Source: a virus. Taken from it: a stretch of DNA of 40,375 bases. Shown here piece after piece: positions 1 to 40,375 of this stretch. The translations under genes were made by a program, and so were the position numbers. The notes beneath the pieces were generated by a model. That model saw only the letters and a program-made list of their open reading frames with translations. It searched no databases and had not been told where the DNA came from. Where the stretch lies: the IMG/VR virus record IMGVR_UViG_3300028384_001363, positions 1-40,375 of that record; one strand, 5' to 3'. Each line of letters begins with the position of its first letter. Position 1 is the stretch's first letter.

Positions 1-20
1 CTCCAATAATGGGACATGGC

Positions 21-79
21 CCTCTAACGTTAGAGGTCCACAGCCCCCTTCCACTTTAACGGTTACACCTGTTAGAGTG
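21..79. promoter_or_regulatory. Palindromic operator- or pac-like sites upstream of the terminase genes
   Basis: A perfect 16-base palindrome, CCTCTAACGTTAGAGG, occupies 21-36. A second inverted repeat follows: CACTTTAAC at 52-60 faces GTTAGAGTG at 71-79, with one G-T wobble. The two elements share the half-site CTCTAAC (or its reverse, GTTAGAG). Seen directly: the repeats, and their place just before the start at 85. Inference: they bind a dimeric HTH protein, plausibly the product of 85-855 or 2551-2754, and act either as a late-gene operator or as a packaging recognition site, which often lies near the small-terminase gene. The sequence does not choose between these. Confidence 0.5.
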
Positions 80-84
80 GCGAC

Positions 85-855
85 ATGGCTTTCCCACCGC
101 CGCACACTGAGGGCCAGCGCCTGTTGCAAGCGGTCCCGCATTCGGGGCAAAAAATGGGGAGGGACTTGGGTATCAGCCCAATGTCGGTCAGCCGTTACCT
201 GCATGGCAGCGGTATGCCTGGTGACGGCACCCGCGGAAAAATGTTGGCGCTGTGGGGTATCCCGAAGGATTCGTGGGACCGGCACCCTGGTTCCAGTCCC
301 GCGCCTGTCCCAGTTACAACCCCAGAGCCACCCAAGCCAGCGCCACCCAAGCCAGCGCCACCAGCAGCAAGCAAGGTCGAGGACCCTCGAGATAGCTTTG
401 CGGCCAAGCCCAAGCCTAAGACGAGGCCCAAACCTAAAAAGCCCAAGGCTCCGAAGAAGCCTAAGTCCGCCCCAGCCAAGCCAGTGGACTTGGCCAGCGT
501 GCCCGAGCCTGTCACTCAGGCGCCGAGTGAAATGGCAATTGAAACCGTGGGCGAGGTGGAAGTGCCTGGCGCATCCTCCGATCCAATTGCTGAGTTTGAT
601 CGTCAGATTCAGATGTTGCAAAGGGCCCAAGCCCACCCATCTCTGACCCCGGTGGCCTTTGCCAAGTACTCCGATCAGATCGGACGGTTGTTGGCCCAAA
701 AGGCGTCCGTGTCGGTCAAGCTTGAGACTGTCGAAACTCGGTTCTGGAAAAGCCCAGGCGCCAAAAAGTTGGCGAACGCTTTGCTGGGATTGGCTGAGCG
801 CTATCCACAGATTGAGGAAGAATTGTTAGAAATCTTCGAATCTGGTGGCCGGTGA
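85..855 (+). CDS. Putative small terminase subunit (HTH DNA-binding protein)
   Basis: This 256-residue protein begins with a helix-turn-helix-like region (about residues 10-60, around GRDLGISPMSVSRYL), which fits recognition of the packaging site. Residues about 70-140 form a Pro/Lys/Ala-rich linker, partly encoded by two tandem copies of a 15-base unit at 328-357 (CCACCCAAGCCAGCG). The C-terminal 100 residues look helical and could mediate oligomerisation. The stop overlaps the terminase GTG start in a GTGA at 852-855, so the two are translationally coupled. The small-terminase role rests on the HTH and position; the sequence itself is not a family I recognise. It could instead be a late-gene regulator. 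Confidence 0.6.
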   Translation: MAFPPPHTEGQRLLQAVPHSGQKMGRDLGISPMSVSRYLHGSGMPGDGTRGKMLALWGIPKDSWDRHPGSSPAPVPVTTPEPPKPAPPKPAPPAASKVEDPRDSFAAKPKPKTRPKPKKPKAPKKPKSAPAKPVDLASVPEPVTQAPSEMAIETVGEVEVPGASSDPIAEFDRQIQMLQRAQAHPSLTPVAFAKYSDQIGRLLAQKASVSVKLETVETRFWKSPGAKKLANALLGLAERYPQIEEELLEIFESGGR

Positions 856-2558
856 GCATCACCCTGGATCCGGACAAGCGGATCAATGGGTTTGATTTTC
901 TCGCCGGGGAGCTCCGGAAAAAGCGCGCCCAGAGGTCGGCTATTAGTTGGCCAAGCCCACGCTATCAAACAGACCCAGTAGCCTTTTTCCGCGAGATTGT
1001 GGGCGTGGAACCATGGTCACGGCAAATCGAGATTATTGAGGCGGTGCGTGACCATATGAGGGTGGCCGTCCGTTCAGGGCATAAGGTATCAAAGTCGCAC
1101 ACAAGCGCTGGGATAGCTCTCTGGTACTACTGTAGTTTTCCAGATGCCCGGGTAGTCATGTCCTCAACCACGGACCGTCAGGTCAACCAAATCCTCTGGC
1201 GCGAGCTCAAGATGATGCGGGCCCGTGGGGGGCGGTGCACCAAGTGCAAAGCCAAAGATCCTGATGGCAGACGCATTACCAGACCGTGTCCACATTCGGC
1301 TATCATTGATGGCGAGATGGGGGAGCTTGCTCGCACTGGATTAAAGTCCACAGACTTTCGCGAGGTGGTGGGGTTTACCGCTCGCCAGGCCGAGGCTGTC
1401 GCCGGCATCTCGGGCAAGCACTTGCTCTACATCCTTGATGAGGCATCGGGCATCCCGGACGAGATCTTTGAGGCAGTTGAGGGCAACCGAGCTGGCGGCG
1501 CACGGGTTGTCATGTTTAGCAACCCAACGCGAACCAGCGGTGAATTCTTCGATGCGTTTTATTCAAAGAAGGATTTGTACAAGACCATCACCGTCAGCTC
1601 CGAGGAAACTCCCAACGTAGTCCAAGGCGAGACGGTGATACCGGGCCTAGCCACGCGCCAGTGGATCGAGGAAAAAAAAGAAGAGTGGGGCGAGGATTCT
1701 CCGCTGTACACTATCCGCGTCAAAGGCGAGCACGCCTTGCAAGAGGATGGCAAAATCTTTTCGGTCCATGCCATCGCCGAGGCCGAGCGACGCTGGAAAG
1801 AGGATGATTGCCCTGAGTGTGATGGCACTGGCCAGGTGGCTGGTGAGACGTGCCCGGCGTGTGGAGGTTCCGGCAAAGTTGAGCCAGCTGGGCGGCTATT
1901 CCTCGGACTCGACCCTGCCGGCCCCACTGGCTCTGGCGATGAGAGCGTATTTGTTTTGCGCCGTGGGCTACGCATGCTGGATATGCATGCACAGCTTGGA
2001 CTAAACGATGACGCCCACCTTGCTCAAATCATGGGCATGCTAAACAAGCATCGCCTCCCACGCGAAACACCGGTGGTAGTGATCGACCGCGAAGGGTCTA
2101 TAGGCTCAAGCCTGTACGGTCATGTGCGGCAATTTCTTGAGAGTCGCCAGGCCAAGCCTTTTGACCTGGTGGCGGTAAGATCCAGTGACCGCGCTGTGCG
2201 ACAGCCCGTGGTTTACGATCGTATTCGAGACGAGCTTTGCGCCAACCTAGAAGGGTGGATCCGTGACGGCGGTGCCATCCTCGAGGACGCCAAGCTATCT
2301 GCAGAGCTGCACTTTTTGACCTGGGAACAGTCTGCCGCCAATGGCCGCCTGAAGTTGGTGCCCAAGGTCAAAATTAGGAAAGAGCTTGGGCGCTCACCAG
2401 ACCGCTACGATGCACTATCGATGGCCGTGTGGGAGCCGCTATCTTTGCGAGACGACTTGCTGCCATCGGCCAAGAAGGTCGCGACAATGCCCAAGGCCGA
2501 ATACGCCGAAGCAACTTTCGACCCTTACGCCATCATCGATATGGATTCGTATGAATAA
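852..2558 (+). CDS. terL: Terminase large subunit with zinc-finger insertions
   Basis: This is the ATP-driven DNA-packaging motor and nuclease that docks on the portal. It has 568 residues and starts at GTG. The ATPase domain has a Walker-A-like loop near residues 74-82 (RSGHKVSKS) and a Walker B ending in D196-E197 (LLYILDE). The RNase-H-like nuclease shows the expected acidic residues: D354 in FLGLDPAG, D412 in VVVIDREG and D520 in DRYDALSMA. Two features are unusual. A CxxC...C-x-H cluster (C129, C132, C146, H148) lies within the ATPase. A DnaJ-type double CxxCxGxG finger (C320, C323, C334, C337) sits exactly between ATPase and nuclease. The last 8 bases overlap the next gene. Confidence 0.93.
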   Translation: MSITLDPDKRINGFDFLAGELRKKRAQRSAISWPSPRYQTDPVAFFREIVGVEPWSRQIEIIEAVRDHMRVAVRSGHKVSKSHTSAGIALWYYCSFPDARVVMSSTTDRQVNQILWRELKMMRARGGRCTKCKAKDPDGRRITRPCPHSAIIDGEMGELARTGLKSTDFREVVGFTARQAEAVAGISGKHLLYILDEASGIPDEIFEAVEGNRAGGARVVMFSNPTRTSGEFFDAFYSKKDLYKTITVSSEETPNVVQGETVIPGLATRQWIEEKKEEWGEDSPLYTIRVKGEHALQEDGKIFSVHAIAEAERRWKEDDCPECDGTGQVAGETCPACGGSGKVEPAGRLFLGLDPAGPTGSGDESVFVLRRGLRMLDMHAQLGLNDDAHLAQIMGMLNKHRLPRETPVVVIDREGSIGSSLYGHVRQFLESRQAKPFDLVAVRSSDRAVRQPVVYDRIRDELCANLEGWIRDGGAILEDAKLSAELHFLTWEQSAANGRLKLVPKVKIRKELGRSPDRYDALSMAVWEPLSLRDDLLPSAKKVATMPKAEYAEATFDPYAIIDMDSYE

Positions 2559-2754
2559 GGGTCGCGACAAGCTGATAGCAGTGCTAGGCCGAACCAAGGG
2601 CGTCTACGTCGCCGCGCGCTGCAACGTGCACAAGTCGCGTGTCACCCGCTGGGCTTCCGGCGAAAGCAAGCCAGCTCCCGCTTCCCGCAAAGTTTTAGAT
2701 AGCAGCTACGGCATCAAGCCTCACGAGTGGGATAACAACCGTCACACCAAGTAG
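2551..2754 (+). CDS. Small Cro-like helix-turn-helix protein
   Basis: A 67-residue protein starting in an ATGAATAA overlap with the end of the large terminase. Residues about 5-45 suit a Cro/CI-type HTH (VAARCNVHKSRVTRWASGE), with recognition-helix-like SRVTRW. After the HTH it ends in a short segment with PHEWD, resembling KDSWD after the HTH of the protein at 85-855, so the two may share a fold. It is basic and has no other domain. Its place between terminase and portal is unusual for a repressor and fits a late regulator or a packaging accessory. The function is not established. Confidence 0.7.
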   Translation: MNKGRDKLIAVLGRTKGVYVAARCNVHKSRVTRWASGESKPAPASRKVLDSSYGIKPHEWDNNRHTK

Positions 2755-2774
2755 CGCTGTTCGAAGTTGCGTGT

Positions 2775-2806
2775 CGTGCGAGCTTGCACGTCATAGCAAA
2801 GCTATG
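2775..2806 (+). promoter_or_regulatory. Two consecutive hairpins at the portal start
   Basis: In the only gap of the head operon, CGTGC (2775-2779) pairs with GCACG (2786-2790). Immediately downstream, CATAGC (2792-2797) pairs with GCTATG (2801-2806) around an AAA loop. The portal GTG codon begins on the last base of the second stem, and no good Shine-Dalgarno is visible. Inference: the hairpins could tune portal translation or process the message. There is no T-run, so this is not an intrinsic terminator. Confidence 0.4.
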
Positions 2807-4287
2807 TGGGTCTGCTATCTCGGGTTCGCGCTCTCCTTGGCGTGTCTACCTATCGGCCCCCGGCTTTGCCGGGTGGGCCAGAATTGGGAAGTGACCAGGT
2901 TGATGAAGTGCGCCGCTACTACGGCGGCCAGTTGCAGCCCACGCCTAGCACCAAGACCCGCTGGCTGCTCTCGGATGTTGAGTCGGCCGAGCGACTTGCT
3001 GATACCGGTGACATCGCCCTAGCGGCCAAGTTGATCCCCAGCGCAAGACGTGACGGGACTTATGCCGGCGTGCTCTCCACTCGCACCGATGGCTTGGTGC
3101 GGCTGCCCAAAAGATTCCGCGGCCTAGACGAAATTGTGCAAGCTCTTGAGCTTGGTCACGATCAAACGCGCAGCATTTTTGATGAGATGTTTCCTCCAAG
3201 CGAGCTGGCTTTGCTTGCAGCTGATGGCATTGAGCTTGGTGTTGGGGTTGCTGAACTTGTGCCTGTGGATGGCCGCGATTACCCGGTCATGGTTCGCATG
3301 GACCCGGAGTTCTTGCGGTACCGGTGGAATGAAAATCAGTGGTACTTTCGATCCGTCGCGGGATTGCTTCCCATCGTTCCTGGTGACGGACGATGGGTCC
3401 TGCACGTCCCAGGCGGACGAAACTCCCCATGGTCCCATGGCACATGGCGAGCCGTTGGGCGTGCCTACGTCCGCAAAGAGCACGCCCAAAACTACAAGTC
3501 TAATTGGGAAAGCAAACTAGCCAACCCAGCACGCGTAGCCGTTGCCCCGCAGGGCGCCACCGAAGCCGAACAGCAAAGCTGGTTTCGCTCGGTCATGGCT
3601 TGGGGCACCAACACCGTGTTTGGAATGAAGCCTGGCTATGACGTCAAGCTCCTTGAGTCCAATGGCCAGGGCTACGAGAGCTTTATTCAGACCATCCAAG
3701 ACCAAAACGATGAGTTCAAGCTCGCCACCGCGGGCCAGCTTGTCACCTCGGATGGTGGCGCCGGCTTTCAAAACTCGGACATTCACAAGTCTATCCGCGC
3801 GGATTTAATCAAGTCGACGGCCGACGCACTTGCTTACACGCTCAACACACAAGGTATTCCGCCATTTGTCTACGACCGCTTTGGTGAGCAGGCGCTAATC
3901 GATGGCGGGGCAGTTGTTGAGTGGGACGTGACCCCACCTAAAGATCGCAACGCTGAAGCGGCTGCAATGCAGTCGGCTGCCGTTGCCATCCAGCAAATGA
4001 CGCGAGCGCTCTCTATGCATGGCAAGCGCTTGGATATTGAGGCGCTTGCCAATCAGTTTGGCGTGCCTCTTGACGGCGAGCTGGAGCTGGCATCGGAAAA
4101 CAACAAACTTGAGCTTGCGCCGACTGACATCGCCAAGGTGGTTACGGCCAAGGAAGTGCGCTCGTCTCAGGGACTTGAGCCGCTTGGTGATGAGCGTGAC
4201 GACCTGACCATCTCCGAGATTGAGGGAGCGTCGGAAGACGACCCCAACGGCATCACTGCAGACAACCCGCAAGAGGAGGCCGCATGA
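2806..4287 (+). CDS. Portal protein (Mu gp29 / DUF935-like)
   Basis: The dodecameric portal forms the DNA channel at the head vertex and binds the terminase and the neck. At 493 residues the length is typical. The start is GTG, giving an N-terminus MGLLSRVRALLG that is usual for portals. The central region reads like the DUF935 family, notably around residues 325-360 (KSTADALAYTLNTQGIPPFV, then YDRFG). The C-terminal 80 residues are acidic. The stop overlaps the next start by 4 bases. The next gene is the head protease, as in Mu-like heads. Assignment to DUF935 rather than another portal class is by eye. Confidence 0.88.
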   Translation: MGLLSRVRALLGVSTYRPPALPGGPELGSDQVDEVRRYYGGQLQPTPSTKTRWLLSDVESAERLADTGDIALAAKLIPSARRDGTYAGVLSTRTDGLVRLPKRFRGLDEIVQALELGHDQTRSIFDEMFPPSELALLAADGIELGVGVAELVPVDGRDYPVMVRMDPEFLRYRWNENQWYFRSVAGLLPIVPGDGRWVLHVPGGRNSPWSHGTWRAVGRAYVRKEHAQNYKSNWESKLANPARVAVAPQGATEAEQQSWFRSVMAWGTNTVFGMKPGYDVKLLESNGQGYESFIQTIQDQNDEFKLATAGQLVTSDGGAGFQNSDIHKSIRADLIKSTADALAYTLNTQGIPPFVYDRFGEQALIDGGAVVEWDVTPPKDRNAEAAAMQSAAVAIQQMTRALSMHGKRLDIEALANQFGVPLDGELELASENNKLELAPTDIAKVVTAKEVRSSQGLEPLGDERDDLTISEIEGASEDDPNGITADNPQEEAA

Positions 4288-5627
4288 AAGATGAGCGTCG
4301 GAAGTTTGATGCACGTGGCCCGCTTGCTCTTGATCCTCGCGCTTTTGGTGAGTTGTTCGACCGCGTCGAACCAACCCAGGGGGCAGGTGGGGGTGTTGGT
4401 CACGTTTCCGTCTTCGGGCCTCTTGTGCATAGAGGCGAGCCGGTGTTCTTCGACACCTATGATTCGCTTGTCGCCAGAGTCCAGGATGTCGTTTCGCAAG
4501 GCGCAAAAACTGTAGTCTTATCGATTGATTCTCCCGGCGGCATGGTCTCGGGGCTGTTTGACACCTGCGGCCAGATTCGAGCTTGCGCCGAGGCGCATGG
4601 CGTTGAGTTGATTGCATGGGTTGATGGCCAGGCCACTAGCGCCGCTTACGCGCTCGCTTGTGCAGCGGACAGGATTTACCTGTCCAATACCGCGGTCGTT
4701 GGGAGCATTGGTGTTATCGACACCATGGTCGATGAGACGGCAGCTAACGCTGCGGCTGGTGTGTCTGTTGCTTTGGTCACCAGCGGTGCTCGCAAAGCCG
4801 ACGGGAATCCCAACACCAAGATCGGTGAGCGCGCTCTAGAGGCCGCCCAGTCCCGCGTCGACAAACTCGCGGAGAACTTTTTCGACTACGTCGCCGAGCG
4901 GCGTGGTTTGCAAGCTACTGACATCGCGGACCTTGAGGCCGGGGTGTTTGTTGGGGACCAGGCAATAGGGCTTGGCCTCGTGGATGGAATCGAAACGTAT
5001 ACTAATCTGCTCTCACTCGCCTCCGGCGCAGACGAGAGCGAAGGAGATCCCATGTCTGAATTTGACGATGGCATCGCCAAGCTCCGCAAGGCGGCCGAGG
5101 GAGACGATGAGGAAGCCAAGCTTGCTCAAAGAATGTTGAAGGCCATGGACGAAGAAGAAGAGTCCGGCGCTGAAGACGAAGAAGAAAAAGAAGAGGCAAT
5201 GGACGAAGAAAAAGAAGAGTCCAAAGCCGGCGATTATGAGGACAAGGAAGACGCCAAGGCGCAAGCCATGGTGCAACTTGCTCGCAAGGTTGAGCGACTT
5301 GAGCGCGACTCTATCGCCACCAAGCGCAAGGCTCTGCTCGCCGAGTATTCCTACGCTCCGCGCGCTTTGAAAGAAGCTGTGGCCACCATGCCAGTTGAAG
5401 ATGCGCGCCGCATCTTGGCAACAGTGGAAAAGCCCGTGCTGCCTAACAAAGCTGCCGCTGTGACCCCGCAGGTTACCCGTGGCGACACCCAAGCTGATCT
5501 CGACGCACCTCGCCAGTCCCAGGAAGCCAAGCATGCGCTTGATGTTGCCATGGGCCTCGCAACTCAAAAGTACGGCGTAAAGAACGAGGCCAATCGCCTT
5601 GTCCTCGGCGCGCCTGTTGAAAAGTGA
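4284..5627 (+). CDS. S49/SppA-like prohead protease with C-terminal scaffold
   Basis: This 447-residue protein joins a serine protease (about residues 30-240) to a scaffold-like tail. The S49 signatures are SIDSPGG, the probable nucleophile S119 in GQATSAAYALA and the probable general-base lysine K171 in SGARKADGNP. Residues from 257 on are extremely acidic (DEEEESGAEDEEEKEE region) and then helical (KAQAMVQLARKVERLERD), as expected for an internal scaffold. Phage S49 proteases mature the prohead and degrade the scaffold. A strong internal ribosome site allows the C-terminal part to be made separately (next entry). ATGA overlap with the portal couples translation. Confidence 0.88.
   Translation: MKDERRKFDARGPLALDPRAFGELFDRVEPTQGAGGGVGHVSVFGPLVHRGEPVFFDTYDSLVARVQDVVSQGAKTVVLSIDSPGGMVSGLFDTCGQIRACAEAHGVELIAWVDGQATSAAYALACAADRIYLSNTAVVGSIGVIDTMVDETAANAAAGVSVALVTSGARKADGNPNTKIGERALEAAQSRVDKLAENFFDYVAERRGLQATDIADLEAGVFVGDQAIGLGLVDGIETYTNLLSLASGADESEGDPMSEFDDGIAKLRKAAEGDDEEAKLAQRMLKAMDEEEESGAEDEEEKEEAMDEEKEESKAGDYEDKEDAKAQAMVQLARKVERLERDSIATKRKALLAEYSYAPRALKEAVATMPVEDARRILATVEKPVLPNKAAAVTPQVTRGDTQADLDAPRQSQEAKHALDVAMGLATQKYGVKNEANRLVLGAPVEK
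5052..5627 (+). CDS. Nested in-frame scaffold protein
   Basis: An ATG in the same frame as the protease (its residue 257) is preceded by AAGGAG at 5041-5046, five bases upstream. That is one of the best ribosome sites in the window. The product would be the 191-residue acidic and helical scaffold alone. Phage lambda makes its Nu3 scaffold from an internal start inside protease gene C, and Mu uses the same protease/scaffold plan, so the arrangement has precedent. Seen: the ribosome site, the frame and the abrupt change from protease to acidic coil. Inferred: that it is used and that the short form is the major scaffold. Confidence 0.75.
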   Translation: MSEFDDGIAKLRKAAEGDDEEAKLAQRMLKAMDEEEESGAEDEEEKEEAMDEEKEESKAGDYEDKEDAKAQAMVQLARKVERLERDSIATKRKALLAEYSYAPRALKEAVATMPVEDARRILATVEKPVLPNKAAAVTPQVTRGDTQADLDAPRQSQEAKHALDVAMGLATQKYGVKNEANRLVLGAPVEK

Positions 5628-5647
5628 ACTGAAAAGGAATCACGACA

Positions 5648-6052
5648 ATGGCACAACGTTCACGACGCATTCTTACTTGGAAGCGGATGGCTCTTCCTCT
5701 CACCAACGCTGTGGCGGTGGAAAAAGGCGAGCTTATTTGCATCGACACAGCCACCGGTCTTTTTGACAAGGGCGGTGTCTCCACCACCCTTCTGCCGGTT
5801 GGCTACGCAGACGAGGATCTAACGGGAGACGGCACCGTGTTGCTTCACGTCACCTTGTTCGACGAAAAGCGGCTTCACGTTTGGGACAACGATACCGGCA
5901 CTCCAGTGACCGCCGCCGACATCGGGAGCGACGCGTATATCGTTGATGAGCGCTCCGTTTCAAGTTCCAGCGCAACTAACACGCGTTCTGTTGCTGGCCG
6001 CATCTTTGGTGTGACTAGCGAGGGCGTGATCATTGACCCGTCAGGTGTCTAA
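5648..6052 (+). CDS. Head decoration protein
   Basis: A 134-residue beta-rich protein lying directly between protease/scaffold and major capsid, the usual place of a decoration or capsid-cement protein. It begins MAQRSRRILTWKRMALPLTN and has regular VEKGELICID and VAGRIFGVTSEG strands, like small head-decoration proteins of DUF2190 or gpD type. It has no enzyme motif. AAAAGGAA precedes the ATG. The role comes from position, size and composition; direct homology was not tested. Confidence 0.68.
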   Translation: MAQRSRRILTWKRMALPLTNAVAVEKGELICIDTATGLFDKGGVSTTLLPVGYADEDLTGDGTVLLHVTLFDEKRLHVWDNDTGTPVTAADIGSDAYIVDERSVSSSSATNTRSVAGRIFGVTSEGVIIDPSGV

Positions 6053-6080
6053 ACACCTTAGCAACTGAAGAGAGAGAACA

Positions 6081-7100
6081 ATGGGACAACTTACACCTGA
6101 ATTCTTGTTTGACCTTGAGTCCAACATGCGGGTCATTTCAGCCAATGAATATCAGCGGCTAACTAGCAACCTGTGGTGGAACTTGATTGCCAAGCGCATG
6201 CCTTCGTCCGCGAAGAAAGAGCGCATTAACTGGCTTTTGGATTCCGCAAAAATTGAGCGCACCACCAAGGGTGGCGGCCAAGTTCCTTTTGAAGACGTGG
6301 TCATGCAAACGACCGAGTACGAAAATGAGAACGCTGCTGCCGGCCTTGAAATCAAGAAAGAGGAGTTTGAAGATCTTGACGGCAACGGTGTGCAGCTTGC
6401 AACCCACTGGTCACGCCAGATGGGTGCCTACGCAGCGTATTGGCCGCAGAAGGTCATCGCCAAAGCTATTCTTGCAAACGGCAACACCTACGACGGCCTT
6501 TCGTTTTTCAACGCGGCTCATCCAGTCAACCCGTTCAAAGCTTCCGCCGGAACCTTTGCAAACGACCTGACGGGTGCGGCAAACGGCATCTACCCAGGCG
6601 CCGTGCCAATTGGTGGGACCACTACGGTAGATGATGCGCTTGATAATCTTCGCAAAGTCATTGCCTATATTGCATCCATCAAAATGCCTAATGGCGAAGA
6701 TCCTCGCATGCTTCGAGTCAAACACATCTTCGTCCCGCCAAACCTTCTAAGTCGGGCGCAGCAGCTCACGGACGCCAAGTTGATTGCGCAAGCGACGTCT
6801 GGTGGCGGAGCGGCTTCGGCAGATGTGGCAGCCATTATCAGCGGCTTTGGCCTTGTGCCAGAGTTTGGCTCGGCCTTTGGCGGGTCGGACACCACGTATT
6901 ACATCGGCGTCGAAGAAATCACGACCAGCGAACTGGGTGCCTTTACCTACGTTGACCGTGAGCCCTTCAGCATCGTGATGCATGGCGAGATGACGGACGC
7001 ACAGCTTGCGCGCACGCGCGAGTTCCAGTGGACCACTGAGGGCCGCAACACGGTTGGCAACGGTCATCCGTACTTGCTGTTCCGCTGTCAGGGCACCTGA
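6081..7100 (+). CDS. Major capsid protein (Mu gpT-like)
   Basis: This 339-residue protein is the shell subunit. Its N-terminal half (LTPEFLFDLESNMRVISANE and WWNLIAKRMPSSAKKERINW) and the FFNAAHPVNPF segment near residue 145 read as the Mu gpT major-head family. The C-terminal YLLFRCQGT fits the end of that family. A strong AGAGAGAG purine tract precedes the ATG. Neighbours are the decoration protein before and connector genes after. The absence of an obvious delta domain agrees with a separate scaffold. I am confident of the family. Confidence 0.93.
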   Translation: MGQLTPEFLFDLESNMRVISANEYQRLTSNLWWNLIAKRMPSSAKKERINWLLDSAKIERTTKGGGQVPFEDVVMQTTEYENENAAAGLEIKKEEFEDLDGNGVQLATHWSRQMGAYAAYWPQKVIAKAILANGNTYDGLSFFNAAHPVNPFKASAGTFANDLTGAANGIYPGAVPIGGTTTVDDALDNLRKVIAYIASIKMPNGEDPRMLRVKHIFVPPNLLSRAQQLTDAKLIAQATSGGGAASADVAAIISGFGLVPEFGSAFGGSDTTYYIGVEEITTSELGAFTYVDREPFSIVMHGEMTDAQLARTREFQWTTEGRNTVGNGHPYLLFRCQGT

Positions 7101-7267
7101 TGGGTCGTCGTAAAAAAGGTGACTCGGACTCTTTGGTGTTTGAGTCACCAGGCGACGACAGGCCGACTCCTGTTCCGCAAAAGAGCAAGAGCAAGCCGAA
7201 CGTGCGGCCCGCTGTTGAACAGCGGCGCCGCTGGAGAGAAGAAAAGCAAAAGACGCTTACCAAGTAA
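7100..7267 (+). CDS. Small basic protein after the capsid gene
   Basis: A 55-residue protein starting in a TGATG overlap with the capsid stop and ending three bases before the next start. It is very basic at both ends (MGRRKKGDSD... and QRRRWREEKQKTLTK) with a Pro/Ser-rich middle. The tight spacing and coupling support a real gene. It has no recognised domain; it may bind DNA or act as a neck assembly factor. The function is unknown. Confidence 0.62.
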   Translation: MGRRKKGDSDSLVFESPGDDRPTPVPQKSKSKPNVRPAVEQRRRWREEKQKTLTK

Positions 7268-7270
7268 GTT

Positions 7271-7759
7271 ATGCCCGCGTATCTCGACATACCTGGATTC
7301 AAGAGCCTCTCGGTGATGCCGCATCAGCACATCGACGATCTTGAGTACAACTACCCAGGATGGCTTGACGCAATCTTGACCAATCAGAGCAGGTGGTTGG
7401 ACTCAAGACTGCGCAAGCGGTACGCGGTGCCTTTTGCAACTCCTTATCCTGACACTGCAAAGGGGTGGCTAGCCGCAATTGTAACGCGGCTAGCCTACCT
7501 CAAGCGGGGCGTAGACCCTGACGATCTCCAGTTTGTAGAGATCAATAACTTGGCTGCTACAGCCAAGACCGAAGTCCTCGAAGCGGCCAATAGTGACGAT
7601 GGTTGGTTTGATTTGCCCGATAACGCAGGCGAGTCAGCTTCCGGTATCACGCAAGGCAGTCCACGAAGCTACAGCGAGCAAAGCCCCTATGTTTGGACCG
7701 ATCGACAGCGCGAAACTGCGATTGTCGAAGATGAGTCTGGGAGCGGCACCTATGGCTGA
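7271..7759 (+). CDS. Head-tail connector (Mu gp36 / DUF1320-like)
   Basis: A 162-residue protein in the position of Mu gp36, the adaptor below the portal. The mostly helical N-terminal half, with WLDAILTNQSRWLDSRLRKR followed by YAVPF, matches the DUF1320 pattern in which DSRLRKRY precedes a hydrophobic loop. The C-terminal 50 residues are acidic and flexible. It overlaps the next gene by 8 bases in ATGGCTGA. Family by motif and gene order. Confidence 0.8.
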   Translation: MPAYLDIPGFKSLSVMPHQHIDDLEYNYPGWLDAILTNQSRWLDSRLRKRYAVPFATPYPDTAKGWLAAIVTRLAYLKRGVDPDDLQFVEINNLAATAKTEVLEAANSDDGWFDLPDNAGESASGITQGSPRSYSEQSPYVWTDRQRETAIVEDESGSGTYG

Positions 7760-8141
7760 GGATCACGCCAAGATGCGCGGCTTTATCAAGCAGCTCAAGT
7801 CCCTCGATAAGTTCACCAGGCAAGTCGTCGATGAAGCCGGCAACGCGCTTGAGCGTGAGGTTTTAGCCTCCGCGTCCCGCCAGCAAGCGCCTACCGGCGC
7901 GGCTTGGACAGCCTCCAAGACAGGCGAGCGTGTGCTTCGCAATGTTGCGTCCAACATGCGCAAAACCATTTCTGGTGATGTAGTCACCCTGACTCTTTCG
8001 GGCCACTACGCCAGGCACCACCTTGGTGCAGTCAAAGGCAAGATTCAGCGTCGTATCTTGCCAAGCCGCAATGTGCCTAAGCCCATAAGTGGCGCCATAG
8101 CTCAAGCCATCACTCGTGAGTTTGAAAAGGTGATGAGGTGA
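7752..8141 (+). CDS. Neck / tail-completion protein
   Basis: A 129-residue protein, starting at ATG 7752 inside the end of the connector gene. It is basic and helical, with an APTGAAWTASKTGERVLRN segment. It resembles the size and layout of HK97 gp10-like or Mu gpG virion-morphogenesis proteins that join neck and tail. It ends in a GTGA overlap with the next gene. No catalytic motif is seen. The placement is sound but the family is not certain. Confidence 0.65.
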   Translation: MAEDHAKMRGFIKQLKSLDKFTRQVVDEAGNALEREVLASASRQQAPTGAAWTASKTGERVLRNVASNMRKTISGDVVTLTLSGHYARHHLGAVKGKIQRRILPSRNVPKPISGAIAQAITREFEKVMR

Positions 8142-8692
8142 GCGAGGTTTGTTTTCCAATATGCTTGGCGCTGCCCAAGCTCTATGACGATGTTGACGCT
8201 TTTCTTAAGTCAGAGAATTGCAATGTATCGATGTCGTTTGGCTGGCGTGAGCCGGCTAGGCACCGTGTAACGGACGCTCGTTTGGTTTGGGTCCCGGGCG
8301 ATGTGACGGGGGACGCGGGCGAGTTACTCCCCGCCCGCTCCCCTGGTCGCAATCCAAGACCCATCGCAACGTTGCGCGAGGCTTTCCACGTGCGCGTTGA
8401 GGGCAAGCTGGTTAACCGCAACGAAAATGAGCGGGCTCAGTATCAAGTAACGCGCGAGTTGTTCGACTTGTGGTGGAAAGCTGTTTATCGGTCGGCCTTT
8501 GGTACCGTGACTTTGCAATCGCTCGAGTGGGACATTAGCAAAACCGAGCGACGCCACGGCGCGGCTTTGATTGCCACCGCCACTGTCGAATCAATGATCC
8601 CGGATTCTGTGCAGTCCGAGGCGCCGGCAGATGCAGGCGCGGATATCACCGTCGAGAAACTGGATGTGACTGAGCTGATCCAAGTCAGCTGA
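8138..8692 (+). CDS. Putative tail terminator protein
   Basis: This 184-residue protein starts at GTG in a GTGA overlap. In contractile phages the gene between the neck protein and the sheath normally encodes the tail terminator (Mu gp37 position), the ring that caps the tube and sheath. The sequence has the alternating strand/helix pattern expected (FHVRVEGKLVNRNENERAQY, TRELFDLWWKAVYRS). A 16-base gap with an AAAAAGGAG ribosome site separates it from the sheath gene. The role is assigned mainly from order. Confidence 0.62.
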   Translation: MSEVCFPICLALPKLYDDVDAFLKSENCNVSMSFGWREPARHRVTDARLVWVPGDVTGDAGELLPARSPGRNPRPIATLREAFHVRVEGKLVNRNENERAQYQVTRELFDLWWKAVYRSAFGTVTLQSLEWDISKTERRHGAALIATATVESMIPDSVQSEAPADAGADITVEKLDVTELIQVS

Positions 8693-8708
8693 AAAAGGAG
8701 ATGCCTAA

Positions 8709-10157
8709 ATGACTGTCCCTGCCGTAACGATTACCGAGCTTGATGGAGCGCTGGGCGTACTCCCAAGCAGCGCAGGCGCGCTATTTGCCGTGGTGGGAGT
8801 GTCCGAAAAAGGACCGCTTGACACCCCTGCGACCTATGCGCGCGTCCTGGATTTGGTTACTGACTTTGGCTACGGCCCAATGGTCGAAGCTGCTGCCCAT
8901 GCAATCAATCGCTACGGCAAGCCTGTGGTGGTTGTGCGTACTGGTCAGAGCACCGCGGCGGCCGCCAGCGCTGTGACCCAAACCGGATCGGGCACCTCGG
9001 TTGCTACGGTCGACCTGGTAGAGACCACGCCGCTGGATGATTACGAGGTTGTGATCACGGTGGTGACCGGCGGCACTGTGGGCATTGGCCCCGTGCTTAT
9101 CCGCTACAGCCTTGATGGCGGTCGCACCAATTGTCCCGTGACGGACTTGGGAACGGCTTCAAGCTTTGAGATCACAGGCACAGGAGTAACCGTTGACCTT
9201 GCGGCTGGCACCTTGGTTGCTGGTGACACTATCAGCTTCACCACCACCGCCTCGCTTTTCAACAGCGGCGAGATCACTTCGGCACTGACGGCTCTTGGAA
9301 ACTCCGCGGTCAACTGGGAGCAGGTGCTTATCGCCGGTCCCCTAGATGACACGCTCAAGGGCGTGGTTGATGGGCTGGTTTCAGGCTTTGCTGCCAGCGG
9401 TAAATATCACAACTGGTTTGGTAATGCGCGAGTTCCAGATCCAGGCGAGACTGAGGCGGCTTACCTAACTGCCCTCAACGCAGCTCTGACCGCCGACTCC
9501 TTGCACGGCGCCGTGTGCGCCGGGGCATGTCGTTATCCATCTGGCGTCAGCGGCAGAAGCCATCGCCGGCCAGTGTCCTTTGTTGCCGCGGCCAGGCACT
9601 CCAATGTTGACGAGGACGTCAATGTTGCTGACGTCAACTTGGGTGCTCTTAACGGAATTATCATCCGCGACACAAACGGCAACCCAGATGAGCATGATGA
9701 GTTTATCAACCCAGGCCTTGATGACGCCGGCTTTATGGTGTTGCGCACTTGGGATCAGCTCGAAGGCGTTTACATCAACCGGCCAACAATGTTTTCGCCA
9801 GCTGGTAGCGACTTTGACTTGGTTCCACATCGTCGAGTGATGAACTTGGCAAGTCGCACTATCCGGCCATACATGGTTCGGCGACTTAACAAGTCCATCC
9901 TTGTGGACTCGACCACCGGCTTCATCCTCGAGGAAGAGGCTAGAGAGATTGAGGCGGGTGGTCTTGGCGTGCTTCAGGCGGCCTTGCTGGCAAAGCCCAA
10001 AGCCAGCGCCGTTCAGTTTGTGCTTAGCCGCACCGACAACATTCTTTCAACAAGCACGCTCACCGGCACCGTTCGCGTGACCCCGCTTGGTTATCCCGAA
10101 TTTATCGAACTGGACATTGGGTTCCTAAACCCCGCGCTACAAACCACGACTGTCTAA
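8709..10157 (+). CDS. Tail sheath protein (Mu gpL-like)
   Basis: A 482-residue contractile sheath subunit. The N-terminus (MTVPAVTITELDGALGVLPS) and the following GVSEKGPLDTPATYARVLDLV match the sheath pattern of a tube-binding arm followed by the first domain. The C-terminal domain (FIELDIGFLNPALQTT) supplies the strands that interlock neighbours. This gene shows that the tail is contractile. A strong AAAAGGAG ribosome site suits high expression. The paired tube gene follows directly. Confidence 0.93.
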   Translation: MTVPAVTITELDGALGVLPSSAGALFAVVGVSEKGPLDTPATYARVLDLVTDFGYGPMVEAAAHAINRYGKPVVVVRTGQSTAAAASAVTQTGSGTSVATVDLVETTPLDDYEVVITVVTGGTVGIGPVLIRYSLDGGRTNCPVTDLGTASSFEITGTGVTVDLAAGTLVAGDTISFTTTASLFNSGEITSALTALGNSAVNWEQVLIAGPLDDTLKGVVDGLVSGFAASGKYHNWFGNARVPDPGETEAAYLTALNAALTADSLHGAVCAGACRYPSGVSGRSHRRPVSFVAAARHSNVDEDVNVADVNLGALNGIIIRDTNGNPDEHDEFINPGLDDAGFMVLRTWDQLEGVYINRPTMFSPAGSDFDLVPHRRVMNLASRTIRPYMVRRLNKSILVDSTTGFILEEEAREIEAGGLGVLQAALLAKPKASAVQFVLSRTDNILSTSTLTGTVRVTPLGYPEFIELDIGFLNPALQTTTV

Positions 10158-10172
10158 AGGAGATCAAACCCA

Positions 10173-10646
10173 ATGTCTGATCAGCTCAGAATCAACGGCA
10201 ATCTTTTTTCTTGGGGCTCGACCAAGCTCAAGATCAACAGCGAGCCTTACACCGGCATCACGTCGATTGCTTACGGTGACTCTCTTGAGGTCACTAAGGG
10301 CTACGGCATGGCTCGCCACCACGCTCCTATTGGTCGTTCGTCTGGCAAGTATACGCCTGACCCTTTGACCATGACGATGTTTCAGAGCTCGGCTGATGTG
10401 TTGCGCGAGCAGATTCGATTGCTCTCGCCTACCGGCAACTCGATTGGGACTCCAAACTTTCCAATCGTACTCCAGTACATTGAACCTGGATTGGGGCCGG
10501 TGGATGTTGTGTTCAACCAGTGCCGGCTCATCAAGTTTTCGGTGTCCCTCGATGAAGGCCCCGATGCGGTCATGGAAGACGTCGAGTTTGATGTTATGAG
10601 CATCGTTCGTAACGGCGCTGTGCTCTTCGACGATCGGCAAGGGTAA
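10173..10646 (+). CDS. Tail tube protein
   Basis: A 157-residue tube protein immediately after the sheath gene, as in Mu (gpM) and related contractile tails. It has the expected strand-rich pattern: INGNLFSWGSTKLKINSEPY near the start, then KYTPDPLTMTM and VMEDVEFDVMSIVRNG. The size matches rings that stack inside the sheath. AAAGGAG lies upstream of the ATG. It is followed after 5 bases by the chaperone gene. Confidence 0.88.
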   Translation: MSDQLRINGNLFSWGSTKLKINSEPYTGITSIAYGDSLEVTKGYGMARHHAPIGRSSGKYTPDPLTMTMFQSSADVLREQIRLLSPTGNSIGTPNFPIVLQYIEPGLGPVDVVFNQCRLIKFSVSLDEGPDAVMEDVEFDVMSIVRNGAVLFDDRQG

Positions 10647-10651
10647 GCGCT

Positions 10652-11107
10652 GTGAGCGATGAAAAGGCAGATCTGGAACAGCGCCTCTTAGCGGCTCAAG
10701 AGGCTGTGGCGGCAGTAGAGTCCGTTGCCGACGAAAAGCGAGAGCTCGCTTTGCTCAAGATTAGAGTGGAGCGCGCAGAGCAAGCTGCCAAAGATGCGCC
10801 CGAAATTGCCAAGGCTGAAGAGCAGTATGGGCCCATCGGCGAAAGTATTGAAGTAGTTCAGACGTCCATGGGCGCTATCGTGGTCAAAGCCCCTCATCAT
10901 CTGCATTGGGGACCTTTTCAGGACAAGGCCATCAACAACAAGCTTAAGCCAAGTGACGTGTGGAAGTTGGTCAAGACTTGCCTGGTGTACCCAGACTCGG
11001 CGCGCGTCGAGGAGATAATTGAAGCGCAGTCTGGCGCTGTGGCCCGCCTGGCAACGGCGGTGACGGAGCTTGCGGACATTGAAACAAAGGAGAGGGCGGG
11101 AAAATAA
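10652..11107 (+). CDS. Tail assembly chaperone, short (unshifted) form
   Basis: A 151-residue protein starting at GTG, in the universal chaperone position between tube and tape measure. The first 65 residues are predicted coiled coil (KADLEQRLLAAQEAVAAVES). The remainder, around KPSDVWKLVKTCLVYPDSA, resembles the globular domain of gpG-type chaperones. These proteins hold the tape measure soluble during tail assembly. The reading frame ends with GGA AAA TAA, and its last seven coding bases, 11098-11104, are GGGAAAA, a canonical -1 slippery heptamer in the correct frame. The shifted product is described separately. Confidence 0.85.
   Translation: MSDEKADLEQRLLAAQEAVAAVESVADEKRELALLKIRVERAEQAAKDAPEIAKAEEQYGPIGESIEVVQTSMGAIVVKAPHHLHWGPFQDKAINNKLKPSDVWKLVKTCLVYPDSARVEEIIEAQSGAVARLATAVTELADIETKERAGK
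11098..11104 (+). other. -1 ribosomal frameshift slippery site GGGAAAA
   Basis: GGGAAAA fits X XXY YYZ in the gene's frame (G GGA AAA), directly before the TAA at 11105-11107. A -1 slip lets the ribosome bypass the stop and read 67 more codons. A weak 6-base-pair stem can form downstream, GCCGCC (11122-11127) with GGCGGT (11148-11153), which may stimulate slipping, although its distance is long. Frameshifting at this gene is conserved in tailed phages. Confidence 0.8.
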
Positions 11108-11307
11108 CCAAGCTGCGAAAAGCCGCCAAAAGTGATCACGGTGTCGGGGCGGTGTGTTTGTTAGCAGCGATGGGGAGTCATAGACAGGAAACCGATGCCG
11201 AATATGTTCGAGCCCATGCGGGCGCACTGATACTTGCCGAAGCAGTTCACGATTTGTCTTTGCTTAGGCGCATGATTCAACAAACTTTGGAGAGCAAGCG
11301 TGGCTGA
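11104..11307 (+). CDS. Frameshift extension of the tail assembly chaperone (T part)
   Basis: After a -1 shift the frame starts with ATA at 11104 and stays open for 67 codons, ending at TGA 11305-11307, which overlaps the tape-measure GTG start at 11300. The fused G-T product would have 218 residues. The extension starts ITKLRKAAKSDHGVG and is helical near the end (LSLLRRMIQQTLESK). It has no upstream start or ribosome site of its own apart from an internal ATG, which supports synthesis by shifting. In lambda the T part binds the tape measure. Confidence 0.8.
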   Translation: MTKLRKAAKSDHGVGAVCLLAAMGSHRQETDAEYVRAHAGALILAEAVHDLSLLRRMIQQTLESKRG

Positions 11308-13039
11308 TACGACTGTCAGATTTTCGGTAAAGCTAGACGATGATGTCTCGGCTTCAGCGAAAAGTTCGGCAGCTGCGCTAGAGCAACTTCAGCAAAAGAT
11401 TCAAGCCGATCAAAAAGCCTTGTCGGAGATGAACAGGGCTTTGCGTCGCATCAAAGGCAGCACGTCGGTATCTGGCAAATCCATCACGGATTTAAAAGAT
11501 AAGATTGCGGCACAAAAAGAAGTCCTCGGTCGAAACCAGCAGGCGTTTTTGGATATGGGCGGCGGCTTTGACATGCTCGCCAATAAAGCCAAGCCGCCAA
11601 CAGCTGCCACTGGCAAGATGGGAGGTATGCTTGGCCAAATGGCCGCATCGGCAGGCCCGGCCATAGCTGCGCTAGGCGCTGTCACGGCAGGCTTTGCAGC
11701 GGTAGCAGCTGGTGCTGTGGCGGTGGGCGCTGCGTTGACTGCGGTGATTGCTCCGATCGTTGCAGTGACTGGCAAGCTCTTGCAGCTAGGTGTGGCGGCA
11801 AGCGAGGCCGCGAGGTCAGAGCGCTTGCACTTCGAGGGCTTGGCCAGCATTCGCAAAATGTATGGTCTGGTTGCTCAAGGTGCTGCGGGCATGCAAACGG
11901 CCATCGATCGCGTATCGAGTCGTGTGGCTGCCGGGCGTGGTGAGCTGGTGAGCTATGCTCAACGCTTGCAGCGTCTTGGTGTGACTGGGAAAAATTTCGA
12001 GCTTGCGCTTGAGGCTGCTGGCAAAACCGCTGCAGTGCAAGGTGACCGCTACGGTCGTCGCATGCTGATGATGGCGGCTGCAACGGCGCGCGCTGGCGGA
12101 TCTGTGCAGGCTTTGGCCGACGATGTTGAGGCACGCCTAGGGCCCATCAACACTCGCTTGATGGCGGGGCTTGGCAAGATGTCCGAAAAGCTCCGCGAGA
12201 ACATTGGCAACATTTTCAAGGGGCTTCGCATTGAAGGGTTTCTTTCAAAGCTTTTCGAGATGTCGCAGATCCTTAGCCAAAACAATGTTGTGGGCCAGGC
12301 CTTGCGCAAGGCGTTTGAGACTTTGTTTCAGCCGATGATTGACGGTGCCACCAAGCACTTGCCGGCAATCAAGGAGTCGTTCTTGTTGTTTTCGGCTGAC
12401 GTTCTCAATGGCGTAGCCTCAATATTCCGAGCTCTTACCGGCCTAAAGAAAGCGCTAGGCATTAAATCCTTTCAGGGATTGATCGACATGCAAGCCATTG
12501 CCCAAGGCTTGGCTTTTGCGTTCTTGTTCTGGCTCCGGAGCATCGAGTCTACGGTCAAAGCTTTGACAGCGCTCACCAATGCAATCAAAGCAATCTGGAA
12601 GCTTCGGCCGAATGCTTTGGGACGGGCGTTAACTGACGGCATCTCGCAAGGCGTCAAAAGCGGCGAGGGTTCTGTGATCTCGACCATGCGTTCACTTGCC
12701 AGCAAGGCCCAGGGAGCATTTGAGAGCGCGCTAAAAATCCAATCACCATCCAAGGTGTTTGCTGGATTAGGTGAGCAGATTCCACGTGGTATTGCGGCTG
12801 GTGTTGATAGTGCATCGCCAGTAGCTGACACGGCTGTAGCGCAAGTGGCCCAGCCACCGGCGCTATCGGCCGGGGCTGCGGCGGGTGGCCAGCGTGTTTA
12901 TCTCAGCTTTGGCGACATCAACATTGCTGGCGGTGAGGGCTCGGATGGCCAGTCCTTGGCGCAAGGTTTCCGCGATGAATTGGCTAAGGCCCTCGAAGGC
13001 GTTTCGATTGAGCTTGGTGGGGCAACGGGCAGAGCATAA
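11300..13039 (+). CDS. Tape measure protein
   Basis: A 579-residue protein that sets tail length. Residues 20-60 form a coiled coil (AALEQLQQKIQADQKALSEM). Residues about 105-165 are a long Ala/Gly/Val-rich hydrophobic stretch (AALGAVTAGFAAVAAGAVAV) typical of the membrane-active part. The C-terminal part has the IQSPSKVFAGLGEQIPRGIA segment common at the ends of tape measures. It starts at GTG inside the chaperone extension. At the usual 0.15 nm per residue the tail would be about 85-90 nm, which is short for a contractile tail. Confidence 0.92.
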   Translation: MADTTVRFSVKLDDDVSASAKSSAAALEQLQQKIQADQKALSEMNRALRRIKGSTSVSGKSITDLKDKIAAQKEVLGRNQQAFLDMGGGFDMLANKAKPPTAATGKMGGMLGQMAASAGPAIAALGAVTAGFAAVAAGAVAVGAALTAVIAPIVAVTGKLLQLGVAASEAARSERLHFEGLASIRKMYGLVAQGAAGMQTAIDRVSSRVAAGRGELVSYAQRLQRLGVTGKNFELALEAAGKTAAVQGDRYGRRMLMMAAATARAGGSVQALADDVEARLGPINTRLMAGLGKMSEKLRENIGNIFKGLRIEGFLSKLFEMSQILSQNNVVGQALRKAFETLFQPMIDGATKHLPAIKESFLLFSADVLNGVASIFRALTGLKKALGIKSFQGLIDMQAIAQGLAFAFLFWLRSIESTVKALTALTNAIKAIWKLRPNALGRALTDGISQGVKSGEGSVISTMRSLASKAQGAFESALKIQSPSKVFAGLGEQIPRGIAAGVDSASPVADTAVAQVAQPPALSAGAAAGGQRVYLSFGDINIAGGEGSDGQSLAQGFRDELAKALEGVSIELGGATGRA

Positions 13040-13608
13040 TGGCGTTCAATCCCATCTCCAATCCCGTCGATTTTGTAGAGCTTGCGGGACGTCGTACCCC
13101 CGGCATTGCTGAAGTGCTAGGAGCTAGCTCGCCACGCGAGTGGAAAGAGCGGCGTAGCATTGGCTATGGTGGTGCCATTGTTGTCTTCAGGGGCATCAAG
13201 CTTGCGCGGTTCACAGTCAAGCTTCGCTTGTACTCTGATCAAGACTGGCAGGATTGGGATGACTTCCGCGATGTAGTTCAGCGGCCTCCACTGTCAAACG
13301 CAGCTTCGCAAGGCGTGGGTATTATTCGTAGCCCGTTTGGCAGGCGGCCTAAAGCGCTGTCAGTCAACCACCCGATCCTTGCCGATCTCAATATATCTTC
13401 ATGTGTTGTGCTGGATGTGTTGCAGCCGGTGCAAACGGGCAATGGCGAGTGGACGATTGATATCAAGTTTATTGAGTACCGTCGCCCGCGCTATCAGCTC
13501 GCAACGCCTGATGCCGCTGCTACCACTGATGTTCCCACCAAGGGTGAGCGTGAAAACGCTGATGCTGTTGAAAATGTTACCGTCACCTTTGTGGAGCTAA
13601 CTGGCTAA
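13039..13608 (+). CDS. Baseplate-hub adaptor (position of Mu gp43)
   Basis: A 189-residue protein between the tape measure and hub/spike, overlapping both neighbours by one base. It is strand-rich (YGGAIVVFRGIKLARFTVKL, then a Trp/Asp-rich segment, DWQDWDDFRDVV). In Mu this place holds gp43, and in other phages a LysM-type tube-end adaptor. I do not recognise a specific family here. A tail-tube-to-hub connector is inferred from order alone. Confidence 0.6.
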   Translation: MAFNPISNPVDFVELAGRRTPGIAEVLGASSPREWKERRSIGYGGAIVVFRGIKLARFTVKLRLYSDQDWQDWDDFRDVVQRPPLSNAASQGVGIIRSPFGRRPKALSVNHPILADLNISSCVVLDVLQPVQTGNGEWTIDIKFIEYRRPRYQLATPDAAATTDVPTKGERENADAVENVTVTFVELTG

Positions 13609-14774
13609 TGCCCGCCGTCACCATAAATGGAGAGCGGGCCACGGATGTGGTGGCAACGGTGCCGTGGCGCGGGTCTTGGTTTGCTGATGTGACTCTTGAA
13701 GATGAGTCCGATCTAAGCGGTCGAATCACCATCCAGTCCAATGGTCTAGAAATGGTTGGCACCATAGATGATCGCTACAGTGGAAAGTTTCGTACAGAGC
13801 ACAAGCTTCGCGTGGTTGGTGGTGGCGGCGGCTGGACTCAGCTGGTGCCATCCAAGGGCTATCACAACGATGCTGGCGTGGCGGCCGTCCGAGTGGCTCA
13901 AGACGTGGCCTCTGAAGTTGGCGAGTCGCTAGGGACTTTTACGGCAAACCCTGAAAAGGTTGGGGTCGACTTCGCGCGTCAAGCTGGCACGGCTGGACAA
14001 GTTTTAGATCAGCTGGTGGGCTCAACGTATTGGTGGGTAGATTACGCTGGGCTAACCCAAGCCGGCGCCCGCGAGGTCCAAACGATTGACCTGGAACAAG
14101 TGCAGCTGTTGAGCTTTGATCAAGGGACCAAAAAAGTCATGCTTGCCGCCGACGATCTCACCGCAGTGCAGGTTGGCTACCAACTCGACATTGACGATCA
14201 GGGCACCTTTTTGATCCGTGAGCTCACGCTTAGCGCGACCGATGAGGGCGTCACGTTTACTGGCTGGTGCGGGCCGGGGACTCAGCGGTCAAGATTGGCC
14301 GGGGTGTTGTCGGACATGGTCGAGGCTGTGGCGGCCAAGCGGCTATTTGGCATGTGGCGCTATCGGGTATCTCGCCAGAGCGGTGATCGCCTAGAGCTTC
14401 AGGCCATCAACCCAGACGCGGGGTTGCCTGATCTTTTGCCCATATCGATGTGGCCGGGAACATCGGGCTCACATGCTGAGCCAGCCTTGGGCTCGGAGGT
14501 CTTAGTGCAGTTTGTCGAAGGCAACCGAGCACAGCCCATCGTCACTCACTTTGCAGGCAAAGACAAAGAGGGTTTTGTGCCTGTGTCTTTGTTGCTTGCT
14601 GCCGATGCCATTAAGATTGGTAGCGATGCGGCGTCTGAAGCTATGGTGTTGGGCAACGAGCTTAAGTCCTGGATCTTGGCTCACACGCATCCAACGGGTG
14701 TGGGGCCTAGCGGAGTGCCTGTGGAGCAGGGCACTTTTGACGCGGCTTTGTCGACCAAGACGGTGGTAGAGTGA
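13608..14774 (+). CDS. Baseplate hub fused to central spike (Mu gp44/gp45-like)
   Basis: This 388-residue protein appears to combine hub and spike. Residues 1-235 are mixed alpha/beta like the gp27/gp44 hub. Residues about 245-320 form an OB-fold region typical of gpV/gp45 spikes (LLPISMWPGTSGSHAEPALG, EVLVQFVEGN). The C-terminus carries the apex-like AHTHPTGVGPSG with an H-x-H motif, which binds iron at the tip in gpV-type spikes. The spike punctures the outer membrane. It overlaps the next gene as TGATG. The fold assignment is from motifs; the exact domain border is a guess. Confidence 0.75.
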   Translation: MPAVTINGERATDVVATVPWRGSWFADVTLEDESDLSGRITIQSNGLEMVGTIDDRYSGKFRTEHKLRVVGGGGGWTQLVPSKGYHNDAGVAAVRVAQDVASEVGESLGTFTANPEKVGVDFARQAGTAGQVLDQLVGSTYWWVDYAGLTQAGAREVQTIDLEQVQLLSFDQGTKKVMLAADDLTAVQVGYQLDIDDQGTFLIRELTLSATDEGVTFTGWCGPGTQRSRLAGVLSDMVEAVAAKRLFGMWRYRVSRQSGDRLELQAINPDAGLPDLLPISMWPGTSGSHAEPALGSEVLVQFVEGNRAQPIVTHFAGKDKEGFVPVSLLLAADAIKIGSDAASEAMVLGNELKSWILAHTHPTGVGPSGVPVEQGTFDAALSTKTVVE

Positions 14775-15196
14775 TGCCGCTTATTGACGCAAATTTGCAA
14801 AGCGACCTAGCCACCTTTTTGGATGGTAGCTTGGAGTCGGAGGCCGATTGCGCTCAAGCATGGGCCGACGCGATGGAAAGCTATGTGCAAACGATTGTCC
14901 CAACTTCGACCACGGCGGCTACGGCTGCCGGCCTTTTGGCCTCCGGCCTTGCCGGCATGTCTGTGCCCGATGCGGCGGTGGGCGTGTTTACCAGCGCTAT
15001 GGCAACTTTTGGAAGCGAGCTTGCATCGGGAATGATCCCGGCGGCCATTCCGCCTTCCGCGCCTTTCATCTTGCCACTGCAAGATGTGGATTCGCCAACC
15101 TCGGCGAATGCAGCGGCAGCAAACATATCGGCAGCAATTGGAACATGGATTAGGACAGGGCGGCAGGCTCCGCCGTCAAACGCCCCGTGGGCATGA
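14774..15196 (+). CDS. Ala-rich tail-associated protein of unknown function
   Basis: A 140-residue protein starting at ATG 14774 within TGATG; the in-frame GTG at 14771 is a less likely start. It is rich in Ala, Ser and Thr with helical stretches (DCAQAWADAMESYVQTIVPT and TAAGLLASGLAGMSVPDA). Its place in the baseplate cluster implies a virion role, but I do not recognise a family. Confidence 0.6.
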   Translation: MPLIDANLQSDLATFLDGSLESEADCAQAWADAMESYVQTIVPTSTTAATAAGLLASGLAGMSVPDAAVGVFTSAMATFGSELASGMIPAAIPPSAPFILPLQDVDSPTSANAAAANISAAIGTWIRTGRQAPPSNAPWA

Positions 15197-15209
15197 AAGG
15201 TTTTAGGCA

Positions 15210-15716
15210 ATGGCACTTACTCCATCGTTTGTGGTTCGAAGAGACGATACAAGCGGCAAGAACATTAAGACGGGGCGTGATGGCGCCGGAAACATCATTC
15301 AGTTTGTTTCGCTAACAGATGATGTCGGCGAGCAGACTGGTATTTCAGGCGCGGCTTTGCCGGTCGTCTTGGACTCCTCTGGGCCCGTTTCGTTTTACGA
15401 TTCTGGCGCAGCTGCTGACACGCAAGAGGTGGTCTCGACCTCGGGTGTAAGAGTTAAAGAGGTGTTTGTTTCTTTGGCCCCAGGGGTGTCCGGCGACAGG
15501 TGGGTCATGTTGTTTAACGCCAACTCAGCGCGCACCAATGGCGCCTTGCCCGTGACCAGGTTTAAGGTTCCAGCGGCGGACGATGCTTCGAGGACCTTTG
15601 AGGCGGAGCGAACTTTCCCAACGGGCTTAGTTGTCGCGGTGTCGACCACCATTGGGACTTTGACTTTGCCAGGCTCTGGCGAGGCTTATTTTTCGGTGCA
15701 GTACACGGCGGCCTAG
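15210..15716 (+). CDS. Beta-rich baseplate-associated protein of unknown function
   Basis: A 168-residue protein dominated by strand-forming segments (VRVKEVFVSLAPGVSGDRWV and GLVVAVSTTIGTLTLPGSGE), so probably a jelly-roll or Ig-like decoration of the baseplate or spike. AAAGG lies upstream of the ATG. Its stop, TAG, shares its G with the GTG of the next small reading frame. The role is inferred from neighbours only. Confidence 0.6.
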   Translation: MALTPSFVVRRDDTSGKNIKTGRDGAGNIIQFVSLTDDVGEQTGISGAALPVVLDSSGPVSFYDSGAAADTQEVVSTSGVRVKEVFVSLAPGVSGDRWVMLFNANSARTNGALPVTRFKVPAADDASRTFEAERTFPTGLVVAVSTTIGTLTLPGSGEAYFSVQYTAA

Positions 15717-15814
15717 TGAGTTACTTCGCCACATCTTCGGGCTGGGTTCAGGCGTCTGGCGGCAGGGCCCTTGGAAGATTGAGGCTTACCGCAGCGAAAG
15801 TGTTCAAGCTGTGA
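15716..15814 (+). CDS. 32-residue coupled peptide
   Basis: A GTG that overlaps the preceding TAG by one base opens a 32-residue frame (MSYFATSSGWVQASGGRALG, then a basic tail RLRLTAAKVFKL). It stops in a GTGA overlap with the next start at 15811. The exact bridging of two genes by one-base and four-base overlaps, as seen elsewhere in the operon, supports real translation. It may serve only to couple translation. No domain. Confidence 0.45.
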   Translation: MSYFATSSGWVQASGGRALGRLRLTAAKVFKL

Positions 15815-16341
15815 CCTTACTTATGCTACTGGAAGCATCGTCTGAGACATCTGCTTTTGATCAGTTGCTCTCTGACATTGCTCTGACATCGCGGGCCAAC
15901 AACTCGCTGACAGCCGGTCAGGCTTCAGACGAGGGGCTTGGGTATGGCACTGACCTTCGCTGTGGCTTTGATCTGGAGCCGGACATGGCTTCGGTAGATC
16001 CGTTTTCAACTTTGGCGGTGGCGGAGGCGGTGTTGCGCCGCCTGGATTGTCCTCGGGGCGCAAACCCAGATGACCCAAACTACGGCATCAGCGTGCGTAG
16101 CATGCTTAATAGGGGCGTGACCGACACAGACATTCGAGCCTTAGGCGACACCATTCGCCTCGAAGTGCTTGAGGATGATCGGGTCGACCAATGCACAGTA
16201 AGAGTGGTGCCAGCTCAAGACGCCTCGTCGCTTACCGTACAGCTAATTATCACGCCATTCGATGCAAGCCTTGATGAATTTTCGCTAACCTTTGAGGCAA
16301 CCAGTGGTGGTCTGGTTGTTCAGGAGATTGCAGCGTCATGA
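15811..16341 (+). CDS. Baseplate wedge protein (Mu gp46 / gpW-gp25-like position)
   Basis: A 176-residue protein just before the gpJ-like gene, the place of Mu gp46, equivalent to the gp25-like wedge that starts sheath assembly. Residues about 60-165 fit the class: FSTLAVAEAVLRRLDCPRGA, then DTIRLEVLEDDRVDQCTVRV. The start is GTG 15811; ATG at 15823 is an alternative four codons in. GTGA overlap before and ATGA overlap after. Confidence 0.72.
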   Translation: MTLLMLLEASSETSAFDQLLSDIALTSRANNSLTAGQASDEGLGYGTDLRCGFDLEPDMASVDPFSTLAVAEAVLRRLDCPRGANPDDPNYGISVRSMLNRGVTDTDIRALGDTIRLEVLEDDRVDQCTVRVVPAQDASSLTVQLIITPFDASLDEFSLTFEATSGGLVVQEIAAS

Positions 16342-17510
16342 CAACAGTCGAAGAGCTTGTAGAGGAGCAAAGCGAGGATACTCTAAAGGCCGGGCTGTTC
16401 GACGACCTTGTCAGCCTTGGCGCTCAAGTTACCTCTTGGAAGTCAGGTAGTGTGACGCGGGTCATAATTGCTGCCGTTGCCCGCGCCTTGCAGTCCTTTT
16501 CCCGCACCCAAGCCAATCTCGCGCGCAGCGCATTTCTGGACTTTGCGGAAGATGATTGGCTTACCTTGGTCGCCAAGTATGTGTATGACATTGATCGCGA
16601 CCTAGGCTCCTTTGCGACGGGCTCGGTGGTCGTTAGTAACACGACAGGAAGCCTCTATACCGGTGGGCCTGAGACTCTAATCTTTTTGAACCCAAGCAAC
16701 GGTGCGACTTACCGCAACACCCAGTCTTACACAATCAATCCGCTTCAAAGCAATCTGACGATCCCAGTCGAAGCGATTACGATTGGTTCGGCTGGCTCTT
16801 CGTTGCCGGGCGAAATTACGGAGCTCGAGACTACTTTGCTTGGTGTGACCGTCACCAACCCGGCCGCTCTGATTGGCAGCGATGCGACTGGGGACGAAGC
16901 GCTAAGGATACTTTGTCGAGAGCGCACGGCTGCTGCTTCGCCCAATGGTCCCGGCGATGCCTATAGCTATTTTGCCAAGACGGCGACCAGGGCAGATGAC
17001 TCCAGCGTTGGAGTCACCAGGGTGTTGCCTGTGCCACTCGGTAGTGGGCTAATAGACGTCTATGTGGCCACTGCTACGGGCGGGGTTCAAGGCGTCAACA
17101 CAGATATATCCACGGATCTTGGCGTCATCCAAGATCAAATAGTTTCCAATGTTGAGCCTATTGGGGTCGTGGCCACTGTCAGATCGGCAGCGGCTCTGGC
17201 TATTAACGTTACCTATGAGCTTTGGATGTTGGAGACGGCAGGTATCTCAATCGCGGAAACGCAAGCTGCGGTGCAAAGCAGCCTTGAGGAATTCATCAGC
17301 TCTCAACCTATTGGCGGCCAGGTGATTGGCGCCTCGGCGAGGGTTTGGAAAAGGGCTATCGAGCAGGCAATTGGAGACGCCTTGCCTGAGGGAACTTTTG
17401 TGAACATCGCCGTAACCGAACCGCTGTCGGATGTGACGGTGGCTTTTAGCCAGGCCCCTGTCATCGGTACTGTGACGGCAACAGCCATCAACTTGGTGAC
17501 GGATGCCTAA
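16338..17510 (+). CDS. Baseplate J-like protein (Mu gp47)
   Basis: A 390-residue baseplate wedge. The N-terminal helix (LKAGLFDDLVSLGAQVTSWK) and the middle motif LPGEITELETTLLGVTVTNP followed by SDATGDEALR match the Baseplate_J pattern, where the wedge domain is followed by GxDxE(s/t)DEaLR. It joins the hub to fibre-binding proteins. It overlaps the next gene by 8 bases. I am confident of the family. Confidence 0.9.
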   Translation: MTTVEELVEEQSEDTLKAGLFDDLVSLGAQVTSWKSGSVTRVIIAAVARALQSFSRTQANLARSAFLDFAEDDWLTLVAKYVYDIDRDLGSFATGSVVVSNTTGSLYTGGPETLIFLNPSNGATYRNTQSYTINPLQSNLTIPVEAITIGSAGSSLPGEITELETTLLGVTVTNPAALIGSDATGDEALRILCRERTAAASPNGPGDAYSYFAKTATRADDSSVGVTRVLPVPLGSGLIDVYVATATGGVQGVNTDISTDLGVIQDQIVSNVEPIGVVATVRSAAALAINVTYELWMLETAGISIAETQAAVQSSLEEFISSQPIGGQVIGASARVWKRAIEQAIGDALPEGTFVNIAVTEPLSDVTVAFSQAPVIGTVTATAINLVTDA

Positions 17511-18216
17511 TCAAGAGCGGCTAAGGTTTGAAACCTTTATTGTTCGCATCAGCCCGCCGTGGCTTCAGCGAACCGAGGGCGGCCGCCTTATGCGTGTGTT
17601 TGGCCGTGCGATTGATCGTTTGGTTGACGCTTCGACTCGGTCGATTTCGGTTAGGTTCCCGGGCTTGTTCTCGGATGCCTTGCAGTATATTGCTCGTGAT
17701 CGCAAGATATTCCGTGGTCCACGGGAAGGAGACACGTCGCTTGCCAATCGACAGCGTCGCTGGTGGCTATTGCACAAGGGCCGCGGCGGCCCTGTGCCAT
17801 TTTTAGAGCAGGCTTTTGACTACTGGCAGTATCTTGGTGCGCAGCTTGATTTGGTGTACGCAAATGGTGGCCGGGCGGTTGTGTCGGCGACTGGCGAGAT
17901 CACTAGGGATCGCATTAGCTGGAATCAGATCACAGCAGGTGAGTGGTCGGAATTCTGGTTTGTCTTTAACCTGGGCTCTGATCCTACAGGCCTGGCCAGC
18001 ACTGGTACAGTAGACCCAGTCCAGCTCGACAGCATGCGCCAGCTAATTCAGCAGTGGTCCCCAGCGCATATTTTGAACGCATATATTGTGTTGCTCTGGG
18101 ATGATTCGGAAGAGCTGTGGGGATACCCTGTGCCCGTGGGCGAGTGGGGCGAACTCGGCGACACGTGGGCTGCAGACCAGCCGTACCGTGAGATCTACAG
18201 ATTTGGGAGAAGCTGA
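17503..18216 (+). CDS. Tail protein I-like baseplate component (Mu gp48 position)
   Basis: A 237-residue protein after gpJ, where P2 gpI and Mu gp48 lie; these proteins connect the baseplate wedge to tail fibres. The central segment MRQLIQQWSPAHILNAYIVL matches the family's characteristic arrangement of an Arg/Lys-rich helix followed by P-A-H. The C-terminus is Trp-rich (GEWGELGDTW). It overlaps the gpJ-like gene by 8 bases. The call is supported by both motif and order. Confidence 0.8.
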   Translation: MPNQERLRFETFIVRISPPWLQRTEGGRLMRVFGRAIDRLVDASTRSISVRFPGLFSDALQYIARDRKIFRGPREGDTSLANRQRRWWLLHKGRGGPVPFLEQAFDYWQYLGAQLDLVYANGGRAVVSATGEITRDRISWNQITAGEWSEFWFVFNLGSDPTGLASTGTVDPVQLDSMRQLIQQWSPAHILNAYIVLLWDDSEELWGYPVPVGEWGELGDTWAADQPYREIYRFGRS

Positions 18217-18219
18217 CAG

Positions 18220-18834
18220 ATGCCTAAGTTTTTAACAGAAGCTGATGCCTGGGAAGCCGAGGGAACCGTGGTGGTTCCTACCGACGGTGATGTGCGGAAC
18301 GCCGCCAGCGTTGAGCTGGCGTTTCAGCAGCTCACGAATCGAACCCTGTACCTTTACAATTATGTTGATGGAGGTGCCGAAAGCAGGGTTTTGATTCTAA
18401 GCATTTTCCAAAGTTTTTTTGATCAGTCGGATTGGTCGATTAATGGAGGAAGCTCGCTGGGAAACATATCTGCCTCTGTTGAGCTATATGTGCCGCTAAA
18501 CAGGATCGTGCCAGTAGGCGCAACGGTCACTCGCTGCAGGGCTATGGTCAACCCAGGAGCGGCCCGGGGCGTTGGAGATCGGATGGAGCTTTCTTTGGTT
18601 GAAAGGGTTCCGGACTTTGCTGCGGTGCCATCATTTTCAATCACTGAGTCAACTATCGATTCTGAGGAAGATGATGGCACTTCAAACGTTCAAATGATTG
18701 ATGTGTCGGGGTTGTCTTACGTCATGGCCCCGGCTTCGCATGCAACTTTGCAGCTAGCCGCTGGCAATGGCACGGGTGATTTGGTTTACGCGTTTGAGGT
18801 GTCCTACGATGGCGCCGGCCCAAGAAGCGCATAA
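18220..18834 (+). CDS. Probable fibre or baseplate-periphery protein
   Basis: A 204-residue protein after the gpI-like gene, the normal site for fibre genes. Residues 1-55 suit a connector (MPKFLTEADAWEAEGTVVVP, AASVELAFQQLTNRTLYL). The remainder is a strand-rich domain resembling receptor-binding or carbohydrate-binding folds. Purine-rich GGGAGAAG lies upstream. No close family is recognised, so the receptor role is inference. Confidence 0.6.
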   Translation: MPKFLTEADAWEAEGTVVVPTDGDVRNAASVELAFQQLTNRTLYLYNYVDGGAESRVLILSIFQSFFDQSDWSINGGSSLGNISASVELYVPLNRIVPVGATVTRCRAMVNPGAARGVGDRMELSLVERVPDFAAVPSFSITESTIDSEEDDGTSNVQMIDVSGLSYVMAPASHATLQLAAGNGTGDLVYAFEVSYDGAGPRSA

Positions 18835-18853
18835 GCAAGAAAGGTATAGAACA

Positions 18854-19594
18854 ATGTCAACACTACTATCAGCATGCCGCGGGATTACCCCTAAGGGTGC
18901 CGTCGGGGTGCCCACTCTTGAGGGAGTGGATGGTGGCCCGACAATTTGGGTGAGGCCCGCGGGCGTTACCGATGCGAGCGGAGCCGTTGGGTCTTGGGAT
19001 AGCGAGGGCAGCAATACCCTTCGTTTTTCCAACTCGACTACAACCGAGCGGCCATCGATTGTCACCGTGGGCGGGCTAAACGTCCCTCAGTTTGATGGCA
19101 CCGACGATCATCTTTTGTCCGAAACCACGTTCACTCCGATCGAGCGCTACTGCATGGCTGTGCTGTTGCGCATTGATGCCTTGGCGAACAATAACCGCAT
19201 CATGGACACGGGCAGTGCCGGGGGTGGGTACCTGGCGTTTTTCAACGATGGGGTTGATGATGTGTTTCGCTATGAGCAGGGCGCTTCCGATCTCACTGGT
19301 GACACCAACGTTGCTGATGGCGAGTGGCACAGCGTCATCTTAGACATTCAGACAAGCGGTGGCACTTCGACGCTGTACCTCAATAATGTCGTGGACGGGA
19401 CTTTGGCAGGCACTGCTGTGGCGCCAACAGCTGGCACGCTAGCGCTCGCCGCTACCAGCGCGGGGGCCAACGCTGCGGGTATCACCCTAGCGGACCTGGC
19501 ACTGTGGAATGATATTGCCGGCGCACCATCGGTGACTGACATTTACAACTATCACGTGGCCGTGGCTAATGTGCTCGGAGTGACTCTCGGCTAA
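18854..19594 (+). CDS. LamG/concanavalin-like lectin-domain virion protein
   Basis: A 246-residue protein. The ATG at 18854, with AAGAAAGG upstream, is preferred over a TTG 87 bases earlier that lies inside the preceding gene. From about residue 85 to the end the sequence follows the LamG-type lectin pattern: ERYCMAVLLRIDALANNNRI, DGEWHSVILDIQTSGGTSTL and LADLALWN near the end. Such domains bind host glycans. The N-terminal 80 residues may trimerise or attach to the baseplate. It shares one base with the esterase gene. Confidence 0.72.
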   Translation: MSTLLSACRGITPKGAVGVPTLEGVDGGPTIWVRPAGVTDASGAVGSWDSEGSNTLRFSNSTTTERPSIVTVGGLNVPQFDGTDDHLLSETTFTPIERYCMAVLLRIDALANNNRIMDTGSAGGGYLAFFNDGVDDVFRYEQGASDLTGDTNVADGEWHSVILDIQTSGGTSTLYLNNVVDGTLAGTAVAPTAGTLALAATSAGANAAGITLADLALWNDIAGAPSVTDIYNYHVAVANVLGVTLG

Positions 19595-20628
19595 TGGCAA
19601 CGCGCAATCTCCATATCATTATGGGACAGTCTAACGCTGTCGGGTTTGCTAGCAAGAATGACCTGACTGACGTTCGATACGACGTTTCCGATCCGTCGGT
19701 TCAGCAATGGACTCGGTTGGGTGGGGTGTCGTCCAATGGATGGAGCACGCTTACTATTCCTCAAAACTCATTTTCCGTTGAAGCCGCGGTGTCCCAGCGG
19801 CGGAAGCAGGCGGGAGAAACCAATCCCTTGATCTTTCGAGCTGGAAACGGCGGCACGAACTTGGCGGTTAGTTGGCGCCCCCGTGTCAGTAGCAGCTTGT
19901 TTCACGACAGCTTCATGGAGCTGTGGCGGGCTTACGACAACGCGAGGCGCGTCACTTTTCCAAGCGATGACATTGTCATTTCATCGTTTATTTGGATCCA
20001 GGGTGAGTCTGATACCTTTGATCCAAATCACGCGGCAGCTTATGGCGACAACCTTGCCGTATTGTTTGAGGACATAAGGTCTGAACTTGGCCCGGTGCCT
20101 ATATTTGTTCCAACCCTGCATCCGACCTTTACCGGGCAAGGGCCGTCCCCGCAGGGGCAGATTGACTTTGTAAGGTCGCAGCAAGTTGCGGTCGCTTCCA
20201 ATTTTAACCGGGCTTATTCGATTACAACGGATCAGCCAAACATCTCACTCACCGACGGTTCGCACTATTCGGCCAACAGCTACATGGCTTTGGGCGATGA
20301 CATTGCCGATGCCATGGCGGTTGATGGTCTTAGCTTTGTGCAGCTTCAAGATCAGGCTGTAGTGTTTGACGACGAGGCGACTGCTCAGGCTTTGGCGGAC
20401 AGTATTCAGCTGGGCGAGGGTGACCGCGATGAAGACCCTTCATCGGGCGGCTACGGTATTCGCCAAGGCGCTGGGTGCAGAGATCCTTGGCCCACTACGG
20501 CTCGCGACCAACTTGAAGCTCACCCATATCGAGGTGAGTGGGCTATCCCTGTCGGTGGCATACCTGACGACATGACTTACGATCTTGAGACCAATCGACG
20601 ACCAATCGACCTGAGGCATTGGGGATGA
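19594..20628 (+). CDS. SASA-family SGNH carbohydrate esterase, tail-associated
   Basis: A 344-residue predicted acetyl-esterase that would de-acetylate host surface glycans. The SGNH/SASA signatures are clear: GQSNAVG with nucleophile S13, WIQGESD at 134-140, and DGSHYS with D221 and H224 completing the triad. There is no signal peptide, fitting a virion enzyme placed after the lectin protein. From about residue 280 the sequence changes character (Arg/Pro/Gly/Trp-rich), and a different frame looks more protein-like (20429-20575), so the true C-terminus is doubtful. Esterase domain confident, final 65 residues not. Confidence 0.85.
   Translation: MATRNLHIIMGQSNAVGFASKNDLTDVRYDVSDPSVQQWTRLGGVSSNGWSTLTIPQNSFSVEAAVSQRRKQAGETNPLIFRAGNGGTNLAVSWRPRVSSSLFHDSFMELWRAYDNARRVTFPSDDIVISSFIWIQGESDTFDPNHAAAYGDNLAVLFEDIRSELGPVPIFVPTLHPTFTGQGPSPQGQIDFVRSQQVAVASNFNRAYSITTDQPNISLTDGSHYSANSYMALGDDIADAMAVDGLSFVQLQDQAVVFDDEATAQALADSIQLGEGDRDEDPSSGGYGIRQGAGCRDPWPTTARDQLEAHPYRGEWAIPVGGIPDDMTYDLETNRRPIDLRHWG
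20429..20575 (+). CDS. 48-residue overlapping reading frame inside the esterase 3' end
   Basis: In the +1 frame relative to the esterase, an ATG preceded by a GAGGG purine tract opens a 48-residue frame, MKTLHRAATVFAKALGAEIL followed by a hydrophobic stretch ending SVAYLTT. Its TGA overlaps an in-frame ATG of the esterase frame at 20572 in an ATGA. The composition is much more protein-like than the esterase frame over the same bases. It may be a real gene, the true end of a frameshifted esterase, or chance. Confidence 0.35.
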   Translation: MKTLHRAATVFAKALGAEILGPLRLATNLKLTHIEVSGLSLSVAYLTT

Positions 20629-21002
20629 CGACGGGCGAGGAAGACACCAAGCCTGGTCTTAATGTTGGGATTGCAAGGGCCCGGGTGTCCTCGATCTCTC
20701 AGTTGGATCAGCTGTCAGTCTTGGTGGGGATCTTGCGTGCGGTGGGCGGGGTAGAGATTCCAGAGGAAGCCGAGCCCAAGGTTAAAGAAGAGATCAAGTC
20801 TTATGGCGACTCTATGATCGACCATGGGCGTATGAGCTCGGTCACAGATATCGAGGGCTTGCGCTCGGAGCGCGCTCACCTGCTGGCTCAAGTTGAGGAC
20901 TTGAGGGCTCGAGACCGCGAGATCAAGCTGGCTATTAGTAAATATGAGCGCGGTCATTGTGAGTGGGGTGATGTCCGCTGTGTCTTGGTGGGCGAAAAAT
21001 GA
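20625..21002 (+). CDS. Small coiled-coil protein
   Basis: A 125-residue protein starting at ATG 20625 in an ATGA overlap. The middle contains VLVGILRAVGGVEIPEEAEP. The second half is a clear coiled coil (IEGLRSERAHLLAQVEDLRA). There is no membrane segment or signal. It heads a run of overlapping small genes that contains membrane proteins, so a lysis or virion-assembly role is possible. Not a family I recognise. Confidence 0.6.
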   Translation: MTTGEEDTKPGLNVGIARARVSSISQLDQLSVLVGILRAVGGVEIPEEAEPKVKEEIKSYGDSMIDHGRMSSVTDIEGLRSERAHLLAQVEDLRARDREIKLAISKYERGHCEWGDVRCVLVGEK

Positions 21003-21418
21003 GCCCAGAAATGATAGGCGGTATTGTCGCGTCTATCCTGGCAATCGTGGCGGCAAGTGCTGGCACTTATGCGCGCAAGCGCAAGATGTCACTAAGGCCA
21101 CCGCCGCCTGCTGCCCCTCAGCAACTGAGCCACAGGGGAGATCATACGGGCCCATTTAGGCTGGTCGAACAGATTGACCGTGATCAGGTCTCGCTTGAAA
21201 CTCTGGACGTGGTGACGCAGCTGTACCGGCAGTTTGCCGAACTCAATAAAGACAATGCACGTGACGCAATGTCACGCGAGACCGTGGCGCTTGTGGCCGA
21301 AAAGGTTGAGGCGATTTACTCGCGGGCGCGTAGACTGGCTACGTCGGAAGATATCCGCGAGCTGTCGATGGAGGTGCGCGAACTTAGGCGCACGCTGGAA
21401 AGTAGAGGGACGGTATGA
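20999..21418 (+). CDS. Membrane-anchored coiled-coil protein (spanin- or holin-like)
   Basis: A 139-residue protein with one N-terminal membrane segment at residues about 5-24 (MIGGIVASILAIVAASAGTY), a basic Pro-rich linker, then a helical soluble domain (EDIRELSMEVRELRRTLESR). This is the layout of an inner-membrane spanin. It overlaps neighbours by 4 bases on both sides and precedes a two-helix membrane protein and a lipoprotein, which strengthens a lysis-cassette reading. The assignment is topological only. Confidence 0.55.
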   Translation: MSPEMIGGIVASILAIVAASAGTYARKRKMSLRPPPPAAPQQLSHRGDHTGPFRLVEQIDRDQVSLETLDVVTQLYRQFAELNKDNARDAMSRETVALVAEKVEAIYSRARRLATSEDIRELSMEVRELRRTLESRGTV

Positions 21419-21621
21419 AAATGAGAAGTTGGCCAGAGGTGGCTATGTTTGCAACGTTTTTGACAGCGGGAATTGTGTCGGCGATTTTCGTGGGCAAGGA
21501 GTGGGCGGCTCTGCTGCTTACCGCGGCGGCTGGTGTGGTGTTTGATGTTGGCGCATTCCACTGGCCAACAGCTCAAGACCGCGAGGAAATTGATGTCGAC
21601 GTAGATTCGGGTGTGCCGTGA
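21415..21621 (+). CDS. Candidate holin with two membrane segments
   Basis: A 68-residue protein with two hydrophobic helices, about residues 10-27 (AMFATFLTAGIVSAIFVG) and 30-47 (WAALLLTAAAGVVFDVGA), a short basic start and an acidic C-terminus (DREEIDVDVDSG). Size and topology match small holins. It overlaps both neighbours by 4 bases. The endolysin, however, lies 5.5 kb downstream, so the pairing is inferred. Confidence 0.5.
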   Translation: MKMRSWPEVAMFATFLTAGIVSAIFVGKEWAALLLTAAAGVVFDVGAFHWPTAQDREEIDVDVDSGVP

Positions 21622-22094
21622 AGGCCCTTGCGCTGTCGGCGTCCATTTTCTTGGTGGCGTGCGGCGGAGCCAACGAGGCTCTGCGCACGGCAGTGGTGGT
21701 GACGGCTGCGGGTGTCGTGGAGGTTGATGAGACTGCTGCGCGCATTGCGGCTGACACTCGCGAGTCCCATGGTGACCAAGCCGACCGCGAGTTTCCCGAT
21801 CAACCTGACGCGGCGCGCTCCAGGTTTTTGGAATTGCGCGCACCATTTTGGAAGATGGACGAAGTTGTCACTGGTGTAGGTGAGTTGTTGTTTTCAGCTG
21901 AGGCTTTTTTGGACGCGCACGGATCTTCTGGGTTTGAGCCGGTGGCCGCCTGCATTGTACGTGGGCTGGGTCGTTTGTCTGATGCCGGCAAGGCTATCGG
22001 CTTGGAAATGCCAGAGGTAATCCAGTCGGGCTTTGCACTTCTTGAGGGCCTCGAGGGGCGATGCGATGTAGAGGGCGAGGGCGACCATGAGTGA
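21618..22094 (+). CDS. Lipoprotein, possible outer-membrane spanin partner
   Basis: A 158-residue protein starting at GTG, with a signal peptide ending in a lipobox (FLVAC, lipidated Cys at residue 15) followed by Gly-Gly, so outer-membrane sorting is expected in a Gram-negative cell. The mature part is mostly helical (TAAGVVEVDETAARIAADTR, VVTGVGELLFSAEAFLDAHG). It is longer than usual o-spanins. Neighbours are the candidate holin and membrane coil. Lipoprotein nature is well supported; the spanin role is a guess. Confidence 0.6.
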   Translation: MKALALSASIFLVACGGANEALRTAVVVTAAGVVEVDETAARIAADTRESHGDQADREFPDQPDAARSRFLELRAPFWKMDEVVTGVGELLFSAEAFLDAHGSSGFEPVAACIVRGLGRLSDAGKAIGLEMPEVIQSGFALLEGLEGRCDVEGEGDHE

Positions 22095-22299
22095 TCTAGT
22101 TGCGACCATCATTGGTCATGCAGTGGGCGGGATAGCTGATTTGGTAGAAGCGGCTGTGGCAGGTGATCTGACATCGCGACAGCGGCTTGCAGACATCTTG
22201 CCGGTGGAAAGCAGGCTGTCAGTGGAGGCCATGATCGACAAGGCCTATGCTGAGTCTAGGTGGCCGGTTGAATTGAGTGATTCGGAAGACGACGAGTAA
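22087..22299 (+). CDS. Small acidic-tailed protein, unknown
   Basis: A 70-residue protein overlapping the lipoprotein gene by 8 bases. The first 30 residues are amphipathic to hydrophobic (ATIIGHAVGGIADLVEAAVA). The C-terminus is acidic (ELSDSEDDE). No family is recognised. Conserved coupling to the upstream membrane-protein genes supports a real product. Confidence 0.55.
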   Translation: MSDLVATIIGHAVGGIADLVEAAVAGDLTSRQRLADILPVESRLSVEAMIDKAYAESRWPVELSDSEDDE

Positions 22300-22327
22300 G
22301 GGAAGCGGGGACGCGAGGTAGGCAAAC

Positions 22328-23698
22328 ATGGCACTTATTGTTGATCCAGACGATCTAAATCAAGGCACCGAAATCACTATTGATGCGGTTGCTCAAACAA
22401 TCACATTGAACTTGGCAGGCAACCTTTCAACGGACGGGGTGAACGGTTCGGCTGTCTACTCGTTCTTGAAAGAAGAGTGGCGGCAGGACGCCAATTTGAT
22501 TCGGTACGACTTTCCAATGCTGGCCATTGACAATGACGCCGGTAAGTTTGCCATTGGCCAGAATGCCAATGGCTTCAACGGTTGGGGCTGGGGTGATGAG
22601 CAAACCCGCACCCTCTTGCGTTCGATGGGCTGGCAGGAGTTCAATGATTCCGGTCAGCTGCTGCGTGAGTACATTGGGGCGTTTTCCGGCGCTGCGGTCA
22701 ACGCGGCATCCCAAGCGTACTTTGCTTTTGCCAATGACACGGCTCCCACGGACTTCAGTTTCTTGGGTTCGGTCGATCAGGGCGTGCAGATTTTTGGCGA
22801 CGCTGCCAATGGGAACTTTGATAAGCGCGCTGAAACGCTAAACATCTATGTCCGCGAGCAAGGTCGCACCTACACAAGCCAGGGCAGCACCGCCCTCCCG
22901 CAGCTGGCCTCTGAGCTAAAGCCGATTTTTGCTCCGCTTACGCTGTCGGAAGCTGCGGACATTAAGATCGCTGCAACCGACGTCACCATCGATGGGTCGG
23001 CTCCATATACTGGGATGTCAATCACCTATGGTGCCGTGACACGTAGCATTGGTGGTACGAGCTATGATTTTGGCGTTGTTATCGACGGCAACAACGGAAC
23101 GGCAGAGCAGATCTACGAGTTCGTCCAACGCCAGTTGCGCATTGATGGTGACATCGACGATGGCGCCGGCACCAAAAACGGCAAGTTGGCTGACGAACTT
23201 CTAACGTTTGTTGGAGATCGACTCGACACCCTGCTTACGGCTGACGGCGGCGTGTACATTGACAACTTCAACGCCAACGACACCAACCGCCTACGATTTG
23301 CGGATGATACCGGGGCTTATCGGACCTTCCCATTTGTTTCGGCTGGCTCGATTACTTTTAACTCGAACCTATCGAGCGACCCGAATGCGATTTACCGCAT
23401 GTTTTTCACGACCAATCCTGGCGGCGACTACGGAACCGCCAGCGCGATCATCGTCAACGATGCAAGCGGTACCCCGATTTCAGGATCGGTCGGCGCCCAA
23501 TCATCGATCAGCTTTGACTTTGACTATGACGGCAATGTTCAGGGTGGACGCACCCCTAGTCAGGATGCCGATGTCACCGTGGTTGCGATTGGTCTTGATG
23601 GCGCGCAATACACTGTCGCCACCGGCACCATCACACAGGCAGTCGGAATCAACATCGCATTGCAGGCCTCGTTTGAGCGCAACTACTCCAACCCTTAA
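22328..23698 (+). CDS. Virion structural protein, unknown, with C-terminal ERxYxNP-type tail
   Basis: A 456-residue acidic, Asn/Gly/Thr-rich protein with no signal peptide. Its composition fits extracellular virion proteins. The N-terminal domain has AVYSFLKEEWRQDANLIRYD followed by FPMLAID, resembling VYSEWKVW...LKFPPAF in the protein at 25922-26497. It ends FERNYSNP, similar to the LDRQYINP end of the next protein. GAGGT precedes the ATG. I read it as part of a tail appendage, but no function is recognised. Confidence 0.65.
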   Translation: MALIVDPDDLNQGTEITIDAVAQTITLNLAGNLSTDGVNGSAVYSFLKEEWRQDANLIRYDFPMLAIDNDAGKFAIGQNANGFNGWGWGDEQTRTLLRSMGWQEFNDSGQLLREYIGAFSGAAVNAASQAYFAFANDTAPTDFSFLGSVDQGVQIFGDAANGNFDKRAETLNIYVREQGRTYTSQGSTALPQLASELKPIFAPLTLSEAADIKIAATDVTIDGSAPYTGMSITYGAVTRSIGGTSYDFGVVIDGNNGTAEQIYEFVQRQLRIDGDIDDGAGTKNGKLADELLTFVGDRLDTLLTADGGVYIDNFNANDTNRLRFADDTGAYRTFPFVSAGSITFNSNLSSDPNAIYRMFFTTNPGGDYGTASAIIVNDASGTPISGSVGAQSSISFDFDYDGNVQGGRTPSQDADVTVVAIGLDGAQYTVATGTITQAVGINIALQASFERNYSNP

Positions 23699-23710
23699 TC
23701 AAGTCCTGTC

Positions 23711-25918
23711 GTGGCGTACATAGCGGATACCAGGGAAACATTTTCTGAAGAGGACTCTACCAACTTCAGTGTGGAGCTTCCGCCGCACAGCGCTGATGAT
23801 TTGTTGCTGGTGGTGGTCGGCACAGACAACGATGATTTGTCATCTTTCACGTCCGGCTGGAACAATCCCAGCACAGGCGGCAATGTCGGCGGTGGTCAGT
23901 CCCATGTTTTCTGGAAGCTTGCTGCCAATTCTTCTGAGTCTTTGGATCTAGTTACAGCAAGCACGACAGATTTTGTGGTGTGCTCGGTTACGGTATCTGA
24001 CGTCGACACGACTACACCTGTGGAGGTTTTTGCCGAGAACATAATGGGCGCAAATGGCACTAACGTTGATACTCCGGGGGTTACAGCTTCAGCTGGAGCC
24101 CTGGTGATTCGTGCCGTTGGCGGCTTTGAGCGCGGCACTGGTTTTTTTGACGATCTTGATTTGTTCAGTTTTAGTTACTCGTCTACTGAGGTTAGAGCTG
24201 TAAGTTTGGCGTGCGAAGTTGCGCCGGCCGCTCAGGCGATGGGCACAAGACGTTGGTCTTTCAGCAGAAATGAGCGCGGAACCGGCTACACGCTGTCTAT
24301 TCAAAATGCGGCCGGAGGCTCTATCCAAGCCATCCCTACTTTTCCTTGGTCCCCGCACAGACGACTTGGTCAGTGGGGCGAGTTTTATGACGGAGATACA
24401 TTTGTCGGCATTAGCGCGGACATTACGGAAGCTTTTGGCCTGACTGTTAGCACTAGAGCACCATCGCTACTAAATAGCGGCCAGGTGGAGCCGGATCCAG
24501 AGCTCACAGATTACGACTTCGTGTGGACCTCTTTTGTCTTTGCCGCTGATACGAATCAGTGGCAAGGGCTAACCGTGCCAGTTTCCTTAGATCTTACCGA
24601 CGGCTCGATAATGTCGGTTTTTCTTGACACAAGTAACGGCGGCAACAGCCAAGGTTCCGAGGGGATATTCCTGGCGCTAATCGATGCGTCTGGGAACTAT
24701 GTTATTTATAGGCGACGCAAGGTCGAGGGGATCAATGATACGGATGACGTGTATTTTTTCACGCAAAACAGCGTTCCCGACGAGAGCTCAGGCGCGTTTG
24801 ATTGGTCTGATATCACCAAAGTCGGATATGCGCGGCATCGTGGCGGTGGCTCTAGTACCAACACGATAAGCATTTGCAATATAGCCACACACCAACCCAT
24901 GGTTGTTAAGGGGGGGGACTCCCAGAAGCCAGTCTCTTATTCAGACTTGTTCGGTTATTTTCGTAGCAACTTCTTTGTTTTGAACTGCCTGCGCCAAGGA
25001 GAGGCTCAGTTTCAAAGCCAATTGCCTGTGCAGATTGGTGACGGAACAACTGAAACCCACTTCAGTGCGCGCGGGAACTCGTGGGAGCTTCCAGGTGTTT
25101 TTGGCGTAAGCCAGTTCTCTTGGCGCCTGGCGCCTGGCGACTACACTTTTGCAATCAACGCATCTCCAAACGATGTGATTGACCTGTCGGCATCTATCAT
25201 GGGGACGGCTTCGCGCCAGTTGTTTGAGATTGTGGGTACAAGCTCTCTTTCCGCCGAGTACCGTATGACAGGTTTGCTTATTCGCGGGTGGGATGTGACC
25301 GTGCGTGACGGTATACCGCTAACATCGGTCATCTTCTCTGGATGCTTTGACCTCGCTATGGGGGCGGCAAATCTGGACCGCTGCGAAATATCTGCGCCAC
25401 AAGCCAGCTCGGCTATAACCGTCTCGGCCGGAGCTTCTGTGGTAGATTGCTCCTTTGATGCCGGTGGAAACTCCGCGGCTGTTGGGGCGACTTTGGAGAG
25501 TGCTGGCAGCTATGACTTTTCCAACAGCACCTTTTCGGGCTTTGCCACTGACATCGATGTCACGGCGACTGCTGGCACAGTAACAATCACGTTGGCTCAG
25601 GGTCAGTCGCAGCCCACAAGCGCCACGGCCGGGGCCACCGTGGTATTTGTTCAACCACAAGTGCAGCTGACATTGACTGGGATCCAGCCTGCTTCGGAAG
25701 TTCGAATCTATGACTCAACAACCGAGGTGGAGATAGCAGGGCAAGAGCAAGTCAACACCGGGTCTTTTGCGACAGCGATACCTAGCACAACGTCTGCCGT
25801 TGACGTCGTCGTGCACTCGCTAAATTACGAGTACTTGCGATTAGATGATTTGCCTGTGCTGGAAAACGCAACGATACCTATTGTGCAAAGGCTTGACCGC
25901 CAATACATCAATCCGTGA
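23711..25918 (+). CDS. Large beta-rich tail appendage protein, unknown
   Basis: A 735-residue protein starting at GTG, the largest in the window. The first 200 residues read as an Ig/jelly-roll-like domain (DDLLLVVVGTDNDDLSSFTS). Residues about 440-640 have repeating strand-turn units with conserved hydrophobics (EYRMTGLLIRGWDVTVRDGI, then SVIFSGCFDLAMGAANLDRC), suggestive of a beta-helix as in tail spikes. It ends RLDRQYINP. A receptor-binding or spike role is plausible; the fold is inferred by eye. Confidence 0.6.
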   Translation: MAYIADTRETFSEEDSTNFSVELPPHSADDLLLVVVGTDNDDLSSFTSGWNNPSTGGNVGGGQSHVFWKLAANSSESLDLVTASTTDFVVCSVTVSDVDTTTPVEVFAENIMGANGTNVDTPGVTASAGALVIRAVGGFERGTGFFDDLDLFSFSYSSTEVRAVSLACEVAPAAQAMGTRRWSFSRNERGTGYTLSIQNAAGGSIQAIPTFPWSPHRRLGQWGEFYDGDTFVGISADITEAFGLTVSTRAPSLLNSGQVEPDPELTDYDFVWTSFVFAADTNQWQGLTVPVSLDLTDGSIMSVFLDTSNGGNSQGSEGIFLALIDASGNYVIYRRRKVEGINDTDDVYFFTQNSVPDESSGAFDWSDITKVGYARHRGGGSSTNTISICNIATHQPMVVKGGDSQKPVSYSDLFGYFRSNFFVLNCLRQGEAQFQSQLPVQIGDGTTETHFSARGNSWELPGVFGVSQFSWRLAPGDYTFAINASPNDVIDLSASIMGTASRQLFEIVGTSSLSAEYRMTGLLIRGWDVTVRDGIPLTSVIFSGCFDLAMGAANLDRCEISAPQASSAITVSAGASVVDCSFDAGGNSAAVGATLESAGSYDFSNSTFSGFATDIDVTATAGTVTITLAQGQSQPTSATAGATVVFVQPQVQLTLTGIQPASEVRIYDSTTEVEIAGQEQVNTGSFATAIPSTTSAVDVVVHSLNYEYLRLDDLPVLENATIPIVQRLDRQYINP

Positions 25919-25921
25919 TCA

Positions 25922-26497
25922 ATGCCCGATGTTGTTACATTCGACGCGCCTAATCGCATCATTACTGAGATTGCAAACGGCGCCGTCAACAGCCTCGACA
26001 TTGTCGAGGTGTACAGCGAGTGGAAAGTTTGGGCAGCCCAGTCCGACAACCTGAAGTTTCCACCGGCGTTTTCAGTTGTGGGCGGCGACCCGATCAGTCC
26101 GTCTCAGAGTCTCGGCTCTACGTTTTTCCTCGAAAACGGTTGGCGCATTCGGCCCGCCGAGCTGAACCATGAGCTAGAGATCCGCGGAAACCTGTTTGTG
26201 GCTGGCGGGGTGGGAAACGTTTTTGTGCCTACGCTTGGCTCATTCAACGTCAGCACCAAGTTGTCTGTGTCCAACCTTGTGGACGCGGTAAACACATTTC
26301 AACAGGCCGACCGCAGTCAGCTAAACTTCGTGCATCTTTGGGCCAGCGGGCGGTTGAGAATTGACCCCGCGGCCAAGCAGATGATCTTGTACGAGGCTGA
26401 CAATACAACGGTGCATGCGACGTGGGACATTGAGGTGCAAGGTGGCGGCACCTGGAACGTGCCCACGGGTGTCCAAGTTGACAGGACTCCGGCATGA
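25922..26497 (+). CDS. Virion protein related to the N-terminus of 22328-23698
   Basis: A 191-residue protein with VYSEWKVWAAQSDNLKFPPA, a GGDP turn, FFLENGWRIRPAELNHELEI and GNLFVAGG. This order of motifs echoes the first 130 residues of the 456-residue protein, pointing to a repeated domain within the appendage module. No signal or membrane segment. It overlaps the next gene by 4 bases. A structural role is inferred from context. Confidence 0.62.
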   Translation: MPDVVTFDAPNRIITEIANGAVNSLDIVEVYSEWKVWAAQSDNLKFPPAFSVVGGDPISPSQSLGSTFFLENGWRIRPAELNHELEIRGNLFVAGGVGNVFVPTLGSFNVSTKLSVSNLVDAVNTFQQADRSQLNFVHLWASGRLRIDPAAKQMILYEADNTTVHATWDIEVQGGGTWNVPTGVQVDRTPA

Positions 26498-26790
26498 TTC
26501 TTGGGACTCTGGGCCAGATTGGTGCATCGGCTTTGACTGGTGGGCTTGGCGAGGGGTTTGGCGGCTTGCTTCTCACTCCGGGTCCGAGTGAAATTGACAT
26601 TGTAGAGCTGCAATTGCAGGCCAACCTGAGCGTGGAGATGGATCTTGAGTTACGACCCCATAGAGCTGGATCTTACTATCCAAGCTATTCTTACCAGGGA
26701 TTTGCAAATGGACATGGAGCACTCGGAGAGTTTGCCGGTGATGCCAGTGGTCGAACTATTTTTGGAGACGCGTACGGCGCTCACATTTGA
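26494..26790 (+). CDS. Small Gly/Leu-rich protein whose second half is doubtful
   Basis: A 98-residue frame coupled by ATGA. Residues 1-52 (MILGTLGQIGASALTGGLGE through VELQLQANLSVEMDL) look like a real protein, with a Gly-rich hydrophobic start. Residues from 54 on (RPHRAGSYYPSYSYQGF) look like out-of-frame translation, and the +1 frame over the same bases appears more protein-like (next entry). Possibly a membrane-associated appendage protein. Confidence 0.5.
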   Translation: MILGTLGQIGASALTGGLGEGFGGLLLTPGPSEIDIVELQLQANLSVEMDLELRPHRAGSYYPSYSYQGFANGHGALGEFAGDASGRTIFGDAYGAHI

Positions 26791-26803
26791 GGTAGAAAGA
26801 TGA
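26645..26803 (+). CDS. 52-residue overlapping gene in the +1 frame
   Basis: A TTG start seven bases after GGAG (26634-26637) opens a 52-residue frame (SYDPIELDLTIQAILTRDLQ, then MPVVELFLETRTALTFEVER). It stops in an ATGA overlap with the next gene at 26800. Alternating hydrophobic and charged residues suggest amphipathic strands. Ribosome site, coupling and composition all favour this frame over the longer one. It could also be the real end of the 26494 gene after a +1 shift. Confidence 0.5.
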   Translation: MSYDPIELDLTIQAILTRDLQMDMEHSESLPVMPVVELFLETRTALTFEVER

Positions 26804-27114
26804 AAATATTTGTAGGCGACGTAGGCACCAGCATCCGAGTGAGGTTGGTAGATGAGTGCGGCGAGCCCATCGATATATCCACCACCACTTCGCAAAGAAT
26901 TGCTGCGGTGTCAGAGCAGACTGGCGACACACCTAAGGTGTTTACCGCCGGCTTGCTCACGGATGGTGTTGACGGCTGGATTGAATACTTGACGGTCGCA
27001 GGCGACTTTGATGTTGCTGGCACCTGGAAGCTCCAAGCCCACGTGGTGTTTCCGGCAAGCGAGTTTTACTCGGAGATAGGATCTGTGCAGGTCCACCAAC
27101 GTTTGTTTGCATAG
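26800..27114 (+). CDS. BppU-like Ig-fold baseplate/appendage protein
   Basis: A 104-residue beta protein with the layout of the N-terminal domain of upper-baseplate BppU proteins: IFVGDVGTSIRVRLVDECGE, then PIDIS, a central DGVDGWIEYLTV and ending WKLQAHVVFPASEFYSEIG. Such domains attach receptor-binding proteins. It is coupled to the upstream frame by ATGA. The next gene is the endolysin after a short gap. The family call is by eye. Confidence 0.6.
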   Translation: MKIFVGDVGTSIRVRLVDECGEPIDISTTTSQRIAAVSEQTGDTPKVFTAGLLTDGVDGWIEYLTVAGDFDVAGTWKLQAHVVFPASEFYSEIGSVQVHQRLFA

Positions 27115-27145
27115 CTCCTGGCCTTTGTGCTATCGCGGGAGTCAT

Positions 27146-27811
27146 ATGCAAAGTGTCCATCGGCCTATCATTGGAGGCAAGGAAGCCTCCTGCCCGCACC
27201 CGATCTACAATTGGTATTACCATGGCATGGAAACCAAGCCTGGCCGTGGCGCGCGCCGTCGCCATCCCAAGACGGAGCTGGACTTGTGGGTGATTCATTG
27301 GACGGGTGGCGAGGGCACGGCCAAGGGTTTGTTTCGCGTGCTCAACGCCCGCAAGCTTGGCGTGGAGTTCGCGATCGACCGCGAGGGCATGATCTGGCAA
27401 TTTGCCGATCCCATCAAGGTGGACACCTTTGACGCCGGCATCGTCAATCCAAGGTCTGCCGGGGTAGAGGTTGTGAACTACGGCTTTCGCCGAAAGAGGT
27501 CTGACATCCCGCGCAAGGGCAGGGACCGTCAGCTGTACAAAACCAGGCTGAATGGCCGCAATCGCACCTTTGCCAGATTTTATCCCGACCAAGTTGCGGC
27601 GACGATTCATTTGACCGAGATGATTTGCCGCGAGATTCCCACCATCCCACGTTGTGTGCCCCGGGAAAAGGACGGGAGCCTCATGACTCGAACCATGACT
27701 CGCCAAGAGCTCAAAGAATACAAGGGTGTCATCGGTCACTACCACATCACCAAAACCAAGTCCGACCCGGGCACTGAGATTTTCAAGGCGTTGGCAGCGG
27801 CAGGCTATTGA
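27146..27811 (+). CDS. Endolysin, N-acetylmuramoyl-L-alanine amidase (Amidase_2)
   Basis: A 221-residue zinc amidase that cleaves the bond between muramic acid and the stem peptide. Zinc ligands by family pattern: H51 in VIHWTGG, H198 in IGHYHIT and D207 in SDPG, with K205 in the usual catalytic position. GVEFAIDREGMIWQ and SAGVEVVNYG are family-typical strands. ATG 27146 is chosen because GGGAG lies five bases upstream; an earlier TTG at 27107 lacks a site. There is no signal peptide, so a holin is needed. Ends TGATG with the next gene. Confidence 0.9.
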   Translation: MQSVHRPIIGGKEASCPHPIYNWYYHGMETKPGRGARRRHPKTELDLWVIHWTGGEGTAKGLFRVLNARKLGVEFAIDREGMIWQFADPIKVDTFDAGIVNPRSAGVEVVNYGFRRKRSDIPRKGRDRQLYKTRLNGRNRTFARFYPDQVAATIHLTEMICREIPTIPRCVPREKDGSLMTRTMTRQELKEYKGVIGHYHITKTKSDPGTEIFKALAAAGY

Positions 27812-28023
27812 TGGACGTGAAGGTGGAGATCAGGGGCAGTCTTGGTGACGTCGAGGAATTGCTGCAAGGTCAAAAAGCGGCCTCTGTGTTGGTGACCCTG
27901 GATGAGGAACTGCGCCAGCGAATCAAGTATGACGAGCTCACTGGCAGCGAGCTCGAGATTTGGCAAGCTCTCCGCTCTCGTCTGGCTGAACTGTGCTACG
28001 ACATGGGCTTTGGCCTCGGATGA
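27811..28023 (+). CDS. Small acidic helical protein, unknown
   Basis: A 70-residue protein starting in TGATG after the amidase stop and ending in ATGA with the next gene. It has MDVKVEIRGSLGDVEELLQG followed by helical ELRQRIKYDELTGSELEIWQ. No known family. Position between endolysin and other small genes suggests an accessory role, not demonstrated. Confidence 0.6.
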   Translation: MDVKVEIRGSLGDVEELLQGQKAASVLVTLDEELRQRIKYDELTGSELEIWQALRSRLAELCYDMGFGLG

Positions 28024-28190
28024 TTGAGTATGTGATTTGCCGCGACTGCAATGGCAGTGGCGAAGGTCGTTTTGACGGCAGCGTGTGCCATAGGTGCCGT
28101 GGCCAAGGTGAGGTATTGGAGCGAACCGATGAAGAAACTATTGAGTTTGTGCCTGACGTTGATCTTTTATCCGCTTGCCGCGAGCGCTAG
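28020..28190 (+). CDS. 56-residue DnaJ-type zinc-finger protein
   Basis: The frame starts in ATGA at 28020. It carries two CxxCxGxG units (CRDCNGSG and CHRCRGQG) spaced as in the DnaJ cysteine-rich domain, then an acidic tail (EETIEFVPDVD). There is no J domain. Such tiny proteins probably bind one zinc and a protein partner. The same motif occurs inside the large terminase, so the two may have a shared origin. It overlaps the next gene by 62 bases in a different frame. Confidence 0.7.
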   Translation: MIEYVICRDCNGSGEGRFDGSVCHRCRGQGEVLERTDEETIEFVPDVDLLSACRER

Positions 28191-28884
28191 TGCGCCATGC
28201 GAGGTGGAAGAGACAGACGAAAACGTCTTGGCGCTTTCCGTGGTTGCTGTGTCCGAAAGTGGCTGGTCGGGGATAGACGACCATGCGGCTATTCTGGCTG
28301 TCCTTTGCGATGTCAAAAGTCGCGCCGAGAGGCGCAGGCGAATGCGCGGGAAAAGCGGAGCCCTTTCATTAGCTTGGGCCGCCGATAGGTATTCCTTGCG
28401 TCATCGCATCCCGGCAAGAGCGATGATGGGAGATTCGCCGCGGGCCCGCGCCATGAGGCGGCGGGTTCGTCGGCGTGCTTGGGTGTTGTCACTCAATCTA
28501 TCAGGTGCCGCCCCTCGGAATTTTCCGGAGCATCTTGAGTGGAGCCGGTATCGGGACCAGTGGTTGGCAGTGGTCGCAAGGTCCAAGCGCTTGATCCGCG
28601 GCGAGGATTCCCACTCATGTCAGGCGGAGGTAAATCACTGGGGCGGGCCGATGGATCGGGGTCGGGCCATTCGGGCTCGCTTTGTCGAGGTGGACTGCGG
28701 TGAGACCCGGAATCAGTATTGGCGCTATCCAGGTCCTGTTGCTCCCGCCAAAGTAAAAACAACAGGCAGCACCCGGCGTGGGATAAGTGGCTTAGGCCTG
28801 ATTCAGGATCGATCTTCTCCCCCCGATGCCAAGCGGCAAGATGACGCATCGTTGCCGCGTAGTAGCGAGGACCAAAGGGGCTAA
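28129..28884 (+). CDS. Secreted protein, possible cell-wall hydrolase
   Basis: A 251-residue frame starting at ATG 28129 with GGAG seven bases upstream. A signal peptide is clear (MKKLLSLCLTLIFYPLAASA). The mature part has VVAVSESGWSGIDDHAAILA, a very Arg-rich middle (RARAMRRRVRRRAW), and AEVNHWGGPMDRGR with later CGETRN. The E-S-G and N-H-W-G features recall lytic-transglycosylase- or SleB-like enzymes, but I cannot assign a family. The last 50 codons lie antisense to the diphosphohydrolase domain and look non-conserved, so the functional protein may end near 28730. Confidence 0.6.
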   Translation: MKKLLSLCLTLIFYPLAASASAPCEVEETDENVLALSVVAVSESGWSGIDDHAAILAVLCDVKSRAERRRRMRGKSGALSLAWAADRYSLRHRIPARAMMGDSPRARAMRRRVRRRAWVLSLNLSGAAPRNFPEHLEWSRYRDQWLAVVARSKRLIRGEDSHSCQAEVNHWGGPMDRGRAIRARFVEVDCGETRNQYWRYPGPVAPAKVKTTGSTRRGISGLGLIQDRSSPPDAKRQDDASLPRSSEDQRG

Positions 28885-29110
28885 CATTCTGCCAGTTGTT
28901 TTCGCTGTACTTGGCAGCGCCAAAAGCTAGTACCTGGGCAATGGCTTCCACGGCCTCTGTGGGCACCAGGTCCCACCGCGCCTTACCCTCGTCAAACTTG
29001 AGACCGGGGCCCTTGGGCGCGGTCATGCCTTGAGGCCTTAGTGACTGTTTGCTGGCGGAAGCTTCCTGAGCTGCCTTGGCCATGGCATCGGCTAAATCCT
29101 CACCTTGCAT
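28493..29110 (-). CDS. dATP/dGTP diphosphohydrolase-like nucleotide enzyme
   Basis: A 205-residue minus-strand frame. Residues about 38-125 match the dATP/dGTP diphosphohydrolase N-terminal domain (DUF5664-type): GLKFDEGKARWDLVPTEAVE, LAFGAAKYSENNWQNV and MRHLAAWHRGEKIDPESGLS with HLSHAGCCLLFLL. This adjusts the purine dNTP pool. GGAGG lies upstream of the ATG. The C-terminal 75 residues are Pro/Ser/Arg-rich and lie antisense to the plus-strand gene, so they may be non-functional. It is the only minus gene in the right-centre operon and may have its own promoter. Confidence 0.78.
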   Translation of the reverse strand: MQGEDLADAMAKAAQEASASKQSLRPQGMTAPKGPGLKFDEGKARWDLVPTEAVEAIAQVLAFGAAKYSENNWQNVSPFGPRYYAATMRHLAAWHRGEKIDPESGLSHLSHAGCCLLFLLWREQQDLDSANTDSGSHRSPPRQSEPEWPDPDPSARPSDLPPPDMSGNPRRGSSAWTLRPLPTTGPDTGSTQDAPENSEGRHLID

Positions 29111-29152
29111 CTGTCTTCCTCCGAAGTTATAGTCAAAGACGGGAGGTTGCCC

Positions 29153-29335
29153 GTGGACAACATTGACGATGTACTATCTATTGCACTCGGAACGCAAACG
29201 GATTCAGAGATCCGCAGATGTTGGGGCCCTGAGATGGCTGATAGTGTTGAGCGGTTTCGATCCACCGGCAGGTTTCTCGAGTTGAGAGCAGAGCAGCGGA
29301 AGAATGTCAGAAAGTTGGCAAGCGAATCCAGGTAG
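29153..29335 (+). CDS. Small helical protein, unknown
   Basis: A 60-residue protein at GTG 29153, with GGGAGG six bases upstream (29141-29146). This start is preferred over an upstream ATG at 29105 that has no site. It is charged and helical (DVLSIALGTQTDSEIRRCWG, RFLELRAEQRKNVRKLAS). It is the first gene rightward from the divergent diphosphohydrolase, so a promoter probably lies in 29111-29152 (TTATAGT is a possible -10). No family recognised. Confidence 0.6.
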   Translation: MDNIDDVLSIALGTQTDSEIRRCWGPEMADSVERFRSTGRFLELRAEQRKNVRKLASESR

Positions 29336-29363
29336 TGAGAGTGTCTCGCCTGGAGGCACAGTC

Positions 29364-29621
29364 ATGGATGACCACAATGTCACGTCGTTTGTTTTTTATC
29401 TGCGCAAGCTTGAGGCTGAGTGGAGGCGACTTTCTGAAATGGGAGGCGAGAAGCTTGGTTTTGGCATCGCAGCCAACGATTTGTCTGACCTACTTTTTGA
29501 GCATGACTGTCCATCGCTCTGTCAGCTTTGCCAGGATGATTTTTCTACCGATGGCATCGGTGGTTTGTGCCCAAGCTGCATGGCGACGGTTGGAGTGTTG
29601 TCACCTGGGGGCGATGCATGA
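29364..29621 (+). CDS. Small zinc-ribbon protein
   Basis: An 85-residue protein. The ATG at 29364 follows GGAGG by seven bases; a 20-codon longer start at 29304 is possible. The first half is helical (VTSFVFYLRKLEAEWRRLSE). The second half has CPSLCQLC and, 15 residues on, CPSC, a probable zinc ribbon. Its ATGA overlap couples it to the nuclease gene. It may be a nuclease partner or DNA-binding accessory. Confidence 0.6.
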   Translation: MDDHNVTSFVFYLRKLEAEWRRLSEMGGEKLGFGIAANDLSDLLFEHDCPSLCQLCQDDFSTDGIGGLCPSCMATVGVLSPGGDA

Positions 29622-30316
29622 GGGCTGCTAGTCAAGCTTTGCCTAGGCGAGGGCCTGGCCGTCCCAAGGATGGCTACCGCTTGGCTTCGGGAGAGGAAGT
29701 TCCGAGCGTCACCACCATTCTCAAGCGATTCAAGGAATCGGAGGGCCTGATGCGCTGGGCTTATAGTTGCGGAAAAAAAGGCGAGCCCATGAAAAGCACT
29801 GCAGCTGATGTTGGTACGATTGCCCACGCTTTAATGGAGGCGAAGATCCACGGTGACTGTGTGGAAAGTGCATTTGTCGATGCCACGTTCAACCTGGACC
29901 TGATGGACCAAGATCACGATCAAGCCTGGAAAGCTTTTGCGTCGTTTGAAAAGTGGTATGCGGATGCAGGTGCCGACATTAAGGAAACGGAAGTAGCGCT
30001 GGTGTCGGAGGAATTGTGCTTTGGAGGCACGTTGGATGCCATTGGTTTAGTGGATGGCAAGCTGACGATCCTTGATTGGAAAACCAGCAAGAAGTTTTAT
30101 CCAGATATGCTTGCGCAAATGGCTGCGTACATTTGGCTGTGGGAAGAAGTTCGAGGCGAGAAGGTTGACGGCTGTTGTCTTGCTCGCTTCAGCAAAAACT
30201 CCGCTTACTTCAAAGCCAAATTTTTTTCTGCCGAAGACCTGCAACCGGCCTGGAAATATTTCCGGCACTTGCGCTATGCATACAAGTTCGACCGACAGAT
30301 GAGTCAGTTACTATAA
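29618..30316 (+). CDS. PD-(D/E)XK exonuclease, RecB/Cas4-like
   Basis: A 232-residue nuclease. The core motif is visible: D140 in GGTLDAIG, then D153-W154-K155 in TILDWKTSK, followed by helical YPDMLAQMAAYIWLWEE, as in RecB-family and phage recombination exonucleases. The N-terminus has a GRP-containing basic segment (RRGPGRPKDG) like an AT-hook. With the downstream SSB-like protein it forms a recombination/end-processing pair. ATGA overlap with the zinc-ribbon gene. Confidence 0.85.
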   Translation: MRAASQALPRRGPGRPKDGYRLASGEEVPSVTTILKRFKESEGLMRWAYSCGKKGEPMKSTAADVGTIAHALMEAKIHGDCVESAFVDATFNLDLMDQDHDQAWKAFASFEKWYADAGADIKETEVALVSEELCFGGTLDAIGLVDGKLTILDWKTSKKFYPDMLAQMAAYIWLWEEVRGEKVDGCCLARFSKNSAYFKAKFFSAEDLQPAWKYFRHLRYAYKFDRQMSQLL

Positions 30317-30332
30317 CGAGGGAGATAGATAG

Positions 30333-30848
30333 ATGGCAAATGCATGGGATGTGGCCGCCGAGATGGCGGATAAATACGCAAGCACAGGAGGCATGTTTGT
30401 CAAACTGCAGGATGGCGACAAAATCGTGGGTGCCTTTTGCGGCGAGCCAAAGATGCGCCGGGTCGTATGGACTGGTAGCGGGTATGAAGATTTTGATCCT
30501 GGCAACCCCAACCACAATGACCTGCGCCCTGGGATCCGAGCGAAGCTAAACTTTTACGTGCCTTCCGAGGCTTCGATGAAAATCATCGAGGGCGGGGGCG
30601 TGTGGTTTGAAACCTTGCTTAAGGTGCGAGCCAAGTATGGCCTTGAGAACTGGTTATTTGAAGTTGAGCGCCATGGCACAGGCACCGACACCAAGTACAC
30701 GATCATGCCAGAAGAAAAGATTTCCGATGAGCTCAAAAAAGAAATTGCTCAAACGGATTTACTTGAGCTGGACAGCGGAAAGAGCTCTGGCAGAGCGCCT
30801 GCTGAGCGCAAGCCGCGCCCCAGCTTTGATGATAACGATGGTTTTTGA
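30333..30848 (+). CDS. Single-stranded DNA-binding-like protein
   Basis: A 171-residue protein directly after the exonuclease. Its strand-rich body (IRAKLNFYVPSEASMKIIEG, ENWLFEVERHGTGTDTKY) suits an OB fold. It ends in a disordered basic/Pro segment and an acidic tip FDDNDGF, the kind of C-terminal tail SSBs use to recruit partner enzymes. GAGGGAG lies upstream of the ATG. The assignment rests on tail, size and context; no direct homology was tested. Confidence 0.62.
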   Translation: MANAWDVAAEMADKYASTGGMFVKLQDGDKIVGAFCGEPKMRRVVWTGSGYEDFDPGNPNHNDLRPGIRAKLNFYVPSEASMKIIEGGGVWFETLLKVRAKYGLENWLFEVERHGTGTDTKYTIMPEEKISDELKKEIAQTDLLELDSGKSSGRAPAERKPRPSFDDNDGF

Positions 30849-30856
30849 GGTTTGAC

Positions 30857-31180
30857 ATGATGGCCCCCCTAGAGTCCGAGAACATTCCACGTCCCAAGTT
30901 TCGCAAAAACTCAGTGACGCTTGGGGTGTGGATCGCCGAGTTTAACCGGCTCATTGAAAAGCACACTGGGGGGCGCCGTCGAACCGGCGCGGTGCGAATC
31001 TTGGCGAGTGACTGTGGCTTGCAGTACAACACCGTATTGCATGCCGCGGCGGAAAATCGAAAGTGCTCCGCTGAATCAGCTTTGTTGATCAGCGACAACA
31101 CAGGTGGACAGGTGCCGTATCTGTACTTGGTCACCCCACTCGAGCGGCGCAGCGAATACGACTGGAACAAGCGTCGCTAA
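30857..31180 (+). CDS. Small basic DNA-binding-like protein
   Basis: A 107-residue protein at ATG 30857 (GAGG six bases upstream); TTG 30845 and ATG 30860 are alternatives. RTGAVRILASDCGLQYNTVL followed by HAAAENRKCSAESALLI resembles a helix-turn-helix. The C-terminus is basic. Last gene before a 418-base gap. It may be a replication or regulatory protein; no family is recognised. Confidence 0.58.
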   Translation: MMAPLESENIPRPKFRKNSVTLGVWIAEFNRLIEKHTGGRRRTGAVRILASDCGLQYNTVLHAAAENRKCSAESALLISDNTGGQVPYLYLVTPLERRSEYDWNKRR

Positions 31181-31598
31181 CGCTTGCGTTGGCAAAACAA
31201 TCCGATCCGAATGTCTCGCTCCAGGTGCCCTTGGGTCGATGAGCGAGGCGAGCGGCATAGCACACGGAAGCTTTTGGTTCGTCGGTGTTTGACGCAATCT
31301 ACCCGGATGCTTTGCGAGCTGCGAAACGCATGACATAGCCACTCGGCTTGGTGCAGTGCGCTGTTGCGGATATTGAAGCTGCTTTGAGCAGAGCCGAAAG
31401 CATAAGCATGCACGCTGCTGCGCGAGCGAATGACAACGGCTCCGGCATCAGGTTGCCCCGGGGCAAAAAATGTAAACAGCAATAGTGCGAATAGCATGTG
31501 ACGATGCTTTCGCGTGGGGCTGTCTTGGACAACAAAATAACTCTGAAGTCATAAAATGTTTCCACGGCTGTCACGTTATCGATAAGGTTGGAGGTCCG
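31181..31598. other. 418-base region without a convincing gene
   Basis: No reading frame here has both a ribosome site and protein-like composition. A 40-codon plus frame (31211-31333) and a 106-codon minus frame (31177-31497, with a hydrophobic start) lack ribosome sites and are Arg/Ser-rich. A GGAGG at 31590-31594 belongs to the primase gene. The region could hold a promoter, an origin element or a decayed gene; I see no strong repeats. Confidence 0.45.
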
Positions 31599-32429
31599 AT
31601 GTCAGACATGCTTGCGGGCGCACTCGCCCTTGCCAACGCCGGGCGCTTTGTTTTCCCAGTCCATCCCAACACTAAAGCGCCCCTTGTGGCCGGTGGGTTT
31701 AAGTCTGCGACCACGGACTTTGACCAGCTGCAGGATTGGTGGGAGAGGTTCCCCGATGCGAACATCGGCCTGGCTACCAGACCAAGCCGCTTGCTGGTGA
31801 TTGATATCGACCGCAAGAATGGCGTGGATGGAATGTTCGGTCTGGCAAAGGTGACGCTCAAATATAAGCGAGACCCTTTTAGGTATGCGCGCGAGGCACG
31901 CACCCCATCAGGCGGCCATCATTTATACTTCAACGATCCCGGTGGGGTCAGCCCATCCCAAGGCAAGTTTGGAAAGCATAACTGTCCGGGTGTAGACATT
32001 CGCGCCGGCGAATCGTGCATCACGGTGCCGCCTTCGGCGGGCTACGAATGGGCCAACAAACATCCCGTGGGCGACTTGCCAGATGAGCTTATTGAGCCGC
32101 TGCAATGGCAGCCTGACGATACCTTTTCGCTCTCCCGCGCTCCGTGGCTCGCATCAAATGAGCGCACTACCTCTCAGTCGGTCGCCTACTCAATGGCGAC
32201 ACTAAGGCATGCGCGTGGGCGCGTGGCATCGGCTGGCCCTGGACAGCGTAACGCACAGCTATTCAAGGAGGCCGCTACCTTGGGAGAATTTATCCGCTCG
32301 GGATCTTTGGGCATGCAACAGGTAGTCGACGAGTTGCTAGGAGCCTGTGATGAAAACGGCCTGCTCAAAGAAGGCAAGAAAAGCTGTCTCAAAACAATTG
32401 AGAGTGGCTTGAAAGCGAGTGCCAAGTGA
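31599..32429 (+). CDS. Prim-pol type DNA primase/polymerase
   Basis: A 276-residue protein of the bifunctional primase-polymerase family. LANAGRFVFPVHPNTKAPLV with later FPDANIGLATRPSRLLVIDI gives the metal ligands D69 and D71. GGHHLYF follows, and GVDIRAGESCITVPPSAG supplies the third acidic residue D133. It would synthesise replication primers. ATG 31599 is chosen because of GGAGG just upstream; the earlier in-frame start is unsupported. The GTGA overlap with an ATPase gene mirrors prim-pol/helicase fusions in other phages, here split. Confidence 0.87.
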   Translation: MSDMLAGALALANAGRFVFPVHPNTKAPLVAGGFKSATTDFDQLQDWWERFPDANIGLATRPSRLLVIDIDRKNGVDGMFGLAKVTLKYKRDPFRYAREARTPSGGHHLYFNDPGGVSPSQGKFGKHNCPGVDIRAGESCITVPPSAGYEWANKHPVGDLPDELIEPLQWQPDDTFSLSRAPWLASNERTTSQSVAYSMATLRHARGRVASAGPGQRNAQLFKEAATLGEFIRSGSLGMQQVVDELLGACDENGLLKEGKKSCLKTIESGLKASAK

Positions 32430-33238
32430 AAGAGGATGACTTTGCATCACGCAAAAATAAGGTTGCTCAAGATGGTTGGTCCGGTGACATCGCCGACCTG
32501 TTTGACATGGACTTGCCCGAGCCCAGGGCAATGGGTGCGATTGCAGACATCCCAATCACCCAAGGCGAGAAAGTCATGGTTTACGGCCCAAGCGGCTCGA
32601 AGAAGACTTTGTTCACGTACCATTGGGCACTAAGCCACATCAAAGATGGCGGGCGAGGACTGCTCTTGCAGGGCGAGGGCAACTTGCCTGCATTTAAGAA
32701 ACGCCTGATGAAACTGTGGCGCGGGATGTCGTCGGACTCGCTGCCTACCGGCAAGCTATACGGCAAGTGGAAGGCTTTTGACATCGTGCAATACGCCGAG
32801 GTCTATCGATTTTTTGTTGATGAGGCTAAGCCTGATTTCGTTGTGCTCGACACGATGAATTTGTTTTCACCGGCGAACGAGAACGACGTCATGGAAGTGA
32901 CCAAGTTCCTGGAGGTGTCAGCTTACGCCGTCGACAAGGGCGCCACCCTTGTGCTGGTGACTCACTCATCCAAGAGTGGTGAGCGAGGCAAGCTTGTGGA
33001 GCGAGGCAGCTCGGCTATTAGAGGATGGGCTGATAGCAGTATATGCATTGAACCCATCGACAAGATCGACAGCGGACCGGTGATGGTGAGCCACGTCAAG
33101 TGTCGGGATGGCGCGCGGAGCAAAGCTCGCACGCTTAATTGGGAATTTGAGGCGGACCGGTACTATTACACCGAGCAAGCCGAGCACGGCCAATCCGAGT
33201 ACACCAAAGTAACCAGCATTATGGCTGGAAAGCCCTAG
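32426..33238 (+). CDS. RepA-like AAA ATPase (replicative helicase candidate)
   Basis: A 270-residue RecA-fold ATPase starting at GTG. The Walker A is YGPSGSKKT (residues 53-61), with Lys at the position before the catalytic K where Gly is usual. Walker B is DFVVLDTM with D142. A sensor-like LVLVTHSSKSG follows, then RGWADSSICI. This fits the AAA_25/RepA group that works with prim-pol primases. It ends three bases before a convergent lipoprotein gene, with no visible terminator between. Confidence 0.82.
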   Translation: MKEDDFASRKNKVAQDGWSGDIADLFDMDLPEPRAMGAIADIPITQGEKVMVYGPSGSKKTLFTYHWALSHIKDGGRGLLLQGEGNLPAFKKRLMKLWRGMSSDSLPTGKLYGKWKAFDIVQYAEVYRFFVDEAKPDFVVLDTMNLFSPANENDVMEVTKFLEVSAYAVDKGATLVLVTHSSKSGERGKLVERGSSAIRGWADSSICIEPIDKIDSGPVMVSHVKCRDGARSKARTLNWEFEADRYYYTEQAEHGQSEYTKVTSIMAGKP

Positions 33239-33241
33239 AGC

Positions 33242-33487
33242 TTACTCCGCAGACACTTGGGCAGGAGCGCATGCCTCTAAGGCATCGGCGCAATAAAAGT
33301 CGCCCATGGGGCAGGTGGGCTCACACTCGGGAGCCTCGAGCTGCTCTCCTGCAAAGTCATAGACACAGGCAAAACGGCCCTGGGTTTCAACCACCCACGC
33401 TTTGGCGCAGTGATCTTCAATGGTAGAAACATTGTTGGCGCAACCCACGGTTGCCACAGCGAGCAAAATAAATCCCAAAATCTTCAT
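33242..33487 (-). CDS. Small Cys-rich lipoprotein
   Basis: An 81-residue minus-strand protein. ATG 33487 follows GGGAG by seven bases. The signal peptide MKILGFILLAVATVGC ends in a slightly atypical lipobox (TVGC; Thr at -3). The mature chain has six further Cys, C27, C41, C55, C59, C66 and C73, the first three exactly 14 residues apart. Cys-rich phage lipoproteins can mask receptors against superinfection; that is a possibility only. Its operator-like palindrome lies just upstream. Confidence 0.68.
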   Translation of the reverse strand: MKILGFILLAVATVGCANNVSTIEDHCAKAWVVETQGRFACVYDFAGEQLEAPECEPTCPMGDFYCADALEACAPAQVSAE

Positions 33488-33503
33488 CGCAATCTCCCTT
33501 GTG

Positions 33504-33521
33504 TATGACTTGCAAGTCATA
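33504..33521. promoter_or_regulatory. 18-base perfect palindrome upstream of the lipoprotein gene (motif copy A)
   Basis: TATGACTTGCAAGTCATA is a perfect inverted repeat lying 17 bases before the minus-strand lipoprotein start. Read on the minus strand it is preceded by ATCAA, as in copy B at 33660. It fits a dimer-binding operator overlapping the promoter. Confidence 0.6.
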
Positions 33522-33562
33522 TTGATATAGTAGCTAATCAAGGGTGCGGTGCAAATAAAAAA

Positions 33563-33597
33563 GGAGGTGCAATTAGCTGGCGGCTAACCACACCTCC
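33563..33597 (-). terminator. Rho-independent terminator for minus-strand transcription
   Basis: On the minus strand a hairpin GGAGGTG...CACCTCC (33591-33597 with 33563-33569), extended by TTAGC/GCTAA (33573-33577 with 33583-33587), is followed by six T (33557-33562). It would stop leftward transcripts coming from the region to its right before they reach the lipoprotein gene. On the plus strand no T-run follows. Confidence 0.75.
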
Positions 33598-33653
33598 CCA
33601 CCTCAAGCAAGGGAGATTGCTCCTGGCAATATCACTTTCTCATCGTTTACCCC

Positions 33654-33690
33654 TTGCATCAATATGCTTCGCAACGCACACTTATAACAC
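33654..33690 (+). promoter_or_regulatory. Promoter/operator motif copy B
   Basis: TTGCAT followed by CAATATGCTTCGCAACGCAC and ACTTATAACAC. The block aligns with copy C at 33912-33948 without gaps. TATAAC (33683-33688) may act as a -10. The ATG of the next gene is 47 bases after the start of the motif. Function inferred from repetition and position. Confidence 0.55.
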
Positions 33691-33700
33691 GGAGGTAAGG

Positions 33701-33892
33701 ATGAACATAAGCCAAAAGGATATGGATGATTTGGGGGATGAGATTGCGCACTGGATTGCACGGATGTCTCAGTGCATGGCAGCGCTCTCAGTGACCAAGC
33801 CGAACCCGGCTGCCTATGTGGCTGCTATTGAGTTTCGCAATGATCTTATGAGCGCAGTTGCAGCCCTCGAAGTCGCGGTGCAAAAAAAGTGA
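33701..33892 (+). CDS. Small helical protein, unknown
   Basis: A 63-residue protein. ATG 33701 is preceded by GGAGGTAAGG, a strong ribosome site, and by motif copy B. The sequence is helical throughout (MDDLGDEIAHWIARMSQCMA, AAIEFRNDLMSAVAALEVAV) and might form a bundle or dimer. No signal or membrane segment. Not recognised; the strong initiation region suggests high early expression. Confidence 0.62.
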   Translation: MNISQKDMDDLGDEIAHWIARMSQCMAALSVTKPNPAAYVAAIEFRNDLMSAVAALEVAVQKK

Positions 33893-33911
33893 TCTGGCTT
33901 TGTTTTTTATG

Positions 33912-33949
33912 TTGCATGAGTATGACTCGCGACGCATACTAATAGCATG
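33912..33949 (+). promoter_or_regulatory. Promoter/operator motif copy C
   Basis: TTGCAT followed by GAGTATGACTCGCGACGCAT and ACTAATAGCATG. About three quarters of positions match copy B. AGTATG (33919-33924) and CATACT (33935-33940) form an inverted repeat. The next ribosome site and ATG 33965 follow at a similar distance to copy B. Confidence 0.55.
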
Positions 33950-33964
33950 ACTGAGGGGGAAAAC

Positions 33965-34162
33965 ATGACGAACTCGCAGATTGTACCGAAGCCAAACGGA
34001 TTTGCTCTTGCCTACATTGAGAGCATCAAAGCCTTGGGCAGCCTTCGGCCAGCTGCCGTGCCCAATCAAAACTTTGATGGGCTGTACGCAGCTATTGAGC
34101 AGGAGAGCCGCCGCAACGCGGGGACCGTGCGCCCACCTAAGCGCACGCGCAAGGCAGGCTAA
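33965..34162 (+). CDS. Small basic protein, unknown
   Basis: A 65-residue protein. ATG 33965 is chosen over 33947 because GAGGGGG lies eight bases upstream. Its C-terminus is basic (RRNAGTVRPPKRTRKAG), as in nucleic-acid-binding proteins; the middle has YIESIKALGSLRPAAVPNQN. It is preceded by motif copy C. Function unknown. Confidence 0.58.
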   Translation: MTNSQIVPKPNGFALAYIESIKALGSLRPAAVPNQNFDGLYAAIEQESRRNAGTVRPPKRTRKAG

Positions 34163-34203
34163 GCCGCACTGACAAGCAACCAAAAGCAAGGGAGACAAAA
34201 AAG

Positions 34204-34539
34204 ATGGAAACGAGCGAATCATTTCGAGCGATTGAATCGGCTCTGGCATCAGGGGGCTTGAGCCCCCACCAGCTAGACTTAGCCATGTCGCATTTGGTCG
34301 CGATGACCAGGCGACTAAAGCGGCTGGAGTCTTACCTGTCAGACTCCCAGGGCTTGAGTTATCAAGCGGCGCAGGATTTGCGAGGCAACGCCGGAGCCAC
34401 TGGAGCAACTGTGGCTGGTCGACCGCGGCGCCGCATGCCCGCGGCCGACAGTCACGTCACTAGGGCCGGAACCATCGATGATATGCCCACGATGGCCACG
34501 CCCACTCCATGGCCCGTGCGCCAAGCGAGGCGGCGATGA
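34204..34539 (+). CDS. Small helical protein with basic tail, unknown
   Basis: A 111-residue protein with AAGGGAGA upstream of the ATG. Residues 5-65 are helical (LDLAMSHLVAMTRRLKRLES); the remaining half is Arg/Pro/Thr-rich and probably disordered (AGRPRRRMPAADSHV). It overlaps the next gene in ATGA. No family recognised; may bind nucleic acid. Confidence 0.55.
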   Translation: METSESFRAIESALASGGLSPHQLDLAMSHLVAMTRRLKRLESYLSDSQGLSYQAAQDLRGNAGATGATVAGRPRRRMPAADSHVTRAGTIDDMPTMATPTPWPVRQARRR

Positions 34540-34748
34540 GCGACCCAAGCCTGGACCTTGCGAGGTTTGTCAAGTCCACGTCGATTTGCCTGACTTACGT
34601 CCGCGAAAGAGTTGAATCCAACACCATTAGCAAAGAGGAGCTTGCGACCGTACTCCACAACATCGAAAGGAGCCTTAATCAAAGGGTCTCCATTTGGGAG
34701 GTGGAATGTGGAGCAGAAAGAGGAGCTAAGATTCGAGTTTTCGAATGA
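34536..34748 (+). CDS. Small protein, unknown
   Basis: A 70-residue protein starting at ATG 34536 in an ATGA overlap, with GAGG five bases upstream. It is mostly helical (FVKSTSICLTYVRERVESNT, ELATVLHNIERSLNQRVSIW). Its 3' end overlaps the next gene by 41 bases and contains that gene's ribosome site. No family recognised. Confidence 0.55.
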   Translation: MSDPSLDLARFVKSTSICLTYVRERVESNTISKEELATVLHNIERSLNQRVSIWEVECGAERGAKIRVFE

Positions 34749-34998
34749 CTACGGTGATGTGACCGTCGTTAGTTACTTGGCGGGTGACGATGCAGCCTTG
34801 GTATGGCACTCGGAGCTTTGTCCAGATGAGCCGATTGTCATGCCGGTGCAAGAGCCCAAGCTTGAGGGCACTTTGCATAGCTTGGTCAGCTTTGAAGAAG
34901 AGCGGCTTTTTTTGTGGGGAGCTTTCCAAGTATGCGAGCGAGTGCATGCAAAGTTTGGCGGCTCGCTTGTCTGGAAACTTCCCGAAGCCAAGAAGTAA
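34708..34998 (+). CDS. Small protein, unknown
   Basis: A 96-residue protein whose GTG start at 34708 follows GGAGGT by four to five bases; no upstream in-frame start has such a site. It has alternating strands and helices (LRFEFSNDYGDVTVVSYLAG, HSLVSFEEERLFLWGAFQVC) and could be a small alpha/beta domain. It overlaps the preceding gene by 41 bases. Not recognised. Confidence 0.55.
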   Translation: MEQKEELRFEFSNDYGDVTVVSYLAGDDAALVWHSELCPDEPIVMPVQEPKLEGTLHSLVSFEEERLFLWGAFQVCERVHAKFGGSLVWKLPEAKK

Positions 34999-35013
34999 CG
35001 ATAGCCTGGGGCT

Positions 35014-35271
35014 GTGAAATCCAAGATTAAGCAGGCAAAGATCGAAGCGTGGGCGGTGATGCGCAATGGCATCAAAAAGCATCTTGGCATTGATGCTCCG
35101 CCCGAACTCGAACTGACATTTGCCAATGCGCTGACGGTGTTTTTGGCCGAAGGCCAGCTACGCGAGAGCTTTGTCGAAGAGGTTGGCGATGCAATAAGGC
35201 TCGCCAGAGAGAGGGCCGAAAGAAGGGAGAAAAGCTATGGCGAAAGTAACAAAGAAGGTGGCACTGATTAG
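35014..35271 (+). CDS. Small charged helical protein, unknown
   Basis: An 85-residue protein starting at GTG 35014 with only a weak GGGG upstream. Basic helical start (MKSKIKQAKIEAWAVMRNGI), FANALTVFLAEGQLRESFVE, then a very charged end (ARERAERREKSYGE). Its last 35 bases overlap the next gene's start. No function recognised. Confidence 0.52.
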   Translation: MKSKIKQAKIEAWAVMRNGIKKHLGIDAPPELELTFANALTVFLAEGQLRESFVEEVGDAIRLARERAERREKSYGESNKEGGTD

Positions 35272-35662
35272 TTTTTGCGTGTTTGCGGTGATGGGTAGCG
35301 CGGTGGCAGCGCTTGCCTACATTGGCACGATCCACTATGGCAAGGTAACTGTGTACAACGCAGAGCCGTCGGACATCCGTGGCTCTGCGCCACTGGCGTC
35401 ATACAATGTCACGTCAAGCACGCTCATTAGCAACCAAGCTTTGATGCGCAATGGGTGGACTTGCAATGCTGATTGGACTCGACCTCCTGGGATTGACATC
35501 AAGTGCCGCCATCGCGACGGCGCTCGGCGTCAAACTCATGTGGACTGCCCTACCGGCAACACCGGTACCATTATCAGTGGCAGCCTCGGCCTGTACACGG
35601 ACCAAAGCGAGATGACGATTAAGGGACGCTGCATCGAAAAGCATGTGCACGTGGTGGACTGA
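35237..35662 (+). CDS. Membrane-anchored periplasmic protein with regularly spaced Cys
   Basis: A 141-residue protein with an uncleaved-looking N-terminal membrane segment (residues 8-29, VALISFCVFAVMGSAVAALA) and a periplasmic domain. C76, C90 and C104 are 14 residues apart and C132 follows. The following lipoprotein has the same pattern with 13-residue spacing, and shared local features (NGWTC/LGATC, RHRDG/SYRGH), so the two are probably paralogues with different anchors. The stop and the next ATG overlap as TGATG. GGGAGAAAAG precedes the start. The function is unknown. Confidence 0.68.
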   Translation: MAKVTKKVALISFCVFAVMGSAVAALAYIGTIHYGKVTVYNAEPSDIRGSAPLASYNVTSSTLISNQALMRNGWTCNADWTRPPGIDIKCRHRDGARRQTHVDCPTGNTGTIISGSLGLYTDQSEMTIKGRCIEKHVHVVD

Positions 35663-35991
35663 TGAAATCGGCGACGACGATTGCGGTGATTTTAGCTGGG
35701 TGCGCGGGAAGCCATCCCCCCATTGACAAGCCAGTCTCTGGCTACGCCTACGGCTATGCTTATGTTGAGGACACTAGGTATCCACTTGAGATGGGCGGTC
35801 AGGTGCACCTTGACCATATTCGGCTTCAAGCTCTGGGGGCCACGTGCGTATCCTTGAGGAGTGGAGGCGAGGCCAGCCTGTCTTGCTCATACCGTGGCCA
35901 CACCCAGACTAAGCGAGATGCTTGCGGTGATGGACAGACCGTCACCATGACGGTGGGAGCGGTCACTGTTGGGTTAAACTGCGAAAGATAG
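35662..35991 (+). CDS. Lipoprotein with regularly spaced Cys, paralogue of the preceding protein
   Basis: A 109-residue protein with a textbook lipobox (ILAGC, C14) and Ala after it, so outer-membrane localisation is expected. The mature chain begins with a Tyr-rich stretch (SGYAYGYAYVEDTRY) and has C62, C75, C88 (13 apart) and C107. Together with the upstream inner-membrane protein it could bridge the envelope, as spanins do, or form an exclusion system. No coiled coil is seen, which argues against a standard spanin pair. It ends before the terminator at 36030. Confidence 0.68.
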   Translation: MKSATTIAVILAGCAGSHPPIDKPVSGYAYGYAYVEDTRYPLEMGGQVHLDHIRLQALGATCVSLRSGGEASLSCSYRGHTQTKRDACGDGQTVTMTVGAVTVGLNCER

Positions 35992-36029
35992 AGCGCCGCC
36001 CCGTTCCCTTTTGGGGGTGGTGACACCTG

Positions 36030-36072
36030 ACCCCAGGGCCGCGAATTCCCCCTCGCGCTCTGGGGTTTTTTT
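36030..36072 (+). terminator. Rho-independent terminator of the plus-strand small-gene operon
   Basis: ACCCCAG (36030-36036) pairs with CTGGGGT (36060-36066), with a CGCG/CGCG inner pairing, and is followed by seven T (36066-36072). It ends rightward transcription after the lipoprotein gene. The T-run overlaps the stop codon of the convergent rusA gene. Confidence 0.85.
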
Positions 36073-36499
36073 ATTCCCTCAAGACCCCGTGGCCAAGCTC
36101 CCACATGGCCTTGTCGATGAGGCCGGGTTCGTACCTATACACAAACACATCTGTGCGTGGGTTTGAGCGGTCTACGTATTTACAAAGCAGCTCGCATGCG
36201 ACCTGAGAGTCATCGATCCAGACAATGCCTGTCATGCCGTCCTTGACTCCCTTGACCAAGTTATCAAGGTCGCGCCGAGTGCGGTCCTTAAGCCAGAATT
36301 GACACACCAGCGTCAAAGCCTCGGCGCTTGGGTACTCGCGATTTGCTCCAACAGCTTGCCGTGAGACCCAGCCCACAAGCTCCTTGAAGTCCTTGGTCCG
36401 CTTGGGTGTATACCACTGCCTACCGTCGCTCCTAGCCCGCTGGCAGGGCACCGGTGGCCCCGGGATCGTAAACCTAAGCATGACCTTGCCCGAGGCCAT
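36071..36499 (-). CDS. rusA: RusA-like Holliday junction resolvase
   Basis: A 142-residue endonuclease that cuts recombination junctions to resolve branched DNA before packaging. The family signature DLDNLVKGVKDGMTGIVWID is present with D-L-D-N and the paired acids of IDDSQV. The N-terminus FTIPGPPVPCQRARSDG is also typical of RusA. ATG 36499 is preferred because AAGGGG lies six bases upstream; ATG 36523 is an alternative. It is last in a minus operon with two small genes. Confidence 0.92.
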   Translation of the reverse strand: MASGKVMLRFTIPGPPVPCQRARSDGRQWYTPKRTKDFKELVGWVSRQAVGANREYPSAEALTLVCQFWLKDRTRRDLDNLVKGVKDGMTGIVWIDDSQVACELLCKYVDRSNPRTDVFVYRYEPGLIDKAMWELGHGVLRE

Positions 36500-36528
36500 C
36501 CTACACCCCTTAGCTGGGGACATGTCAG

Positions 36529-36759
36529 CTATCTGACACTTTTGCTGTAATCATAGCCCACCCAGAACTTGGCTTTGCGATCCTTGGCAATGGCTTTGCC
36601 AAAAGACTCGGCGACCATTTTGGTGCGAAATCGCTCCTCATAGAGCAGGCTGTTGCCACGATAAACCCGCACGCGACTGGTGCCATTGCTTGGCTCCACA
36701 ACCACTCGAGACACCTCGCCTAAGTTACGCGTGATGTTTTGCATGTTTATTGGCTCCAA
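36529..36759 (-). CDS. Small beta-rich protein, unknown
   Basis: A 76-residue minus-strand protein. The TTG at 36759 is chosen because GGAGGT lies five bases upstream on the minus strand, inside the preceding gene; the first ATG (36744) is too far from it. Strand-rich (VSRVVVEPSNGTSRVRVYRG, NSLLYEERFRTKM) with a C-terminal AKFWVGYDYSKSV. Not recognised; lies between an RHH regulator and rusA. Confidence 0.62.
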   Translation of the reverse strand: MEPINMQNITRNLGEVSRVVVEPSNGTSRVRVYRGNSLLYEERFRTKMVAESFGKAIAKDRKAKFWVGYDYSKSVR

Positions 36760-36917
36760 TCTGCACCTCCCCTGGCCTCGGCGTTGGCCAAAACAACCCC
36801 CAGAGCCTGTCGGATGTAGACGGCCATGGGAATCATCGTCCGCTGAGACAGCGCCTTGAGAGCCTCATACTGCTCGGGGTCAAGGTAGACCGTCACACTC
36901 TCTTTTCGGCGTGGCAC
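36747..36917 (-). CDS. Ribbon-helix-helix (CopG/Arc-type) regulator
   Basis: A 56-residue minus-strand protein read from GTG 36917: MPRRKESVTVYLDPEQYEAL then KALSQRTMIPMAVYIRQALG. The pattern, a short basic strand (SVTVYL) followed by two helices, is the classic RHH fold that binds DNA as a dimer through the strand. No clear ribosome site precedes the GTG. It overlaps the next gene by 13 bases. A perfect AGTCATGACT palindrome and CATGAC direct repeats lie just upstream, so autoregulation is likely. Confidence 0.75.
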   Translation of the reverse strand: MPRRKESVTVYLDPEQYEALKALSQRTMIPMAVYIRQALGVVLANAEARGGADWSQ

Positions 36918-37604
36918 TGCATGACAGTACGCTAGTCATGACTCTCAAGGCAACCTTAACCCGTCACCAAGCCCGGTGAGATATGGGGCGTTCCGCATCT
37001 CAATGTGCCAACTCTGGCCTAAACGCAAATAGTGTGACTCCACTAACACACTGAACAAAACATATGGTCACCAACTTTGTTTGCAATGATTCCGGGCACT
37101 TGAAATTTTCAGGGTTGCGTATCAAATGGATTTCCCCCCCTTATACCCCCCGGGTATTTGGCAATTTGCAATTTTGTTAATTGATCCCGGCGCCATTGGG
37201 CCCGTTTCAATTTTTGGCGCCTGTCAGTTGAGGGCCAACAAGAGGCGGAATCCTGTGAGGATTTCGCCGGCCTCTCAATGTTGCTTATGGGCGCAATTCA
37301 GCCATCGGGGGGCGATGGTCTGGGGCCCACACCCCCCTGGCTGATACGTCTGCCCCTCAATTGAGGGCTTTGGGGTAAAAGGGAGGGGGGAGGAGGCGTC
37401 TCCGTACCCCTCCCCCATAGAGCAAGATGCCCAGATATTTGAGGCAGCTGAGGGGGCAGTGCCCAGCTAGGGGCGCCTAGGTAAATTAATAAACAATTGG
37501 GCTCTACTTTTCGTCGCCAAGCCAATTGTAAGGATAGGCTCGGCTTGAATACGGAATAATTAATTAAATGTGCCAATTGCCGTAGTTAGCTCACGGGGGT
37601 ACTT
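36918..37604. other. 687-base non-coding region, possible replication origin/control region
   Basis: No convincing gene lies here; frames present are Pro/Gly-rich shadows. It starts with the RHH operator area (AGTCATGACT at 36934-36943). Long C-tracts and G-tracts follow, with four G-runs from 37365 to 37390 (loops of 4, 5 and 1 bases) that could fold as a G-quadruplex, and a GGGGGAGG/CCCCTCCCCC hairpin. CAATTG, CCAATT and CAATTT words recur across 37155-37580, with CCTCAATTGAGG as a palindrome near 37355. AT-rich blocks lie at 37480-37570. Origin function is inference. Confidence 0.5.
36920..36943. promoter_or_regulatory. Probable operator of the RHH operon
   Basis: The palindrome AGTCATGACT (36934-36943) and two CATGAC words starting at 36920 and 36937 (17 bases apart) lie directly upstream of the RHH start. 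RHH dimers bind such short repeats. ATGACT half-sites also occur in motif copies A and C. Confidence 0.5.
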
Positions 37605-38042
37605 ATGCGGTGGAAGAGCCAAAGGTATTTGGATTTTGTGATCTCTCAGCCTTGTTGCTCGTGTGGCCGCAAGCCTCCGTCTGAGATTGTGAGCTGGGGA
37701 CCTGGGACTCAATTCACCGATCCCTCGGATGTGTGGTCAGTGCCGGTGTGCAATGTCTGCAATGACCAATGGCTACGGTACTCGACGATGGGCCCGCGCA
37801 ATTCCAGTGACACGCGAAAGTTAATTGGGACAACCCAGCGCGAGATGATGTCCAGGTTTATTTCCCGGCACATCCCATCGGACGATGTCGGGCACTTGGG
37901 GACGGCGAATACAGTGCCCGCTCCCAGGCCCAAGAAGAGCACCAGGAACTTGAGGCTACCCAAGGTGGTTTTGCCTCCAGAGCCAGCTTCCGAGGTCTCA
38001 CCGGGCCAATATGTGTACACAGAGCCTGTCAAAGACGACTAG
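37605..38042 (+). CDS. Degenerate HNH-like zinc protein (DUF1364/YbcO-related)
   Basis: A 145-residue protein. YLDFVISQPCCSCGRKPPSE then SVPVCNVCNDQW reproduce the frame of phage DUF1364/YbcO-type HNH nucleases, with the zinc cysteines C17 or C18, C20, C49 and C52. The catalytic and paired histidines are missing: V-S-W stands where A-H-H is expected, and CNVCND where CHxCH is expected. So it probably keeps the zinc fold but not nuclease activity. The C-terminal half is Pro/Lys-rich. GGGGG lies six bases upstream of the ATG. Confidence 0.6.
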   Translation: MRWKSQRYLDFVISQPCCSCGRKPPSEIVSWGPGTQFTDPSDVWSVPVCNVCNDQWLRYSTMGPRNSSDTRKLIGTTQREMMSRFISRHIPSDDVGHLGTANTVPAPRPKKSTRNLRLPKVVLPPEPASEVSPGQYVYTEPVKDD

Positions 38043-38052
38043 CCTTTGCTCT

Positions 38053-38304
38053 GTGACTTCCATATTTGAGCGGCCTAGGGCCGAGCGCATGATCACGGAT
38101 TGGGTCGTGGAGTCGGGCTATGACATGCCTAAGGCTCAATTCCGCAAAGTGATGCGAATTTCGACAATCATCGCCAACCCCCCTGATCGTATCCGTCGGC
38201 TTGATGACGGGACTGTCGCCATGGACTACGACCGATGGCATCGGTCTTTAGTGGTTATGGCTACGGGCAAAGTTTCAACAAAGGCCTACGTACCTTCAGA
38301 ATAA
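38053..38304 (+). CDS. Small protein, unknown
   Basis: An 83-residue frame from GTG 38053; ATG 38011 and ATG 38089 are in-frame alternatives and none has a clear ribosome site. The conserved-looking part is ITDWVVESGYDMPKAQFRKV followed by RISTIIANPPDRI. It may be a small DNA-binding or adaptor protein. Start uncertain, frame fairly likely. Confidence 0.5.
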   Translation: MTSIFERPRAERMITDWVVESGYDMPKAQFRKVMRISTIIANPPDRIRRLDDGTVAMDYDRWHRSLVVMATGKVSTKAYVPSE

Positions 38305-38343
38305 CTATTGCCTGGGAGTAATAAGCATGGTAACTCGGGTGGG

Positions 38344-38583
38344 ATGGCAGGCAAAACTAAAAAGGCGGTTGGTCTGTCGCCGGAAGATGATGCTTGGCTG
38401 TTGAAGATTGTTGCTGGAAGTACGGCTCATTATATGGTGGTGACTTCGGAGCCTGTGGTTTCGCAGCGTGAAGGCGTTTGCTCGGGAGTAGCAATAGATC
38501 CTTTGCCGGGCCCTGCAAGCGAAGTGATTGGATTTATGGATTGGTCGAAAGTGACGTCGGTCACGTGGAGACCTTTGGAGTGA
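38344..38583 (+). CDS. Small protein, unknown
   Basis: A 79-residue frame from ATG 38344 (weak GGGTGGG upstream), ending in TGATG with the methyltransferase. It reads MAGKTKKAVGLSPEDDAWLL, then VIGFMDWSKVTSVTWRPLE. No domain recognised. The coupling to the methyltransferase suggests co-expression. Confidence 0.5.
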   Translation: MAGKTKKAVGLSPEDDAWLLKIVAGSTAHYMVVTSEPVVSQREGVCSGVAIDPLPGPASEVIGFMDWSKVTSVTWRPLE

Positions 38584-39113
38584 TGTACCCCATCCAGTAC
38601 TCGGATCCCCCATGGGATTATGACAACAGAGTCCAGCATGGTGGCGGCAAGGCGAGCTACACGTCAGGAGCCAAATCCTTTTACCCGACGATGAAACCGG
38701 CTGAGCTGCAAGAGCTGGCACCGATGGTCAAGGGATGGACCCCACAGGATGCCATCCATTTCATGTGGACGACAGGGCCGCAGTTGGATGTAGCGATTGC
38801 GACCCTTGAAGCGTGGGGCTTCAAGTTTAAGACAATGGCGTTCGTGTGGGACAAATGCCGCGTGAATCCCGGGGCCTACACCATGAGCCAAACTGAGTTT
38901 GTGATTGTGGGTACCCGCGGTGCCATCCCCAAGCCTCGAGGGGCTCGCAACGTGCGTCAGCTGGTGACGGAGCCCCGTACCATCCATTCGCGCAAACCTG
39001 ACGTGGTGCGAGCTCGCATAGATGAGATGTTTCCGGATCCTGACCATGCGCGGGTTGAGATGTTTGCGCGCGAAAAGGTGGATGGCTGGGACGCTTGGGG
39101 GGATGGGGTGTGA
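38583..39113 (+). CDS. MT-A70 family adenine-N6 DNA methyltransferase
   Basis: A 176-residue methyltransferase. The catalytic DPPW is at residues 8-11 (IQYSDPPW). ELAPMVKGWTPQDAIHFMWT and AFVWDKCRVNPGAYTMSQTE, then FVIVGTRGAIPKP, match the family core, and it ends MFAREKVDGWDAWGDG, the usual C-terminal motif. It probably methylates adenine in phage DNA, protecting it from host nucleases. ATG 38583 is chosen for the TGATG overlap. It is short, with no target-recognition domain visible. Confidence 0.92.
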   Translation: MYPIQYSDPPWDYDNRVQHGGGKASYTSGAKSFYPTMKPAELQELAPMVKGWTPQDAIHFMWTTGPQLDVAIATLEAWGFKFKTMAFVWDKCRVNPGAYTMSQTEFVIVGTRGAIPKPRGARNVRQLVTEPRTIHSRKPDVVRARIDEMFPDPDHARVEMFAREKVDGWDAWGDGV

Positions 39114-39162
39114 CCCCGCATTTTGGTCTTTTGGGAAAAGTATAAAGACCGGACTAAAGATT

Positions 39163-39399
39163 ATGAGTGACTTCCCAGGCGACCTTTCTGACCTTGATCC
39201 CGGCATCGCTCGAATTCGTGATGCCGCCTACCGCAAGGCGCGTGAGATTGGCCTTGACCCTCAGCTATTGGACCGCTTGGCTCGGATGTACGCGGAGCAA
39301 CTCAAGGCCAGGGCTATTCGGGTGCATGGGGCTTACGACGGGCATTTTGAGGCTGAGGTGTCGAGTTGCCGTGCTGAGCTGTGGGATTGTTTAGGCTAA
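39163..39399 (+). CDS. Small helical protein, unknown
   Basis: A 78-residue protein beginning MSDFPGDLSDLDPGIARIRD, with a basic helical middle (LLDRLARMYAEQLKARAIRV) and ending AELWDCLG. The ATG at 39163 is favoured because the earlier in-frame start is within the methyltransferase. Not recognised. Confidence 0.55.
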   Translation: MSDFPGDLSDLDPGIARIRDAAYRKAREIGLDPQLLDRLARMYAEQLKARAIRVHGAYDGHFEAEVSSCRAELWDCLG

Positions 39400-39430
39400 G
39401 TCGATTGATCTTAATCGCCGATAGAGCAAG

Positions 39431-39700
39431 ATGATCGAGGTCACACACGGGGAGCTAACCAAGCTCAAAGACTTGGTTGCAAGCATCCGTAAGCATTCGG
39501 AGATGTATCGAGGAGCCCACGTGCGCTTTGTCGAGAGTGCAGGTCGGTCCATCGAAATTGAGGCCGATGCTGAAGCGACCATGCTGGCGGTGACTTTGTT
39601 TTTGTATGATGGCCAGCGTGGCAGGTATATCGCTAAGCAGCGGGCGACCGTGGCTTTGGATCAGTGGCAGACTTGTTTTGAGTTGAGGGCGGTTGATTGA
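39431..39700 (+). CDS. Small protein, unknown
   Basis: An 89-residue protein with AGAGCAAG upstream of the ATG, reading LTKLKDLVASIRKHSEMYRG, then ESAGRSIEIEADAEATMLAV. Mixed helix and strand, no cysteine cluster. It ends in TGATG with the Lar-like gene. No function recognised. Confidence 0.55.
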   Translation: MIEVTHGELTKLKDLVASIRKHSEMYRGAHVRFVESAGRSIEIEADAEATMLAVTLFLYDGQRGRYIAKQRATVALDQWQTCFELRAVD

Positions 39701-39948
39701 TGACTAAGATGCCCGAGTTGCATCGGCATTGCCCATTCTGCGCGAGCCCAGATTGCGACATCGTGTTTGACGCGCGGATGATGGCTGTGCGGTGCAAGAC
39801 CTGTGGTGGCACGGGGGCTTGGCACCGGACCGCCGCTAAGGCTTGGGCCGCTTGGGACCATAGGCAGACGGTGGATGGCCCGCCTTACAAGGTCGAGCGT
39901 AAGCGCAAGCAAGTGCGCTTCGAGGTGTTGAGGGGAGGCAAGGGGTGA
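39700..39948 (+). CDS. Lar-like restriction-alleviation zinc protein
   Basis: An 82-residue protein. HCPFCASPDCDIVF followed by VRCKTCGGTGAWHRTAAKAW and AAWDHR matches the restriction-alleviation Lar family pattern: CPFC, then CxxCG, then an eA..aWN-R ending. Lar helps phages evade type I restriction. ATG 39700 is in TGATG; a TTG three bases earlier is unlikely. It ends in another TGATG. Confidence 0.72.
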   Translation: MTKMPELHRHCPFCASPDCDIVFDARMMAVRCKTCGGTGAWHRTAAKAWAAWDHRQTVDGPPYKVERKRKQVRFEVLRGGKG

Positions 39949-40229
39949 TGCGCGTGTTTTGCATCGAAAGGCCTCCTGGGGGCGAGGGCATCCACCGGTT
40001 AGACATTGAGCGTGAAGTGGAGTGGGCGGAGGCGCTGGGCCTACCAGACGATCGCGCTGCGGGCCCTGTGCTGTGCGAGTGGTGGCGGGCAACCCACGGG
40101 GGAAGTGACTTTTACATTGTGATGGCTTCAAGCCTTACATCGGCCTTGGGTCTTGTGGGGCGTCACAACGGAGACGGAGACTTGGCGGCCTTGAAAAGTC
40201 TTAAGAACTGGCTCAGGGAAACCGGGTAG
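39948..40229 (+). CDS. Small protein, unknown
   Basis: A 93-residue protein starting at ATG 39948 in a TGATG (GTG 39945 is possible). It contains REVEWAEALGLPDDRAAGPV, then WWRATHGGSDFYIVMASSLT and a helical end (LAALKSLKNWLRETG). Last gene of the plus cluster. No recognised family. Confidence 0.55.
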   Translation: MRVFCIERPPGGEGIHRLDIEREVEWAEALGLPDDRAAGPVLCEWWRATHGGSDFYIVMASSLTSALGLVGRHNGDGDLAALKSLKNWLRETG

Positions 40230-40375
40230 TGCGCGAAACTTGCACACCAGCTTTGCTGGGACCATATAGCCCTTAGGGGGCTACAATAGATACCTCTAGG
40301 TACTGTACGTCAGGGTGATTAAGACGCCTCCAAGGCACCACCTAGCCCTAGCAATCGCTACGCAGGGGGGTTAAC
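40230..40375. promoter_or_regulatory. Terminal non-coding segment with two hairpins
   Basis: CCAGC (40247-40251) pairs with GCTGG (40255-40259) around TTT, and TAGCCC (40267-40272) pairs with GGGCTA (40278-40283). Neither is followed by a T-run. No gene is seen. If the contig is circular or permuted, this joins the 1-84 leader and forms the control region of the packaging operon. Confidence 0.4.

Follow-up and report, generated by a model that had tools for sequence, protein, structure and literature searches.

Three copies of one 18-bp dyad, TATGNNTYGCRANNCAYA, precede three small genes in a 40,375-bp phage contig, the whole of which was analysed and is referred to here as the window. The copies are very probably operators for some repressor that is encoded by the phage or belongs to its phage group. 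Sequence comparisons favor, with a probability of about 0.58, a phage-specific operator set bound by a dimeric repressor, for which the Cro/YdaS-like HTH protein encoded at 30857-31180 (plus strand) is the most likely candidate. The device is most likely of a known kind in an unusual place, and the set is notable because a CI partner is missing and because, across the group to which the phage belongs, dyads appear to be specific to each phage.

The dyad of copy A (33504-33521, minus strand; 16 nt upstream of the ATG of an oppositely transcribed lipoprotein gene) is perfectly palindromic over all 18 bp (TATGACTTGCAAGTCATA), as a sequence-only reading had described, and no other perfect palindrome of at least 18 bp occurs in the window. 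Copies B (33663-33680, plus strand; TATGCTTCGCAACGCACA) and C (33921-33938, plus strand; TATGACTCGCGACGCATA) are imperfect dyads that lie 20 nt upstream of the ATG at 33701 and 26 nt upstream of the ATG at 33965, respectively. The earlier reading was right that one motif recurs at three gene starts and that A shares sequence with B (ATCAATATG, minus strand, is common to both), but it did not recognize B and C as imperfect versions of the dyad in A. A TYGCRA center and TATG ends are conserved in all copies. The copies are separated by 159 and 258 bp, with one copy per gene start.

The likeness among the copies is far above chance. B and C align without gaps from TTGCAT through to ATAnCA, as previously claimed, with 28 of 36 positions identical, a level that 300 dinucleotide shuffles of these regions never reached; A and C agree at 21 of 28 positions (0 of 300 shuffles as good), and the combined score for three-way similarity and palindromy reaches 44, whereas 1000 shuffles of the upstream regions gave at most 38. 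Several copies of one dyad of 14-18 bp, as looked for in an operator set, are therefore present. The motif search that had been proposed for the whole phage and its relatives returned three sites in the window and a similar dyad in one relative (G010, described below). Within the window, TATGNNTYGCRANNCAYA is matched exactly at 33504, 33663, and 33921, and every other site has at least 2 mismatches. A symmetrised matrix gives the three copies scores of 26.2, 25.3, and 21.6 and the next best window site 13.4, although this matrix was derived from the three sites themselves, so that fairer evidence comes from the shuffle tests and from comparing other genomes.

The genes behind the copies are a small predicted lipoprotein with a VGC lipobox (33242-33487, minus strand; ATG at 33487), gene B (33701-33892, plus strand; 63 a.a.), and gene C (33965-34162, plus strand; 65 a.a.), none of which has a Pfam or PHROG match. 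No relatives of these three proteins, or of the helicase and primase proteins, were found in IMG/VR. The strong ribosome sites previously noted behind B and C are GGAGG and GAGGGGG, respectively, and the lipoprotein ATG is preceded by AAGGGAG. A hairpin formed by copy A would adjoin this ribosome site, and an inverted 13-bp copy of the site lies nearby, so that the repeats could be RNA hairpins in 5′ leaders, or remnants of duplicated leader DNA. This is extremely unlikely, as the B and C dyads form weak stems, Rfam returned no match in 33200-34250, and the dyads of G010 occur in arrays and upstream of different genes. The 13-bp block itself, CAAGGGAGATTGC, covers the lipoprotein ribosome site at 33489-33501 (minus strand) and recurs once on the opposite strand at 33608-33620 (plus strand), 107 bp away; a leftward RNA from the latter would be perfectly complementary to that ribosome site over 13 nt. 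A strong minus-strand hairpin resembling an intrinsic terminator (33561-33599; 17 pairs followed by a T-run) lies immediately upstream of the promoter region of the lipoprotein gene and may either insulate it from leftward read-through or mark where a short leftward RNA ends.

Candidate promoters for genes B and C can be read directly from the DNA at 33654-33682 (TTGCAT, 17 bp, CACACT; weak) and 33912-33940 (TTGCAT, 17 bp, CATACT), both on the plus strand and each overlapped by its dyad. The TTGCAT boxes stand at 33654 and 33912 as had been reported, 3 nt before the dyad in both cases, and CACACT and CATACT overlap its right end. We infer this placement because no site in the region of the copies passes a strict sigma-70 consensus; the two TTGCAT-17-CAYACT arrangements might act as weak sigma-70 promoters over which the dyad lies. 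The sequence-only reading had judged the spacing from TTGCAT to the −10 box too long for ordinary sigma-70, a view that does not hold since a 17-bp spacer reaches CACACT in B and CATACT in C. The −10 element it had chosen, TATAAC at 33683-33688, was rejected, as transcription from it would begin around position 33694, within or beyond the ribosome site (GGAGG) that precedes gene B.

The earlier interpretation thus survives in part: one regulatory motif is shared by the three gene starts, is specific to the phage and recurs in a relative. Its argument for an activator or special sigma factor is not supported, and neither is needed because TTGCAT with a 17-bp spacing reaches CAYACT, which the dyad overlaps. 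The copies are thus very unlikely to be activator sites or phage-specific promoter elements. The likeness of B and C beyond the dyad (the 28 of 36 positions include TTGCAT and ATAnCA) and the lack of a consensus sigma-70 promoter are consistent with such elements; on the other hand, the dyads of relatives lie at cro/ci-like genes, and a dyad over the spacer and the start of the −10 box is in the usual position of a repressor operator. We infer repression rather than activation, as well as the transcription starts. A dimeric Cro-like repressor would bind the 18-bp dyad, blocking the leftward lipoprotein promoter at A and, at B and C, the pair of promoters that face rightward into the small-gene cluster, in each case by covering the promoter or the start point just upstream of the ribosome site.

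The proposed binder is encoded between ssb-like and primase genes, within the replication gene cluster and 2.3 kb from the copies. The protein alone has no Pfam match; however, an alignment of it with nine relatives (10 members) matches, as a profile, the YdaS/Cro protein of CP-933P in the PDB (8co2, E-value 4e-7), and the same profile matches 8c7k (E-value 3.6e-6). Its predicted structure (mean pLDDT 86) matches 8co2 in Foldseek with a probability of 1.00, with an E-value of only 0.055. The phage thus encodes an HTH protein of the CI/Cro repressor class, which is presumed to be a dimer. Directly downstream of its gene, the primase-polymerase and helicase functions are carried by two adjacent genes (31485-33238).

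A second candidate binder is the Arc-like ribbon-helix-helix (RHH) protein encoded at 36747-36917 (minus strand), which matches RHH_3 (6e-15) and an Arc-like repressor in PHROG. P22 Arc/Mnt-type RHH operators consist of inverted short half-sites at a spacing of about 11 bp, and the window resembles them in having an Arc-like protein and inverted short half-sites at a similar spacing. Two RHH dimers could occupy inverted ATGAC half-sites in the dyad: the sole inverted TATGAC pair of the window lies in copy A, and the only cluster of three ATGAC within 22 bp (36920-36943) directly precedes the RHH gene, which suggests an autoregulation site for the RHH protein. Nevertheless, copy B lacks ATGAC, the conserved part of the dyad being the TYGCRA center and the TATG ends, and a search of 17 relatives found RHH_3 in none of them, not even in G010, which has the motif. 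The half-site is not in all copies and the motif does not travel with the RHH gene, so that the RHH protein is an unlikely reader of the dyad. Both RHH and HTH proteins had been put forward as binders; the comparative evidence favors the Cro-like HTH protein.

G010 (IMGVR_UViG_3300024290_000007), a related temperate phage, stands out among 48 records searched. Its dyad, TATGNCTYGCRAGNCATA, is nearly the same as that of the window, with C or T rather than A at position 5. Sites with one mismatch lie at 17927, 17994, and 18069, within 160 bp, and a site with two mismatches at 6419; a matrix scan finds about 10 sites in all. The cluster of three lies between an integrase-like gene and an HTH_17 excisionase-like gene, and a second cluster, of two more sites, between divergent Cro-like and HTH_3 genes. 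The former gene was called tyrosine-integrase-like from reading its sequence, with no match to PF00589. G010 differs from the window in its array, with about 10 sites at int/xis and cro/ci-like promoters as against three before small genes, and the recognition helices of the two Cro-like proteins are not obviously alike.

Members of the Cro/YdaS-like HTH family were found in 11 relatives, and G010 has a more distant one. The gene is divergent from an HTH_3 (CI-like) gene in eight relatives and also adjoins the primase in G030 and G047. Four relatives carry an 18-bp dyad of their own, different from that of the window and often with TAT and ATA ends, both upstream of the Cro-like gene and elsewhere: G012 has four sites of the TATACGGTCGAGCGTATA family (35026, 35042, 36224, and 36241), G032 four (42671, 42687, 35997, and 31977), G047 (L162) five (17001, 17018, 15275, 15292, and 9991), and G036 three (45598, 45695, and 35138). 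The region upstream of the Cro-like gene outscored 60 of 60 shuffles in each of these four phages and in G010. Tandem pairs of dyads, 16-17 bp apart, occur in L162 (15275-15309 and 17001-17035) and G012 (35026-35059 and 36224-36258), upstream of the Cro-like genes and at second places. No significant dyad family was found upstream of the Cro-like gene in G001, G007, G020, G025, G030, or G037, and G027 has a weak ATGATGAGAACATCAT pair only. An unrestricted search of the relatives for repeated palindromes gave mostly GC-rich coding noise, while a search confined either to DNA likely to be intergenic or to the stretch preceding the Cro-like gene succeeded; a simple gene caller was unreliable in GC-rich DNA and its intergenic labels were not relied on. 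These data suggest a group pattern in which a conserved Cro-like gene is accompanied by a different 18-bp dyad in each phage. If this pattern holds, immunity types could be read from sequence.

The Cro-like protein is preferred as the binder because dyads accompany this gene family in the relatives. Operators usually, though not universally, lie beside the repressor gene or in its promoter, as in G010, G012, G032, G036, and G047; unlike in these relatives, no dyad lies upstream of the Cro-like gene of the window. The window also encodes neither an integrase nor a CI-like partner and hence lacks the divergent ci/cro pair and integrase of a temperate immunity region, both of which are present in many relatives. 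The dyads of the relatives are perhaps read chiefly by the CI-like partner, a point against the Cro-like protein. The dyad could then be the target of a CI-like repressor that was lost, lies in an unsequenced end, or is supplied by a resident G010-like prophage. The Cro-like and divergent HTH_3 pair in eight relatives and the nearly identical dyad of G010 are consistent with such a repressor, as are the lack of a terminal repeat in the contig and its length, 1-6 kb below that of most long relatives. However, the contig shares its approximate starting point, ahead of the terminase genes, with many relatives (about 6 kb separate the capsid gene from the end) and may therefore be complete, yet it has no CI or integrase gene; a missing CI-like reader is accordingly rather improbable.

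Among the characterized systems closest to the proposed Cro-like repressor and its operators is the PaaR2/YdaS immunity region of CP-933P from E. coli O157:H7, in which YdaS and PaaR2 act on a regulatory region whose promoters are overlain by four 18-bp palindromes (PMC8630535). As at the candidate promoters of the window, 18-bp palindromes lie at phage promoters, which are divergent in CP-933P, and the HTH protein of the window is homologous to the regulator, a YdaS-type Cro (PMC8630535). The half-site differs, being GTTTAGTAA in CP-933P, and the CP-933P operators lie between two regulator genes, whereas those of the window lie before small genes and without a CI-like partner. By analogy, a dimeric phage repressor most likely represses the genes behind the copies in the way that YdaS/PaaR2 does. 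The OR and OL regions of lambda, which are bound by CI and Cro, likewise contain a small number of imperfect repeats of a dyad of 17-18 bp, and these overlap promoters in lambda (PMC8630535). In contrast, the copies of the window are 159 and 258 bp apart and stand one per gene start rather than packed in threes, and no lysogeny genes were found in the window.

One tentative scenario is that the integrase and the CI half of the switch were lost, while a lone Cro-type repressor was kept and its operators were re-deployed at the lipoprotein gene and the small early genes. If true, the phage would be a lytic member of a temperate group, with early genes that could be controlled by prophages having the same operator, such as G010-like ones. 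For a little-studied group of phages of Myxococcota, the set supplies an operator sequence together with a candidate repressor, and their binding can be tested simply.

The relatives were found via structural genes only, and no match at the DNA level was found in phage records. The capsid protein has kin at 80 loci in IMG/VR (42-79% identity) and two matches in Polyangia genome assemblies (Polyangiaceae bacterium and Labilithrix sp.), for which reason the host is probably a soil myxobacterium (Myxococcota). These two assemblies, which hold related phage genes and total 20 Mb, contain no match to the dyad with up to 1 mismatch, and this absence argues against a box for a host regulator. Whole-collection scans with the palindrome gave 30 and 12 scattered single matches and no clusters, no more than chance by a rough estimate of collection size. 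At the left end of the window, a 16-bp perfect palindrome, CCTCTAACGTTAGAGG, lies at 21-36 before a terS-like gene and may belong to the packaging end. The protein encoded at 85-855, before the large terminase, has no Pfam match and a possible N-terminal helix-turn-helix, and is probably the small terminase.
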